Shown: positions 1 to 60,464 of the stretch, one piece after another
How positions within the stretch are numbered: the first letter of the stretch is position 1
How the letters are laid out: every line of letters starts with the position of its first letter
From: Pisciglobus halotolerans
GTDB lineage: Bacteria; Bacillota; Bacilli; Lactobacillales; Carnobacteriaceae
Assembly (NCBI RefSeq): GCF_900113675.1
Contig: NZ_FOQE01000009.1
Span: 1,016 to 61,479, forward strand
Reading direction: 5' to 3'
DNA length: 60,464 nt
Notes under the pieces: generated by a model
Told to the model about the DNA's origin: nothing
Databases searched by the model: none
Seen by the model: the letters and a program-made list of their open reading frames with translations, nothing else
Position numbers and translations under genes: made by a program

Positions 1-190
1 AAAACTTTCAACTTGTTCACAGGATAGGCTTCTATGAACAAGTTCAAAACATAAAACTTTCAACTCGTTCACAGGATAGACTTCTATAAACAAGTTCAGA
101 GCATAAAACTTTCAACTCGTTCACAGGATAGACTTCTATAAACAAGTTCAGAATGTAAAACCTGAAACTCGCTTACAGATTCAACTTTTG
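1..190. repeat. 52-bp tandem repeat array 1 (type A), cut by the window edge
   Basis: Three near-identical units begin at 1, 53 and 105, followed by a decayed fourth from 157. Each unit carries an inverted repeat; in the first it is perfect: AACTTGTTCA at 10-19 and TGAACAAGTT at 35-44, with a 15-nt loop. The rest of the unit is an AT-rich link ending in AAAACTTTC. The array probably continues upstream of the window. Its core (AACTTGTTCACAGGA, then TTCTATGA and CAAGTT) recurs in the array near 15.6 kb, so the two belong to one family. No reading frame is conserved through it. Confidence 0.9.
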
Positions 191-247
191 TGCAGTTTTG
201 GAGTGATTTAGTTCCAACGTGATAAGAAGAAAGCTAAAAGGGTTTAA

Positions 248-487
248 ATGGTGCAAAGTCTCGCTTTACTCGCTTTGTACTATTTCGCAAAGATTGATGA
301 AACAAATCAAGCTCAATGGGCAAGCGAATCAGCCTTTGTTGCATGTGAAATGGATACTTACAAAGATTTTAAGATCGAGCTGAAGGAGAGCTACAGGCTC
401 TTCTTCAGCTGTCTGGTTTCCGTTATGCAAATGGATAGAAAAAGCGAAAATAATTGTACAATTTATTATTTAGCAAGCAGTCCATAG
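248..487 (+). CDS. Doubtful small ORF, 79 residues
   Basis: I do not recognise this product. An AAAAGGG stretch lies five bases before the ATG and could serve as a ribosome binding site, but the protein has no recognisable domain, signal peptide or clear membrane segment. A 14-bp stem hairpin (378-410) lies inside it, which is unusual for coding sequence. It converges on the AEC transporter gene and follows directly after the repeat array. It may be a non-coding transcript or chance frame. Confidence 0.2.
   Translation: MVQSLALLALYYFAKIDETNQAQWASESAFVACEMDTYKDFKIELKESYRLFFSCLVSVMQMDRKSENNCTIYYLASSP
378..410. other. Strong 14-bp stem hairpin
   Basis: AGCTGAAGGAGAGC (378-391) pairs with GCTCTTCTTCAGCT (397-410) around a 5-nt loop, with a single G-U pair. 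The T-run after it is weak (GTCTGGTTTCC), so a terminator is only one possibility. Confidence 0.5.
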
Positions 488-524
488 CATAAATAGCTGA
501 TCTCTCTTCCATCAAAAGAAGAAA

Positions 525-1436
525 CTAAAATAGTAAGGCAAAAATTCCCGTCATCAAAATTAGTGAGCAGATAATGCTGAGAGAAGAAATAAAACCAACA
601 AAAGAAGGCTCATTTTTATAAAGAATCGCATTAATGGCATGTAAACTAGCAAATGGCGAGAATAAAACAAGCACGAGCACACCTTTTTCTATCGGAGACA
701 AAGGAAGCACAAGATAGAGTAACACAGAAAGGATAGCGGCTGAGCCATAGCGTATGCCTAGTAAGCGAAAAGCTTTTTTGAGTTGAAAACGATTCACGTT
801 GAGTTCTAGATAGAGACCGATCATAAACATGGAAAGAAACGCATTCCCGCTGGCAAATATTTCAACGACCGACATCACTGGAGAGGGAAGGGTGTAATGA
901 AATAAGGCCAGTCCAAACATCAAAATATATGTTGTAAAAGGCGGTGAAGCGAACAGGCGCCGCAACATGTCCGTAAAAACAATTTTTTCTTGTTGCTCTT
1001 TATCCATTTGATCAACCATTAAAGAAGTGCCTCCTGATAGCATCAAAGCATTACCGATGTCAAAGCTGCCTAATAAAGGGATCGCAGCAGGAAAGAAGCC
1101 TTGAATAAAGGGTAAAGCAAAATTGCCGATGTTGTATCCTGATATGGTGAAGACCATCATAGATTGATCAATAGCCCCTTTTTTATGCCAAAGAAAGCCG
1201 CCCACTAGAGAAAGCATCAAATTTGCCAAAAGTCCAATGGTCATAAAGAGTAAAACGGTGCGATTCAATTCGGTGCCACTCATTCCGATGATAATGGTGG
1301 CAGGAAGCGTAAAATAAACAATGATACGCGAGACAGTATCTCCGTCTGCTTGTTTCAAGAAACCAGTACGCTTGAAAAAATAAGCTGCTAAAATAACTGC
1401 AATAAAGCGTATGGCTTGGATCAAAATCGCTAGCAA
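525..1436 (-). CDS. AEC (auxin efflux carrier) family transporter
   Basis: This is a 303-residue integral membrane protein, the usual length for the AEC family, which in bacteria includes malate and other organic-acid permeases. Hydrophobic segments run through the whole chain, with the typical break in the middle around residues 130-165 where a polar loop (DQMDKEQQEK) separates two five-helix halves. The start is a TTG at 1434-1436, preceded at good distance by GGAGGG. It is monocistronic, facing away from ald. The substrate cannot be told from sequence. Confidence 0.8.
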   Translation of the reverse strand: MLAILIQAIRFIAVILAAYFFKRTGFLKQADGDTVSRIIVYFTLPATIIIGMSGTELNRTVLLFMTIGLLANLMLSLVGGFLWHKKGAIDQSMMVFTISGYNIGNFALPFIQGFFPAAIPLLGSFDIGNALMLSGGTSLMVDQMDKEQQEKIVFTDMLRRLFASPPFTTYILMFGLALFHYTLPSPVMSVVEIFASGNAFLSMFMIGLYLELNVNRFQLKKAFRLLGIRYGSAAILSVLLYLVLPLSPIEKGVLVLVLFSPFASLHAINAILYKNEPSFVGFISSLSIICSLILMTGIFALLF

Positions 1437-1559
1437 AAGATCCCTCCTCTTTTTTCTGTTCTTTCTATTTTACCACACTCAGCGATCATAAGAAGAGACT
1501 CATTTTTACTCTTCAAAAAATGATTGCTAGAAAAATAATCCTTCAAAAACCCGTCTTAT

Positions 1560-1588
1560 TTGGATTTCTCCAAAATGTACGTTATAAT
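1560..1588 (+). promoter_or_regulatory. Probable promoter of ald
   Basis: A perfect TATAAT (1583-1588) lies 17 bp after a weak -35 (TTGGAT, 1560-1565), about 45 bp before the ald start. Confidence 0.5.
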
Positions 1589-1634
1589 AAATTGATGAGA
1601 ACGCAATAAAAAAACGTATGGAGGATTATATATT

Positions 1635-2747
1635 ATGATGATTGGGATACCAAAAGAAATTAAAAACAGCGAAAAACGTGTAGCTATTGCCCCTTCTGGA
1701 GTAAAGAGCCTTGTTGCAGGCGGACATACCGTGTTGGTCGAAAGAGGTGCCGGTGAAACAGCTGGTTTTATGGATGACGCGTACCAAGAAGCAGGTGCCA
1801 AAATCGTATCTAATCCTGCCGAAATTTGGTCTGCAGAAATGGTGATCAAAGTTAAAGAACCGCTTCCTGAAGAGTATGGTTATTTCTACGATGGCTTGAT
1901 CTTATTCACTTACTTACATTTGGCTCCGAACAAAGAATTGACTGAAGAATTAATGAAAACAGGCGTAGTGGCTATTGGTTATGAAACCATGGTCGGTCAA
2001 GATGGCGGTTTACCGCTGTTAACGCCAATGAGTCAGGTTGCTGGTAGAATGGCTGTTCAAATTGGTGCTGAATTCTTGGAAAACACACATGGCGGAAAAG
2101 GAATTTTACTTGGCGGAACACCTGGTGTAGCAGCGGGTAAAGTGGTGATCATCGGTGGTGGTGTTTCTGGAACGAACGCAGCGAAAATGGCAGTTGGATT
2201 AGGCGCAGACGTGACGATTCTAGACAACAATCCAACACGATTAGCAGAATTAAGCGATATCTTTAGAAACACAGCAAGAACCTTGATGTCCAATCCGTTC
2301 AATATTGAAGAAGAATTGAAAACAGCTGACTTGGTGATCGGGGCAGTATTGATTCCTGGAGCAAAAGCACCACAACTCGTCAAAGAAGAAATGGTCAAAC
2401 AAATGGAACCAGGCTCAGTCATTGTGGATATTGCAGTGGATCAAGGCGGAATCGTGGAAACAGCAGATCATGTTTCAACGTTAGATGATCCAACATATAC
2501 TCGCCACGGTGTGATCCATTACGCAGTAGCGAATATTCCAGGAGCTGTTGCTAAAACTTCCACACAAGCTTTGACCAACGTGACGATTCCTTATGCATTG
2601 GAAATTGCCAATAAGGGATATATCCAAGCAGCAAAAGACAATTCTACGATCTATACAGGGATCAACACAATGAAAGGCCAAGTTACTCAAAAAGAAGTAG
2701 CGCATTCTCTTGATAAAGAATACGTCTCTGCCAGCAAGTGCTTCTAA
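1635..2747 (+). CDS. ald: Alanine dehydrogenase
   Basis: NAD-dependent L-alanine dehydrogenase (L-alanine + NAD+ + water to pyruvate + ammonium + NADH). The protein has 370 residues, the standard length. The N-terminal half carries the family start [14 protein letters not shown], the catalytic Lys region (VIKVKEPL, about residues 72-79) and the catalytic His (TYLHLAPN, about 95). The Rossmann loop [12 protein letters not shown] lies near residue 175. GGAGG stands 11-12 bases before the start; the gene opens ATGATG, so the start could be three bases later. It leads a co-directional group with a DUF2969 gene, yihY and rodA. Confidence 0.95.
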
Positions 2748-2786
2748 TGAGCTAGATTCAAAATAATGACAACGAGGTGCTGGAAA

Positions 2787-3017
2787 GTGGCCAAAGGAAA
2801 CAAGAAAAATAATGTAGAAATTAAAGAAACAGCGAATAACACAGCAGACTTTGTTGAATTAGAAGTCGTTATCAATAAAAATAAAATCGGGCTGATCCAG
2901 CAAGAAGGCAACAAGCCGGTAACGCTGGTTACAAGAGACGGCAAAGTAGCAAATGCCGCTAGCATTGATGATGCCATGAACCAATTGATCATGGATTATA
3001 ATTTGCATTACATGTAA
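2787..3017 (+). CDS. DUF2969 family small protein
   Basis: A 76-residue soluble protein of the DUF2969 type, a family I know only from Lactobacillales and often close to rodA, as here. The sequence has a lysine/asparagine-rich N-terminus, then an acidic beta-rich core (VELEVVINKNKIGLIQQ) and ends NLHYM. I prefer the GTG at 2787, which has GAGGTG upstream, over the in-frame ATG at 2766, which has no ribosome binding site. It follows ald by about 40 bp. Function is unknown; family assignment is from memory of the pattern. Confidence 0.65.
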   Translation: MAKGNKKNNVEIKETANNTADFVELEVVINKNKIGLIQQEGNKPVTLVTRDGKVANAASIDDAMNQLIMDYNLHYM

Positions 3018-3075
3018 CAAGCAATTTGGTGAGACAAGTCCCCGATTCAATATGGAAACGGATGTGAAGGGTATG

Positions 3076-4062
3076 ATGGAAAAGCTGAAAAACATGTCGT
3101 TATATAAAAAACTTGAACCACTGATAGAGGTTATTCAATCTAATTGGCAGCGTGCAGATGTTACGTCACGAGCTGGGGAACTGGCTTACTTTTCTTTACT
3201 GTCTCTATTCCCTCTAATATTGGCAGCCGCCAATATTATTCCGTTTTTGCCAATTTCAGCAGGTGATATTTTACCTTATTTAAAGACAGCTTTACCACCT
3301 GATATTTATAACTTGTTAGGACCTGTATTGGAAAGTTATTTGAGCAATACACATGGCGGCATCTTATCGATCGGGTTGGTCACTTCACTCTGGTCGGCAA
3401 GTAAGTTCTTTAATATTCTGCAAGATGTGATGAATGAAGTTTATGGTGTAGAAGAAAAAGAGAATTTTATATTAGTAAGAGTGGTTTCTTTACTAGTAGA
3501 ATTAGCGATTGTCGCAGTAGTAGGCGTGGTACTGTTTATCTTTATCTTTGGTCAACAGATCGTTCAATTTGTAGAGAGCCTTTTGCACATCAATTTGAAT
3601 TTCATCCTGCAGCTTCTACAGTTGCGCTGGATCATTCTTTTTATTCTTTTGATCCTGTCGTTTGGACTGATTTACATTTTATTGCCTGACCATCATTTAT
3701 CGTGGAAATATGCTGTACCTGGTGCTGTTTTTGCCACAGTCGGCTGGTTGGTCTTGTCTCAAGGGTTCTCCTTGTACGTATCCTTAGCCGGTGGAGAGGC
3801 CGCTGGGAATGCAACATTTGGTGCTTTCATCGTGCTGATGCTTTGGTTATACCTGTCCGCGATAGTTGTTCTATTAGGCGGTTTGCTCAATAGCATCGTA
3901 TATGAGTACAGGAACCATCAAACTGTAGCGGAGCATGAAATCATGTTAGAAGAAGAGAAAAAAGATCCGCATGAGAAAGACCCTTATCAAGGCCGCAAGA
4001 AAAAGAAACAACGACAAAAGATTCGCAAAGTGAAAACTGTCGCAGAACAAAAAGAATCTTAA
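3076..4062 (+). CDS. YihY/UPF0761 family membrane protein
   Basis: A 328-residue inner-membrane protein of the YihY/BrkB (formerly RNase BN) family. The family core is visible: RAGELAYFSLLSLFPLILA near residues 33-51, the LWSASKFFNIL region, then several transmembrane helices to about residue 265. The C-terminal 60 residues are very basic and charged (RKKKKQRQKIRK), so the tail is cytoplasmic. ATGs at 3052, 3073 and 3076 share the frame; only the last two have a GAAGG ahead, so I chose 3076. Members are no longer believed to be RNases; function is unsettled. Confidence 0.8.
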   Translation: MEKLKNMSLYKKLEPLIEVIQSNWQRADVTSRAGELAYFSLLSLFPLILAAANIIPFLPISAGDILPYLKTALPPDIYNLLGPVLESYLSNTHGGILSIGLVTSLWSASKFFNILQDVMNEVYGVEEKENFILVRVVSLLVELAIVAVVGVVLFIFIFGQQIVQFVESLLHINLNFILQLLQLRWIILFILLILSFGLIYILLPDHHLSWKYAVPGAVFATVGWLVLSQGFSLYVSLAGGEAAGNATFGAFIVLMLWLYLSAIVVLLGGLLNSIVYEYRNHQTVAEHEIMLEEEKKDPHEKDPYQGRKKKKQRQKIRKVKTVAEQKES

Positions 4063-4065
4063 TAG

Positions 4066-4100
4066 AGGAGGAGTTGAGATGTTGATCTCTGCTCCTTTTT
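4066..4100 (+). terminator. Terminator after yihY
   Basis: GGAGTTGAGAT (4070-4080) pairs imperfectly with ATCTCTGCTCC (4085-4095) and is followed by TTTTTC. It separates the ald group from rodA. Confidence 0.6.
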
Positions 4101-4265
4101 CTATGTTGTGGATTGCATGATGACTGATTTTTGTCTTTTTTACTAAGAAAGGCTGAAGGTCCTTTTTTTTACATTTATTTTCTTATATAATAGTTGAGGT
4201 CTAATGTTTTTTTTAACGTGAATAAAAAAGCGAATTTTACTTAGCTAAGGAGATCAATCACAAAA

Positions 4266-5438
4266 ATGAAAGAAAAAAAAGAAGCTAGAATTGATTACGG
4301 CATTATTTTGTCTGTTATGCTGCTAGCCATTATCAGCATCCTCACGCTTTTTTCCACTTCCTATGTGATGGCAGGAAGCAGTTTGAGGATGACCATCATG
4401 CAAATTGCTTGGTATGTAGTTGGCGCCATCGCTGTTGTGATTATTATGCAATTTGACTCAGAACAGTTATGGAAGTTGGCGCCTTATGCGTATGCAACCG
4501 GGATCTTGCTTTTGATACTGGTATTGTTGTTTTACGACCGACCGCTTTACTTAAGTACAGGGGGGAAGAGCTGGTTTAGAATCGCTGGATTGACATTTCA
4601 GCCTTCTGAATTAGTGAAAATTGCCTTTATCATTATGCTGGCTCGTGTGGTTACTCAGCACAACAGTGATTACGCTAATCATGATGTACGCTCAGATTTT
4701 ATCTTACTGGGTAAAATTGCACTTACGTCTTTGCCTCCAATGATCTTAGTTCAACTCCAAGGAGACTTAGGAACAAATTTGGTTTTCATTTCTATCGTAA
4801 TTGGTATCACTTTGATGTCTGGTGTGACTTGGAAAATACTGCTGCCGTTGTTTGGCTCAGTTGCTGGACTTGGGGCTTCCTTGCTGTTACTGGTTGTTTA
4901 TAACCGCGATTTTTTACTGAAATTAGGATTTAAAACGTACCAATTCAAACGGGTCGACTCTTGGTTGAATCCATACCACGATACACAAGACGCAGCGTAT
5001 CAGCTGATGCAGAGTATCAAAGCGATTGGATCAGGTAAAGTTTTTGGTAAAGGCTTCGGCGTTTCAGAAGTTTATGTACCTGTACGAGAATCAGACATGA
5101 TTTTTGCGACGATTGGGGAAAATTTTGGCTTTATTGGCGGCGCCATATTGATTTTTATTTACTTTATGCTGATTTATCAAATGATTCGAGTGTGTTTTGA
5201 CACAAAAAATATTTTTTATACGTATATCGCGACTGGTGTGATTATGATGATCCTGTTCCACGTCTTTGAAAACGTGGGAATGAGTATTGGATTATTACCG
5301 TTGACTGGTATTCCATTACCCTTTATTTCTCAAGGTGGTTCAGCTTTATTAGGGAATATGATGGGGATAGGTTTGATCATGTCGATGAGGTACCATCATC
5401 GCAGCTATGTCTTTTCTAAAGACGAAGACTTTAGATAG
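4266..5438 (+). CDS. rodA: SEDS peptidoglycan polymerase, RodA type
   Basis: A 390-residue protein with about ten membrane helices from the SEDS (FtsW/RodA/SpoVE) family, which polymerises lipid II into glycan strands with a class B penicillin-binding protein. Seen directly: GGKSWFRIAGLTFQPSELVK near residues 99-118, QGDLGTN near 160, RESDMIFATIGENFGFIGG in the large outer loop (holding the conserved catalytic Asp of SEDS proteins) and PLTGIPLPFISQGGSALL near the end. RodA rather than FtsW is inferred from the lack of division genes nearby. AAGGAG lies upstream at rather long spacing. A TATAAT at 4186-4191 may be its promoter -10. Confidence 0.85.
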   Translation: MKEKKEARIDYGIILSVMLLAIISILTLFSTSYVMAGSSLRMTIMQIAWYVVGAIAVVIIMQFDSEQLWKLAPYAYATGILLLILVLLFYDRPLYLSTGGKSWFRIAGLTFQPSELVKIAFIIMLARVVTQHNSDYANHDVRSDFILLGKIALTSLPPMILVQLQGDLGTNLVFISIVIGITLMSGVTWKILLPLFGSVAGLGASLLLLVVYNRDFLLKLGFKTYQFKRVDSWLNPYHDTQDAAYQLMQSIKAIGSGKVFGKGFGVSEVYVPVRESDMIFATIGENFGFIGGAILIFIYFMLIYQMIRVCFDTKNIFYTYIATGVIMMILFHVFENVGMSIGLLPLTGIPLPFISQGGSALLGNMMGIGLIMSMRYHHRSYVFSKDEDFR

Positions 5439-5500
5439 GCTTTCGCTTACTTTGGGGAAGTGCTATACTGGTAAAAGAAGCAAGAACAGGAGGCGGAAAG

Positions 5501-5875
5501 TTGTTGAAGTTATACTGTATCCCTAAGTGTTCAACATGCGCTAAAGCACGCAAATGGCTGGAACAACAAGCTGTTTCCTATGAAGAAATCAACTTGAAAG
5601 AACGGACGCCGTCAAAAGAAGAATGGATTCAATGGATCCAGCAATCTGGATTGCCGATCAAGTCCTTCTTTAATACGAGTGGTACAGTTTACAAAGAAAA
5701 AAATTTAAAAACTGTTGTTCCTGGTCTCACGTTGGATGAAGCAGCAGAACTTCTCTCGCAAGATGGAATGCTGGTCAAACGTCCATTAGCAGTTGACGAC
5801 GGCACATGTACAGTTGGTTTTAAGGAAAATGTTTATCAGAAAAAATGGAAAAAGGAGAGCGTATCAAATGGCTGA
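5501..5875 (+). CDS. ArsC/Spx-family protein (YusI-like)
   Basis: A 124-residue thioredoxin-fold protein of the ArsC/Spx/MgsR family. The N-terminal CSTC (Cys10 and Cys13) is the CxxC seen in Spx and YusI; the rest has the family pattern with KERTPSKEEW and LVKRPLAVDDG. The start is TTG at 5501, seven bases after AGGAGG (5488-5493). It overlaps gcvH by 8 bp, the same order as yusI-gcvH in Bacillus, so it is probably co-regulated with GcvH. It could be a regulator or an oxidoreductase; arsenate reduction is not implied by this context. A TATACT at 5464-5469, preceded by TG, may be the promoter. Confidence 0.8.
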   Translation: MLKLYCIPKCSTCAKARKWLEQQAVSYEEINLKERTPSKEEWIQWIQQSGLPIKSFFNTSGTVYKEKNLKTVVPGLTLDEAAELLSQDGMLVKRPLAVDDGTCTVGFKENVYQKKWKKESVSNG

Positions 5876-6215
5876 AATGAAATATAGCGAAAAAGGATTG
5901 TGGATCCAAAAAGAAGGAGAGCTTTATCGTTTAGGCATCTCTGAAAAAGGTCAAGATGATATCGGGGAAGTCGCTTTTATTGAATTACCTGATGAAGCAG
6001 ATCAAATCAATGTGGGGGATGCTTTGTTGAACGTTGAAGGGGCAAAAGCAGTCACAGAACTAGAATCTCCTCTAGCAGGTACTGTAGTTCGTTACAATCA
6101 AGAGTTGGAAGATCATCCTGAAAAATTGAACACACCTGAAAAAGAGAACAACTGGATCGTAGAAATGAAAGACGTAGATCCAGCCGCATTTGCACAACTT
6201 TCAGACAAAGCGTAA
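5868..6215 (+). CDS. gcvH: Glycine cleavage H protein / lipoyl carrier
   Basis: A 115-residue lipoyl-domain protein. The lipoylated lysine is Lys60 in GAKAVTELESPLAG. The start is the ATG at 5868, preceded by AAAGGAGAGC; an upstream in-frame ATG at 5793 is inside the preceding gene and is not used. No gcvT or gcvP lies nearby. In Bacillus-type bacteria GcvH also serves as the lipoate relay from which the 2-oxoacid dehydrogenases are lipoylated, which would explain a stand-alone gcvH. This role is inferred from knowledge of the family, not from the sequence. Confidence 0.88.
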   Translation: MAEMKYSEKGLWIQKEGELYRLGISEKGQDDIGEVAFIELPDEADQINVGDALLNVEGAKAVTELESPLAGTVVRYNQELEDHPEKLNTPEKENNWIVEMKDVDPAAFAQLSDKA

Positions 6216-6222
6216 ATAACAA

Positions 6223-6252
6223 TTGACAGAGAATAGACATCTCTGCTAAAAT
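6223..6252 (+). promoter_or_regulatory. Promoter of the metNPQ leader
   Basis: Perfect -35 TTGACA (6223-6228), 18-bp spacer and -10 TAAAAT (6247-6252) with an extended TG at 6244-6245. It starts 8 bp after the gcvH stop. Confidence 0.8.
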
Positions 6253-6261
6253 GAGAATCAA

Positions 6262-6581
6262 TAAAAATGAAAACTTTTTAATTTTTGCGATGATAAGAAG
6301 AGTAAGTTTTGCGGAACATTCACAGAGAGCCTCGGCAGCTGAAAAGAGGTAATGAGAAACGGACTGAAGATGGTCTTTGAGCAGGACAAGTGAATGTCGA
6401 AGCGGCATAAGCTTTTCCCGGGTGCACCCGTTATTGTGCCTCAGTATGCGAATATCTTGGTGTTCAAGTACTGGATGAGGTCGAACCTGCGAAGGCTCGA
6501 TAAAAAAAGGTGGTAACACGAAAGTTCAACTTTCGTCCTTATTTCAGCTATTGTGCTGTGGTAAGGGCGGAAGTTTTTTTA
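6262..6581 (+). promoter_or_regulatory. Methionine-specific T-box leader
   Basis: The leader senses uncharged tRNA-Met and controls metNPQ by antitermination. Stem I carries the specifier ATG at 6370-6372 in the usual setting (GAAG before it, GTCTTTGAG after it). The T-box sequence AGGTGGTAACACG lies at 6508-6520; its TGGT (6511-6514) can pair with the ACCA end of tRNA-Met, whose discriminator is A. The terminator is formed by AACTTTCGTCCTTA (6528-6541) and TAAGGGCGGAAGTT (6562-6575) followed by seven Ts. Both specifier and discriminator agree with the methionine transporter downstream. Confidence 0.93.
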
Positions 6582-6610
6582 TTGATTAATGAAGATAGAA
6601 GGGAACACAT

Positions 6611-7648
6611 ATGATTGAATTAGCGAATATTAAAAAAATCTATGAAACGAAACGTGGCAAACTTACAGCCGTTGATGGGGTAGACTTATCGATTAACGAT
6701 GGCGATATTTTTGGCATCATTGGTTATTCCGGTGCAGGTAAAAGTACGCTCGTCCGGATGTTCAATGGTTTGGAAAAGCCAACAAGCGGAGACGTCACGA
6801 TCAATGGATCAAAGATCTCAGCTTTAAAAGGAAAGGCATTGCGGAGCAAACGTCAGAAGATTGGCATGATCTTTCAGCACTTCAATTTGCTTTGGTCTAG
6901 AACAGTACTGGAGAATGTGCTGCTGCCACTAGAAATTGCAGGTGTACCCAAAAAAGAGCAAAAATCAAAAGCACAAGAATTGATCCGCCTAGTGGGGTTG
7001 GAAGGCAGAGAAGAAGCTTATCCTTCTCAACTTTCAGGTGGGCAAAAGCAACGGGTCGGGATCGCACGAGCATTAGCCAATGAGCCTACATTACTTTTGT
7101 GCGATGAAGCAACTAGTGCATTAGATCCGCAAACGACCGATGAAGTGTTGGATCTTTTGGTCGATATCAACCAAAAACTTAAGCTGACCATCATTATCAT
7201 TACCCATGAAATGCATGTGATCCGTAAAATCTGTAACCGCGTAGCCGTTATGGAAAGCGGCAAGGTTGTAGAAGAAGGCCATGTGATAGATATTTTTAAA
7301 AAGCCGCAGCAGGAAATCACGAAGCGTTTTATCCGGCAAGATACGAACCCAGATAGCGAAGATACGGACGTTGCTTTAAGTCAGCTGCTGACTGAATATC
7401 CAGAAGGAAAACTGATACATTTGACTTTCCATGGCGAACAAACGAATCAACCGGTCTTATCAAGGATCATTCGACAATATCCTGTGGAATTAAATGTAAT
7501 CCAAGGCAGCATTCAACAAGCAAAAGAAGATTCGATCGGTTCCCTCTATGTTCAAATAACAGGGGATAATGATGTGATCGAACAGGCTATTCAACAAATC
7601 AAAAATATGGACGTCGAAGTGGAGGTGATCAATGATGTTACAGTTTAA
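6611..7648 (+). CDS. metN: Methionine ABC transporter ATP-binding protein
   Basis: The 345-residue ATPase of the MetNPQ importer for L- and D-methionine. Walker A GYSGAGKST is at 38-46, signature LSGGQ at 141-145, Walker B LLLCDE at 161-166 and the H-loop His at 199. The C-terminal about 90 residues form the NIL (ACT-like) domain that binds methionine and inhibits transport allosterically in this family. GAAGGGA precedes the ATG. The end overlaps metP by 17 bp, so the two are translationally linked. Expression should follow the Met T-box. Confidence 0.95.
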   Translation: MIELANIKKIYETKRGKLTAVDGVDLSINDGDIFGIIGYSGAGKSTLVRMFNGLEKPTSGDVTINGSKISALKGKALRSKRQKIGMIFQHFNLLWSRTVLENVLLPLEIAGVPKKEQKSKAQELIRLVGLEGREEAYPSQLSGGQKQRVGIARALANEPTLLLCDEATSALDPQTTDEVLDLLVDINQKLKLTIIIITHEMHVIRKICNRVAVMESGKVVEEGHVIDIFKKPQQEITKRFIRQDTNPDSEDTDVALSQLLTEYPEGKLIHLTFHGEQTNQPVLSRIIRQYPVELNVIQGSIQQAKEDSIGSLYVQITGDNDVIEQAIQQIKNMDVEVEVINDVTV

Positions 7649-8339
7649 TGTATTGGCTGCTAGTATCTTATCGCAATATACTGATTTTGAAGAAATTGAC
7701 TGGAATAAGATGTGGGAAGCAACGAAAGAAACACTTTTTATGACAGTTGGATCCGTGATCATAGTTTTTATATTAGGTCTTGCCATTGGCTTGATTTTAT
7801 ACGAAACAAGCAATCAACATTCTTTAGCAGCAAACATCACTTACCGTGTTGTGAGTATCCTCGTAAATGTTTTTCGTTCCATTCCATTTATCATTCTGAT
7901 CGTCCTGCTGATACCAGTGACGAAACAGTTATTAGACACAATGGTAGGACCAAAAGCAGCTTTGCCAGCGTTGATCGTTTCTTCTGCACCGTTTTATGCT
8001 CGTTTAGTAGAAACAGGTTTTCGTGAAATCGATAAAGGCGTAGTGGAAGCTGTTGAATCAATGGGGGCTAACAAATGGCAAGTTATTTTTAAGGTCTTGA
8101 TTCCAGAGAGTCTGCCTTCAATCGCAGCTGGAATCACCACAACGACGATTTCACTAGTAGGTTTTACAGCGATGGCTGCTGTGATCGGTGCAGGCGGACT
8201 TGGGAATATGGCTTATTTGGACGGTTTCCAACGCAACAAGCCAGCCGTTACGCTTGCAGCAACAGTGATCATTTTAATCATTGTCTTTCTGATTCAAGGA
8301 ATCGGTGATCGAATCGTCAGACGTGTAGATAAACGTTAA
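7632..8339 (+). CDS. metP: Methionine ABC transporter permease
   Basis: The 235-residue membrane subunit of the methionine importer, with five or so helices. The EAA cytoplasmic loop that contacts MetN is clear: EAVESMGANKWQVIFKVLIPES near residues 137-158. The gene opens ATGATG behind a strong GGAGGTGATC that lies inside the end of metN. The length is slightly above the usual 215-225 residues because of the N-terminal stretch before WEATKETL. It sits between the ATPase and the binding protein. Confidence 0.93.
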   Translation: MMLQFNVLAASILSQYTDFEEIDWNKMWEATKETLFMTVGSVIIVFILGLAIGLILYETSNQHSLAANITYRVVSILVNVFRSIPFIILIVLLIPVTKQLLDTMVGPKAALPALIVSSAPFYARLVETGFREIDKGVVEAVESMGANKWQVIFKVLIPESLPSIAAGITTTTISLVGFTAMAAVIGAGGLGNMAYLDGFQRNKPAVTLAATVIILIIVFLIQGIGDRIVRRVDKR

Positions 8340-8378
8340 ATAAAATTTGAAAAAATAAGGATTAGGGAGATAAGGAAA

Positions 8379-9227
8379 ATGAAAAAAACAACGATTTTTA
8401 AGTCTGTATTGGCAGTAGGCGCAACGTTATTACTAGGGGCATGCGGCAACAACGAAGCAAATGATAAAGTCGGAGAGGGCTCCTCAGCTGAAGAAACCGT
8501 CATCAAGATTGGGGCAAGCAACACACCTCATGCAGAGATTTTAGAATTTGCTAAACCCATTCTTGAAAAAGAAGGCATAGAACTCGATATTACAACTTAT
8601 AATGACTATGTGATCCCTAACGAAGCTTTGGCTGAAGGGGATATTGATGCCAACTACTTCCAGCATATTCCATTTTTTGAATCAGCAGTGGAAGAAAATA
8701 ACTACGACTTTGTTAATGCAGGGGCCATTCATTTGGAGCCAATCGGTATCTTCTCTAAAAAGTATAAGAGTCTAGACGAATTGCCAGATGGCGCTACAGT
8801 ACTGGTCAGCAGTAACACATCTGACTGGGGACGTATTATAAGCATTTTCCAAGAAGCAGGTTTAGTCAAAGTCAAAGAAGGTGTCAATTTGACGACAGCT
8901 ACTTTTGATGATATTGCTGAAAACCCAAAACATATCAAGTTTGAATATGAAAATGATCCAGCCTTGATGCCGACGCTTTACCAACAAGGCGAAGGAGATG
9001 CCGTGGCAATCAATGCCAACTTCGCGGTTGACCAAGACATCAACCCAGTAGAGGATTCTATTGCACTTGAGAGTGAAAGCTCCCCATATGCCAATATTGT
9101 CGCTGTGAAAACAGAAGATGCAGACAGTCCAGCCATTCAAAAACTGATCTCTGTTCTGAAATCAAAAGAAGTCCAAGATTATATCCGTGAAACTTGGAAT
9201 GGCGCTGTAGTACCTGTTACTGAATAA
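8379..9227 (+). CDS. metQ: Methionine-binding lipoprotein
   Basis: The 282-residue substrate-binding protein of the MetNPQ system, NlpA/MetQ family. The N-terminus is a lipoprotein signal (MKKTTIFKSVLAVGATLLL) with lipobox LGAC, so Cys23 or so is lipidated and the protein is anchored on the outside of the membrane. Family motifs IGASNTPHAEIL and NYFQHIPFFES are present. It follows metP by 39 bp with AGGGAGATAAGGA as binding site, and a terminator ends the operon. Confidence 0.95.
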   Translation: MKKTTIFKSVLAVGATLLLGACGNNEANDKVGEGSSAEETVIKIGASNTPHAEILEFAKPILEKEGIELDITTYNDYVIPNEALAEGDIDANYFQHIPFFESAVEENNYDFVNAGAIHLEPIGIFSKKYKSLDELPDGATVLVSSNTSDWGRIISIFQEAGLVKVKEGVNLTTATFDDIAENPKHIKFEYENDPALMPTLYQQGEGDAVAINANFAVDQDINPVEDSIALESESSPYANIVAVKTEDADSPAIQKLISVLKSKEVQDYIRETWNGAVVPVTE

Positions 9228-9234
9228 ACATAAA

Positions 9235-9266
9235 AAAGTACATTGGATTATTCCAGTGTGCTTTTT
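9235..9266 (+). terminator. Terminator of metNPQ
   Basis: AAAGTACATTGG (9235-9246) and CCAGTGTGCTTT (9253-9264), paired with several G-U pairs, then TTTTT. Confidence 0.8.
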
Positions 9267-9402
9267 ACTTGTTTAACCTTAAACAACCTTTGCTCAAAAG
9301 CCATTGCATTTTCTGAAAATAGAGCGTATGATAGGGAATCGGATAGTGCAGTAGTTAACTTTTGCTGTATCGGTTGAAGATAGAAGGAGGCTGACGATCA
9401 AT

Positions 9403-9591
9403 ATGTCCGTCAAACGTTTTGTCCAATTATTTTTATTTTATTTTGTTTCTATTTTAATCTCGCATCTTATTGTCCGACAATTCAGTATCGACTCCGTTCT
9501 ATTAAACATCCTACTGATCTCGGTCATCGGGTATATTATATTGGTTATGCCGCTCACCATTATGACTGTAAAAAAACAAAAAAAAGATTAA
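9403..9591 (+). CDS. Small two-helix membrane protein
   Basis: A 62-residue protein with two hydrophobic segments (about residues 6-24 and 31-52) and a basic C-terminus (KKQKKD). AAGGAGG lies upstream, though 12 bases from the ATG. It is preceded and followed by terminators, so it is monocistronic. I do not recognise the family and assign no function. Gene status rests on the binding site, the two clean helices and the terminator directly after it. Confidence 0.6.
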   Translation: MSVKRFVQLFLFYFVSILISHLIVRQFSIDSVLLNILLISVIGYIILVMPLTIMTVKKQKKD

Positions 9592-9601
9592 TCAATCAAT
9601 A

Positions 9602-9648
9602 AAGAAGACTGCTACTGCAAAGAAGGATTGCAAAGCAGTCTTCTTTTT
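9602..9648 (+). terminator. Terminator after the small membrane protein gene
   Basis: AAGAAGACTGCT (9602-9613) pairs perfectly with AGCAGTCTTCTT (9634-9645), with an inner TGCAA/TTGCA stem, then TTTTT. Nothing recognisable lies between here and 9868. Confidence 0.85.
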
Positions 9649-9868
9649 CTGAACAATGAAATGATTTTAAAGCTGCCCCTATTCTGGCAAGTGATGCCGT
9701 AGAAAGTTATTTTATCTGAATGAGTGAATATTTTTAAAGTAAAGAGAGAAAGAGGAACTAAGCTTTGCGGTGCTCGTTTTATGTGATCGAACATATAGCT
9801 CCAAAAATTTAGCTATTTTCTCACAAAATTTCTAGTGCTATTTGTCCAAGAAAAAGAAGTAGATAAAA

Positions 9869-9914
9869 AGACAACCTCTAGCCCTCCAGATAGCGGAGCT
9901 GAGGTTGTTTTTTT
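9869..9914 (-). terminator. Terminator of the nrd operon (works on both strands)
   Basis: ACAACCTCTAGC (9871-9882) pairs with GCTGAGGTTGT (9898-9908), with T-runs on both sides. It lies just past the nrdF stop. Confidence 0.75.
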
Positions 9915-9926
9915 AACATCTTATTC

Positions 9927-10901
9927 TTATACAGAAGGGGAATACATCCATTTTGTATAGTCATTATCATCCATTGATTCAACCATTCCTAGCAAGTAGC
10001 CATTTCCGACTTGTGAGAAGAAGTCATGGTTGGAAGTACCCGTAGAGATCCCATTCATAACGACTGGATCTACGTCGTCAGCTGTATCTGGGAACAAAGG
10101 ATCAAATCCTAAGTTTTGCAACGCTTTATTGGCATTATAACGTAGAAACACTTTTACGCGCTCTGTCCAACCAATTTCATCATACAAGTATTCCGTATAT
10201 TTTACTTCATTTTGATAGAGCTCAAACAAAAGAGTGTAAGCCCAATTTTTGAGATTTTCTTGTTCAGCTTCTGAAAGTTGGTTATAGCCAATTTGAAACT
10301 TGTAGCCGATATAAGTGCCGTGAACGGACTCGTCACGCAAAATCAATTTGATGATCTCTGCTACGTTTGGCAGTTTATTATTGCCCAAGTAATGTAAAGG
10401 AGCAAAGAAGCCAGAGTAGAAGAGGAAAGATTCTAGAAAAACACTTGCTACTTTGCGCTGCAAATCAGTACCGCTATGATAGATTTCGTTGATAGCAGCA
10501 GCTTTCTTTTGCAACATATCATTTGTATTGGTCCATTGAAAAATGTCATCAATTTCATTTTTGGTATTCAAAGTACTGAAAATAGCACTGTAACTTTTAG
10601 CGTGCATCGATTCCATGAATTGAATGTTGTTATATACAGCTTCTTCATGTTGAGTCCGAATCGATTCTTTTAAAGCTTGGATCCCATCTTGCGATTGCAA
10701 AGTATCCAACAGTGTCAAACCTCCGAATACTTTGCCCACCATATCTTTTTCATTTTTTGGCAGATTATACCAATCATCTAAGTCATTCGACAAAGGAATA
10801 CGTGTATCTGTCCAGAATTGTTCGACTAGTTTTTCCCATGTCAGCTTGTCGATCATATCTTCAATTTGATTCCAGTTTATCGCTTTATACTGTTCTGTCA
10901 T
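9927..10901 (-). CDS. nrdF: Class Ib ribonucleotide reductase small subunit
   Basis: The 324-residue radical-bearing beta subunit of the aerobic class Ib enzyme, with a di-iron or di-manganese centre. The helix YNNIQFMESMHAKSYSAIF (about residues 91-109) holds metal-ligand Glu and His and the radical Tyr; further ligands are in LESFLFYSGF and RDESVHGTYIG. The start has AAGGAGAAGCTT ahead. It is separated from nrdE by about 640 bp of repeats and hairpins, while nrdH-I-E overlap each other; this uneven spacing suggests separate control of nrdF, but no clear promoter of its own is visible. Confidence 0.95.
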   Translation of the reverse strand: MTEQYKAINWNQIEDMIDKLTWEKLVEQFWTDTRIPLSNDLDDWYNLPKNEKDMVGKVFGGLTLLDTLQSQDGIQALKESIRTQHEEAVYNNIQFMESMHAKSYSAIFSTLNTKNEIDDIFQWTNTNDMLQKKAAAINEIYHSGTDLQRKVASVFLESFLFYSGFFAPLHYLGNNKLPNVAEIIKLILRDESVHGTYIGYKFQIGYNQLSEAEQENLKNWAYTLLFELYQNEVKYTEYLYDEIGWTERVKVFLRYNANKALQNLGFDPLFPDTADDVDPVVMNGISTGTSNHDFFSQVGNGYLLGMVESMDDNDYTKWMYSPSV

Positions 10902-10950
10902 AAGCTTCTCCTTCTTTTCTTCATCGTGAATAATCCATGTAACGATTGTT

Positions 10951-11275
10951 CAATAAACGGTCTCTTATCGCAAACTCAAACTCATTTCAGCTACTGAGTG
11001 TGCAATAAACGAGCTCTTATCGCAAACTCAAACCCGTTTCAGCTACTGAGTGTGCAATAAACGGTCTCTTATCATACACTCAAACTCATTTCAACTACTG
11101 AGTGTGCAATAAACGGTCTCTTATCATACACTCAAACTCATTTCAACTACTGAGTGTGCAATAAACGAGCTCTTATCATATACTCAAACACATTTCAGCT
11201 GTTGAGTGTGCAATAAACGAGCTCTTATCACATACTCAAACACATTTCAGCTGTTGAGTGTGCAATAAACGTTTT
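10951..11275. repeat. 52-bp tandem repeat array 2 (type B) inside the nrd operon
   Basis: Six complete units begin at 10951, 11003, 11055, 11107, 11159 and 11211, and a seventh partial unit at 11263; the period is exactly 52 in every step. Each unit spans an imperfect palindrome with TGAGTGTG on one side and CATACACTCA or a variant on the other, about 36 nt in total, plus a 16-nt link. Units differ by scattered substitutions (for example GGTCTC against GAGCTC) and no variable spacers occur, so this is not a CRISPR array. It sits between nrdE and nrdF and would be carried on the operon mRNA. Confidence 0.92.
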
Positions 11276-11277
11276 TT

Positions 11278-11401
11278 CCCGCATCCTATTAGTTTAGCTG
11301 CGAAAGCCAGAGTCTTTGCAAAAAAGATAAGTTGTTTTGATGCGCGCTGCGCTGCTCTCTTCAACAACTTCCTATTTTTGCTGTGACTCTTGCAGGCTTT
11401 C
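11278..11401. repeat. Long hairpin element, copy 1 (nrdE-nrdF gap)
   Basis: An approximately 124-bp unit that opens with CGCATCCTATTAGTTTAGC. Its arms fold back: AAAGCC with GGCTTT, GAGTC with GACTC, GCAAAAA with TTTTTGC and AAGTTGTT with AACAACTT, around a GC-rich loop containing GATGCGCG. Copy 2 follows directly with different stem bases that still pair. Confidence 0.75.
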
Positions 11402-11530
11402 TCCGCATCCTAGTAGTTGAGCTGCGCGAGGTAGAGTCTCGGGTAAAATTCAAAAGTCGCTCGCATGCGCGGGATGCTCTGCGCCGCGCTTTTTCATTTT
11501 TCTGTCGTCTCTGTCGACCTCGCTTCGCAC
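11402..11530. repeat. Long hairpin element, copy 2
   Basis: It begins CGCATCCTAGTAGTTGAGC, 124 bp after the same motif in copy 1. The outer stem is CGAGGT with ACCTCG instead of AAAGCC with GGCTTT, so both sides changed together. TGCG and CGCA flank the stem in both copies. The loop is again GC-rich (ATGCGCGGGATGC). It ends a few bases after the nrdE stop, read on the minus strand. Confidence 0.75.
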
Positions 11531-11536
11531 ACTGTG

Positions 11537-13714
11537 TTAAATCGTGCAGCTTTCGCAGGCGTTTGAACCGATTTCGTCGGCGTTTTCGGTAAAGGTTCTA
11601 ACGTAGTAAATTGATTTGATGCCTTTTTGCCATGCATAGTGACGTAGGATGTTTAGATCGCGTGTAGTTTGTTTGTTGGTACGACCGTTCTTCCATTCGT
11701 ATAAACCTTCTGGGATTTCTGAGCGCATGAAGAGTGTTAAACTCATGCCTTGGTCCACGTGTTTTTGGGCTGCAGCGTAGATATCAATGACTTTCCGCAT
11801 ATCGGTATCATAAGCAGAAGTGTAGTACGGCAGCGTTTCGTTCGACAAATAAGGAGCCGGGAAGTAAGTTTTTCCGGTTTTCTTTTCTTGACGTTCTTCG
11901 ATCAAACGAGTGATTGGATGAATGCTGGCTGAAGTTTCGTTGACATAGCTGATTGAACCCGTTGGCGCAACAGCTAAGCGGTTTTGATGGTACAAACCAT
12001 GTGTCATAACAGAAGCTTTCAATTCTTTCCAATCGTCAGCAGTTGGCACATCGATGTCTTTAAAGAGTGCTTTGACTTTTTCGCTTTTGAAAGCCACATC
12101 AGATTCTGTATAGGTATCAAAGTAAGAACCATTTGCATAATCGGATTGTTCAAAGTTTTCAAAAGTTTGTTGGCGTTCGATGGCAATATTGTTGCTGGCT
12201 TTCAAGGTATAGAAGTTTAGCAGCATAAAGTAAAGATCTGTAAACTCAATAGATTCAGGTGAACCATAAGACATTTGGTTGAGAGCCAAATATGTGTGGA
12301 GACCCATAGCGCCTAAACCAATCGTATGGTATTTGTCGTTCCCGTTTTTAATAGAAGGAACCGCATCAATACTTGAATTGTCCGTAACATATGTCAACGC
12401 ACGGACCATTGCATCAACTGATTTTCCAAAGTCAGGCGTCTTCATTAAGTTAACGATATTGGTTGAACCCAAGTTACAGCTAATATCAGTTCCTAAATGT
12501 TCATAAGTTTGGTCATTGTTGATCATTGAAGGCTGTTGGATCTGCAGGATCTCGCTGCACAAGTTACTCATCACGATCGTACCGTCGATTGGATTCGCAC
12601 GATTGGCTGTATCAATATTGAGAACGTATGGATAGCCAGATTCTTGTTGCAGTTTAGAAATTTCATTTTCCAAGTCGCGTGCACGGATCTTGGATTTGCG
12701 AATTTCTTCGTTGTTGACCATATTATCGTATTCTTTTGTAATATCTACATAAGAGAAAGGTTCGCCGTAGATTCGTTCGACGTCATAAGGACTGAAGAGA
12801 TACATTTGTTCATCTTTAGCAGCCAATTCATAGAATTTGTCAGGCACAACTAGCCCAAGCGATAATGTTTTTACACGAACTTTTTCATCGGCATTTTCCT
12901 TTTTAGTAGAAAGGAAAGAAACGATATCTGGATGGAAAACGTTCAAGTAAACAGCTCCGGCACCGTTTCGTTGACCTAGTTGGTTTGAGTAGCTGAAGCT
13001 GTCTTCTAGTAACTTCATGACAGGCACGACACCGCTGGAAGCATTATCGATTTTTTTGATCGGATCTCCAGCTGCACGCAAATTGGACAAGTTAACACCG
13101 ACACCGCCGCCGATACGACTGAGCTGCAAAGCACTGTTGATCACACGACCAATGCTGTTCATATCATCCGTTGCTTGAATCAAGAAGCAAGAAACCAATT
13201 CGCCGCGACGTTTACGTCCAGCGTTCAAGAAAGTCGGTGTGGCTGGTTGGTAACGTTGATTGATAATCTCATCAGCTAATGTCCAAGCCAAGTCTTTATC
13301 CCCATTTGCCAAATAAAGGGCATTGAAAACGATCCGATCTTCAAAGCGCTCTAAGAAACGTTTGCCGTCATTGGTTTTCAACGCATACTGTGTATAAAAT
13401 TTATAGGCGGACATGAACGAACGAAAACGGAATTTACGATTGTACATTTCTTCAAACAAGCTCTTGATAAATGCGCGATCATACTTGTTGATAAATTCAG
13501 CTTCGATGTAGTCATTGTCGATTAAGTAATTGATTTTTTCATCCAGCGTATAGAAGAAGACGGTATTCGGATTGACATATTCCAGAAAATAAGCACGTAC
13601 TGCTTCACGATCTTTTTCTAAAGGAATCTTTCCATCTACAGGACGATTTAATTCATTGTTTAATTTGTAATAGGTAACCTCTTTTGGTTTGGTTGCTAAT
13701 TTAGGCTTATCCAA
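11537..13714 (-). CDS. nrdE: Class Ib ribonucleotide reductase large subunit
   Basis: The 725-residue catalytic subunit that reduces ribonucleoside diphosphates. Seen: the substrate-site region RRGELVSCFLIQ with one active-site Cys, MSNLCSEIL with the radical Cys, the glycine-rich GGGVGVNLSNLRAAG and the C-terminal redox pair CESC four residues from the end, which exchanges electrons with NrdH. No ATP-cone is present, as expected for class Ib. The start is a TTG that overlaps the end of nrdI by 8 bp. Confidence 0.96.
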   Translation of the reverse strand: MDKPKLATKPKEVTYYKLNNELNRPVDGKIPLEKDREAVRAYFLEYVNPNTVFFYTLDEKINYLIDNDYIEAEFINKYDRAFIKSLFEEMYNRKFRFRSFMSAYKFYTQYALKTNDGKRFLERFEDRIVFNALYLANGDKDLAWTLADEIINQRYQPATPTFLNAGRKRRGELVSCFLIQATDDMNSIGRVINSALQLSRIGGGVGVNLSNLRAAGDPIKKIDNASSGVVPVMKLLEDSFSYSNQLGQRNGAGAVYLNVFHPDIVSFLSTKKENADEKVRVKTLSLGLVVPDKFYELAAKDEQMYLFSPYDVERIYGEPFSYVDITKEYDNMVNNEEIRKSKIRARDLENEISKLQQESGYPYVLNIDTANRANPIDGTIVMSNLCSEILQIQQPSMINNDQTYEHLGTDISCNLGSTNIVNLMKTPDFGKSVDAMVRALTYVTDNSSIDAVPSIKNGNDKYHTIGLGAMGLHTYLALNQMSYGSPESIEFTDLYFMLLNFYTLKASNNIAIERQQTFENFEQSDYANGSYFDTYTESDVAFKSEKVKALFKDIDVPTADDWKELKASVMTHGLYHQNRLAVAPTGSISYVNETSASIHPITRLIEERQEKKTGKTYFPAPYLSNETLPYYTSAYDTDMRKVIDIYAAAQKHVDQGMSLTLFMRSEIPEGLYEWKNGRTNKQTTRDLNILRHYAWQKGIKSIYYVRTFTENADEIGSNACESCTI

Positions 13715-14072
13715 GGTCCTTCACCGCTTTCTTTAATTTTTCGACATCTGCTTCGTTTCCTTGGAATTCAAAGGCATGAAGCAGGGGAACATTATAGTCG
13801 TGTGCTAAGTCTTTTGCTGTAAAGACGAACAGTTTGCCGAAGTTCAAGTTACCGCCGCCCGCGACACCCTTGAAATAATGCAAATTATTGTCCGTTTCAA
13901 TGAAATCATTCAAGATTTCGGTAGCTTCCTTTTCATAAGTTGGGGTCACAATAATAAAAGGTTCTTCCATACTGATAAATGGATTTGTCGGAGATAACTC
14001 CAACAAATCCATATCGAGTTTTTTGACGAATTTTCTTGTTTGACCCGTTAATGAGAGATAAACGACTTTCAT
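13707..14072 (-). CDS. nrdI: Flavodoxin-like NrdI
   Basis: A 121-residue flavodoxin that activates the NrdF metal centre, supplying superoxide for dimanganese cofactor assembly in this class. The FMN phosphate loop is SLTGQT (about 7-12); the family TPTYEKEATEILNDF and the glycine-rich GVAGGGNLNFG loop near the flavin are present. It overlaps nrdH by 4 bp (ATGA) and nrdE by 8 bp. Confidence 0.94.
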   Translation of the reverse strand: MKVVYLSLTGQTRKFVKKLDMDLLELSPTNPFISMEEPFIIVTPTYEKEATEILNDFIETDNNLHYFKGVAGGGNLNFGKLFVFTAKDLAHDYNVPLLHAFEFQGNEADVEKLKKAVKDLG

Positions 14073-14302
14073 GCCAGCTGATCTAATAAGTCAGGGCGGA
14101 AACCGTTAAAAGCGTCTAGACCTTCTGCTAAAATGACAGGAACTGATGAAAAACCTAATTCCTGAACTTCTTCTAAAGCTTCTTGAGAGGCCATGATATC
14201 TTTTGATTCGTAAGCGATTCCTTTATCATCCAAGTATTTTTTTGTAAAGTTACACTGCATGCAATTTGGTTTTGAGTAAACCACAACTGATTTAGTCGCC
14301 AT
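14069..14302 (-). CDS. nrdH: Glutaredoxin-like NrdH redoxin
   Basis: A 77-residue thioredoxin-fold electron donor for class Ib ribonucleotide reductase. The redox motif is CMQC (Cys14, Cys17); SSVPVI and GFRPDLL are the family cis-Pro and C-terminal motifs. AAGGAG lies at good distance before the ATG. It is the first gene of nrdHIE(F), downstream of NrdR-type boxes. Confidence 0.95.
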   Translation of the reverse strand: MATKSVVVYSKPNCMQCNFTKKYLDDKGIAYESKDIMASQEALEEVQELGFSSVPVILAEGLDAFNGFRPDLLDQLA

Positions 14303-14443
14303 GACGCATTCTCCTTTTTCTATCCATAATTCTGAGAGCTGTTAAATGAATGGATAACACCGTTCCATCAAAAAAACAGCTTCCTTTGACACTCTTCATT
14401 CTACACATAAACAGGACCCTTTTCAATCTGTAGATACCATATT

Positions 14444-14490
14444 TAGTTAATTATTTGGTTCACAATCGTTTTTAATACTATATATTGTGT
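14444..14490 (-). promoter_or_regulatory. NrdR boxes upstream of nrdHIEF
   Basis: ATACTATATATTGTGT (14475-14490) matches the NrdR box (ACACTATATATTGTGT) at 15 of 16 positions. A weak second box lies exactly 31 bp away (TAGTTAATTATTTGGT, 14444-14459; 8 of 16), the usual NrdR spacing. A possible minus-strand -35 (TTGTGA, 14460-14465) overlaps the region. NrdR repression in response to ATP/dATP is inferred from the box. Confidence 0.75.
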
Positions 14491-14512
14491 TTCTATGAAA
14501 ACGCAATAAAGC

Positions 14513-14541
14513 AGCCGCTATCAGTTTGTAAGCGGCTTTTT
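14513..14541 (+). terminator. Terminator-like hairpin with no clear gene
   Basis: AGCCGCT (14513-14519) pairs with AGCGGCT (14531-14537), followed by TTTTT. On the plus strand no gene precedes it; only a five-codon frame (MKTQ, stop) lies between the NrdR box and the hairpin. Confidence 0.5.
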
Positions 14542-14609
14542 CATCTTGCTTTATGAAAATAAAATATAAAAAAACAACAAGCTTGTTCTATTTTAGCTTT
14601 AAACCAAAA

Positions 14610-14656
14610 AAACATCAATAACGTTCCTCACAAAAAGAAAAGTTACTGATGTTTCT
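14610..14656 (-). terminator. Terminator of the amidotransferase gene
   Basis: On the minus strand, AAACATCAGTAAC and GTTATTGATGTTT form the stem and are followed by TTTTTT. It lies 26 bp past the stop. Confidence 0.75.
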
Positions 14657-14681
14657 TTTATATTTTTTTGAGCTTTGGATG

Positions 14682-15425
14682 CTATAAAGCTGGCGCAATC
14701 GATTTTTTCACTCGACTGACAAATTCCTTGAATAATATTTGCATTTTTTCTTCATTCGGTGCCATCAACTCGGGGTGCCATTGGACCGCTACAATACTGG
14801 TATCAGGGTCTTTAGCTTCATAGGCTTCGATCAGATTATCCTTACTCCATGCGACTGCTTTGAAAGGATCAGCCAACTGCTTCACGGCTTGATGATGATA
14901 AGAATTAACAACGTAAGTCTCGCCGTAAATCGCTCCTAAACGACTGCTGGGATCAATATCGATTGTATGGGCGGCTGTGCCTGAAAAAATGCGTTGCACA
15001 TGCTGGACGGTAAAATCCGGATTGTCCATCACATCTTGGTAAAGCGTGCCTCCATATGCTACATTCAATAACTGCATACCGCGACAAACAGCTAGGATCG
15101 GTTTCTCTTTTTTGACGGCTTCTTTGATCAAGGCAATTTCAAATAAGTCTCTCTCAGGATTGATCGCACCTAATTTTAATCCCGGTTCTTCTCCGTAAAG
15201 CAAAGGTGAGACATCTTGTCCGCCAGCCAGCAGCAAGCCATCGATCCGATCGATATACTCTTCAGCCATTGAAGGGTCGTTGATAGGAAGAATCACTGGC
15301 AAGCCCCATGCTGCTTGGATGCCTGCAATAAAACCTTGTGGCGTGTAGGTTATTGGGAGACCTTGATATTCAGGGGAAAGATGGGTCATTTGGTTTCCAG
15401 GAATGCCGATAATGGGTTGTGTCAT
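14682..15425 (-). CDS. Class I glutamine amidotransferase-like hydrolase (peptidase C26, PuuD-like)
   Basis: A 247-residue single-domain hydrolase of the gamma-glutamyl-GABA hydrolase type. The catalytic triad is visible: nucleophile Cys114 in AVCRGMQLLN and His217/Glu219 in VQWHPE. The oxyanion region LLLAGGQDV is near 65-72. It probably cleaves gamma-glutamyl amides; the exact substrate is not evident because no put/puu pathway genes lie nearby. AAGGAG precedes the ATG. It is monocistronic, transcribed away from suf. Confidence 0.85.
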   Translation of the reverse strand: MTQPIIGIPGNQMTHLSPEYQGLPITYTPQGFIAGIQAAWGLPVILPINDPSMAEEYIDRIDGLLLAGGQDVSPLLYGEEPGLKLGAINPERDLFEIALIKEAVKKEKPILAVCRGMQLLNVAYGGTLYQDVMDNPDFTVQHVQRIFSGTAAHTIDIDPSSRLGAIYGETYVVNSYHHQAVKQLADPFKAVAWSKDNLIEAYEAKDPDTSIVAVQWHPELMAPNEEKMQILFKEFVSRVKKSIAPAL

Positions 15426-15566
15426 CTTGTTTCTCCTTTCAGTCTATAAAGGTACAAATTAGTGATAAACATATGCATAAACGAATCGCTTCTTTTTTAG
15501 TTTACCACAAAAACCGTTCAGCAAAGAAATCATAAATGTATCTGTTATTGTCAATCTAAGATATAT

Positions 15567-15775
15567 ATGACCAAGTTACCGCAAGTTTTGTCTCAACTTG
15601 TTCGCAGGAGTCTGTTCAATGACCAAGTTACCGCAAGTTTTGACTCGACTTGTTCACAGGAATCTGTTCTATGACCAAGTTACCGCAAGTTTTGTCTCAA
15701 CTTGTTCACAGGAGCCTGTTCTATGACCAAGTTACCGCATGTGTTGTTTCGACTTCATGCAAATGTTCCCAACAA
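15567..15775. repeat. 52-bp tandem repeat array 3 (type A)
   Basis: Units begin at 15567, 15619, 15671 and 15723 (the last decaying), an exact 52-bp period. The core AACTTGTTCACAGGA, then GTTCTATGACCAAGTT, is the same as in array 1, with the inverted repeat AACTTG/CAAGTT; the link (ACCGCAAGTTTTG) differs from array 1. It lies between the divergent amidotransferase and suf genes, upstream of the suf promoter. Confidence 0.92.
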
Positions 15776-15843
15776 TCGCAACTGAATAAAAGAAGCAGCA
15801 AAAATAGCGGAAAAGACGCTAGATAAAGAATGCTTGTTACAGT

Positions 15844-15872
15844 TTGCACATTAGTTAGATATGGTCTAAAAT
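15844..15872 (+). promoter_or_regulatory. Promoter of the suf operon
   Basis: TTGCAC (15844-15849), 17 bp, TAAAAT (15867-15872), 64 bp before the sufC start. Confidence 0.7.
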
Positions 15873-15935
15873 AAGGGCAAGACAACGCTCTCGTTTAAGG
15901 AGGGCAAGAAGAAAATAAGAGAAGAGGGTCAAAAA

Positions 15936-16709
15936 ATGTCAGTTTTAGAGATAAAGGGCCTACATGTTTCTGTTGAAGGAAAAGAAATTTTAAAAGGTGT
16001 CGACTTGGTACTGAAAACAGGTGAAGTGCATGCTGTGATGGGACCAAACGGAACAGGAAAGTCGACACTCTCAGCAGCTGTGATGGGGCATCCCAGCTAC
16101 ACGGTTACACAGGGTGAGATTTTATTGGACGGCGAAAATGTTTTAGAGATGGAAGTCGACGAACGTGCACGTGCTGGCTTGTTTTTAGCGGTTCAATATC
16201 CTAGCGAGATCGCTGGGATCACCAATGCAGAATTTATGCGAGCGGCCATCAATGCTCGCCGTGACGACGAAGATAAAATGCCCGTCATGCAGTTCATTCG
16301 CAAATTAGATGAAAAGTTGGCTTTGTTGGATATGCCGGAAGAAATGGCTGAACGCTACTTGAACGAAGGTTTTTCAGGCGGTGAAAAGAAACGGAATGAG
16401 ATTTTGCAGCTGATGATGATCGAACCAACCTTTGCAATTTTAGACGAAATCGATTCCGGTTTGGATATTGATGCGCTGCAAGTTGTTGCAAAAGGTGTCA
16501 ATGCGATGCGGGGTGAAGGATTTGGCGCAATGATCATTACCCACTATCAGCGTTTGCTGAATTATATCGTGCCAGATGTAGTCCATATCATGATGGGCGG
16601 CAAAATTGCGCTAACGGGCGGACCAGAATTGGCTCAACGTCTGGAAAAAGAAGGGTATAAAGGCATCAGCGAAGAACTTGGTTTGCAGATCGAAGCAGCA
16701 GAAGGGTAG
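15936..16709 (+). CDS. sufC: Fe-S assembly ATPase SufC
   Basis: The 257-residue ABC-type ATPase of the SufBCD scaffold for iron-sulfur cluster assembly in the cytoplasm. Walker A GPNGTGKST is at 36-44, the signature FSGGEKKR near 145 and Walker B FAILDEIDSGLD near 168. AGAGGG precedes the ATG. First gene of the operon, 11 bp before sufD. Confidence 0.96.
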   Translation: MSVLEIKGLHVSVEGKEILKGVDLVLKTGEVHAVMGPNGTGKSTLSAAVMGHPSYTVTQGEILLDGENVLEMEVDERARAGLFLAVQYPSEIAGITNAEFMRAAINARRDDEDKMPVMQFIRKLDEKLALLDMPEEMAERYLNEGFSGGEKKRNEILQLMMIEPTFAILDEIDSGLDIDALQVVAKGVNAMRGEGFGAMIITHYQRLLNYIVPDVVHIMMGGKIALTGGPELAQRLEKEGYKGISEELGLQIEAAEG

Positions 16710-16720
16710 GAAGAGGAGAA

Positions 16721-19666
<2,946 letters not shown>

Positions 19667-19709
19667 AACTGATTTAACTTACAGAAACAGGAAATGTGAG
19701 AAGACAAGT

Positions 19710-19995
19710 ATCTAAAGCTTAAGTAAAATCATGCTTGCTGAATCATAAACCAAGCAGTTATTTCCGCTTTTTCTGTCTCTTTGCGTGAAGGGAACCAGGC
19801 AGACTTAAGGAGCCTGTAGTCTCCTTAAGCTTGACCTTAAAGCCTTTGTAGGCATTCGCTTCCGAATGCAACAAAGGTTAATTCGCTCAAGGCCTTCCTT
19901 GGTTCCTATCACGCCGGGACAGCTTCGCTGCAATACTGCATGATTTTGCTCAAAGTGATCTAAAAGCTTGCAGCTACTACTAAAAAAGTAGCAAG
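19710..19995. repeat. Multi-branched structured element between sufU and sufB
   Basis: An outer stem of AGTAAAATCATGC (19722-19734) and GCATGATTTTGCT (19938-19950) encloses a second stem, GCGTGA/TCACGC and GGAACCAGG/CCTTGGTTCC (19783-19799 with 19897-19914). Inside it are two arms: CTTAAGGAG/CTCCTTAAG (19804-19829), and CCTTTGT/ACAAAGG with GCATTCG/CGAATGC (19843-19877), based on CTTGA/TCAAG. Small hairpins CAGCTTCGCTG and GCTACT/AGTAGC (19973-19993) follow. It looks like a folded RNA or a mobile-type intergenic element. No matching known RNA family comes to mind and no ORF is present. Confidence 0.75.
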
Positions 19996-20000
19996 AAACA

Positions 20001-20029
20001 TTGTCAACTATACGTTTTCCCTTTATTCA
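20001..20029 (+). promoter_or_regulatory. Possible separate promoter of sufB
   Basis: TTGTCA (20001-20006), 17 bp, TATTCA (20024-20029), 83 bp before the sufB start and just past the structured element. Confidence 0.45.
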
Positions 20030-20111
20030 GCCGACATTAAATAAAACAGGCAAAAAAACTTGCAATGCATGTAAAAAATTTTTCGTGCAAAATAAAAAAG
20101 GAGGCACAGCG

Positions 20112-21506
20112 ATGTCTGAAGTTCCTCAACTAGAAGATTATAAATTTGGTTTTCATGACGATGTCGAGTCGCTTTATACGACCGGCAAAGGTATTTCTGA
20201 AGATATTATCAAAGAAATTTCAGCTTATAAAAAAGAACCGCAATGGATGTTGGATTACCGTTTGAAAGCCTATCAACATTTTGAACAACGACCGATGCCG
20301 GAATGGGGCGCAAATCTTTCAGAAATCAATTTTGATGAGATCACGTATTACCGCCAGTCCAGCGGCAAGCCGGAACGCAGCTGGGATGAGGTCCCGGAAA
20401 AAATCAAAGAGACGTTTGAACGCATCGGTATTCCAGAAGCTGAACGCAAATATTTAGCCGGTGCCGGCGCCCAATATGAGTCCGAAGTGGTTTACCACAA
20501 TATGAAAAAAGAATATGAAAAGCTAGGTATCGTATTCATGGACACAGATACAGCTCTAAAAGACTATCCGGAACTATTTAAAGAACACTTTGGTACCGTT
20601 GTGCCGCCAACAGACAATAAACTGGCCGCATTGAACGCCGCTGTCTGGTCTGGCGGAACATTTATCTATGTACCGAAAAATGTGAAAGTTGAAGTGCCAT
20701 TACAGATGTATTTCCGTATCAATGACGAAGCAATGGGACAATTTGAACGAACACTGATCATTGTGGATGAAGGTGCCAGTGTCAATTATGTTGAAGGCTG
20801 TACGGCTCCGACTTTTTCCAGCAGCAGTCTGCATGCCGCTACTGTTGAAATCATCGTAAAAAAAGACGCTTATTGCCGCTATACCACGATCCAAAACTGG
20901 TCCGATAATGTGTATAACTTAGTGACCAAACGCGCAACCGTTGCAGCAGGCGGAACGATGGAATGGGTCGACGGCAACTTAGGCGCTAAAACGACTATGA
21001 AATATCCAAGTGTCTATTTGAATGGAAGAGGCGCACGCGGAACGATGCTGTCAGTCGCCATGGCAGGAGAAGGCCAGAACCAGGATACTGGTGCCAAGAT
21101 GATCCACAATGCGCCGAACACATCCAGTTCGATCATTTCCAAATCGATCGCCAAAGACGGCGGCGAAGTCAACTACCGCGGTCAAGTCACTTTCAGCAAA
21201 AAAGCAACCGGCTCTATGTCTCACATCGAATGCGACACAATCATCATGGACGAAAAATCTAAATCAGATACGATTCCATTCAACGAAATCCATAACGGCA
21301 GTGTTTCGCTAGAACACGAAGCCAAAGTTTCAAAGATCTCAGAAGAGCAGCTCTACTACTTGATGAGCCGCGGACTGACCGAACAAGAAGCCACCGAAAT
21401 GATCGTTATGGGCTTTGTCGAACCTTTTTCAAAAGAACTCCCCATGGAATACGCTGTAGAATTAAACCGCCTGATTGCTTACGAGATGGAAGGATCAGTG
21501 GGGTAG
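20112..21506 (+). CDS. sufB: Fe-S assembly protein SufB
   Basis: A 464-residue scaffold protein of the SufBCD complex. Typical SufB features: [17 protein letters not shown], the cysteine-containing [27 protein letters not shown] and [18 protein letters not shown]. The start is the ATG at 20112 with AAAGGAGGCACAGC ahead; an in-frame ATG at 20001 falls on the possible promoter and lacks a binding site. It is last in the suf order CDSU-B, but 445 bp downstream of sufU. Confidence 0.96.
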
Positions 21507-21516
21507 GAGGAATAGT

Positions 21517-21568
21517 AAGGCTAGGGGTGCTATTATAAAGCCTTTCCTAGCCTTTTCTATTTTTTTAA
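21517..21568 (+). terminator. Terminator of the suf operon
   Basis: AAGGCTAGG (21517-21525) pairs with CCTAGCCTT (21546-21554), followed by TTTCTATTTTTTT. Confidence 0.8.
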
Positions 21569-21651
21569 AGAGTTATCTGAAAACTTATGTATCTATTTTT
21601 CAGAAAGTCAAATATTTAATTAATTGGTTCCTAAACTTTTCAACTTATTTA

Positions 21652-21697
21652 AAAATGATATGATTGTAAGTTTTCCAAACTAGTTTCATATCATTTT
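21652..21697. promoter_or_regulatory. 12-bp perfect inverted repeat upstream of the small RNA
   Basis: AAAATGATATGA (21652-21663) and TCATATCATTTT (21686-21697) match perfectly around a 22-nt loop that itself holds AGTTT/AAACT. It could be an operator or an AT-rich terminator. A shorter inverted repeat (TCTGAAAA/TTTTCAGA) lies at 21576-21604. Confidence 0.55.
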
Positions 21698-21799
21698 AAC
21701 TAGGGAAATTTTCGACGGAATGCTGCAATAGTGTTATACCATTTTTACCAGAACTTGCCACGCGAGGGAGACCAGCGGACCACGGCAAGTCTTTTTTTG
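21698..21799 (+). ncRNA. Putative structured small RNA upstream of the Abi gene (abiF-RNA-like)
   Basis: The segment directly before the Abi gene ends in a strong intrinsic terminator: ACTTGCC (21753-21759) pairs with GGCAAGT (21784-21790), followed by CTTTTTTTG, with a GC-rich internal loop (CGCGAGGGAGACCAGCGGAC) that is unlike its AT-rich surroundings. The Abi ATG lies 21 bp after the T-run. Conserved structured RNAs upstream of AbiF/Abi_2 genes (the abiF RNA motif) are known in Firmicutes, so position and shape fit. The 5-prime end is a guess; I cannot test the match to the published consensus here. Confidence 0.55.
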
Positions 21800-21819
21800 T
21801 ATATAGAGGTGAAAATACA

Positions 21820-22838
21820 ATGTTCCTGTTTAATCAGTTAGCTGACATTGAAAATAGCATAAAGCAACGTCGAGAGAGGGAAAGTATTGATTTTACTTAT
21901 TTCAAAAAAAGCGCAGATGTTGGCGAAAGAATGAAAGAACCTAAAGAAGGATATGAGTTTATTGAGATCCTTCAAAAAGAAGATTATGGACATAAGGTTT
22001 TATTTTCTTCTAAAGAGAAAGAAAAAGCTCTTGTCTTCTTTCAATACACGAATTATTACAGATTTTCAATTTTCCAAGACTAATCATGGAAGATGATAAA
22101 AGAACTTTTTCAAATGTTTTGTATTTATATAACATGGATAAATATATAAGAAAACAGCTAAGTTACTTCTCAGGAATTTTAGAAGAATGGATAAAAACAT
22201 CTTTTGCAAATGCAGTCAGTAATAATTATTATTCTGATGAATACCAACCAGCTGAATTTTATCTCGATTTAAACATCTATAATAAGAAAAGACTTGGCGA
22301 AGAAACTTTAACTAGCTTTGCTGAAACTGTTATCCGAAGTAAGGAAACGTTTATTAAACATCATCATAAAGAAAAAAATGGCTGCATTCCTATATGGGCT
22401 TTAATAGAGGAATTAACATTTGGACAGGTAGATACATTTATTTCACAATTGAAACCTGAGTATAAAAATATGTGGATCGATAAGACTTTTGGTAAGCAGT
22501 ATAGAAGATTTGTCATAAGTTGGATAGGTATGTCCAGATATATCAGAAATATGTCAGCACATTACGCGAGATTTTATGGCAAAAGATTTGTTGTTTTTCC
22601 ATCTTTGCCGAAAGAAGATTTAAAGCAATACAATATAAAAAATTCAAAGAAAGATAATCTATTTGTCATGCTATTTACAGAGAAAAAGCTATTCTCTTTT
22701 ATTCCAGATCGAGCTATCCAAGAAGAATGGAATCTATTTATAGATGAACTAGCTGAAATGGCTGAGGGCAGCGACGGACTATTCAATGATGAAGAAAATG
22801 GTTTTTCAGATAATTGGCAAGCTGCTTTGAAAATTTAA
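21820..22838 (+). pseudogene. Abi family (Abi_2/AbiF-like, HEPN) protein, split by a frameshift
   Basis: Two frames form one Abi_2-type protein. The first (21820-22083, 87 residues) ends FFQYTNYYRFSIFQD, the family NYYR motif; the second (22086-22838, 250 residues) continues with RTFSNVLYLYNMDKYIR and holds the HEPN RNase motif RNMSAH (Arg154, His159 of the second part). The frames join at the TTTT run at 22070-22073: one base appears to be missing, and reading back one base restores the family pattern. GC content is clearly lower than in suf or gabD, suggesting acquisition. Members are abortive-infection or toxin proteins acting on RNA. It may be inactive, phase-variable, expressed by -1 frameshifting, or an assembly error. 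Confidence 0.8.
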
Positions 22839-23023
22839 AAACACACATTTATGTAACGGTTTTTCATCTATTTCCCAATCAAAAAGTTATCTATTTATAA
22901 AAACAGATAGCAATATGTACTTCTAAAGCATTAGCTTTTCCAGCGGAAAATGTTGGATTAAATTTATGAATATTTACAAAATTAATTTTTAGCTGAAAGG
23001 GTCAGTAGTTAATGAGTAGCTCC

Positions 23024-23061
23024 AAGCTAAGAATATTGATCTTCAATGTTCTTAGCTTTTT
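23024..23061 (+). terminator. Terminator downstream of the Abi locus
   Basis: AAGCTAAGAA (23024-23033) and TTCTTAGCTT (23049-23058) form a perfect stem, then TTTT. It lies 186 bp past the Abi stop; nothing else is visible in between. Confidence 0.8.
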
Positions 23062-23531
23062 CTGTATGCAAAAATATTTTTTATCTAAGTTGTTCCATTT
23101 TGTAGGCACGGCAGCTGTAAATAGCGAAGCACAAATTTTATACTTTTGGAAAGCGTTTTATTTTAAGTGATGGAAAGTTAGTGTTACAGTGAAGAAGGAT
23201 GGAAAAATAGAGATAAGAGGTCTGTCGATTGTCAACTGGTGCTGTTTTTGTGATATGAAAGAAGTAGAGTATGGTCGTTTTTTACAGCATATCAGCTGAT
23301 ACTTGAATGAGCAGGCCGTAGTCTCAAATTGATGTTGGAGGGCAGGTAGATGGATGATCAACTACTTAGATTTGTAACGTAAACACACATACAGTCAGAT
23401 TACATTTGGTTTCAAGAAAGATTACGTTTGTCAGTATGAGGGTTTGTCAAATTGGAATTATACGATGTATCAAGCAGCTTGCGTGTCAGGTTGTGCATCA
23501 TTGAAAGCTAAAACTTGAGGAGGTTTTCTGA
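23062..23531 (+). promoter_or_regulatory. Long untranslated region before the semialdehyde dehydrogenase gene
   Basis: No gene is seen in these 470 bases. There is a weak cre-like site (GGAAAGCGTTTTAT, 23148-23161, 11 of 14) and a direct repeat AGATTACATTTG (23397-23408) / AGATTACGTTTG (23419-23430), start to start 22 bp, two helical turns apart, as expected for an activator site. No confident promoter was found. Confidence 0.35.
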
Positions 23532-24956
23532 ATGGCTTATCAAACAATCAATCCATATACAAATGAAACGGTAAAAGAATATCCAGAAGCTACAGATCAA
23601 CAGTTAGAAGAGGCTTTACAAAACGGACATGAGTTATACCACACGTTTAAAACACAAGACATCAAAGAACGTGCAGAGCAATTGCGTCAAATAGCGGCAA
23701 ATATACGCGAACGGTCAACGGAATTAGCTCGTACTTGTACGATCGAAATGGGAAAACTATTAGCCGAAGCAGAAGGTGAAGTGGAGTTGTGTGCCGTTAT
23801 TGCTGATTGGTATGCGGACAACGCAGAAGAACTGCTGAAACCGGAAGAAATTGAAACAGGCGCAAACGGCAAGGCGGAAGTTCATTATCAATCTACCGGT
23901 GTTATCATGATGGTCGAACCGTGGAATTTCCCATACTACCAAATCATGCGTGTGTTTGCACCAAACTTTATGGTGGGCAATCCAATGATCTTGAAACATG
24001 CCTCAAATACACCTTCAACTGCCCAATTAATGGCCGATGTTATTTCAGAAGCGGGTGCGCCTAAAGGTTCGTTGACGAATTTATTTTTAAATTATGATCA
24101 AGTGTCCAAAGCCATTGCTGATCCTCGGGTACAAGGGGTAGCTTTGACAGGTTCTGAACGCAGCGGCTCAACCGTTGCAAAAACGGCAGGCGAACATTTG
24201 AAAAAATCAACACTGGAACTTGGCGGTATGGATCCGTTTATTGTCCTAGACGGTGCGAATATGGATGAAGTCGCCGATATTGCTTGGCGTTCGCGTCTTT
24301 ACAATTGCGGACAAGAATGTACGTCATCTAAACGTTTTATTGTGATGGAAAACATGTACGATGAATTCGTGGAACGGTTGAAAGACAATTTCAGTAAAGT
24401 AAAACCAGGTGATCCATTAGACGAAGCTACGACTTTAGCACCTATGAATACCAAAAAAGCCAAAGAAAAATTGCAAGAACAAGTAGATGAAGCGATCAAA
24501 GCCGGTGCCCATGTCGTTTATGGAAATGAACCGATCGATTTGCCTGGGCAATTCTTTATGCCAACGATTTTAACGGATGTGGATCGTGACAACCCTGCAC
24601 ATACGACAGAATTGTTTGGACCAGTCGCAGTGGTGTATAAAGTCTCAACCGAAGAGGAAGCCATCAAACTGGCAAATGATTCCTCCTATGGACTAGGCGG
24701 TACCGTGTTTGCCGGCGACAGCGAGCATGGAGCAGAAGTAGCGGAGAAAATTGAAACAGGAATGGTCTTTGTGAACAACATCCGCTATTCATTACCTGAA
24801 TTACCGTTTGGCGGTGTGAAACGTTCTGGCTATGGCAGAGAACTGAGCAAATTGGGACAAATGGCTTTTGTTAACGAAAAATTGATTATGAAAGCAGACA
24901 AGCCAGATATGGACAATCTTGCTGGCGGATTGGTTTCTCCAGTAGACTTAGGATAA
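23532..24956 (+). CDS. gabD: Succinate-semialdehyde dehydrogenase-type aldehyde dehydrogenase
   Basis: A 474-residue NAD(P)-dependent aldehyde dehydrogenase. The catalytic Cys is in NCGQECTSSKRF (near 258), the general-base Glu in LELGGMDPFIV (near 231), and the cofactor region is VALTGSERSGSTVAK. The sequence is closest in style to succinate-semialdehyde dehydrogenases. GAGGAGG lies ahead of the ATG. It stands alone between terminators, without GABA transaminase or decarboxylase genes, so the substrate is inferred only from the family. Confidence 0.82.
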   Translation: MAYQTINPYTNETVKEYPEATDQQLEEALQNGHELYHTFKTQDIKERAEQLRQIAANIRERSTELARTCTIEMGKLLAEAEGEVELCAVIADWYADNAEELLKPEEIETGANGKAEVHYQSTGVIMMVEPWNFPYYQIMRVFAPNFMVGNPMILKHASNTPSTAQLMADVISEAGAPKGSLTNLFLNYDQVSKAIADPRVQGVALTGSERSGSTVAKTAGEHLKKSTLELGGMDPFIVLDGANMDEVADIAWRSRLYNCGQECTSSKRFIVMENMYDEFVERLKDNFSKVKPGDPLDEATTLAPMNTKKAKEKLQEQVDEAIKAGAHVVYGNEPIDLPGQFFMPTILTDVDRDNPAHTTELFGPVAVVYKVSTEEEAIKLANDSSYGLGGTVFAGDSEHGAEVAEKIETGMVFVNNIRYSLPELPFGGVKRSGYGRELSKLGQMAFVNEKLIMKADKPDMDNLAGGLVSPVDLG

Positions 24957-25016
24957 AAACATTTCCGGCGAAATAAACTGATGCTGCATATGCAACATAA
25001 GCGAAAGTAGCAAAAG

Positions 25017-25062
25017 AGAGTTCTTCCAGCCTAAAAAGTTGGAAGGCTCTTTTTCTTTTTTG
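25017..25062 (+). terminator. Terminator after the aldehyde dehydrogenase gene
   Basis: AGAGTTCTTCCA (25017-25028) pairs with TGGAAGGCTCT (25040-25050) with one bulge, then TTTTCTTTTTT. Confidence 0.8.
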
Positions 25063-25127
25063 GTAAACTGATGATAAGAACATGCTACATATGGAAACAA
25101 AATATGAAAATAGAGGAAGTCGATAGG

Positions 25128-25898
25128 ATGCAAAATCATCGAATCTTTCAAGAGTTAGGAGCACGAAAATTGATGGAAGAACAATTAGTTCGCTCATTAA
25201 AAGAAGGGCTGCCGCCGTTTGTGACTTTAACAGCATATAATCTTTCAAGAGCCGGCATCAGCTTTTACGGACTATTGGCCCGAAGACAGGAAAATAAGCC
25301 AACAAACTGGCTGACCATCAGATTAGCGGATCATCCTTTATGGCTCCTAGAAGCCCAACAAGTATCGATCGAATTCGGCAACCCCGCTGATCTTTTAGGG
25401 ATAACCGCTAAAGTACAGCAATTTTTTCAAGATCCCCAAGCAGAAGATGACTTTTATGATTTGCTCCCACTAGAAATAGCGGTTCTGCAATTCCTAGATG
25501 AATGTCAAAAACAAGGCTTGATATGGGCTGTTCGTCTGCCTGAGGCTATTTTTGCAGGCCACAAAAAGTTTCCGCTTGATTTGAAAAATGATTTCATGAA
25601 AGCTGATTTGTTTTTAGGCGACCGAAACAACTTAAACAACTTCTTGTTGCCGGTAGAAGCAAAATCTTTCCAAGCAGCATTAGCCGTGTTATTTGGCAAA
25701 AACCTGCTTTTTTCTCAATTCTCAAGAGGCCGTTTGTTAAGATTACTGCCAACGAACCAATGGATCCAACCGATTATTAAGCAAAGAACAACTGGCGACC
25801 ATGGATGGGAAAAGCAGTTGACAGACCAATACGGCGAGCAGCTGATCGCAGCATATGAAAAAGCAAAACAGGGCCGTGATTCTAATTTTCTTCTATAA
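25128..25898 (+). CDS. Uncharacterised soluble protein
   Basis: I do not recognise this 256-residue protein. It has no signal peptide or membrane helix, is rich in Leu, Gln and Phe, and shows no nucleotide-binding or metal motif. The middle (DLLPLEIAVLQFLDECQKQG) looks helical. The start is the ATG at 25128 with GAGGAAG upstream; an in-frame ATG at 25071 lies next to the preceding terminator and has no binding site. Base composition is like its neighbours. It precedes an acetyltransferase gene by 116 bp. Confidence 0.7.
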   Translation: MQNHRIFQELGARKLMEEQLVRSLKEGLPPFVTLTAYNLSRAGISFYGLLARRQENKPTNWLTIRLADHPLWLLEAQQVSIEFGNPADLLGITAKVQQFFQDPQAEDDFYDLLPLEIAVLQFLDECQKQGLIWAVRLPEAIFAGHKKFPLDLKNDFMKADLFLGDRNNLNNFLLPVEAKSFQAALAVLFGKNLLFSQFSRGRLLRLLPTNQWIQPIIKQRTTGDHGWEKQLTDQYGEQLIAAYEKAKQGRDSNFLL

Positions 25899-26014
25899 TT
25901 AAGAAAAGGAAGGTATTTGTGAAATCAAACGGTAGAGAAAAGTGATACAATACATGTATTGAAAGATATTATTAGACCAACTTGATGATTTTTTTGAAAG
26001 GAAAGACCACTTGT

Positions 26015-26461
26015 ATGCCTGAAATTCATTTTAAAGATATTGATGCTGCAAATAATCAAGAAGTAAGGAATTTAACATTAAAAGCAGGACAAGAGACGTT
26101 TATTGAAACCGTGGATGACTGTTTGGAAGAAGCAAGTCACAGCTCCGAATGGCACCCAGTAGGCATTTATTATGGCGAGGCGTTAGTCGGCTTTGCGATG
26201 TATGGCTGTTTCGGTCCTCAGAAAGAAACCTGGATCGATCGGATCATGATCGATAAAAAATACCAAGACAAAGGGTTAGGAAAAGCTGCACTGATCAAGC
26301 TTATTGATGTTGTGTCAAAAGAATACGACGTTGATGTTCTCTATCTCAGTATCATCGAAGGGAATAAGAAAGCTTATCATTTATATAAAAGCCTTGGCTT
26401 TGAGTATACAAACGAAAGAGACCCAAACGGAGAATTCATCTTTAAATATGTCGTTCGATAA
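26015..26461 (+). CDS. GNAT acetyltransferase, BltD-like (polyamine type)
   Basis: A 148-residue GNAT N-acetyltransferase. The acetyl-CoA loop is YQDKGLGKAAL (Q/RxxGxG/A, near 87-97); the flanking pattern PVGIYYGEALVGFAMYG, WIDRIMID and NKKAYHLYKSLGF closely follows the spermine/spermidine acetyltransferase BltD of Bacillus. Acetylation of polyamines is therefore likely. I chose the ATG at 26015, with AAAGGAAAG upstream, over the in-frame ATG at 25982. It converges on the transporter gene over a shared terminator. Confidence 0.8.
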   Translation: MPEIHFKDIDAANNQEVRNLTLKAGQETFIETVDDCLEEASHSSEWHPVGIYYGEALVGFAMYGCFGPQKETWIDRIMIDKKYQDKGLGKAALIKLIDVVSKEYDVDVLYLSIIEGNKKAYHLYKSLGFEYTNERDPNGEFIFKYVVR

Positions 26462-26513
26462 ATAATAGAAACAACAGTGTATCAAAATATCTAAAAAAGT
26501 TTAGTAGTGATAA

Positions 26514-26552
26514 AAAAGCTCTCAACATTGAACTTCGATGTTGAGAGCTTTT
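26514..26552. terminator. Bidirectional terminator
   Basis: AAAAGCTCTCAACAT (26514-26528) is perfectly complementary to ATGTTGAGAGCTTTT (26538-26552). It serves the convergent acetyltransferase and transporter genes. Confidence 0.92.
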
Positions 26553-26573
26553 GCATATTCTAAGATAAAGTTG

Positions 26574-27767
26574 TTAACCGGCTACGTTGATCAAAATCGG
26601 TGCCAGGAAGCCGGCTAAGATAACGGAACCGATAGAGACGGTGACAAAGCCGCCAACCAGCATCTTTGAAGTCACTGACTCTAAAAAGAGTTCGCGTTCT
26701 TCTTTGTCGGAAAAGCTGCTATTTGCTACTTCGCTGGGCAAAATGGCTGTACCAGGAAATCCAAAGAGCGCTGTAATCCCTAGTGCAATACTCATCCAAG
26801 GTGTGATCTTTAAAATGCGGCCTGCGATCAGAGAAAAGATGACGTTTCCGATTGTTCCGACGATGATCGTGGTAGCCAATGCTGGCAAAATTTCCACAAA
26901 CACATCAAAGGTGGCAGAAGATAAATTTGCTAGAACAACAACGATCAAAGCAGGCATTGCAAGGCCGTACGAATTGGCTTTTACTAGAATATTCTTCTCT
27001 AAAAATCCCAGTTCGCTGAATAAAACGCCCATCAATAAAGACATAATATTTGCATCGATCAATTGAAAACCTAGTAAGGAAGTCAGACCTTTGGAAATAA
27101 AAGAAGACAACAAAACGACCAAAGCAACTTTTGCTAAATAGACATTGGAAGAACGATATTTTTCAGGAAATGGAGGAAATACGGTCCATTTTGATACCTC
27201 TTCTTCTTGTATTTCTTGTTGAACTTCCTGTTGTTGATATTTTTGTTTAAAAGAAGCGACTTCCTTTTTTAATGCCCAGCTGGCAATAGGATAACCGGCA
27301 AAGCCTTGGACAATGACTAATAAAGAAGCTAACAAGGCTAGATCGCTCCGTCCAATCGTATTAGCCACTTCGGACATTTGAATAGCCGCGATCACTCCCC
27401 CGAATAAAGGCGGTGCTCCAACAAGCGCTGTTTCCAGACCAATGAAAGGAGCAGCAATCAACAAGAGTGCAGCTGTGATCCCAATGATAGCGGCTGTACA
27501 AATGAGGACTGTTTTCCATTGTTGCAGGAGTTGTTTGATATTCAACATCGTACCCATATGTACCAATAGAAAACCGATCATGACGGTTCCTATTTGCAAA
27601 AGTGCAGAATCTTGAAAAATGGTCGTAGGCAGCCCTGACCAGAAAGCGAATAAGAAAAAAACGGAAGCGGTAAATAACATGGAGACAATACTTTTGGTTC
27701 GAACGGCAATGAAATCGCCCAGAGCATAGACGCAAAGAATAATGGTAATAGCGGCAAGACTGTTCAT
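26574..27767 (-). CDS. Polytopic membrane transporter, family not assigned
   Basis: A 397-residue protein with about ten or more hydrophobic helices in two halves joined by a charged loop rich in Gln and Glu (about residues 190-215, KYQQQEVQQEIQEEE). The topology recalls Na+/glutamate-type or 2-keto-3-deoxygluconate-type carriers, but I cannot fix the family. The start is the ATG at 27765-27767 behind AGAGGT, rather than the far upstream ATG at 27827, which lies within the promoter. It is divergent from an M20 amidohydrolase gene; the pair may import and hydrolyse one N-acyl amino acid or related amide (inference). Confidence 0.75.
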   Translation of the reverse strand: MNSLAAITIILCVYALGDFIAVRTKSIVSMLFTASVFFLFAFWSGLPTTIFQDSALLQIGTVMIGFLLVHMGTMLNIKQLLQQWKTVLICTAAIIGITAALLLIAAPFIGLETALVGAPPLFGGVIAAIQMSEVANTIGRSDLALLASLLVIVQGFAGYPIASWALKKEVASFKQKYQQQEVQQEIQEEEVSKWTVFPPFPEKYRSSNVYLAKVALVVLLSSFISKGLTSLLGFQLIDANIMSLLMGVLFSELGFLEKNILVKANSYGLAMPALIVVVLANLSSATFDVFVEILPALATTIIVGTIGNVIFSLIAGRILKITPWMSIALGITALFGFPGTAILPSEVANSSFSDKEERELFLESVTSKMLVGGFVTVSIGSVILAGFLAPILINVAG

Positions 27768-27798
27768 ACAAGACCTCTTTTCTGTAAGTGATTTATCC

Positions 27799-27933
27799 AT
27801 AATAGAATAATGAGTGATCTTTGTCAATTCTAATGAAAAGAAAATTCGTTAGCATAAACCGTGTTATACAGGTGTATAAGATTAAAAATAAATGAAAGTT
27901 GTAGTTGACAAAGGGAAAAGGACTCGTTATAGT
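27799..27933. promoter_or_regulatory. Divergent promoter region with central palindrome
   Basis: Minus strand: TTGACA (27822-27827), 17 bp, TATTAT (27799-27804) for the transporter. Plus strand: TTGACA (27905-27910), 17 bp, TATAGT (27928-27933) for the amidohydrolase. Between them is a perfect palindrome TTATACAGGTGTATAA (27864-27879), a likely operator shared by both genes. The plus-strand promoter also rules out the early ATG at 27892. Confidence 0.85.
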
Positions 27934-27972
27934 GAATCTACAAAAAACAGCAGAGAAAGAGGGAGACGCAAT

Positions 27973-29175
27973 ATGAATCAAGTGGAAACAAAGAAACTAA
28001 CCAGTGAAGTGAAAGAATTGATTCTGTCTAAAGAAAAGGACATGATTGCTTTTCGTCGTCACTTACATAAACATCCAGAACTTTCTCTAGAAGAAATCGA
28101 GACAACAAAAGCATTGGCAGAAAAATTAGATGAATTTGGTATTTCCTATCGTCTAACGGAGCCGACTGGGATCATTGCAGAGATCAAAGGAGCTGGTCCA
28201 GGTAAAACTGTATTGTTGCGAGCAGATATGGATGCCTTATCTGTACAGCAGCTGAATGATGTATCTTATCGCTCCATTGAAGAAGGGAAAATGCATGCTT
28301 GCGGGCATGACACCCATGTTTCTATGTTGTTGAACGCGGCATATGCATTAAACCAAGTGAAAGATCAGTTCAATGGTACAGTTCGCTTGATTTTCCAACC
28401 TGCTGAAGAGATCGCGACTGGAGCTAAACTGATGGTAGAGCAGGGAGCCGTTGATGGAGTAGACAATGCTTTTGGGATTCATATTTGGTCAGGTGGCAAA
28501 ACTGGGGAAGTTTCCTGTCCAGCTGGTCCATCTTTTGCTGCAGCAGACGTGATCCGGGTCTACTTTACCGGAAGAGGAGGACACGCAGCACAACCGCATT
28601 TGAACATTGATGCGGCCATCATGGCGTCACAGTATGTCATCAATGCGCAATCGATTGTTTCTCGTGAGGTCGATCCATTGCAGCCAGCCGTGGTGACGTT
28701 AGGGAAAATGGAAGTGGGCACACGTTTTAACGTTGTGGCAGAAAATGCTGTGATCGAAGGGACGATTCGGACATTTGATCCGGAAACGCGCGATAAAGTA
28801 GAAGCCAGCCTTAAACATTATGCACAGGAAATTGCCCAATTATATGGCGGGCAAGCGGTTGTGGAATATGATCGTATGACAGAGCCGGTCAATAATGAAG
28901 AGCATACAGCCCAGCTTGTCCAAAAGGTAGCTGCGGAAGCCTTTGGGGAAGAAAGTGTGGAAAACCTGCCACCAACAATGGGCGGAGAAGATTTTGGTTA
29001 CTATATGACCAAGATTCCTGGAGCTTTTGCGACAGTCGGCAGCGGAAATGCTGAAAAAGATACTTTCTGGGCGCATCATTCGGGACGTTTCAATGTTGAT
29101 GAGGATTCTTTGAAAGTTGGTGCAGAATTGTATGCACAATACGCTTTAGCGTACCTGGCTCAAGATGCGTTTTAA
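27973..29175 (+). CDS. M20 family amidohydrolase (aminoacylase/hippurate hydrolase type)
   Basis: A 400-residue metallo-amidohydrolase of peptidase family M20D, which removes acyl groups from N-acyl amino acids or related amides. Metal-binding motifs: RADMDALSVQ, HACGHDTHVSML, QPAEEIATGA with the catalytic Glu pair, and the C-terminal MGGEDFGYY. The dimerisation domain lies between, beginning near GGHAAQPH. The start ATG at 27973 follows GAGGGAG. Divergent from a transporter with a shared operator-like palindrome. Confidence 0.88.
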   Translation: MNQVETKKLTSEVKELILSKEKDMIAFRRHLHKHPELSLEEIETTKALAEKLDEFGISYRLTEPTGIIAEIKGAGPGKTVLLRADMDALSVQQLNDVSYRSIEEGKMHACGHDTHVSMLLNAAYALNQVKDQFNGTVRLIFQPAEEIATGAKLMVEQGAVDGVDNAFGIHIWSGGKTGEVSCPAGPSFAAADVIRVYFTGRGGHAAQPHLNIDAAIMASQYVINAQSIVSREVDPLQPAVVTLGKMEVGTRFNVVAENAVIEGTIRTFDPETRDKVEASLKHYAQEIAQLYGGQAVVEYDRMTEPVNNEEHTAQLVQKVAAEAFGEESVENLPPTMGGEDFGYYMTKIPGAFATVGSGNAEKDTFWAHHSGRFNVDEDSLKVGAELYAQYALAYLAQDAF

Positions 29176-29210
29176 ACAAAGATAGAAATGCAAAACTTTA
29201 TTCACTATCT

Positions 29211-29260
29211 ACAGACCTTTAAAAGTTAGAGAAAATCGCTGACTTTTGAAGGTCTGTTTT
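29211..29260 (+). terminator. Terminator after the amidohydrolase gene
   Basis: ACAGACCTT (29211-29219) with AAGGTCTGT (29249-29257), extended by AAAAGT/ACTTTT, then TTT. In the 300 bases that follow, up to the DUF2207 gene, I see no gene and no confident promoter. Confidence 0.8.
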
Positions 29261-29560
29261 CATGTCTTTTGTAATTTTTTAAAACTGCTACAATAGACAA
29301 GGTTGATTCATAATTTCAGCATTTTGTTAGGCAAAAAGGAATCCGCTGTTATTCTTTCGCACATTTGATAGAATAAAGATAAGAAAGAAAAAGAGCGTTG
29401 GCGCCATGTCAGCTGTAAAAATGATGTTGTTTTATACATAAAAAGCTATTGAAGGAGCGTTGCAGCAGTTTTAATTTAATTAGGAATGATCTTAGGAATG
29501 TTCAAATGATTTTAGGAGACAGTTGTTAAGCGTGATGTTGACAAAAAGGAGGAGAAATAA

Positions 29561-31342
29561 ATGGGCAAACTTATAAAAAAAGGACTGATAGTGAGTGCAG
29601 TGTTCTTTATTAACTTGATATTTGGGACAACCGTCTTTGCTGAAAATCAATTGACTGATTTAACCATTGAAGTGGAATTACAAAAAGACGGCTCTGGTAT
29701 TGTCACTGAACATCGGAAGATGAAGATGGATGAAGGGACTGAACTATTTATTGTGTTGGATGAGCTACAAGATTCAGAACTGCTGGATTTTTCTGTGGCA
29801 GGTTTTACGGAAGCCAAAGAGTGGGACTCTGATGATTCTTTAAAAGAAAAAGCAGGACATTATGGCATACTGGAAACAGACAATGGCTTAGAATTGGTTT
29901 GGGGAATTGGAAAATATGGGGCAAATGAATATGAAGTAACGTATACGCTGTCGAACTTAGTACGTGAATTGGAAGACGGGCAAGCTTTGTTATGGAACTT
30001 CGACACTTTTTCGGACATTCCGGCTGAAAACTTAGCGGTTGAGATTTCCGGACCAGAGTCTTTTACACATGAAAATACCAAGTTATGGGGCTTTGGTTTT
30101 GATGGAGATATTGAACTCGTAAATGGACAAGTCGTGTGGAAAGCGGCTGAAGAAGTTGGGAGCGATAACGACGTAACCGTTTTACTGCAATTTCCGCCAA
30201 ACTTTTTCGACACTCAAGTCTCTGTTGATCAGACGTTAGAAGAACAAAGTGAAATGGCGAAGGAAGGATCAGCCTACAACTCCCATACGTCTTCAGACAC
30301 GATTCCAATCATCATTTTTTCGTCTATTGCGCTTATCGGCGGTGGAATAGCTTCTATTGCCATAACCTATGCAGTGAAAGTAAAGAAAGCAAAAGAAGCA
30401 GCAGGACAAATGGTTACAGGACAAAAACGTATTCAGGAAAATAAAGGAAAGCTGTTTGAAGATGTTCCATTCAACGGAGAAGATTTAGCTGGCATTGCGT
30501 ATTTGCTGCAAGAAATCAATACCGGTTATTTTGAGGATTATTTCTCTATTTATTTGTTGAAATGGATTAGCGAAGGCAAAATCCATATGGTGACAGAGAA
30601 AAGAAAAGCCTTTTTCGAAGATACCTTTTCCACAGATCTTGAAATTCTTGATTATGAAGAAGAGCGTCAATTAGATGGTCGTTCGTTTGCTGAGTTTATT
30701 GAAGCATTGCAAGACAAAGATGGAAAAGAGCCGTATGAGGTCGGTTTATGGCTGATGTTGCTGAATGCAGCTGACAAAAATGGATTCGTTAATGATGAAC
30801 GAATCAAAAAGTGGGCAAAACGTCATGCAGATGAAGTGGAAGAATATGCTGATTACTTAACCGACTATTCTAAAGATTATTTGGAAGAACAAGGTCTGTT
30901 AAGATTTGAAGAAGTGGAAGTATGGGGCAAGAAGAATGAGACAGTGATCGCCAGCGCGGAAGGAAATAGGCTGTTTGATCATCTTGTCCAGTTCAGAAAT
31001 TATCTAGAGAAAACAGATCTCCTTGGTTTCGAAAAAAATTTCAGCCGTTTATCGCTTGAGGATTTTCTTTTGTGGAGCACTTTATACGCTCGAAGTGAAG
31101 AAATCACGCAACAATTCAAGGAACTGACCCCAGATCCCAATGTTTATTATACCAACCAGCAGCCTCTTTATTATTATTGGTATTGGAATGGGGCGAGTGG
31201 AATTAGACACAATTGGTCAACCGGCCTTTCAAGCGGCGGCTTTCATTCAGCGGCTTCCTCAGCTTCAGTGGGCGCTGGTGGCGCGACCTCTGTTGGCGGC
31301 GGTGGCGGTGCAGGAGGCGGAGGAGGCGGAGGTGCGCGTTGA
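29561..31342 (+). CDS. DUF2207 family membrane protein
   Basis: A 593-residue surface-exposed membrane protein. Order: signal peptide (about 1-27, ending TVFA), an extracellular DUF2207 beta domain (about 30-225), a transmembrane helix (IPIIIFSSIALIGGGIASIA, about 250-270), a long cytoplasmic acidic region, and a glycine-rich C-terminus (about 560-593, runs of GGGG) typical of the family. AAGGAGG lies ahead of the ATG. Monocistronic. The function of the family is unknown. Confidence 0.82.
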   Translation: MGKLIKKGLIVSAVFFINLIFGTTVFAENQLTDLTIEVELQKDGSGIVTEHRKMKMDEGTELFIVLDELQDSELLDFSVAGFTEAKEWDSDDSLKEKAGHYGILETDNGLELVWGIGKYGANEYEVTYTLSNLVRELEDGQALLWNFDTFSDIPAENLAVEISGPESFTHENTKLWGFGFDGDIELVNGQVVWKAAEEVGSDNDVTVLLQFPPNFFDTQVSVDQTLEEQSEMAKEGSAYNSHTSSDTIPIIIFSSIALIGGGIASIAITYAVKVKKAKEAAGQMVTGQKRIQENKGKLFEDVPFNGEDLAGIAYLLQEINTGYFEDYFSIYLLKWISEGKIHMVTEKRKAFFEDTFSTDLEILDYEEERQLDGRSFAEFIEALQDKDGKEPYEVGLWLMLLNAADKNGFVNDERIKKWAKRHADEVEEYADYLTDYSKDYLEEQGLLRFEEVEVWGKKNETVIASAEGNRLFDHLVQFRNYLEKTDLLGFEKNFSRLSLEDFLLWSTLYARSEEITQQFKELTPDPNVYYTNQQPLYYYWYWNGASGIRHNWSTGLSSGGFHSAASSASVGAGGATSVGGGGGAGGGGGGGAR

Positions 31343-31594
31343 CAAACCTACCGCTTTCTTTGAAAAATAAAACATGAGCATTCTAGACTTGATACTGACT
31401 ATTAGATAATAATTTTCAAAAATGTCTTTTGCCAGATGGAAATACTTTCGAAAAAAATCAGATAAGCAGATTGATTGTACTTGGTTATTGGTTGTGCAAC
31501 ACTAGAGATGTCAGACATTCCGAAATAGAACGTCATGGATCATAAACTTTGAAAAGCCTTGTTTTGCAAGGAAAGATAAGAAAGGATGAATGGT

Positions 31595-33031
31595 GTGTTA
31601 ACAACAAAAAATTACTTTCATCAATTGGATGTTACTTCGCAGCCAAACTCTATGACACAAGTAGATGATTTTGATTCTCAACCAACATTAAAATCTGTTG
31701 AAATGGAACGACAAGATTTGCCGATTCCAGCATTATTGGAACCTGTCTCGCAATCAGAAGAAAAGGTTCATTATCATATCACTGCTCAAGAAGGAGAAAC
31801 AGAATATTTTCCTGGCATAAAAAGTCCTTCTAAAGGATACAACGGGAATGTGTTAGGCCCTGTTATGCGCTTGAGAAAAGGTCAGGAAGTCACAATCACA
31901 ACTGAAAATCAATTAGAACAACCTGCTACTTATCATTGGCATGGGCTGATGCTTCCAGCTGAAGCTGATGGAGGTCCAATGCGGGTAGTAGAACCTCACA
32001 GCCAGACAGATGTTCATTTTGATGTAAAAAATGAAGCGGCTACTTGCTGGTTTCATCCGCATACGTATTTGTTGTCTCCAGAACAGCTTTATCAAGGATT
32101 AGCGGGATTAATCTACATTGAAGACGAAAATAGTGATCAATTGAAAAAGCATTTGCCGCATGAACACGGTGTCGATGATATTCCGCTGATCGTTCAAGAC
32201 CGCTACTTTGTTGAAGATGGAGTGGTCGATTATGAACAAGTCTTTAGTATAGACGGCACAAGAGGGGATCATTTGCTGTTAAATGGCGCATTGATGACAA
32301 AATTCAATACCCATAAGCGCTTCTTGAGGTTGCGTTTATTGAATGCTTCAAACCGAACGAACTTCAAGTTTGCATTCAATGATCAAAGCCAATTCTTTCA
32401 AATTGCCAGCGACGGCGGTTTCTTAAATTATCCATTAGGAATGAAATCATTGATTTTAGGCGCTGCTGAACGGGCCGAAATCGTTATTGACCTAAAAGAT
32501 ACTGAAGAAGAACCGCTCTATTTGATGGTTAATGATTTTAAAGCTCTTGAAATCAGCAAAACAGGCTCTCTGGAAGAAAATGTAGACTTCTCTTATATCT
32601 ATTCTTTACGAGAAGACTTGTTGAATACGATTTATCCAGAAGAAGTTGCTGATCTGCCTTTCCATCACATTCTTTTCCAAGGAACAGATGAAAGGGTAGC
32701 GGTCAATGGCCGTAAATTCCAACAAGGCCGGGCAGATGAGACGTACAAGAAAGACCAATACTATGTTTGGCGCATCATCAATCAAAAAGATGATATCGAA
32801 AATATGCCGCATCCTTTCCATGCCCATGACACGCAATTTAGGATTTTAGCCAGAAACGGCAAGCTACCTTACAAAAATGAAATGGGTTATAAAGATACTT
32901 TGGTCGTCAACAAAGGCGAAGCTGTCGATATCCTTGTCAAGTTTCCAGATACGGGATTATTCATGCATCATTGCCATAACTTGGAACACCAAGAGCACGG
33001 CATGATGACTCACTTTGAAGTAGAAGAATAA
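31595..33031 (+). CDS. Multicopper oxidase (laccase/CueO-like)
   Basis: A 478-residue multicopper oxidase. All four ligand clusters are present: HWHGLMLP (about 114), CWFHPHTYLL, HPFHAHDTQF and the C-terminal HHCHNLEHQEHGMM, with the type 1 Cys, His and Met ligands. So copper oxidation of metal ions or phenols is likely. No signal peptide or Tat motif is visible, which suggests a cytoplasmic enzyme, unlike CueO. I prefer the GTG at 31595, six bases after AAAGGA; the ATG at 31586 directly abuts that site. An inverted repeat CCTTG/CAAGG lies just upstream (31557-31571). Confidence 0.88.
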   Translation: MLTTKNYFHQLDVTSQPNSMTQVDDFDSQPTLKSVEMERQDLPIPALLEPVSQSEEKVHYHITAQEGETEYFPGIKSPSKGYNGNVLGPVMRLRKGQEVTITTENQLEQPATYHWHGLMLPAEADGGPMRVVEPHSQTDVHFDVKNEAATCWFHPHTYLLSPEQLYQGLAGLIYIEDENSDQLKKHLPHEHGVDDIPLIVQDRYFVEDGVVDYEQVFSIDGTRGDHLLLNGALMTKFNTHKRFLRLRLLNASNRTNFKFAFNDQSQFFQIASDGGFLNYPLGMKSLILGAAERAEIVIDLKDTEEEPLYLMVNDFKALEISKTGSLEENVDFSYIYSLREDLLNTIYPEEVADLPFHHILFQGTDERVAVNGRKFQQGRADETYKKDQYYVWRIINQKDDIENMPHPFHAHDTQFRILARNGKLPYKNEMGYKDTLVVNKGEAVDILVKFPDTGLFMHHCHNLEHQEHGMMTHFEVEE

Positions 33032-33057
33032 GACAGTAAAAAATAAAAAAAGAAAAC

Positions 33058-33109
33058 AAGGAAGCTAACAGCCGCAAGAAAAGGACTGTTCAGCTTCCTT
33101 TAAGTTTTT
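33058..33109 (+). terminator. Terminator after the multicopper oxidase gene
   Basis: AAGGAAGCT (33058-33066) pairs with AGCTTCCTT (33092-33100), with inner ACAG/CTGT, followed by TAAGTTTTT. Confidence 0.8.
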
Positions 33110-33233
33110 ATTGCAAATAGAAATAATTGAAGTTGCCAATAACCTACTAGAAACGCCAGCTGGACAAGTTTTTTAAAAAATAAATCTTGAAAAACCAATT
33201 TATTTAAATAACAAATAAAACAGAATAAAAGTG

Positions 33234-33262
33234 TTTACTTTTATTATAGAAAACGCTATCAT
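33234..33262 (+). promoter_or_regulatory. Promoter overlapped by a cre site (C69 dipeptidase)
   Basis: TTTACT (33234-33239), 17 bp, TATCAT (33257-33262). A cre-like site AGAAAACGCTATCA (33248-33261) fits TGNAANCGNWNNCA at all fixed positions but the first and covers the -10, so CcpA would block transcription. The 5-prime leader is about 160 nt. Confidence 0.7.
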
Positions 33263-33426
33263 GTAGTTGTTATTGTGAAAGTTGTAACAGTAATTTACAG
33301 CAACAGGTTAAAAATGAATCTTTACAAATAATAAATAAAAAAAGAAAAGGAGTGGGAGTCCGTTTTACTGTTTTTAAAAAAGTTGAGTGCGTCAGAGTTG
33401 AATAAAAACTAGGAGGAATAAGAACG

Positions 33427-34971
33427 ATGAAAACAAAAAAATGGCAGAAAATAACTTGTTTTGCTGCAGTGACTGGTTTATTGTTTATGACAACCTATTC
33501 GACGGCTGAAGCTTGCACGACCGTTTTGGCAGGAAAAAAAGCAACTTCTGACGGGTCAACCATGGTCGCAAGAAATGAAGACATGGGAACAGCTTGGACA
33601 AAACGCTTTGTTGTAAGAGAGGCTGATACAAATGATTCTCATTTCGTGTCAAAAGGAAACGGATTTACGATTGAGCTGCCAAAAGAACAGTTAAAATATA
33701 CGGCCACTCCTGAATGGGACGTTTCTGAAGGACTGTATGAAGAAGCAGGAATTAACAGTCAGAACGTAGGAATGAGCGCAACGGAATCAACAACAACGAA
33801 GGATAGTGTTTTAGCGTTTGACCCATTGGAAGAAGAAGGAATCGCAGAAGACGCTATGCTGACCGTTGTCTTGCCTTATATTGAATCTGCTAAAGAAGGA
33901 GTCGAAAGATTAGGAAAAATCATTGAAGAAAAAGGCAGCGCAGAATCAAATGGCGTTATTTTCTCAGACCATGATGAAATTTGGTATATGGAAACATTGA
34001 CCGGTCACCATTGGGCAGCGGTAAGAGTACCGGATGATAAGTATGCTGTTATTGCCAATACGATTTCGATTCAAGACTTTGACTGGAATGACACAGAAAA
34101 CTACCTTTCCTCTAAAAACTTAAAAGAATTTATTGAAGAAAATGATTTGGCAGATACGAGCAAAATGATATCGATCAGAGACATATTTGCCGATACAGAA
34201 GAAGATGCAGAATACAATACACCTCGAGTATGGTATGGACAGCAAATGCTGACAAAATCAGATAAAAAAATCAGCGATACCGACTTTGCTCTTTTTGAAA
34301 AAGCAGATGAGCCCATTTCTACACAAAAGATCGCTAATATTTTAGGATCTCATTATGAAGGAACTGCTTATGATCCTTTTAAAGAAGAAGAAACAGATCA
34401 GACAGCTGCACAAGCTGGTTTTTGGGCTCAGTTGACAAAGAACTTTAAACAAGAAAAGAAAGAACTCGTCCATTATCGCCCAATCAGTGTGCCAAATACA
34501 ATGGAATCTCATATTTTGCAAATCAGAAATGATGTTCCCGAAGCTATCAGTGGTATTCACTGGCTGGCTCTTGGTGTACCGGATACCAGCAACTATATTC
34601 CTTTCTACAGCTCCATTACGGAAACACCAAAAGAATATCAAATCGGTAACGACCAACCAGATGATGAGTCGGCTTACTGGACCTATCGTAAAACAAACGC
34701 GTTAGCTGTTCCTTATTACAATGAGTTTAAGACTAAAGATATTTTACCGCTGCAGCAAAAAGTTTGGGAACACATGATTGATTCAGTAAAAACAATCGAT
34801 AACGAAGCTGAACAGATAAGTGAAAAGACACCTGAAAAGCTGGCTCCTTATCTAAATAAGGAGACGAATGAATTGGCTCATGATTCATTGAAAGAATACA
34901 AAAAATTAAACAGCAATCTAATCAAGAAGATGACAGAAAAAACAACGATAGAACATAACGAAGATTTGTAG
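33427..34971 (+). CDS. Secreted C69 family dipeptidase
   Basis: A 514-residue N-terminal-nucleophile hydrolase of peptidase family C69 (PepD-like), cutting dipeptides. The N-terminal 29 residues form a signal peptide (KKWQKITCFAAVTGLLFMTT, then STAEA); cleavage after AEA would expose Cys30 (CTTVLAGKKATSDGS), which is the catalytic nucleophile in this family. Many C69 enzymes are cytoplasmic, so an exported form that may use signal peptidase for maturation is notable. Two in-frame AGGAGG-like sites precede the ATG. Monocistronic with a cre-controlled promoter. Confidence 0.9.
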   Translation: MKTKKWQKITCFAAVTGLLFMTTYSTAEACTTVLAGKKATSDGSTMVARNEDMGTAWTKRFVVREADTNDSHFVSKGNGFTIELPKEQLKYTATPEWDVSEGLYEEAGINSQNVGMSATESTTTKDSVLAFDPLEEEGIAEDAMLTVVLPYIESAKEGVERLGKIIEEKGSAESNGVIFSDHDEIWYMETLTGHHWAAVRVPDDKYAVIANTISIQDFDWNDTENYLSSKNLKEFIEENDLADTSKMISIRDIFADTEEDAEYNTPRVWYGQQMLTKSDKKISDTDFALFEKADEPISTQKIANILGSHYEGTAYDPFKEEETDQTAAQAGFWAQLTKNFKQEKKELVHYRPISVPNTMESHILQIRNDVPEAISGIHWLALGVPDTSNYIPFYSSITETPKEYQIGNDQPDDESAYWTYRKTNALAVPYYNEFKTKDILPLQQKVWEHMIDSVKTIDNEAEQISEKTPEKLAPYLNKETNELAHDSLKEYKKLNSNLIKKMTEKTTIEHNEDL

Positions 34972-35007
34972 ATCCGCCCATAGCTTCTTTTTCTAAATAA
35001 AAAAATC

Positions 35008-35057
35008 AGCTGCTTTTTCATTCTCTTTTTAAAAGGGATCGGAAAAGCAGCTTTTTT
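35008..35057 (+). terminator. Terminator after the dipeptidase gene
   Basis: AGCTGCTTTTTC (35008-35019) pairs with GGAAAAGCAGCT (35041-35052), then TTTTTT. Confidence 0.85.
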
Positions 35058-35281
35058 AAGCGTTTTCTATTGAGTTATTGGGCATAACAATTGATTGCAT
35101 TTGTTCTAGACCTTTCCTTCAGCAGACATTAAATAAAATGGACTCAAAGGCCTTATGTTGTTAGGGATTCTTTATTCTAAAACGAGCCTTTTCCTTGTAT
35201 ACTAGAAAGAGAAAAGAAAGGGATAGTTTTGCATCTTTTTTAAGACGATTTTCAATTAATAATGAGTAAAGGAAGACAGTT

Positions 35282-36010
35282 ATGCATTCAATCTTATTAG
35301 AAAAACATGGCTTGATTCACTATATTGCCGGTTCGAATTTTAATTTCCGCTATCAGCAAATCGGCGATAGCATCACTGAACAAATTGAAATGGCTTTAAG
35401 CGAAATGGGCATTGCTCCAGGTGTGGTTTATTCAGGAAGCCAAGTCCATGGGAAAGCGATTCAATATTGTGATGGGGAAAATGGCGCGGCTGCTGTTTTT
35501 GGACGAACTTTTCCGGATACAGATGGTTTAATCACAGACAAAAAGGGCGTTGCACTCTTAATCAAGTTTGCCGATTGCACACCGATCGTTTTATTTGATC
35601 CTATCCATCAAGTCCAAGCCAGTGTTCATTCCGGATGGCGTGGAACGCTGCAGCAAATATCGGTCGAAGCCATCAAAAAAATGGAAAAAGAATTTGGGAC
35701 AAAAAGAGAAGACTTGGTTGTTTTCGTCGGCCCGTCTATCGACCAGGACCATTACGAAGTTGGAGCTGAAGTATATGAAGCATTTAAAGCGTTCAAAGAT
35801 CGAGATACGTTTTTTAAACCTTCCGGAAAAAAATATCTGTTGAGCATGATAGATGCCAACTTGTCCATATTAAAACAAGCTGGTTTAAAAGAAGAACAAA
35901 TAGACATTTGCCGAGAATCAACTTTTACAAGTGATCATTTGCATTCAGCTCGCCAAGAAGGCAAAGACTATCAGTTGAACGGCATGATTACGATGTTGGG
36001 TAAGGCATGA
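35282..36010 (+). CDS. pgeF: Peptidoglycan editing factor PgeF (YlmD, laccase-domain family)
   Basis: A 242-residue protein of the DUF152/multi-copper polyphenol oxidoreductase laccase family; characterised PgeF removes L-Ser wrongly placed in the peptidoglycan stem peptide. The conserved zinc-site residues are visible in ADCTPIVLFDP (Cys) and HSGWRGTLQQ (His), plus SQVHG (His) near residue 59. AAAGGAAG lies before the ATG. The usual neighbours (ylmE-ylmH) are absent; it is followed by a thioesterase gene 19 bp on, so the two are probably co-transcribed. Confidence 0.85.
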   Translation: MHSILLEKHGLIHYIAGSNFNFRYQQIGDSITEQIEMALSEMGIAPGVVYSGSQVHGKAIQYCDGENGAAAVFGRTFPDTDGLITDKKGVALLIKFADCTPIVLFDPIHQVQASVHSGWRGTLQQISVEAIKKMEKEFGTKREDLVVFVGPSIDQDHYEVGAEVYEAFKAFKDRDTFFKPSGKKYLLSMIDANLSILKQAGLKEEQIDICRESTFTSDHLHSARQEGKDYQLNGMITMLGKA

Positions 36011-36029
36011 AAGAATGGAGGATATTTGA

Positions 36030-36392
36030 ATGGATGAAACAGCTGAAAATCAATATATTGTCAAAGAATCCGATACAGCAGAAGCCATGGGTTCAGGGGG
36101 ACTGCCGGTATTGTCCACTCCGCATATGGTTGCTTATATGGAAAATACGGCTTGGAAAATGTTGGAATCTACACTCGATGATACCCAAACCTCTGTCGGT
36201 ATAGAAATGAATCTCACACATTCCGCTCCAACAGCAGTTGGCAAGCGAGTGGATGTGAAAGTAACTTTGCTGGAGTCGACAAAGAATATCTATACTTTTC
36301 ATATAGAGGCGCATGTCGAAGGAAAACGGATCGGTAAGGCAGAACACAAACGCGCAGTCATCCAAACCGAGAAGTTCATGAAATCAATTTGA
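36030..36392 (+). CDS. Hot-dog thioesterase, FlK-like
   Basis: A 120-residue hot-dog-fold protein similar to the fluoroacetyl-CoA thioesterase family. The pattern LSTPHMVAYMENTAWKML, where Thr and the following Glu are the usual active residues, is near 34-51, and IEMNLTHSAPTAVGKRV holds the family His and Gly. Fluoroacetate use is not implied; the family includes general acyl-CoA thioesterases. GGAGG precedes the ATG. Second gene after pgeF. Confidence 0.78.
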   Translation: MDETAENQYIVKESDTAEAMGSGGLPVLSTPHMVAYMENTAWKMLESTLDDTQTSVGIEMNLTHSAPTAVGKRVDVKVTLLESTKNIYTFHIEAHVEGKRIGKAEHKRAVIQTEKFMKSI

Positions 36393-36457
36393 TACAGAAA
36401 AGCATATTGAGATTATGATGGGATCAGTAAAATAAACTAGCTTTCTGTGATAATGAA

Positions 36458-36494
36458 AAAGTGGCTAGAGTATTTTATACTCTAACCACTTTTA
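36458..36494. terminator. Terminator between the thioesterase gene and the ridA remnant
   Basis: AAGTGGCTAGAGTA and TACTCTAACCACTT pair over 36459-36491 with an AT loop; the hairpin has A and T runs on both sides, so it can act in both directions. Confidence 0.75.
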
Positions 36495-36496
36495 TG

Positions 36497-36676
36497 CTAT
36501 TTAACTGCAATTACTTCGATTTCAACTAATCCATCATTTGGCAAAGCCGCTACTTGAAAAGCTGTTCGAGCAGGCGGATTTGTATTAAATATATCACCAT
36601 AAATGTGATTCATCTTTTGAAAGTCATTGATGTCTTTTAGCAAGACAGTTGTTTTAAGGATAGAGTTTTTAACTGC
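36497..36676 (-). pseudogene. ridA: C-terminal remnant of a RidA (YjgF) enamine deaminase gene
   Basis: Translated on the minus strand, about 60 residues read VKNSILKTTVLLKDINDF, then MNHIYGDIFNTN, PPARTAFQVAALPND and GLVEIEVIAVK before a TAG stop. This is the second half of RidA, including the conserved Arg of PPARTAFQ that binds the substrate carboxylate. The N-terminal half and any start codon are missing: upstream the frame stays open for a while but no longer resembles RidA. RidA normally hydrolyses reactive 2-aminoacrylate-type enamines. This copy cannot be functional. Confidence 0.85.
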
Positions 36677-37015
36677 AAGAGATTTTGTGTTTATTTTGTA
36701 TTCATAGTAAAATTGAGTAGGTATATCTTAATTATCTTTTTAAGGATTTTTTTTTATAGTAAAAATACAATACTTGTAAAGGTTAATCTGCTCTTTTTCA
36801 AAATATAAAGAGGCTGCTGAATCTAATTTTCTAAATTTGATTAGCAGCCTCTTTGAATTGTCTCTCAATTTTTATTAAAGCGTATTCAGTTAACATTATA
36901 TTTGCTTCTGCGTGCTTTGAAACTGAACATATAACTTTCATATAAACCTACCAAAAAAGCATTGAAAAAAAACATTATAAAAACCAATATTTAAGCTTAT
37001 TTGTTATAGAATCGA
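36677..37015. other. AT-rich gene-free stretch with one hairpin
   Basis: No gene is supported here. A perfect stem AAAGAGGCTGCT (36807-36818) / AGCAGCCTCTTT (36843-36854) is terminator-like but has only a short T-run. An in-frame stretch at 36975-37184 on the minus strand is mostly the next hairpin and is not called. Confidence 0.6.
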
Positions 37016-37062
37016 AAACAAGGCTGCGTTCCAATTTAGAAAATTGGAATGCAGCCTTATTG
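37016..37062 (-). terminator. Terminator of the umuC-yolD operon
   Basis: AAGGCTGC (37020-37027) with GCAGCCTT (37051-37058) and CCAATTT with AAATTGG form a long stem; read on the minus strand it is followed by GTTTTC. Confidence 0.65.
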
Positions 37063-37190
37063 AAGAGCTTATCATTATTTATTAAAGTGTACATATATTG
37101 CTTTGCTTGCAAGTCTATAGAGCTTTCATTGTCTAAATAGCTGAGAACCTCAGTAATCTTCATTGTCACTTTGTCACGATGCAACTTCCT

Positions 37191-37608
37191 TTATCCTTTA
37201 TGACCGCTCATTATACCACTTCTTCCAATAGCTATACCGCCTCTGATTAAGCTGCTAGCCTAAATTAGGAAAGCAGAACCATGTCTAGTTCGCATTTGAT
37301 CGATTATATTTTCTAGTTCTTCTTTTTTATGATGTTTTCTAGCGATTCCAATAAGTTGAGTTGGATACTTTTTTTACTTCTTATTTTGCTACAACTAATT
37401 GAAGTCTTTTGACAGGGTTACCACCATAATATTTCCTGAAAATATGTATGCAGGTTTCAGTAATGGTTTTGGTCGAAAAAGTGTAGTTAATTTGCAAGGG
37501 ATAGCTAAAACCTGTTTCTATCACAGCTCTTAAAGTTTGAACATCGCCTAAAACGCTAAGTATAAGAACGGTAGAGGTTCCTGTAAAAAAAACATCTTTT
37601 CCATTCAA
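37191..37608 (-). pseudogene. Remnant of a second Y-family DNA polymerase gene (C-terminal part)
   Basis: Three pieces in two frames match the C-terminal third of the intact polymerase encoded at 38003-39331. IFRKYYGGNPVKRLQLVVAK matches IFRKYYEGEAVRHIGVTYSK. After a stop and a frame change, PTQLIGIARKHHKKEELE then NIIDQMRTRHGSAFLI match the region TQLNLF to DKYGFTAIV. After an in-frame TAG, ASSLIRGGIAIGRSGIM, SGHKG match NSLSQGARSIARSGLV, GGHDG. At least one frameshift and two stops rule out function. It lies directly after yolD, as expected from a tandem duplication of umuC-yolD followed by decay. Confidence 0.8.
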
Positions 37609-38006
37609 CCATCACTCGTTTTGTCTTCAGCCGACAGATCGCTCCACTTCACAAAATCCACGATTTCAGCATGGCGGATCTCGTCATAGTGGATTTTTTC
37701 TTCTTCGACAAAGATGCCTAATTCATCATATCCCTTTATGATACCTGTGATATCTGCTGAGTAGCGGCCATCCAGATCCGTTTCTTCTTTTTGGATCGCG
37801 ATGTGCGATGATTTCAATATAGCTGTATACAGCACCTCATCGATCTCAGCTAAACTCATCCTTTTTTTGGCAGACCAGGTAAAATTCTGCTCCTTTTTTT
37901 CTTCGTTGATTTTAGTTGCATGATCAGATAAATAAAAGCCAGCCCATTTTACTTTTTTCCGGTCTTGGTACTGTCTTAAAATTTCTTGATATTCTGGGTT
38001 ATTCAT
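37605..38006 (-). CDS. YolD-like protein
   Basis: A 133-residue protein of the YolD-like family, which accompanies UvrX/UmuC-type polymerases in Gram-positive bacteria. The family core is visible: KVKWAGFYLSDHATKI near 18-33 and DVxGIIKGYDELGIFV-like strands near 85-100. It overlaps the polymerase gene by 4 bp (ATGA), so the two are coupled. Its role is thought to be linked to DNA damage tolerance but is not defined. Confidence 0.82.
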   Translation of the reverse strand: MNNPEYQEILRQYQDRKKVKWAGFYLSDHATKINEEKKEQNFTWSAKKRMSLAEIDEVLYTAILKSSHIAIQKEETDLDGRYSADITGIIKGYDELGIFVEEEKIHYDEIRHAEIVDFVKWSDLSAEDKTSDG

Positions 38007-39331
38007 CTTTTATTCTCCTTTTGACCGCCATCGTGTCCTCCAACAAGTCCGCTTCTGGCAATGCTCCTAGCACCTTGACTTAAACTATTGGCGTGGACAA
38101 TAGCAGTAAAACCATATTTATCACGGATACTGTCGATGACTTTATCTAAGTTTTGTTCTCTAATGATTTGATCAGGACTTTCAAATAGATTCAGCTGTGT
38201 GTGTGTCGTGTAAGATAACTTAGAATAGGTAACACCGATGTGCCGCACAGCTTCTCCTTCGTAATACTTCCTGAATATGTAAAGCAGATACTCGACCAGT
38301 TTTTTAGTAGAATCTGTAGCCGGAATTTTTATTTGATGCGAAAAACCAGCTGCCTCCTCATGATAAGAAAAGCCGATATATAAATGGACGCAAGAAGTCT
38401 TGCAGCCTTGTTTGCGAATACGCGCTGCGACTTGTTCAGCCATTTCTTTGATAACCGTTTCGATTTCTTCAGGCTTTTGATAATCACGGGGTAATACTTG
38501 ACTGTTACCGTAGCTTTTTTCGCGGATAGCAGGAGCAGGTTCAGACAAAATCGTCCGATCGATACCGTTTGCATGATGATAATGCTGCAGACCTAAAATG
38601 CCAAAAGCTTGTTTCAGCCGAGCAGGGTTCGCATTTGCCACATCTTTGATCGTAAAAAGGCCTAGGCGCTGAAACTGTTTTTCCATCCGACTGCCGATTC
38701 CCCAAAAAGCTGTCATAGGTTCAATCTGCCACACTTTTTCTTCCACGTCTTTATAACGCCATTCCGCAATAAAGGTAGGACTGTGTTTGCTTTCGATGTC
38801 CAGAGCTAGCTTTGCTAACAAAGGATTATCACCAATGCCTACCGTTAAGTAAATCCCTGTTTCTTTTTTTACATGAAGTTGGATCATACGAGCAAAACGC
38901 CAGCGCTTTTCCTGTCGAGACATATTTGCGTTCGGAAAGAAAAGATTGAGCGTTTTAGTCACGTCTAAGATAGATTCATCAATAGAATAGATCAATAAGT
39001 CCTCATCAGCGACGTATTGTCTAAAAATCTGATTGATCTTCAAGTTCATGTCGATATAGTAGTTCATACGAGGCGGGACTTTGAGCAAATGCGGATCATT
39101 TGGCACTTGATTGGCTCTGGTCACATTTGAGATGCCCAATACTTTTTTAGCTAACGGAGAAGCCGCCAGCACTAACCCACTGCCAGTGTTATCGGCGTTG
39201 GATAGGACGACTAGCATTGTTTTTAAAGGATGCAATCCGCGAGCTACACATTCGCAGGAAGCATAGAAAGACTTTGCATCGATCAGCAAAATGTCTCTTA
39301 AAGGTTCTTTTGTATAGTCAAAGTTACTCAT
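38003..39331 (-). CDS. Y-family DNA polymerase (UmuC/UvrX type)
   Basis: A 442-residue translesion polymerase. Catalytic acidic residues are visible in LLIDAKSFYASCE (about 17-29, first metal Asp) and YSIDESILDV (about 117-126, Asp-Glu). The fingers, thumb (FWGIGSRMEKQFQRLGL with helix-hairpin-helix) and little-finger regions follow; the C-terminus has no clear beta-clamp motif beyond QLNLF (about 396-400), which does fit QLxLF. The start is the third of three ATGs, six bases after GAAGAAGGA; the frame extends upstream but across the promoter. It has an SOS box. Confidence 0.93.
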   Translation of the reverse strand: MSNFDYTKEPLRDILLIDAKSFYASCECVARGLHPLKTMLVVLSNADNTGSGLVLAASPLAKKVLGISNVTRANQVPNDPHLLKVPPRMNYYIDMNLKINQIFRQYVADEDLLIYSIDESILDVTKTLNLFFPNANMSRQEKRWRFARMIQLHVKKETGIYLTVGIGDNPLLAKLALDIESKHSPTFIAEWRYKDVEEKVWQIEPMTAFWGIGSRMEKQFQRLGLFTIKDVANANPARLKQAFGILGLQHYHHANGIDRTILSEPAPAIREKSYGNSQVLPRDYQKPEEIETVIKEMAEQVAARIRKQGCKTSCVHLYIGFSYHEEAAGFSHQIKIPATDSTKKLVEYLLYIFRKYYEGEAVRHIGVTYSKLSYTTHTQLNLFESPDQIIREQNLDKVIDSIRDKYGFTAIVHANSLSQGARSIARSGLVGGHDGGQKENKR

Positions 39332-39370
39332 CATCATTCCTTCTTCCAAATGAAAATGATCTTCAAATTT

Positions 39371-39399
39371 ATTATACGAACGTTTGTTCCTGTTGTAAA
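39371..39399 (-). promoter_or_regulatory. SOS-controlled promoter of umuC-yolD
   Basis: On the minus strand: -35 TTTACA (39394-39399), 17 bp, -10 TATAAT (39371-39376). A LexA (DinR) box CGAACGTTTGTTCC (39377-39390) fills the spacer and matches CGAACNNNNGTTCG at 9 of 10 fixed bases. Induction by DNA damage is expected. Confidence 0.9.
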
Positions 39400-39593
39400 G
39401 AAAAAGCATCCTTTTACGTAAAAATTTTAGGCAGAAAAAAAGAAAAAGAGGTGAAAGGGGAACATCGTTTAATCAGGATGGCAAAGAAACTATGATAAGA
39501 TTCTTTTTTAATAGCTTAAAAGAGAGGGGACAAACACTTTTTGGGGTTTTTTCTAGAAAAGGTTTATAGATAGAAAGGAAAAACGCCAAAAAA

Positions 39594-39634
39594 TAAAAAA
39601 GAGTAGTCATCTTCTTATGAGTTGACCACTCTTT
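39594..39634 (-). terminator. Terminator after the 48-residue protein gene
   Basis: On the minus strand AAAGAGTGGTCA pairs with TGACTACTCTTT and is followed by TTTATTTTT, 14 bp past the stop. Confidence 0.8.
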
Positions 39635-39647
39635 CTAACTGATAGGA

Positions 39648-39794
39648 TTATCCAATTTTTTTTACTCTCCCGCCTATCTTGTCTGCGAAACGTTCAGCTT
39701 CTTTTTTACAGGTGTAGGTTAATGCGCTGGATTTATCTCTTGTTCGTGCGCCGGTAACAGTCAAATAACCATGGAAAATTTTGATGGCATACAT
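39648..39794 (-). CDS. Small basic protein, 48 residues
   Basis: A short gene with a full set of signals: GGAGGTG nine bases before the ATG, an open frame encoding MYAIKIFHGYLTVTGART, then a basic helical part with KKEAERFADKIGGR, and an intrinsic terminator right after the stop. Predicted fold is a beta hairpin followed by a helix. I do not recognise a family. With about 20 percent basic residues, it may bind nucleic acid (speculative). It stands alone between umuC and the purine permease gene. Confidence 0.7.
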   Translation of the reverse strand: MYAIKIFHGYLTVTGARTRDKSSALTYTCKKEAERFADKIGGRVKKIG

Positions 39795-40159
39795 TGGTCT
39801 AGACACCTCCATTCATGAGAGGATAATAGCAAAAATACCGCTTACATTCAAGTGTTTTTGATAAAAAAAGCAATTTTTTTTATAAATGTAACATTTGAAA
39901 TCTTGGGTTAATGATGATGAATAAAAATGGAGGAAAACAAACGTATGCTGGACAGAATCGTATGCATCAAAAAAGGAATGAGAAATTGAAAAAGATGGTT
40001 GCTATGAATATGAGTCTATTTTTAAAACTTAAGGAACCTTATTCACTCAAGTTTTTGTTTTACTTGTGGGGCGGAGTATTATATGATTAATTTCGTTGGT
40101 TTAGGAAAAAAAGTAGTGGTCAGTAAATGGCTGACAACTTAGAAAACTGGAGGGTCAAG
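39795..40159 (+). other. Leader region of the purine permease gene
   Basis: No gene is supported. AAACTT-AAGG-AA-CCTT and AAGTTT (40025-40054) form a two-part hairpin followed by TTGTTTT, which may be an attenuator. I looked for a purine riboswitch and did not find its core. Confidence 0.35.
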
Positions 40160-41470
40160 ATGAAGAACAAATTGAGTTCCTATTTTGAACTAGAAACATT
40201 ACAAACAACGGTCAAACGAGAGGTCTTAGCTGGATTTACAACTTTTATCTCAATGGCTTATATTTTATTTGTTAACCCGACTGTCTTGGGTGCATCTGGT
40301 ATGGATGAAGGAGCAGTGTTTACCGCTACTGCATTAGCCAGTGCTTTAGGATGTATTCTGATGGGCGTTTTGGCGCGCTATCCAATCGCAACAGCTCCTG
40401 CATTGGGTATCAACGCCTTCTTTTCTTATTCTGTCTGTGTAGGAATGGGCGTACCATGGGAAACGGCGCTTGCCGGAGTGTTTGTTGCTTCTTTGATTTT
40501 TATGGTGATCACGATTTTTAAATTACGAGAATTGATCATTGAAGCGATTCCTGCCGATCTGAAATATGCTATCTCTGGCGGTATCGGTTTATTTATTGCT
40601 TTTATCGGATTAAGCGAGGGCGGCTTGATCGTTTCAAATGAATCCACACTTGTTGGATTAGGTTCGCTTCATGTCGGTACGACATGGTTGACGATTTTCG
40701 GCTTGATCGTGACGGCTATTTTGATGGTTCGCCGTGTACCAGGCGGTATTTTTATCGGAATGGCAACAACGACGATTTTAGGATTGGCAACCAATCTTAT
40801 CCAAGCTCCTGAACGAATCGTTTCTGCCGCCCCAAGTATTTCTTCTACCTTTTTAGTAGCATTGAGACATGTGAAAGACATCAACTCGATCCAATTGTGG
40901 GTAGTGGTGTTGACATTCTTGTTGGTTACTTTTTTTGATACAGCGGGAACACTTGTAGGGCTAGCCAATCAAGCTGGTTTTATGAAAGACAACAAAATGC
41001 CTCGGGTTGGAAAAGCCTTGGCTTCTGATTCAACGGCTATGTTGGCAGGATCACTATTAGGAACTTCTCCTGTTGGCGCTTATGTAGAATCTTCTGCTGG
41101 GATAGCAGTAGGGGGACGTTCTGGTTTGACAGCTGTGACAACAGGGATCTTATTTATTTTTGGTTTATTTTTTTCACCATTGCTGTCAGTCGTTACACCA
41201 CAAGTGACTGCACCTGCTTTGATTATTGTGGGTGTCCTCATGGCGCATTCTTTAAGTCAAATCGAATGGGGAAAAATGGAGATCGCTATTCCTTCTTTTC
41301 TGATCCTCATCGGCATGCCGTTAACGTATAGTATTGCAGACGGTATCGCTCTTGGGTTTATTTTTTACCCCATCACGATGATCGCAGCAAAACGCGGCAA
41401 AGAAGTATCGCCGATCATGTATGGTCTGTTCTTTGTCTTTATCGGTTTTATGTGGATCTTAAATGCTTGA
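40160..41470 (+). CDS. pbuG: Guanine/hypoxanthine permease (AzgA/PbuG type)
   Basis: A 436-residue purine permease of the nucleobase cation symporter-2/AzgA group, with 12-14 helices. Family motifs: EVLAGFTTFISMAYILFVNP near 20-39, the transport-site region APALGINAFFSYSVC and TFFDTAGTLVGLANQAG near 262-278, and the GTSPVGAYVESSAGIAVGGR loop. The start is the ATG at 40160 with GGAGGG upstream; the ATG at 40127 has no site. Monocistronic. Confidence 0.9.
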   Translation: MKNKLSSYFELETLQTTVKREVLAGFTTFISMAYILFVNPTVLGASGMDEGAVFTATALASALGCILMGVLARYPIATAPALGINAFFSYSVCVGMGVPWETALAGVFVASLIFMVITIFKLRELIIEAIPADLKYAISGGIGLFIAFIGLSEGGLIVSNESTLVGLGSLHVGTTWLTIFGLIVTAILMVRRVPGGIFIGMATTTILGLATNLIQAPERIVSAAPSISSTFLVALRHVKDINSIQLWVVVLTFLLVTFFDTAGTLVGLANQAGFMKDNKMPRVGKALASDSTAMLAGSLLGTSPVGAYVESSAGIAVGGRSGLTAVTTGILFIFGLFFSPLLSVVTPQVTAPALIIVGVLMAHSLSQIEWGKMEIAIPSFLILIGMPLTYSIADGIALGFIFYPITMIAAKRGKEVSPIMYGLFFVFIGFMWILNA

Positions 41471-41480
41471 TAACCATTCG

Positions 41481-41516
41481 AAAAAACGAGCGTAGTTTAT
41501 GATGCGCTCGTTTTTT
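41481..41516. terminator. Bidirectional terminator
   Basis: AAAAAACGAGCG (41481-41492) and CGCTCGTTTTTT (41505-41516) are perfectly complementary. Shared by the convergent pbuG and sugar kinase genes. Confidence 0.92.
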
Positions 41517-41535
41517 CTGTCTTCTTTTTATTAGA

Positions 41536-42459
41536 TTAAGTCAGGGTTTGAATAGTGACTTTCTTTTGCAATTTGCGAGCTGCTTTGATGCTGAAAGTTG
41601 TACTGTCGCTGTATTGAATATGATCAGCTGCACATGCACTAGCAAGGGACAAACATTCTTTTAACGGTTTTTTGAGTGAAAAGCTTGCCAAAAAGGTTCC
41701 TACAAAACAATCGCCGGCTCCGGTATCATTGACAAGTCCTACGATCGGTGTACTGACTTGCAGCAATTCACCAGCATGACTGCAGATGCTGCCATCTTTT
41801 CCAAGAGAAACGATCACGTAATCGATTTTTTTAGATAGTTCTCTGAGACGATCTAAAAAGTTTGCTTCAGAGGGAATCAATTCCTGAATTTCAAAACGGT
41901 TAGGCTTGATAAAATTCACACCGATTTCAACGGCTTTTTTTAAAGCTTCTCCTGAAAGATCGCAAGCAATAAAACAGCCGATTTTCTTTAACCGATTTAA
42001 CAAGTCTTCTAAATCATTGAGCTCAAATCCAGGCGGCAAAGAGCCGGCAATCAATACAATATCATCTTTTTGTACCTTTGATTCTATTTTTTCATAGAGC
42101 AGTTCACTGTCATAGTCTGTGACTCTAAAGCCTTTTTCTGTGATCAAGATGCTTCCGCCGACCTCTGCTTCTAAAATGACATAACTTTCTCGTGTTGCTT
42201 TGCCATAAACTTCTACAAAATCATGTTGAATGTCTTTGTCAGCAAGGATCTTTTCTAATTTATTTTCATTGGTGGTTCCACAAAAGCCTAATGCTTGGTT
42301 TTTGACTTTCTGTTGATTCATGGCATAAGAACCGTGATGTCCCTTGCCGCCAATATCATACGCTATTTTTTCCAGTCGATTGTTTTTTCCTTTTGTCAAA
42401 GTTCCTTCAAGAAACAGCAGCCGATCGATCGTAGGATTCAAGGTAACGGTATAGATCAT
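41536..42459 (-). CDS. PfkB-family sugar-phosphate kinase (1-phosphofructokinase/LacC-like)
   Basis: A 307-residue ribokinase-fold kinase. TLNPTIDR opens the sequence and VNDTGAGDCFVGTFLAS (about 246-262) holds the catalytic Asp and anion hole, as in FruK and tagatose-6-phosphate kinase. The substrate-binding GGKG motif is followed by HHGSYAMNQQ instead of the usual INVARVL, so the substrate may differ. AAAGGAG precedes the ATG at 42459; the upstream frame lacks a binding site. No PTS genes are next to it, which leaves the substrate open. Confidence 0.8.
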   Translation of the reverse strand: MIYTVTLNPTIDRLLFLEGTLTKGKNNRLEKIAYDIGGKGHHGSYAMNQQKVKNQALGFCGTTNENKLEKILADKDIQHDFVEVYGKATRESYVILEAEVGGSILITEKGFRVTDYDSELLYEKIESKVQKDDIVLIAGSLPPGFELNDLEDLLNRLKKIGCFIACDLSGEALKKAVEIGVNFIKPNRFEIQELIPSEANFLDRLRELSKKIDYVIVSLGKDGSICSHAGELLQVSTPIVGLVNDTGAGDCFVGTFLASFSLKKPLKECLSLASACAADHIQYSDSTTFSIKAARKLQKKVTIQTLT

Positions 42460-42551
42460 GTTTGCAACTCCTTTCGCTTTCATTCTTTTATGATGATTGT
42501 AGCACTCTTTCAGTAAACTTACAGTTAATTGCCATTGAGAGGTGCACATAG

Positions 42552-42595
42552 AAAAGACCTGGCGCAGATAGTCATGTATCTGCGCCAGGTCTTTT
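42552..42595. terminator. Strong bidirectional terminator
   Basis: AAAAGACCTGGCGCAGAT (42552-42569) is perfectly complementary to ATCTGCGCCAGGTCTTTT (42578-42595). It ends the PH-domain gene on the minus strand. Confidence 0.92.
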
Positions 42596-42645
42596 AAATG
42601 ATATTCGTTTCAAAACATAAAACTAGGGTAATGTTTGGCTGCCTT

Positions 42646-43026
42646 CTATCTCAAAACAGCTGCAGCAAGCGCTTTTTGTATCGTAACGATATGTTTATCT
42701 TTTCTAAATTGGAGACTGACTGAAGGTTCTACAGCGCTGGAGATCCAGATGTGCAGCTCAGCTTCTAAATCAAAATGTCCTGATGTTTCAACGCTAAAAC
42801 GAGAAATAGATTTGTACGGCAAACTTTTATATTCCGTCTTTTTGCCCGTCATGCCTTGCTTGTCGACTAGGATCAAGCGTTTATTAGTAAATACCATTAA
42901 ATCGCGCACAAGAACAAAAGATAAATCAACTTCCTCCCCTGGAATCAATACATCTGCCAATTCTTTTTCTGTAGCTGCAATTGATTTATCATTTGCATTG
43001 CCCATTAAACCGTCGAATAGACCCAT
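42646..43026 (-). CDS. Bacterial PH-domain protein (bPH_1)
   Basis: A 126-residue single-domain protein of the bacterial pleckstrin-homology type. The pattern DVLIPGEEVDLSFVLVRDLMVFTNKRLILVD (start near 26) followed by KTEYKSLPYKSISRFSVET is characteristic of the family. No membrane segment is present. AAAGGAG lies before the ATG. Cytoplasmic, function unknown. Monocistronic. Confidence 0.82.
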   Translation of the reverse strand: MGLFDGLMGNANDKSIAATEKELADVLIPGEEVDLSFVLVRDLMVFTNKRLILVDKQGMTGKKTEYKSLPYKSISRFSVETSGHFDLEAELHIWISSAVEPSVSLQFRKDKHIVTIQKALAAAVLR

Positions 43027-43244
43027 TTAACATTCTCCTTTAAACCATTGTGATTTGTTCATTATACCAAATAAAAAGCAATGATGCATCAGAGCCAAAA
43101 GAGCTGCCGGGACGATTAAAGACAAAGCCTTCAACGAGAAAATATTTGCAAAACAATGAAGGATGAATCGAAAGCAGTGCATTATTTTTACAAAAGAAAA
43201 AAGTTGGTATACGATGGAGATAAAAGAAGATAAAGGAGAATGAA

Positions 43245-44057
43245 ATGATGGAAACAATCACCTTAAACAATGGATCAACGATGCCGCTGATTGGGACAGG
43301 CACGAACACGTATGGAAAAGAAGGCAACCAATACAGAGGAGAATTGAATGGCGATTTCAGTGCGTTATCGTCTGCTATTCAAGTTGGTTATCGTTTGATC
43401 GACACAGCTATCTCTTATCGAAACGAAGCCGGTGTCGGAAAAACAGTTCATGACAGCGGAGTAGAGCGTAGTGAATTTTTCCTAACGACTAAAATTCCGG
43501 TGCAAGATGAGTATATCGGTTCAGCGGAATCAGTAGAACAGACTGTTTTGCAAAGCTTGAAAAATTTGCAAACAGATTATATTGATCTGTATTTGATTCA
43601 TCATCCGATCGAAGATAAAGGGAAACTCAAACAAACGTGGCAAGTATTGGAATCTTTTGTTGACCAAGGTAAACTCAAAGCCATCGGAGTATCTAATTTT
43701 GATATCGAGCTGTTAGAAACTCTTAAATCTTTCGCCCGTATCCAACCTGCCGTTAATCAGATCGAATCCAATCCGCATACTTGGAATGACGAGCTCATTG
43801 ATTACTTGTTTGCACATAATATTCAGCCTGAAGCATGGGGACCACTCAGCAAAGTAACGGAAGACCAAGAATCCGCCTTAGCAAAAATAGGCGAGAAATA
43901 TGGGAAAAATTGGGGACAAGTGTTATTGCGTTATCAAGTTCAAAGAGGTGTAGTGGTCATACCAAAATCACACAATGCTAAGCGACAAACATTAAACTTA
44001 GAGCTATTTGACTTTACACTGACAACGGATGAAATGGCAGAAATCAAATCTCTTTAA
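43245..44057 (+). CDS. Aldo/keto reductase
   Basis: A 270-residue NADPH-dependent TIM-barrel reductase. The catalytic tetrad is visible: Asp and Tyr in LIDTAISYRNE (about 46-56), Lys in LTTKIPV (about 78) and His in YLIHHP (about 114). The cofactor motif VVIPKSHNAKR is near the C-terminus. The family acts on carbonyls such as methylglyoxal; the substrate is not defined. The gene opens ATGATG after AAAGGAG. A uracil-DNA glycosylase-like gene follows 56 bp later. Confidence 0.88.
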   Translation: MMETITLNNGSTMPLIGTGTNTYGKEGNQYRGELNGDFSALSSAIQVGYRLIDTAISYRNEAGVGKTVHDSGVERSEFFLTTKIPVQDEYIGSAESVEQTVLQSLKNLQTDYIDLYLIHHPIEDKGKLKQTWQVLESFVDQGKLKAIGVSNFDIELLETLKSFARIQPAVNQIESNPHTWNDELIDYLFAHNIQPEAWGPLSKVTEDQESALAKIGEKYGKNWGQVLLRYQVQRGVVVIPKSHNAKRQTLNLELFDFTLTTDEMAEIKSL

Positions 44058-44113
44058 AGAAGAGACTTTTGCAGGATAAAAGTCAAATCAACAGACACAG
44101 AAGGATAGATGAA

Positions 44114-44770
44114 ATGGAAGAAAAACTTGTAGCATTTGTAGAAGCATTGGCCACGACAGAAGTTACGCCTAACGTATACAACCAATACGCATATGGCAAT
44201 CCTGAAAATGCCATTAGAAGAGACAACTTGCTGATTTATTTAAGGCAAATGGCAAAGCTGGAACCGAAAATGATACTAGTAGGAGAAGCGCCAGGCTATA
44301 GGGGCAGCCGATTAACAGGCGTGCCGTTTACGAGTGAGTATTTGCTGATGAACAATATGGAAGGTTTAACTTTATTTGGAAAGGAACACGGTTACCGGTT
44401 AGTTGCAGAAAAAGAGAAGTTGTTAAAGGAAGCGACGGCTACGATCATTTGGAACACGCTTTTAGAAGAGGATCTTTTATTTTTATCGTGGAATGCTTTT
44501 CCTTTTCATCCGCATAAAAAAGAGCAGTCTAAAAGCAACCGCACACCGTTACAGAAAGAGCTATTGATCGGACAAAAACCGCTTTTGCAGCTCATTGATT
44601 TATTTAACATTGAGCAAGTCGTTGCGATGGGGAATAAGGCAAATGACAGCCTCCAAACATTAGGCATCAGCTGTCAAAAAGTCCGGCATCCTGCTCAAGG
44701 AGGAAAAAATAAGTTTGTCCAAGGGATCAAGCAAATAAAAGAAGAGATGGATGCGCAGCTTAAAAAGTAA
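44114..44770 (+). CDS. Uracil-DNA glycosylase superfamily protein
   Basis: A 218-residue protein of the uracil-DNA glycosylase fold. ILVGEAPGYRGSRLTGVPFT (about 56-75) is the uracil-binding and catalytic motif in GEAPG form, and VRHPAQGGKNKF near 195-206 corresponds to the HPS-type DNA-intercalation motif. No iron-sulfur Cys cluster is visible, so it is not a classic family 4 enzyme; the activity is uncertain. The ATG at 44114 follows AAGGATAGA; an upstream ATG at 44069 has no site. Confidence 0.72.
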   Translation: MEEKLVAFVEALATTEVTPNVYNQYAYGNPENAIRRDNLLIYLRQMAKLEPKMILVGEAPGYRGSRLTGVPFTSEYLLMNNMEGLTLFGKEHGYRLVAEKEKLLKEATATIIWNTLLEEDLLFLSWNAFPFHPHKKEQSKSNRTPLQKELLIGQKPLLQLIDLFNIEQVVAMGNKANDSLQTLGISCQKVRHPAQGGKNKFVQGIKQIKEEMDAQLKK

Positions 44771-44866
44771 AGAGGAGAGCTAAGAAATTAAGCGCCTCTT
44801 TTCTTATGCGATCTAGGCAAGAGAAGATGCGGTCTTATCAAATGAAGCTTATAAGGGGGAAAGTGC

Positions 44867-45580
44867 ATGTCAAAGAACTATCAGATAGATGAATTGAGTC
44901 AGCTGATCGATCATACAAATTTAAAACCATTTGCTGATCATGCCGCTATAGCTCAGTTATGCCAAGAAGCAAAGGAACACCATTTCAAAATGGTGGCGAT
45001 CAACCAAGCACAGACCGCTTTTTGTAAACAACAATTAGAAGAAACGGACATTCATGTGGGAGCAGCCATTGCTTTTCCACTCGGACAGACGACGATTGAA
45101 GCGAAAGTATTTGAAACGAAAAACGCGATCAAAAATGGTGCCGATGAGATCGACTATGTGGTCAATCTAACAGAAGTGAAAGAAAAGAATGACGCTGCTG
45201 TGAAGGATGAAATGGCACAAATTGTTTCTATTTGCCGAACGCATCACGTCATCTCTAAAGTGATCTTCGAAAATGCGTATTTAACAAAAGAAGAAATTAT
45301 CAGGCTGAGCGAGATCGCTAAAGAAGTTCAACCTGATTTCATTAAAACCTCTACTGGTTTTGCTCTCAGCGGCGCAACCACGGAAGATGTTAAACTCATG
45401 AAAGATACAGTTGGTCCGAATGTTAAAGTTAAAGCAGCTGGCGGCATACGAGACGCTGTAACCTTTATCGATATGCTGAAAAGCGGCGCTGAACGGATCG
45501 GCACGAGCTCGGGGATTGCCATTATAGAAGAACTGAAAGAATACATGAGACAAAACGGTGTAGATGAAATAGAGATTTGA
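44867..45580 (+). CDS. deoC: Deoxyribose-phosphate aldolase
   Basis: A 237-residue class I aldolase (2-deoxyribose-5-phosphate to glyceraldehyde-3-phosphate and acetaldehyde). The Schiff-base lysine is in DFIKTSTGF (about 155) and the second active-site Lys in [10 protein letters not shown] (about 185). [10 protein letters not shown] near the N-terminus is the family signature. AAGGGGG precedes the ATG. It is not in a deo operon here; the next gene, 182 bp on, is unrelated. Confidence 0.93.
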
Positions 45581-45761
45581 GCGTTTGATTGATGGACTTG
45601 TGAAGATAAAACGATGTTCAAGCAAAGGGGAGATATCGAAAAGACGAGGAGCAGTTGAAAGTTTATCTGAAATCACGCATAATAGAATTTGGCACTAAAA
45701 TGCTGGAGCAAGAAAGCAGCCGGCAAAAAATACGATGAGGCCAGATAAAGGAGACCTAATC

Positions 45762-47192
45762 ATGCATGAATTAAAAAAGACATACGACAGTGCTCGTTTT
45801 TCATTAACAGAAGTGAAAGCCCCTTCTATAGTATTTAATGCTCAACCACCTGTTTTAAAACAAGAAACACTTGTGGAGCGCAAAGAAAAATTGCTGCAAG
45901 CAATGAAAAACAAAGGATTGGATACTGTATTTATTTATGCAGATCGTGAACATGCAGGAAACTTTGAATATTTAACCGGCTTTATTCCGCGTTTTGAAGA
46001 AGGATTGCTGGAAGTGACAGCAGAAGGAGAAGCTTGCCTGTTTCTTGGGAATGAAAACTTGAAAATGGCAAATCATTCACGCTTGCCGGCATCACTAGTC
46101 CATATTCCTCATTTTTCTCTGCCGAACCAACCCATGGACAATGCGAAAAGCTTCAAAGCTATTTTAAGTGAAGAGACTGATCTAAAAGGCAAAAAAATTG
46201 GAATCGTTGGGTGGAAACGTTTCACAAGCTCATTTGACGATAATCGCCAGCTTTATGATGTCCCTTACTTTATCGTTGAGGCGTTACTGTCATTAGCCAA
46301 AGAACAGGACGCGACGGTTGTAAGTGCAGCTGAGCTTTTTATCGGTGAACATGACGGAGTGAGAACAACTAATAATGCTGATGAAGTTCATTATTACGAA
46401 TATGGCTCTAACTTGGCTTCGAATTGTGTTTTAGAAGCAATGGATCTGATTGAAATCGGTAAAACGGAAACAGAGATTGCTTCTTATTTATCCAGATATG
46501 GCCAACCGCACAATATTACGACGATTTGTGCAACGGGCGATCGCTTTACAGATGCTGTTATTTATCCAAGAGATAAAGCCGTTGCGTTAGGCGATAAGTT
46601 CTCGATCACTACGGGTTATAAAGGCGGATTGACGAGCAGAGCAGGCTATATTGCAAATGAAACAGCTGATCTTCCTGCAGAAGTGGAAGATTATTTAGAA
46701 AGAGTGGCAATTCCTTATTATGCAGCAACCGTAACCTGGATGGAAAATATTCGCATCGGGATGACGGGCGGAGCACTCTATGACATGATCGAAAGTGTAC
46801 TGCCGAAAGAAACCTATGGCTGGCATTTGAATCCCGGGCACTTAGCAGCTGACGAAGAGTGGATGTCTTCACCAGTTTATCCGAATTCAACGGCTGAATT
46901 AAAGAGCGGTATGTTATTCCAAGTAGATATCATTCCATCTGTTCCGCACTATGGCGGAGCAAGTGCCGAAACAGGAATCGCGCTCGCTGATGAGAAGCTG
47001 CGTAATAAAATAAAAGAACATTATCCAGCACTATGGGAACGTTTCGAAAAGAGAAGAAACTATATGAAAGAGGAGCTGAATATTCAACTTCCGCCTGAAT
47101 TGCTGCCTTTATCGGATACAGTGGGCTACTATCGACCTTATTTCTTGAATAAGGAAAAGGCGTTAAAATTTACAGGATCTGTCAACCAATAA
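45762..47192 (+). CDS. M24 (creatinase/Xaa-Pro aminopeptidase)-like protein without metal ligands
   Basis: A 476-residue protein with the two-domain creatinase/prolidase layout: an N-terminal domain (about 1-190) and a pita-bread domain (about 200-430). In active M24 peptidases two Asp, one His and two Glu bind metal. Here the region for the Asp pair reads FSITTGYKGGLTSRAGYI, with neither Asp, and the later segment reads VDIIPSVPHYGGASAETG. A His persists in NPGHLAADEEW. So it is probably a metal-free relative or a non-peptidase. AAAGGAG precedes the ATG at 45762. Confidence 0.75.
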   Translation: MHELKKTYDSARFSLTEVKAPSIVFNAQPPVLKQETLVERKEKLLQAMKNKGLDTVFIYADREHAGNFEYLTGFIPRFEEGLLEVTAEGEACLFLGNENLKMANHSRLPASLVHIPHFSLPNQPMDNAKSFKAILSEETDLKGKKIGIVGWKRFTSSFDDNRQLYDVPYFIVEALLSLAKEQDATVVSAAELFIGEHDGVRTTNNADEVHYYEYGSNLASNCVLEAMDLIEIGKTETEIASYLSRYGQPHNITTICATGDRFTDAVIYPRDKAVALGDKFSITTGYKGGLTSRAGYIANETADLPAEVEDYLERVAIPYYAATVTWMENIRIGMTGGALYDMIESVLPKETYGWHLNPGHLAADEEWMSSPVYPNSTAELKSGMLFQVDIIPSVPHYGGASAETGIALADEKLRNKIKEHYPALWERFEKRRNYMKEELNIQLPPELLPLSDTVGYYRPYFLNKEKALKFTGSVNQ

Positions 47193-47199
47193 AACAAAA

Positions 47200-47236
47200 A
47201 AAGAGGACTGGACAGTTATTTTTGTCCAGTCCTTAA
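47200..47236 (+). terminator. Terminator-like hairpin after the M24-like gene
   Basis: AAGAGGACTGGACA pairs with TGTCCAGTCCTT (47201-47234). The T-run after it is poor. Confidence 0.6.
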
Positions 47237-47350
47237 ATCATTCTATACAGCAGAGGATCTATTGCTTGAGCGCATTCCCCCTTTTTTTATGCTCCCCTTT
47301 GCTCGACAAAAGTATATTTGCTATCACCAAGGGCAGCAATAAAGACAGAA

Positions 47351-47503
47351 TCAGTCATTTCTTTTTTGACTTTCCAAGCTGATGGTTTGATTCTCCAAGT
47401 CGGTCTCTATATGTTTGAAGCCGCTGACGCGAAGCAGCCTTAAAACAACTTCACTTGCGTCTTCCTCGTTTTCCATTTCTTTGATCGTTAAAATGATTTT
47501 CAT
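47351..47503 (-). CDS. Small acidic protein, about 50 residues
   Basis: A short frame with AAGGAG nine bases before the ATG at 47503. The product begins MKIILTIKEMENEEDASE and ends in ETDLENQTISLESQKRND: beta-alpha-beta-beta by eye. A longer form from an ATG at 47512 is possible. I recognise no family. It lies between the M24-like and glycosyltransferase genes, transcribed against both. Confidence 0.5.
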   Translation of the reverse strand: MKIILTIKEMENEEDASEVVLRLLRVSGFKHIETDLENQTISLESQKRND

Positions 47504-47700
47504 CGCTGTCATCTCCTTATCTTTTTTGAGCACCATCAATATACACGGTAACATTTGTTTTATGAAATGGTTGATTTTTAACCTTTATAGTAATAGAATG
47601 CTCATTTATTTTCAAATGATTGAACTCGTTGATGAGAAAAACCGAAACAATGAAACATTAGAAAAAAACACGGAAAAGACTCCTTATTCTGCTCTAAAGA

Positions 47701-47709
47701 TGATATACT
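47701..47709 (+). promoter_or_regulatory. Extended -10 promoter of the glycosyltransferase gene
   Basis: TGATATACT (TG at 47701, TATACT at 47704-47709), 85 bp before the start; no good -35 is seen, which fits an extended -10 promoter. Confidence 0.45.
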
Positions 47710-47793
47710 GACTGCATAAGCCAAGTGTTGTTCCTATGGGCAATAAAAAAAGAAAAGGGCTAAGCATGGTTTACAGAAGAAGGAGGGAACAAT

Positions 47794-48759
47794 ATGATCA
47801 CTGTGATTGTTCCAATACATAATAATGAAAAGACCTTACCGAAGTGTTTAAATAGCATTCGTCTACAGACTTACACTGATCTGGATGTTGTTCTAGTGGA
47901 TGCAGGTTCCACAGATCAAAGCCGAGAAGTTTGTGAAAATTATGCTAAATCGGATTCAAGGTTTCATCCAATCTACACAGAAACGCTGAATGACTCAGCA
48001 ATTAAAAATCTCGGTATCTCAAAGGCTAAAGGCGAATATATCTGTTTTGTTCATCCGCTTGACTTTATTGATAGAGAAATGATCGAAGTGTTAGTCAATG
48101 CGGTCAGCAACTATAATGCAGACATGGTAACTTGTCGTTATTATGTAGAAACACCAGATAAGTTATCGATCGTGGCTGGACCAGAAACAACAGCCTATAT
48201 GAATAAAAAAGAAGCCGTTGACCTTTGTCTGGCACAAAAGAGAGCACATGGTTTTCTTTGCAATAAATTATTTAAATTAGATTTATTTCGTGCTGAACCT
48301 GCGATTCGTTTTGATGAAAAAGTCAATTATTATGAAGATTTGCTCGTCACTATTCAATGCTTTTTGAAGAGCCGCAGAATCGTTTATAGTCCGCCACCCC
48401 ATTATCATTACGTTGTTCATCGACACGCCAAACGAGATGAGTTGACCAAAAAAGAAAAATTGACAGGATTAAAAGCGATCAAAGAAACGATGCAGCTGCT
48501 TAAATCGTTACCTGAATTTGATATGAATGCTATAAAAGAGCATTATATCGATTTAAGTCTTAAACTGTTGCATGGTCTGATAGAAGAGAAACGGGTAGAC
48601 CAAACCAAACTCAATGAATGGAAGCAGGATATGTTAGCGTATGAACCAGAACGATTTACAGATCAACATTTAAAAATCGTGTATCGAATGACAAAGAGCA
48701 ATACCACCATAGGGCACTTATGTTGGAAATTATTCTATGATCATAAAGTGATAGCCTAA
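47794..48759 (+). CDS. Family 2 glycosyltransferase
   Basis: A 321-residue cytoplasmic GT-A enzyme. TVIVPIHNNEKTLPKCLNSI at the N-terminus and VLVDAGSTDQS (about 34-44) are the nucleotide-sugar part; the position of the DxD motif reads HPLDFID (about 89), a variant form. NYYEDLLVTIQCF (about 187) fits the ED acceptor-side motif. No transmembrane helix is visible. AAGGAGGG precedes the ATG. It is a lone gene, so its polysaccharide target is unknown. Confidence 0.85.
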   Translation: MITVIVPIHNNEKTLPKCLNSIRLQTYTDLDVVLVDAGSTDQSREVCENYAKSDSRFHPIYTETLNDSAIKNLGISKAKGEYICFVHPLDFIDREMIEVLVNAVSNYNADMVTCRYYVETPDKLSIVAGPETTAYMNKKEAVDLCLAQKRAHGFLCNKLFKLDLFRAEPAIRFDEKVNYYEDLLVTIQCFLKSRRIVYSPPPHYHYVVHRHAKRDELTKKEKLTGLKAIKETMQLLKSLPEFDMNAIKEHYIDLSLKLLHGLIEEKRVDQTKLNEWKQDMLAYEPERFTDQHLKIVYRMTKSNTTIGHLCWKLFYDHKVIA

Positions 48760-48837
48760 CTGATTCATTGAAGTTGAAACAAAAGATAAGAAGAATGAAT
48801 AAGAAGCACCGCACGACGAAATAGGATCATCATTTGG

Positions 48838-48873
48838 CAAACTATCCTTTGAAATGAGAAGGGTAGTTTTTTT
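48838..48873 (+). terminator. Terminator after the glycosyltransferase gene
   Basis: AACTATCCTT (48839-48848) and AAGGGTAGTT (48859-48868) pair with a single G-U pair, then TTTTT. Confidence 0.8.
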
Positions 48874-48885
48874 GGTTCTTCCTCT

Positions 48886-49143
48886 TTTAACGTTGGTAAA
48901 GAAATTTCCACCGGTCGATGGGCTACTGGTGGAAAGCCATGAGAACATATTGAGCCGAAAATTGCGTCTCAATGCTTGCAAGCTTCAAACTTAGTGTAAC
49001 GGCTAAAGCCTAACACTAAGTGATTCACATTGCATCTTTTTTCAGGGTCGTCAGCAACTCTATGCGCCTCCTGAGATTTCTAGAAATAGGATCTCAACGA
49101 GTTTAGCATTAAAAAAAATGATATTTTCCAGACCAACGTTAAA
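48886..49143. repeat. 258-bp structured element with 12-bp terminal inverted repeats
   Basis: The ends TTTAACGTTGGT (48886-48897) and ACCAACGTTAAA (49132-49143) are perfectly complementary. Inside are at least four further hairpins: TTTCCACC/GGTGGAAA, ATTGAG/CTCAAT, ACTTAGTGT/ACACTAAGT with inner GGC/GCC, and TGAGAT/ATCTCA. There is no ORF and no clear target-site duplication. It looks like a small non-autonomous mobile element or a multi-arm RNA. It fills most of the gap between the GT2 and deacetylase genes. Confidence 0.75.
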
Positions 49144-49247
49144 TATTGTAAAACCGTTTTTTTAATGTCTTTAAAAGCGGCGATAAAAAGGAAATGAGAA
49201 AAAATAACTGAAATATTACAATTTCGTTGCATATTTTACAAAATGAA

Positions 49248-49287
49248 TTGATTTCGAGAAAAAGTTGCCTTATACTGCAACAGTATA
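49248..49287 (+). promoter_or_regulatory. Promoter with overlapping palindrome (deacetylase gene)
   Basis: TTGATT (49248-49253), 17 bp, TATACT (49271-49276). A palindrome TATACTG-CAA-CAGTATA (49271-49287) starts on the -10, an operator-like arrangement. The leader is about 135 nt. Confidence 0.65.
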
Positions 49288-49420
49288 CGGTAAGATGAAT
49301 TCTTATAAGCCATTCGTGCAACAAAAAAGGAAGGCGCTGATAACGTACAATCCATTTTAAAAAAAGAAAAATCAATAAAGCGGCAGTAAAGGGTATGGAA
49401 AGGAAAGAAGGTAAAGTCAA

Positions 49421-50737
49421 GTGACGAAAAGAAACAAACAACTCCTAGTAGCATCTTTAAGTGTTATAGTGGCTATTTTTGCCATTAAAATGAGTATAGA
49501 CGTTTATCAGACGAAAATGTTAGCAAAGCAAAAAGCCGAAATTGTCGAAAAGCAGGTAAAAACATTGTCTCATTCTGATTTTTCTTCTGCGGTTATTCAA
49601 GCCAATATCGCGCATAACGACTTTTATTATGCTGAACCAACAAAAGATGAAAAAGAAGTTCCATTTTTAGCAAAAGAAGTCGAACGAATCAAAAAAGAAT
49701 GGAAAAAAAATAACCGTACGGACCATCTGGTTTTTGTACAATACCAAACAGAGCCGATTAGACCGCAGATTGAAACAGTACGAAACAAAGAAGTCATTTA
49801 CCAACCAAAGAAAAAGGCCTATGTCAAAACTGAAAAAGAGAGTAAACAAACGCATTACATAGACAGTAAAACAGGCGAAGAACTTTCTTTCAGTTCATTA
49901 TTAAAACAGGACGAAGAAAATAATGAGGAAGTACGACGCGTACTGAATGCTGTTTTTGATGATGAAAAAATCAGCGATAAAGAAAGAGAAATGGTTTTGG
50001 CTCAAGCATTAGATGAAAAAATTTCTTCGTTGTCTGCTGAGACCATAACGTTTCAATCAGCTGACCAAACAGATATTCAAATTCCGATCAAAAAAATATT
50101 CCCTTATTTTAAAGAAGAGTATTTAACAGCAGATGAAAAAAAGGTGCTCCAAGAAAGAGAGAAACAAGCCGAAAAAGCGAGAAAGGAAAATCGCATCGCA
50201 ATCACTTTCGATGATGGACCTCATGCTGTACAAACACCGAGATTATTGGATATTTTGAAAAAACACCATGTAAAAGCAACTTTTTTTGTCTTGGGCGAAA
50301 ATGTGCGGGGAAATGAAAAAATAGTGAAACGGATCGTCAAAGAAGGACATCAAATCGCTAATCATTCTTATGATCATCCACAATTAACTAAGCTGAGTCC
50401 AAATCAAATCAATCAAGAAATCGAAAAAACCAGCCGCTTGATCCATGATGCATCTGGTGTATGGCCAACAACTGTTCGCCCACCATATGGAGCATTAAAT
50501 GGAACAGCGCGGAAAGAGCTGAAAAATTATAAGACGGTATTATGGACTGTAGATTCGCTGGATTGGAAAACAAGAGATGCTGCTAAAGTTCAACAAAAAA
50601 TATTGAAACAAGTACGAAAAAATTCTGTTATCTTAATGCATGATATCCATCCGACAACGGTAGACGCTGTTGATGGATTATTGACAGCCCTAGAAAAACA
50701 ATATTCATTTGTAACCGTTGATGAAATGTCTTCTTAA
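49421..50737 (+). CDS. pgdA: Membrane-anchored polysaccharide deacetylase
   Basis: A 438-residue protein with an N-terminal membrane anchor (about 9-27), an extracellular domain with a DUF3298-like part (GEELSFSSLLKQDEENNEEV) and a C-terminal NodB domain (about 255-438). NodB motifs are complete: TFDDGP, HSYDHP, RPPYG, DSLDWK and LMHDIH, so zinc-dependent de-N-acetylation of a cell-wall glycan, probably peptidoglycan GlcNAc (lysozyme resistance), is expected. The start is GTG with AAGAAGG upstream. The symbol is by similarity of layout to PgdA/PdaC. Confidence 0.88.
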   Translation: MTKRNKQLLVASLSVIVAIFAIKMSIDVYQTKMLAKQKAEIVEKQVKTLSHSDFSSAVIQANIAHNDFYYAEPTKDEKEVPFLAKEVERIKKEWKKNNRTDHLVFVQYQTEPIRPQIETVRNKEVIYQPKKKAYVKTEKESKQTHYIDSKTGEELSFSSLLKQDEENNEEVRRVLNAVFDDEKISDKEREMVLAQALDEKISSLSAETITFQSADQTDIQIPIKKIFPYFKEEYLTADEKKVLQEREKQAEKARKENRIAITFDDGPHAVQTPRLLDILKKHHVKATFFVLGENVRGNEKIVKRIVKEGHQIANHSYDHPQLTKLSPNQINQEIEKTSRLIHDASGVWPTTVRPPYGALNGTARKELKNYKTVLWTVDSLDWKTRDAAKVQQKILKQVRKNSVILMHDIHPTTVDAVDGLLTALEKQYSFVTVDEMSS

Positions 50738-50756
50738 AAAAGAATCGATAATGATC

Positions 50757-50812
50757 AAAAATGTGCATCATTCTTTCTTCTCCAAAAAAGAAAGGATAGT
50801 GCGCATTTTTTG
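50757..50812 (+). terminator. Terminator after the deacetylase gene
   Basis: AAAAATGTGC (50757-50766) with GCGCATTTTT (50801-50810), plus an inner CTTTC/GAAAG stem. Confidence 0.75.
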
Positions 50813-50991
50813 TTTTACAACACATAGGAAGATCTAGAGATTTCTTTTTCAGTGACAGGTTAAAAAGATGGTTTAGCATAAAAAAGCTTTCCATTTAGCC
50901 TAACAAAAAACTTTAAACGAAAACCTTTTCTTGAAAAGCAAGACTGATTAGGTTTTAATGAAAGTAGGATTTCCTTGAAAGGAGAACAAAT

Positions 50992-52359
50992 ATGAATATC
51001 GTTATCATTGGAGCCTCCTTTGCAGGTGTAACGGCAGCGTTGAAAGCCAAAGAACTTTATCCAGAAGCAACCGTTACGTTACTTGAAAAGAAAGCAAACA
51101 TTGGTCTATTGCCAAATCATCTCAACTTATTTTTGAAGGGACAAACTGCTCAATTAGAGGAGACTGTACTGGCTAGTCCTCAAGAGCTGCAGAATAATGG
51201 CATTCGCCTTTTATTAGAAAGAACCGCAGTGAAACTTCATGCGGCAGCACAAAGATTGACTTATCTAGAAGGGAACCTTAAAAAGCAGCTGAAATTTGAT
51301 AAGCTGATCTTAGCAGTCGGTTCTAGTCAATATTCTAATCGGATCAAAGGAAGTGAACAGTCCGAAGTACTGCGATATAAAAATAATGAAGACCCCAAAG
51401 CATTGCTTCAACGTATAATAGCAGCTGAAAGAATCACGATCATCGGCGGTGGGCAGATCGGGATCGAGACAGCAGATGCTTTGATCCAGTATGGCAAAAA
51501 GCTGCAGCTGATCGATAGTATGGATCACATTTTGTTTAAATATATGGATCAGGACTTTGCTAAAATCATTGAAAAAGCAATGAAGAAACAGGGAATCACG
51601 TTAGCTTTAGGAAAGACGGTCAACGAAATCAGTCAAAAAGAAACAGCAGACACCACAGTTGTTCAAGCCATTACCCAGCAACAGTCATTTGAAAGTGATG
51701 CGGTCATTTTAAGCGTAAATGTTCGGCCTGATGTTAAACTTGCTGAGGGACAGATTGAATTGAATGGGGACGGCACGATTAAGGTAAATGCGTATATGCA
51801 GACTTCTGATCCCCATATTTTTGCAGTTGGCGATTGCGTAGGCGTCCCTTTTCGTCCTACTGAAGACCGGTATTATTTGCCAATGGTCAACAATGCAGTA
51901 CACACAGCTACCGTTGCTGCATTCAATTTGACAGCTGAGCGCTTGCCGTTCAAAGGTTCTCTGCGGGCGATCGGCTCACAAGTCTTTGGGTATTTTATCG
52001 CCAGCTGCGGTTTGACAGAAGAAGAAGCAAGGCTTTATGATTTGAATGTTGCTGCCATTCGTTTGACATCAACGGATCGTAGCTGGGAAAAAGCAGATAC
52101 AGAGTCTGAAGTGATGGGGAAATTGATATTTGACAAAGAGAACCACCAAGTAGTAGGGGGACAATTCTTGTCAAAAAATAATATCTTGTCGTTAGCTGAC
52201 CAGTTGGCAATGGCGATTCAAGCACATCAAAAACTTGAAGACCTAGCTGTGCAAGATGCTGTCTACTATGCACCCTACACCCAGTTGACACCGCTATTGA
52301 GCAAATTGGCTTTGGCAGCATTGACTGATAAATTGAACAATAAAGACAGAGAGAAGTGA
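50992..52359 (+). CDS. Nox/Npx-type FAD oxidoreductase homologue lacking the redox cysteine
   Basis: A 455-residue flavoprotein of the NADH oxidase/NADH peroxidase/CoA-disulfide reductase family. FAD loop VIIGASFAGVTAALKA (about 4-19), NAD loop TIIGGGQIGIETADAL (about 148-163) and the second FAD motif HIFAVGDCVG (about 272-281) are present. The redox Cys42 of the family, normally in an SCG-type context, is replaced: residues 37-43 read IGLLPNH, with Asn at 42. Peroxide reduction by a Cys sulfenate is therefore excluded; flavin-based oxidase activity is possible. AAAGGAG precedes the ATG. An Mga-type regulator follows 9 bp later. Confidence 0.85.
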   Translation: MNIVIIGASFAGVTAALKAKELYPEATVTLLEKKANIGLLPNHLNLFLKGQTAQLEETVLASPQELQNNGIRLLLERTAVKLHAAAQRLTYLEGNLKKQLKFDKLILAVGSSQYSNRIKGSEQSEVLRYKNNEDPKALLQRIIAAERITIIGGGQIGIETADALIQYGKKLQLIDSMDHILFKYMDQDFAKIIEKAMKKQGITLALGKTVNEISQKETADTTVVQAITQQQSFESDAVILSVNVRPDVKLAEGQIELNGDGTIKVNAYMQTSDPHIFAVGDCVGVPFRPTEDRYYLPMVNNAVHTATVAAFNLTAERLPFKGSLRAIGSQVFGYFIASCGLTEEEARLYDLNVAAIRLTSTDRSWEKADTESEVMGKLIFDKENHQVVGGQFLSKNNILSLADQLAMAIQAHQKLEDLAVQDAVYYAPYTQLTPLLSKLALAALTDKLNNKDREK

Positions 52360-52368
52360 GAGAACGCT

Positions 52369-53883
52369 ATGGAGATTGAAGATTTACTGGATAAAAGCGA
52401 ACGCTACCAGATTTATATCATCCGCCAGCTGGTCTTGAATGGTGGACGTATTGCCTACCGCGAACTATTTGCTTCTCTGCATATCGCCAAAGCTTCTTTT
52501 GACAAGTATTTAGAAAATGTAAAAGATCGTGCTCAAAAGGTTCCGCACTTATTCGAATTTGATTGGACAAGTCAGGAATTGACGCTGCACCTGTCAGAAA
52601 AAAGCATGTTGCAAGATATTATTCATTTATATGTCAAAGAGAGCTTGAAATTTCAAATTTTAGATTACTTGTATCAGCACCAAGATTTTAGTGTTCCGCA
52701 GCTGACCAGCAAAATGGCCCTCAGTGAAGCTTCTTTTTATCGGCGTTTAAAAGAAATTAATGGATTTTTGAAAGAATTTGATATTCAGGTTCGCAATGGC
52801 AAAATGCATGGGGAGGAATTGCAAATCCGTTATTTTTTCTTTCAATTATATTGGTTTCTGGTTCCTTATACTCAACACCAGAAAGAGCTGAGCGAAAGTC
52901 CGCAACAGCCTGCTATTCGGATCTTAGAACGAAACTTAGCGTTCAACCTTCCTCAACATGATCGCTGCCGATTGAACTTGTGGCTAACGATCTCACGTAA
53001 ACGAATCCTATTGAAATACAAGACATATTGGCAAATGCGTCGAAAGATGGAACCTTTTCTGGAACATACATTATATATAGAATTGAAAGACTTGACGTTT
53101 CGCTTTTTGAGCCGTTATTCGATCGAAGCAGAAGAAGAGGAAGCGATGATGCTGTTTATTTTTCTTAACTCGATGTCGATTTTGCCAGAAACCGCAAAAA
53201 ACACGCTTTGGACGGACGAAAATGATTTTATTTCACCTGTCACCACACTTGATCAGCAGGCCCTTTTGCAAATCAAACAGTCCTTCCAACTACAAACTGA
53301 AACAGAGGCATGGTTGCCAAAAAGCAAGTATTACTTAACACAAACCCATGCAAGTTTGTACTTTTTGACAGGCGACTTGCTGATCTTTGATCTAGAAAAT
53401 ATTCGAAAAAAGGAAAAAAGATTCACACGTCCAGATGTTCAACGTTTTGCTCATCAGTTGCTAGAAATGACATTGAATGCGTTGCAACAGCCGCTAGACG
53501 AAATGAATACTTTACAAACAACAGCTTTGATTCGCTACACTAGTATATTGGCGCTGATCGAACAGCTCAATCAAACAACGATTGAGGTGGGTATCGATCT
53601 GCAAATGGAAAAACTATACGCAGAAGCCTTCACTGCGGTGTTGATTCAAAGTCTGAATGAACATCATGGCATTCGGATAGAACACTATCAGCCAGCTCAT
53701 CTGTATGATTTAGTGATCACCAATACATTGGTAAAGGATCGTTATTCTGCTGAACAACGCATCTACCTTCTCTCTGAGTTGGCGTCACAGTATGATCTCC
53801 AACAAATCAGAAAAGAAATGCACCATATTTTACAACAAAAGAAAGCTTCTTTCCCGGCTATGCCGTTAGAAGAAAAAATTTAA
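52369..53883 (+). CDS. Mga/AtxA-type transcriptional regulator
   Basis: A 504-residue regulator of the Mga family, with two N-terminal helix-turn-helix domains (about 10-60, and 100-140: FSVPQLTSKMALSEASFYRRL) followed by PRD-like domains and a C-terminal EIIB-like part. PRDs in this family are phosphorylated by the PTS, linking the regulator to sugar status. It is 9 bp behind the flavoprotein gene, so the two are co-transcribed. Its position directly upstream of glpK and glpO makes the glycerol genes a likely target (inference). Confidence 0.85.
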   Translation: MEIEDLLDKSERYQIYIIRQLVLNGGRIAYRELFASLHIAKASFDKYLENVKDRAQKVPHLFEFDWTSQELTLHLSEKSMLQDIIHLYVKESLKFQILDYLYQHQDFSVPQLTSKMALSEASFYRRLKEINGFLKEFDIQVRNGKMHGEELQIRYFFFQLYWFLVPYTQHQKELSESPQQPAIRILERNLAFNLPQHDRCRLNLWLTISRKRILLKYKTYWQMRRKMEPFLEHTLYIELKDLTFRFLSRYSIEAEEEEAMMLFIFLNSMSILPETAKNTLWTDENDFISPVTTLDQQALLQIKQSFQLQTETEAWLPKSKYYLTQTHASLYFLTGDLLIFDLENIRKKEKRFTRPDVQRFAHQLLEMTLNALQQPLDEMNTLQTTALIRYTSILALIEQLNQTTIEVGIDLQMEKLYAEAFTAVLIQSLNEHHGIRIEHYQPAHLYDLVITNTLVKDRYSAEQRIYLLSELASQYDLQQIRKEMHHILQQKKASFPAMPLEEKI

Positions 53884-53884
53884 G

Positions 53885-53934
53885 CGCTAGAAAGCACTGC
53901 CTTTCCTTATTTTTAAAGGTTTCTAGCGTTTTTT
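53885..53934 (+). terminator. Terminator between the regulator and glpK
   Basis: CGCTAGAAA (53885-53893) and TTTCTAGCG (53920-53928) with inner CTTT/AAAG, then TTTTTT. Confidence 0.85.
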
Positions 53935-53945
53935 ATCATTTTTTT

Positions 53946-53996
53946 TGAAAGCGGTAAAAAAACTTGATAGTTTCTGACTAAAAGAAAGCGTTATGA
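53946..53996 (+). promoter_or_regulatory. Two cre-like sites upstream of glpK
   Basis: TGAAAGCGGTAAAA (53946-53959) and AGAAAGCGTTATGA (53983-53996) each match a TGAAAGCGNTNNCA-type cre at all but one or two positions. They lie 37 bp apart in the 110 bp before glpK, so CcpA repression of glpKO is likely. A TTGATA (53964-53969) and TATGAT (53992-53997) are present, but with a spacing too long for a normal promoter. Confidence 0.6.
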
Positions 53997-54011
53997 TAAA
54001 AATATAAATGA

Positions 54012-55547
<1,536 letters not shown>

Positions 55548-55573
55548 AACGACAATCAAAGGAGAGATGGAGC

Positions 55574-57397
55574 ATGGCTTTTTCACACCAGACAAGAAAA
55601 CAGGCAATCCAACAAATGAAAGCAGAACAACTCGATCTGCTGATCATCGGCGGTGGGATCACAGGGGCAGGTGTCGCACTGCAAGCCAGTGCTGCCGGGA
55701 TGAAAACCGGTTTGATCGATATGCAGGACTTTGCTGAGGGAACGTCCTCTCGCTCTACGAAATTGGTTCACGGCGGGCTGCGGTATTTAAAAACATTTGA
55801 TGTTGAGGTCGTTGCGGATACTGTACAAGAACGTGCCGTTGTCCAAGGCGTCGCACCACACATTCCTAAACCGCAACCGATGCTACTTCCTATTTACGAT
55901 GAACCAGGTGCAACATTCAATATGTTTTCCGTCAAGGTGGCGATGGATCTTTATGATCGTTTGGCAAATGTGACCGATCCTCGCTATACAAACTATTTGC
56001 TGCAAAAGGAAGAAGTACTGGAAAGGGAACCCCAATTACAAAAAGAAAATCTTTTAGGCGGCGGTGTCTACTTAGACTACAAGAATAATGATGCCCGTCT
56101 AGTGATTGAAAACATCAAACGAGCCGCTCAAGATGGCGCACAGATCGCCAGCCATGTAAAAGCTGAAACGATTCTGCACAATGATCAAGGCAAAGTGAAT
56201 GGCGTACGAGCGAAAGATTTATTGACGGGTGAAACCTTTGATATCCAAGCCCGTTTGGTGATCAACACCAGCGGTCCATGGTCGGACTTTGTACGGGACT
56301 TGGACAAACGAGAAGATACCCCAGAACAAATGCGTCCAACAAAAGGGGTTCATTTAGTTGTAGATGCGAAGAAATTATCTGTACCGCAGCCGACTTATTT
56401 CGATACAGGCGACCAAGACGGACGAATGATCTTTGTGATCCCTCGCGAAAACAAAACTTATTTCGGCACAACAGATACCGATTATCATGGCGATTATGAC
56501 CACCCCACCGTTACAAAAGAAGATGTCGATTACTTGTTGGAGATCGTTAACCGTCGCTATCCAGGTGTGGGTTTGACGATCCAAGATATCGAAGCGAGCT
56601 GGGCTGGCTTACGTCCGTTGATTGCTTCAAATGGCGGTTCTGACTATAACGGCGGCAACAATGGCAGCCTTTCAGATCAAAGTTTTGAAAAAGTGATTGA
56701 TGTTGTTTCCAAATATCAACGCAAAGAAGCCTCACGCTGGGATGTAGAAGACGTACTGAGCAACTTGGAAAGCACACTTTCTGAAAATGAGTCTAACCCT
56801 TCAGCCGTTTCTCGCGGCAGTTCGCTTGAAACAGCCAAAGACGGCTTGATCACGTTAGCTGGCGGAAAGTTGACGGATTATCGCAAAATGGCAGAAGGCG
56901 CGGTTAAATTAGTACGCGATCGTTTAGCTGATGAATTTGACCAAACTTATACACTGATTGATTCTAAACGTTACCCTGTTTCTGGAGGCGAGATCGATCC
57001 TGCCAATGTAGAGGAAGAACTAGACAAAATCGCTCAAATAGGGATCGAAAAGGGCTTGAGCAAAAACGATGCAACCTACTTGGCTGATCTGTATGGATCA
57101 AACACGCAGAAAGTTTATGCCTTAATGGATGAACTAGAAGCTGCACCAGGATTGAGCTTGAAAGAGACGCTAAGCTTGCATTATGCATTGGAGGAAGAAA
57201 TGACGCTCAGACCGATCGACTTCTTCTGGCGCCGTACCAACCATCTGCTCTTTATGCGTGATGCACTGGATGATATCAAACAACCGGTGATAGACGAAAT
57301 GGCGCGCTACTATCAATGGTCAGATGAAGAAAAAAAACATCAGATGAAAGAGTTGGAAGCAGCGATTGCACAATCTGATTTAGCTGACTTAAAGTAA
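55574..57397 (+). CDS. glpO: Alpha-glycerophosphate oxidase
   Basis: A 607-residue FAD enzyme that oxidises glycerol-3-phosphate to dihydroxyacetone phosphate with O2, making hydrogen peroxide. FAD loop LIIGGGITGAGVALQA (about 23-38), GTSSRSTKLVHGGLRYLK (about 56-73) and SWAGLRPLI (about 336) are present. It is about 50 residues longer than GlpD dehydrogenases; the insertion around 350-400 (SDYNGGNNGSLSDQSF) is the hallmark of the oxidase. GGAGAG precedes the ATG. It forms an operon with glpK; peroxide removal must be handled elsewhere. Confidence 0.95.
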   Translation: MAFSHQTRKQAIQQMKAEQLDLLIIGGGITGAGVALQASAAGMKTGLIDMQDFAEGTSSRSTKLVHGGLRYLKTFDVEVVADTVQERAVVQGVAPHIPKPQPMLLPIYDEPGATFNMFSVKVAMDLYDRLANVTDPRYTNYLLQKEEVLEREPQLQKENLLGGGVYLDYKNNDARLVIENIKRAAQDGAQIASHVKAETILHNDQGKVNGVRAKDLLTGETFDIQARLVINTSGPWSDFVRDLDKREDTPEQMRPTKGVHLVVDAKKLSVPQPTYFDTGDQDGRMIFVIPRENKTYFGTTDTDYHGDYDHPTVTKEDVDYLLEIVNRRYPGVGLTIQDIEASWAGLRPLIASNGGSDYNGGNNGSLSDQSFEKVIDVVSKYQRKEASRWDVEDVLSNLESTLSENESNPSAVSRGSSLETAKDGLITLAGGKLTDYRKMAEGAVKLVRDRLADEFDQTYTLIDSKRYPVSGGEIDPANVEEELDKIAQIGIEKGLSKNDATYLADLYGSNTQKVYALMDELEAAPGLSLKETLSLHYALEEEMTLRPIDFFWRRTNHLLFMRDALDDIKQPVIDEMARYYQWSDEEKKHQMKELEAAIAQSDLADLK

Positions 57398-57493
57398 CTA
57401 AAGATGGTTAAAAGATGCGGATAATGTTGTGAATAGACAGTACTCTAGCTGCGTAATCTATTGGCTCCTATAAAATTGAACGACAGCAGTAAA

Positions 57494-57528
57494 AAAGAGA
57501 CCTTTCTTATCAGGAAAGGTCTCTTTGA
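57494..57528 (+). terminator. Terminator of glpKO
   Basis: AAAGAGACCTTTC (57494-57506) is perfectly complementary to GAAAGGTCTCTTT (57514-57526). The rest of the 57398-57765 gap shows no gene I can support. Confidence 0.8.
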
Positions 57529-57765
57529 GTATACAGATTCAAAACTTGTTTTGACTCGTTCATTCGTTTTTTTATACACGGAAGATCCACGACGTTTTTT
57601 AACTGTTCTATCTGATTTCAGAAAATCATCCTTTAGACCGATTAATTTTTGCCAAAAAAGTTTTATACTTAATTTATCATAAATGGAGCGAAAGGCATTT
57701 GTCTTAAACAAATAGAAACCTTTCATCAGCTTATGATCAATCTAAATGAAAAGGATAATGTCACC

Positions 57766-58050
57766 ATGAAAGTAAGAAAAAAAGCTGCAAAGACACCAAT
57801 TGGACAAGTTAAGTCTCTGAGTACGGCATTTTTCAAATCTGGTTTGAAAGGCAAAAAGAAGCTGGCTGTGTTAGGAATTATCCTTTACATCATCAGCCCA
57901 TTTGATTTAGTGCCGGACTTTATTCCATTAGCCGGTTATGCAGATGACCTCTTATTGCCGATTCTTTATTTTATTGCGCAATACTTGATGAATGATGAAT
58001 CTGAAGAAATGCCGAAACATAAAATAAAAGAAGCAGAAAAAGTATCTTAA
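57766..58050 (+). CDS. YkvA/DUF1232 small membrane protein
   Basis: A 94-residue protein of the DUF1232 family. The family signature YIISPFDLVPDFIPLAGYAD, followed by DLLLP, is complete (about 42-66), with one or two membrane segments around it and a charged C-terminus. AAAGGA lies nine bases before the ATG at 57766, and an in-frame ATG at 57733 lacks a site. Function unknown. Confidence 0.82.
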   Translation: MKVRKKAAKTPIGQVKSLSTAFFKSGLKGKKKLAVLGIILYIISPFDLVPDFIPLAGYADDLLLPILYFIAQYLMNDESEEMPKHKIKEAEKVS

Positions 58051-58067
58051 TCTTTGATCTGATGGCA

Positions 58068-58097
58068 GACCTTTCTTAACGGAGAGGTCTTTTTTTT
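58068..58097 (+). terminator. Terminator after the YkvA gene
   Basis: AGACCTTTC (58068-58076) and GAGAGGTCT (58082-58090), then TTTTTTT. Confidence 0.8.
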
Positions 58098-58140
58098 ATA
58101 GCACCAAATGGCTTAAGGAAAACAATTTGCCTTAACTCAA

Positions 58141-58554
58141 TCAAGGTGCAAAACCATAATAAAAAAAGATAAACAAAACATAGCCCAAAAAAGTTAGGAA
58201 AAGGCTTAATGTGAGGACAGAAAGCCATAAAAGAAATCGAAAACCTTTGAAAAGCTCCATTTGCTGTCTCCATTTGTGAAAGGCAAAAAATAAAGTGCCC
58301 CATAAAGGCAGAAGCATAGCTGCATAAAAAAAGGTGAGGCCGTTAAAGAAAAGATCGATACCGCTGTTATTGCTCGTTCTAATAAAATAGAAAGAGAAAA
58401 ATGAAAAAAACAAGATAAATAAAAGCTGTACAGTGATGGAATACAATCTGATCAGTTTTTGGTATTTTCCTAAAAAGTTTGCTTTCCAAAAGATGAAGCA
58501 GTACAGGGAAGCTAAGGGAATAGTAGTGGTCAATTGGCCTGCTAGGGGCATCAT
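58141..58554 (-). CDS. Small four-helix membrane protein
   Basis: A 137-residue protein with four hydrophobic stretches (about 6-22, 38-60, 70-92 and 105-132) and short basic loops. I recognise no family. The gene opens ATGATG behind AGAGGGAG. It follows a lipoprotein gene on the same strand by 39 bp, so the two may form one transcript. Confidence 0.7.
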   Translation of the reverse strand: MMPLAGQLTTTIPLASLYCFIFWKANFLGKYQKLIRLYSITVQLLFILFFSFFSFYFIRTSNNSGIDLFFNGLTFFYAAMLLPLWGTLFFAFHKWRQQMELFKGFRFLLWLSVLTLSLFLTFLGYVLFIFFYYGFAP

Positions 58555-58593
58555 GTTACTCCCTCTCTTTCTTTTTTCGGTTCAACGTTGAGA

Positions 58594-59013
58594 CTAAAGC
58601 TCGATCACAACTTTTACAATGCTCATTCCTGGGAGCTGCGGTGGAATCGACATGGTCATTGGTGCATTTTCGATCAAAGTCACTTCTGCCTTGGCCCCTT
58701 TTTTAACGTCTTCGATGGTCAAAGGAGTATTTGTCTCTTTGTCGACCAATGGAATCTCTTCGTTCATCAATAAAATCACTTCGTCTTGAGCAGCAGCATC
58801 AGTAGAAGGATCGACAGGCTCAAAATCTTTTAGCACAATCCGATTGTTCTCTTGGTCTCCCTGTTCTTTGACTTCAGCATGATACAACACAGTTTTTTCC
58901 TCCTTTTGACTTTCACTTGTTTCAGATGAGTTTGGTGTACGATCATCTGCTGAGTTGGCGCTGCAACCGAATAATAAGATTGGCGCCAACAGTAATATCA
59001 TCAGAGGTTTCAT
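58594..59013 (-). CDS. Small secreted lipoprotein
   Basis: A 139-residue predicted lipoprotein. The signal MKPLMILLLAPILLFGC has lipobox LFGC with Cys17 as the lipidation site, then a polar linker (SSETSESQKEEK) and a compact beta-rich domain of about 95 residues. AAGGAG precedes the ATG. No family recognised. It precedes a small membrane-protein gene on the same strand. Confidence 0.78.
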   Translation of the reverse strand: MKPLMILLLAPILLFGCSANSADDRTPNSSETSESQKEEKTVLYHAEVKEQGDQENNRIVLKDFEPVDPSTDAAAQDEVILLMNEEIPLVDKETNTPLTIEDVKKGAKAEVTLIENAPMTMSIPPQLPGMSIVKVVIEL

Positions 59014-59376
59014 TTGCTTGTCTCCTTTCTGTTAAATAGGATAGGGAAGCGTGTGATCTAGCGGCACGCCCTTTTTAATAAAGATCCATAGAATATTTTG
59101 ATGATGAGCCAGATAAGTCTTACCTGCTGAAGCAGATGACATTTGCTCTAGCCAAACAGAACGGTTTCAGTAACGTTACTTTCACCTGAGGTCTCTTGAT
59201 TCTAAATAATGGCGGTTTCATCTCTTAAAATAAGTATAGCGGAAAAAGCCAGCAGTTAAAATAGAATCGTTTCTGATTTGCTTGCCGTGAAGCAAAGACG
59301 ACCTAAAAAAACATTTTGTTTTACAAAAAAAGAGGCAAGCGTTACCCTAAAAGTAATTCATTAAGGAGGTTTTTTT
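59014..59376. promoter_or_regulatory. Divergent intergenic region between two lipoprotein genes
   Basis: No gene is seen. It holds a perfect 12-bp palindrome AGTAACGTTACT (59169-59180) and a weak cre-like site GGCAAGCGTTACCC (59334-59347) just before the plus-strand lipoprotein gene. A TTTACA (59320-59325) with TACCCT 17 bp on is a possible but weak promoter. Confidence 0.4.
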
Positions 59377-60219
59377 ATGAAGAATCTATCATATAAGTAT
59401 TTGATCACAGCAGGGGTATGCGGAGCTTTATTGGCGGGCTGTTCATCATCTAGTACCGAAACAGACCAAGATGCCGCGTCATCTTCGCAAGTAGAAGTAT
59501 CACAGAGTATGGATTCCACCAGCAGTATGAGCAGCGAATCAAGTGCTGAGTCAACGAGCAGCCAAGAAAGCACAACTTCTTCAAGCAGCCAAGAAGTATC
59601 CAGTTCTTCATCAGAAAAGAAAAACGATTCCTCTAAAACTGATGTCACTTCTGAAGCGAAAATGAATCAGGATGCCGTATTGCTGCCAACTTATTTTCCA
59701 ACAGATGGGGTAAATGCTGCATTTGAAACGAATAAAGAAGAAGCCTATACGGTTAATTATACAGACAGACAAGGAAATAAAATCGTTGATGTATCTGGAA
59801 CGATCTACACAGATGCAGACACAGCTTTAGAAAAAATGGAAGATAAAATGAATGGTGCTGTTTCAGTAGAGCCAAATCAAGAAACAGATGAAGACTTAGG
59901 ACATGGGATCACTGGTTATGGAGAAGGTGCTGCCGGTAATCAATACTTTAGTTGGGAAGAGGGCAAATGGGACTTCACGATCCATTCTCTGACACAGGAT
60001 GAAATGGATGCACCTGGCATTGCTAAAAAAGTCGTTGGTTATTTAGAAGAACATGCACTCCCAGCTCCAAGTGAAAAAGGAATGGTGTACATGGATTATC
60101 AACAAGGCGGAGATGACGTAGATGTTGAGATCATGTGGCAGAAAGAAGACCGTGTTTACGAATTACACACTTCTCAAGTCCCATTAGAAGCATTGAAAAT
60201 GGTTGTTTCAATGAAATAA
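59377..60219 (+). CDS. Serine-rich lipoprotein
   Basis: A 280-residue lipoprotein. The signal ends in lipobox LAGC (Cys22), followed by a long Ser/Thr/Glu-rich stalk (about 23-95, nearly half serine), then an acidic globular domain (about 96-280). The stalk probably spans the cell wall, placing the domain outside. AAGGAGG precedes the ATG. The globular part has no motif I recognise; DTALEKMEDKMNG and WEEGKWDFTIHSL stand out. Stalk length may vary between strains because of its repetitive codons. Confidence 0.82.
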   Translation: MKNLSYKYLITAGVCGALLAGCSSSSTETDQDAASSSQVEVSQSMDSTSSMSSESSAESTSSQESTTSSSSQEVSSSSSEKKNDSSKTDVTSEAKMNQDAVLLPTYFPTDGVNAAFETNKEEAYTVNYTDRQGNKIVDVSGTIYTDADTALEKMEDKMNGAVSVEPNQETDEDLGHGITGYGEGAAGNQYFSWEEGKWDFTIHSLTQDEMDAPGIAKKVVGYLEEHALPAPSEKGMVYMDYQQGGDDVDVEIMWQKEDRVYELHTSQVPLEALKMVVSMK

Positions 60220-60270
60220 GAAGACGATACTAGAAACGTTACCAAAATGGGATAAGAATGTTCTATAGAC

Positions 60271-60318
60271 AACTCAAAAAGCCTGGTTTCTGTTAAAAGA
60301 AATCAGGCTTTTTAGTTG
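60271..60318 (+). terminator. Terminator after the serine-rich lipoprotein gene
   Basis: AAAAAGCCTGGTTTC (60276-60290) pairs with GAAATCAGGCTTTTT (60299-60313), one mismatch; outer CAACT/AGTTG extends the stem. Confidence 0.88.
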
Positions 60319-60369
60319 CATCATCTTAAGATTTGGAACACGCGCAAATTAAAACCGATTCGAGCTGTG

Positions 60370-60464
60370 CTTAATGACAAACTCGAGGAGCTTATCACAT
60401 TTGAGTAGGCCATTATTGAGACTTAATGACAAACTCGAGGAGCTTATCACATTTGAGTAGGTCA
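60370..60464. repeat. 52-bp tandem repeat array 4 (type B-like), cut by the window edge
   Basis: Two units start at 60370 and 60422, exactly 52 bp apart, and the second runs off the window. Each holds ACTCGA and TTGAGT about 15 nt apart (pairing with one G-U) and the motif GAGCTTATCACAT, which also occurs in slightly changed form (GAGCTCTTATCACAT) in the nrd array. Confidence 0.8.

Follow-up and report, generated by a model that had tools for sequence, protein, structure and literature searches.

In Escherichia coli, REPs that lie less than 16 nt from a stop codon are reported to slow or stall the ribosome, reduce the output of the upstream gene and lead to cleavage and rescue, and the covered part of this account includes the nrdAB transcript among the stop-adjacent cases (PMC12306157). 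REPs measure 20-40 bp, and their main type is GTAG-tagged and often accompanied by a RAYT transposase, as the covered part of a second account describes them; the same source names the EFAR elements of Enterococci (PMC3733652). In Streptococcus pneumoniae, BOX is modular and SPRITE is enriched near gene 3' ends, while BOX, RUP and SPRITE are leading-strand in about 61-63% of cases, mirroring the coding bias, and are almost absent from most other streptococci (PMC3049150). The dispersed intergenic repeats bcr1-bcr18 of Bacillus cereus lie within an mRNA in about 40-51% of cases, and co-transcribed bcr3 correlates with mRNA half-life, in numbers that the authors call small (PMC3446304). STAR elements of Staphylococcus are interspersed intergenic direct repeats (PMC3532100), TAACTGA repeats mostly stand before start codons (PMC4679880), and the nearest kinds also include stem-loop families of 40 genomes (PMC2267715) and prokaryotic MITEs (PMC10969869). 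All of these systems are taken here as the covered parts of their descriptions present them. EFAR elements are modular palindromic repeats of variable assembly. The nrdAB operon reportedly served as a model for Liang, Rudd and Deutscher in 2015, and both trans-translation and relief under stress are said to have been found.

The locus compared with these systems lies in a window of 60,464 nucleotides, the whole stretch of Pisciglobus halotolerans DNA that was analysed (Table 1). The nrdH, nrdI and nrdE genes overlap one another on the minus strand, and the distance from nrdE to nrdF (10902-11536), put at about 635 bp in the earlier note, is exactly 635 bp. The 52-bp hairpin repeats read there as six to seven copies form an array of 6.2 copies (92% matches, TRF score 468) with a start-to-start spacing of 52 throughout. 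The two ‘124-bp hairpins’ of the same reading are indeed two units, and the gap contains two direct copies spaced 124 bp apart (76% identity over 51 nt) that are parts of both; the units themselves measure 120 and 122 nt, are different types of one family and are not copies of each other. Unit 2 begins 2 nt beyond unit 1 in the gene direction. The head of unit 1 is partly degenerate (AGTGTGCGAAG), so that its outermost pairs are weakened. Folded as RNA, the entire gap reaches -196.6 kcal/mol, versus -169.8 ± 5.9 kcal/mol in 20 dinucleotide shuffles (z -4.6); the single pieces score z -2.5 and -3.6 for the two hairpin units and z -3.1 for 104 nt of the 52-bp array.

Table 1. Features of the nrd locus, further period-52 arrays of the window, and streptococcal nrdE-nrdF gaps used for comparison (L coordinates are those of the respective locus).
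Feature	Position	Strand	Basis and remarks
nrdH	14069..14302	-	ORF list; name from earlier note and context
nrdI	13707..14072	-	ORF list; name from earlier note and context
nrdE	11537..13714	-	ORF list; stop TAA at 11537-11539; relatives by tblastn
nrdF	9927..10901	-	ORF list; 88-89% identity to Desemzia and C. jeotgali NrdF
Best promoter-like site upstream of nrdH	14398..14426	-	10 of 12, spacing 17; consensus match only
Family A unit 1, type T1, 120 nt	11414..11533	-	3 nt past nrdE stop; model R3, 139 bits
Family A unit 2, type T2, 122 nt	11290..11411	-	core AAAATAGGAA...TTATCTTTTTTGC; model R1, 143 bits
Truncated head of third family A unit, array end	11278..11287	-	read from sequence
Family B array, six 52-bp units and a fraction	10947..11271		tandem-repeat analysis
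Shine-Dalgarno AAGGAG of nrdF	10908..10913	-	read from sequence
Other period-52 (family B) array, different sequence subfamily	1..161		tandem-repeat analysis
Other period-52 (family B) array, different sequence subfamily	15566..15755		tandem-repeat analysis
Streptococcal nrdE-nrdF gap	L027 5465-6001		
Streptococcal nrdE-nrdF gap	L031 5225-6001		
Streptococcal nrdE-nrdF gap	L051 5063-6001		

The repeats in the gap are two independent families, A (the hairpin units) and B (the 52-bp array), both dispersed through the genome and neither specific to nrd; a search with the gap sequence gives 73 matches in the 2.44-Mb genome, counting the gap itself. In this genome, the family A unit is 120-123 nt long, with the head AGGATGYGGAG, the tail CGCARCTCAACTA and several internal types (T1-T4). 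Full-length units have 44-54% GC and are not AT-rich. Units are joined head to tail into mosaics such as T1-T2, T1-T3-T2 and T3-T3-T1-T2, and in 23 of 26 arrays a truncated head follows the last full unit. The definition of the GTAG-type REP, a 20-40 bp palindrome with a GTAG end, does not describe these units: in contrast to that type as its available description gives it, they form arrays of 120-123 nt mosaic units that are nearly always sense and come without a Y1 transposase. The RAYT/Y1 transposase domain PF01797 has 0 matches in the own genome and is found in 5 of 14 control genomes. BOX, RUP and SPRITE, by their published description, resemble family A as intergenic hairpin repeats of a Lactobacillales genome. 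A relation to the EFAR elements of Enterococci, which are modular repeats of variable assembly too, could exist.

Several smaller features accompany these arrays. A further recurring module (GTTATCGGAAGCACTGTTGCCGTTCCGGCAA...CGCAAGAGTCATGACA) follows several of them (L109, L112, L123). Small ORFs inside the units, compared by eye only, have frames that are short or unrelated between types, and were dropped as candidates. The idea that the truncated last unit is copied from its own array gave a mixed result, with the same array nearer in 8 cases, another array nearer in 11 and a tie in 4. Contigs C42, C40, C84 and C88 end in family A arrays or within about 125 bp of them, so array lengths may be underestimated.

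The position of family A follows the stop codon. In 826 kb of own sequence there are 35 arrays, 3 of which lie at a contig or stretch edge without an upstream ORF. For 26 of the 32 testable arrays, the start falls at -14 to +11 nt relative to the stop of a same-strand ORF with a length of 60 aa or more, genes being called by a simple ORF rule rather than a gene finder. The same holds for 50 of 1500 intergenic positions drawn at random with a random strand. The array behind nrdE starts at +3. Thirty of the 32 run in the sense of the closest ORF upstream, and two do not. The six that miss the stop are L189, L256, L258, L268, L269 (first array) and L270. Judged by eye, the array of L256 comes after a terminator-like hairpin and that of L189 after an earlier degenerate head. 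A hairpin within 15 nt of the stop, the distance that matters for E. coli REPs, is likewise present in 26 of the 32. As far as the REP account was covered, the two systems share hairpin repeats directly behind the stops of many genes, a ribonucleotide reductase operon included, and differ in which operon this is (nrdAB in E. coli, nrdHIEF here). The bcr1-bcr18 repeats are dispersed and intergenic like families A and B, and the covered part of their description gives no stop-codon rule (PMC3446304).

The genes upstream of the arrays are ordinary genes. Twenty-two upstream proteins were scanned, 4 of them without a match at 1e-20, and the products include glutathione reductase, a diacylglycerol kinase, a GH1 glycosidase, a UbiB-like and a DegV protein, PepF, PTS IIC, an amidase, LeuS, YchF, GuaB, RpoB, UvrA, PTS IID, SmpB, MnmE and PstA. 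The flanking genes are convergent in 8 cases, co-directional in 19, divergent in 0 and at an edge in 8. Between co-directional genes, arrays lie in rpoB-rpoC (two T1 units), pstA-pstB and nrdE-nrdF, with a partial unit at mnmE-mnmG. Each of these four pairs normally belongs to one operon, and rpoB-rpoC is expected to be co-transcribed. The gene of the trans-translation factor SmpB has its array 4 nt past the stop (L117 2-291, the same as L272), and the contig ends inside this array.

In the window, the GC skew is +0.078 and genes lie mostly on the plus strand, so the nrd genes are taken as lagging-strand. Local skew places 6 of the 35 own arrays on the lagging strand, the one at nrd among them, and 4 of these 6 still stand directly behind a sense stop; the orientation of family A follows the gene. 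A hairpin element that acts in single-stranded DNA and depends on the replication strand was suggested by the relatives with large chromosome contigs (G004-G007, G009, G010, G012-G014), in which all family A arrays among the matches listed are leading-strand, but the own lagging-strand arrays weaken such a rule to the point where it is scarcely credible. In the same relatives, again among the matches listed, arrays lie on the replichore opposite to the dnaA direction, except at G004 2263531-2263769, and shared ancestral sites may explain the pattern.

An independent nrdF promoter or a terminator after nrdE, by which the earlier note would have recognized two separate transcription units, was looked for by consensus scan, and the minus strand of 10902-11536 has no promoter-like and no terminator-like site. 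An intrinsic terminator, a GC-rich stem with a T-run, is thus absent from this strand of the gap; the one terminator-like site lies on the plus strand only (11467-11484). With a co-directional nrdHIEF run, no minus-strand signals in the gap and a Shine-Dalgarno sequence of its own for nrdF, transcription through the structured spacer is the simplest reading. The structured, transcribed spacer proposed earlier is supported by gene direction, folds and missing minus-strand signals, as well as by the presence of the same hairpin family between rpoB and rpoC, but the repeats that compose it are genome-wide and not nrd-specific. The T2 units, in which an A-run precedes and a T-run follows an AU-rich stem, could point to a terminator or attenuator between nrdE and nrdF. 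This is very unlikely: besides the empty minus strand, the T-run of T2 is itself paired in the consensus fold, T1, T3 and T4 units have no such run, and the arrays in rpoB-rpoC and pstA-pstB and the partial one at mnmE-mnmG make strong termination improbable. An attenuator specific to nrd is rejected, both repeats being dispersed and the rpoB-rpoC site speaking against strong termination.

The fold of family A appears to be conserved. RNAalifold on three type alignments predicts 40, 33 and 34 pairs, with compensatory double changes in 19, 5 and 16 of them. In an order-wide alignment of 64 matches (59 distinct rows), 92.7% of cells are paired versus 66.2% with shuffled partners and 34-52% with slid ones, and double changes occur at 38 of 40 pairs; this alignment was fitted to the structure, which favours pairing, and includes tandem copies of one array and one wrong-strand match. 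Within the unit, head and tail co-vary, ATGCGG occurring with CGCAGCTC and ATGTGG with CGCAACTC. The pairing of family A is, at the level of sequence comparison, supported by compensatory changes across Lactobacillales. Set against MITE terminal repeats, the pairing of head and tail is imperfect and has a bulge, the genus being represented by one genome in the set. Rfam returned 6 matches for window positions 9200-15900 and 13 further loci, each below the gathering score; one of them, mir-1179, falls on the unit of L009.

The positional rule extends to relatives. Model R1 finds a family A unit in 16 of the 18 genomes of the family, own included, and 15 of 18 family loci have their array start inside the same range of -14 to +11 nt around a sense stop, with one more at -23. 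This position test took 31 arrays (18 from the family, 13 from outside it). Left out were L222-L225, L227, L230, L231, L233-L236, L239, L242 and L247, mostly second hits in the same genome or region, and L222 and L223 among these have a different layout. A second set of 21 arrays, collected from two Desemzia genomes and G007 with the single-type model R1, has 12 arrays at a stop by the same measure; since R1 sees mainly one type, several of the misses show, by eye, the tail or head of an earlier unit at the stop. Four arrays of this set, all from G007, stand behind orthologues of own array-bearing genes (mnmE 82%, rpoB 88%, glutathione reductase 78%, permease 58%), and a site named pcrA-ligA by eye has an array in several species of two genera. 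At L211, L213 and L221 the stop and the last residues of the upstream gene (pcrA by eye) lie inside the hairpin unit, so that the element changed the C-terminus.

Beyond the family, matches at E 1e-4 occur in 64 of 246 sampled genomes of the order, own family included. Among 20 named genomes, matches occur in 8, with 19 and 4 in two Desemzia, 3 in C. jeotgali, 9 in S. cuniculi, 6 in one S. suis, 64 in S. acidominimus and weak ones in Alkalibacterium gilvum (2) and Lentilactobacillus kisonensis (4). The other 12, seven Enterococcus species, Marinilactibacillus psychrotolerans, Vaginisenegalia massiliensis, an Aerococcus, Granulicatella seriolae and Weissella minor, have none. Outside the family, likeness is mainly confined to the core AAAATAGGAAA...TTTATCTTTTT and the unit ends are different, so it does not establish common descent of the whole unit. 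Of the 13 outside loci, six follow a sense stop; in four, the unit starts within 0-5 nt of an antisense start codon. At these latter loci (L238, L249, L250 and L251, near 1501, from other families of the same order) the unit head stands at the antisense start, a Shine-Dalgarno sequence is not visible and the antisense genes are parC-like or deoD-like by eye.

The nrdE-nrdF gap itself is occupied by units in 3 of the 18 family genomes under model R1, the own and two Desemzia. In D. incerta it measures 226 bp and holds one unit starting +3 from the stop; in Desemzia sp. RIT 804 it measures 580 bp and holds four units starting at -1. In the other 15 genomes no R1 unit is found there at E 0.1, and the gap is 15-18 bp in 11, 105-106 bp in 3 and 227 bp in 1. 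The 11 genomes with the shortest gap span two genera, one of them that of C. jeotgali, and the three with 105-106 bp belong to another genus. A tie of the repeats to nrd control, as proposed in the earlier note, keeps in its favour that an array stands inside the nrdHIEF run; against it stand the genome-wide spread of both families and the 15 genomes that do without the unit.

The hairpin 3 nt behind the nrdE stop, which the earlier note did not mention, is the feature that best predicts a mechanism. We infer an effect on the terminating ribosome from how close the hairpin lies to the stop, from the sense bias and from the conservation of the fold. The hairpin would meet the ribosome as it terminates on nrdE and, as with E. 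coli REPs less than 16 nt from a stop, slow or stall it there. Stalling would lower the output of nrdE and promote cleavage and rescue, and the fold of the array may also block 3' exonucleases. The nrdF gene would be translated independently from its own AAGGAG, with the result that NrdE would fall relative to NrdF, and the NrdE:NrdF ratio could become responsive to helicase activity or stress. Such a REP-like action of family A at nrd is the preferred reading, tentatively held at a probability of about 0.4. In its favour are the stop rule in the own genome and in relatives, the lagging-strand arrays that keep it, the conserved pairing, the sites shared with G007, the Desemzia units behind nrdE, the sites inside operons and the REP precedent. 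Against it weigh the six own arrays away from a stop and the two that are not sense, the lower share of 12 in 21 in the second set of relatives, the loci outside the family with their antisense starts, the copy number, mosaics and truncated last units that resemble mobile or slippage-driven repeats, the 15 family genomes with no unit in this gap, and the degenerate head of unit 1.

A different role of the same hairpins, in line with the processing or stabilization proposed in the earlier note, is rather improbable; here they would shield the upstream message (nrdHIE) against 3' exonucleases or offer a site for cleavage, and nrdE and nrdF mRNA would differ in amount. The strong folds and the placement at gene 3' ends, also between co-directional genes, would suit processing or stabilization, and the correlation of bcr3 with mRNA half-life offers a precedent in the covered part of its description (PMC3446304), but a stabilizer need not sit within 15 nt of the stop, and the precise distance is left unexplained.

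The strongest competitor of a REP-like action, somewhat less probable than that action itself, is a non-functional and mobile, or formerly mobile, modular hairpin of which mainly the copies behind stops survive, with nrd as a tolerated site. Such an element could enter at a TA- or stop-like junction or multiply there head to tail, and the unit tail ...CAACTA resembles a gene end. Spread by mobility or slippage would suit the many dispersed copies, the tandem mosaics of different unit types joined at a similar junction and the truncated last units. Tolerance alone, on the other hand, predicts neither a start within about 14 nt of the stop nor the sense bias, and the order-wide covariation and the sites shared with another genus suggest long maintenance. 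Family A has no match on plasmids or phages. Three types of mobility enzyme were covered in the own genome: besides the missing Y1 transposase there is no reverse transcriptase (RVT_1), and the integron integrase model TIGR02249, whose enzyme would be expected alongside attC sites, gives 12 matches with 0 over the cut-off, matches below the cut-off being found in 14 of 14 control genomes also.

If the stop rule reflects insertion, a repeat family would find gene ends without the help of a REP-type transposase. If it reflects function, tens of genes, including rpoB, leuS, uvrA, guaB, smpB and nrdE, would have a built-in hairpin at termination, and the hairpin effect, so far argued from E. coli REPs, would become testable in an unrelated lineage and sequence. 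The widest proposal, an undescribed, order-wide mRNA element that acts on translation termination and is kept behind the stops of tens of genes, with stop-adjacent control of ribonucleotide reductase arising independently in E. coli nrdAB and in nrdEF of this lineage, is on balance unlikely. As far as the accounts of BOX/RUP/SPRITE, REP, stem-loop, bcr and MITE repeats were covered, none describes stop-adjacent, sense, mosaic 120-nt hairpins of this order. A literature search, covering top-ranked papers with subscription journals mostly outside its coverage, found no description of family A, and a search by the letters of the core motif gave no title on such repeats among the matches listed.

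Family B consists of hairpin arrays with a 52-bp period in several sequence subfamilies. Eighteen arrays lie in 453 kb made up of the large contig C41, the greater part of C43, 40 kb of C46 and the window, and 36 lie in the 826 kb, a sample enlarged by stretches chosen for family A. Five tandem arrays with a period of at least 30 bp in the 826 kb do not have period 52 or a multiple of it, and four of those five are family A. The flanks are convergent in 10 cases, co-directional in 15, divergent in 8 and at an edge in 3 (convergent versus background, p = 0.056). STAR elements, as partly described, are interspersed intergenic direct repeats like family B, which differs in its 52-bp period maintained over several subfamilies. 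One subfamily pattern matches the own genome 13 times and 17 relatives not at all, and the sampled relatives have arrays of about 51 bp with different sequence; the family B array at nrd is lineage-specific.

The streptococcal nrdE-nrdF gap is variable too, with a small extra ORF in S. cuniculi, apparently decayed remains of this ORF in Streptococcus sp. LYSM12 and, in one S. suis, other repeats that fill 937 bp. Two Alkalibacterium genomes (L016 7044-7320, L017 9900-10202) and G014 of the same family (L298 14303-15351, L299 7098-7295) each have tandem arrays of their own, with a period of about 51 bp. At L298, one such array adjoins family A units, and the two succeed each other as they do at nrd.
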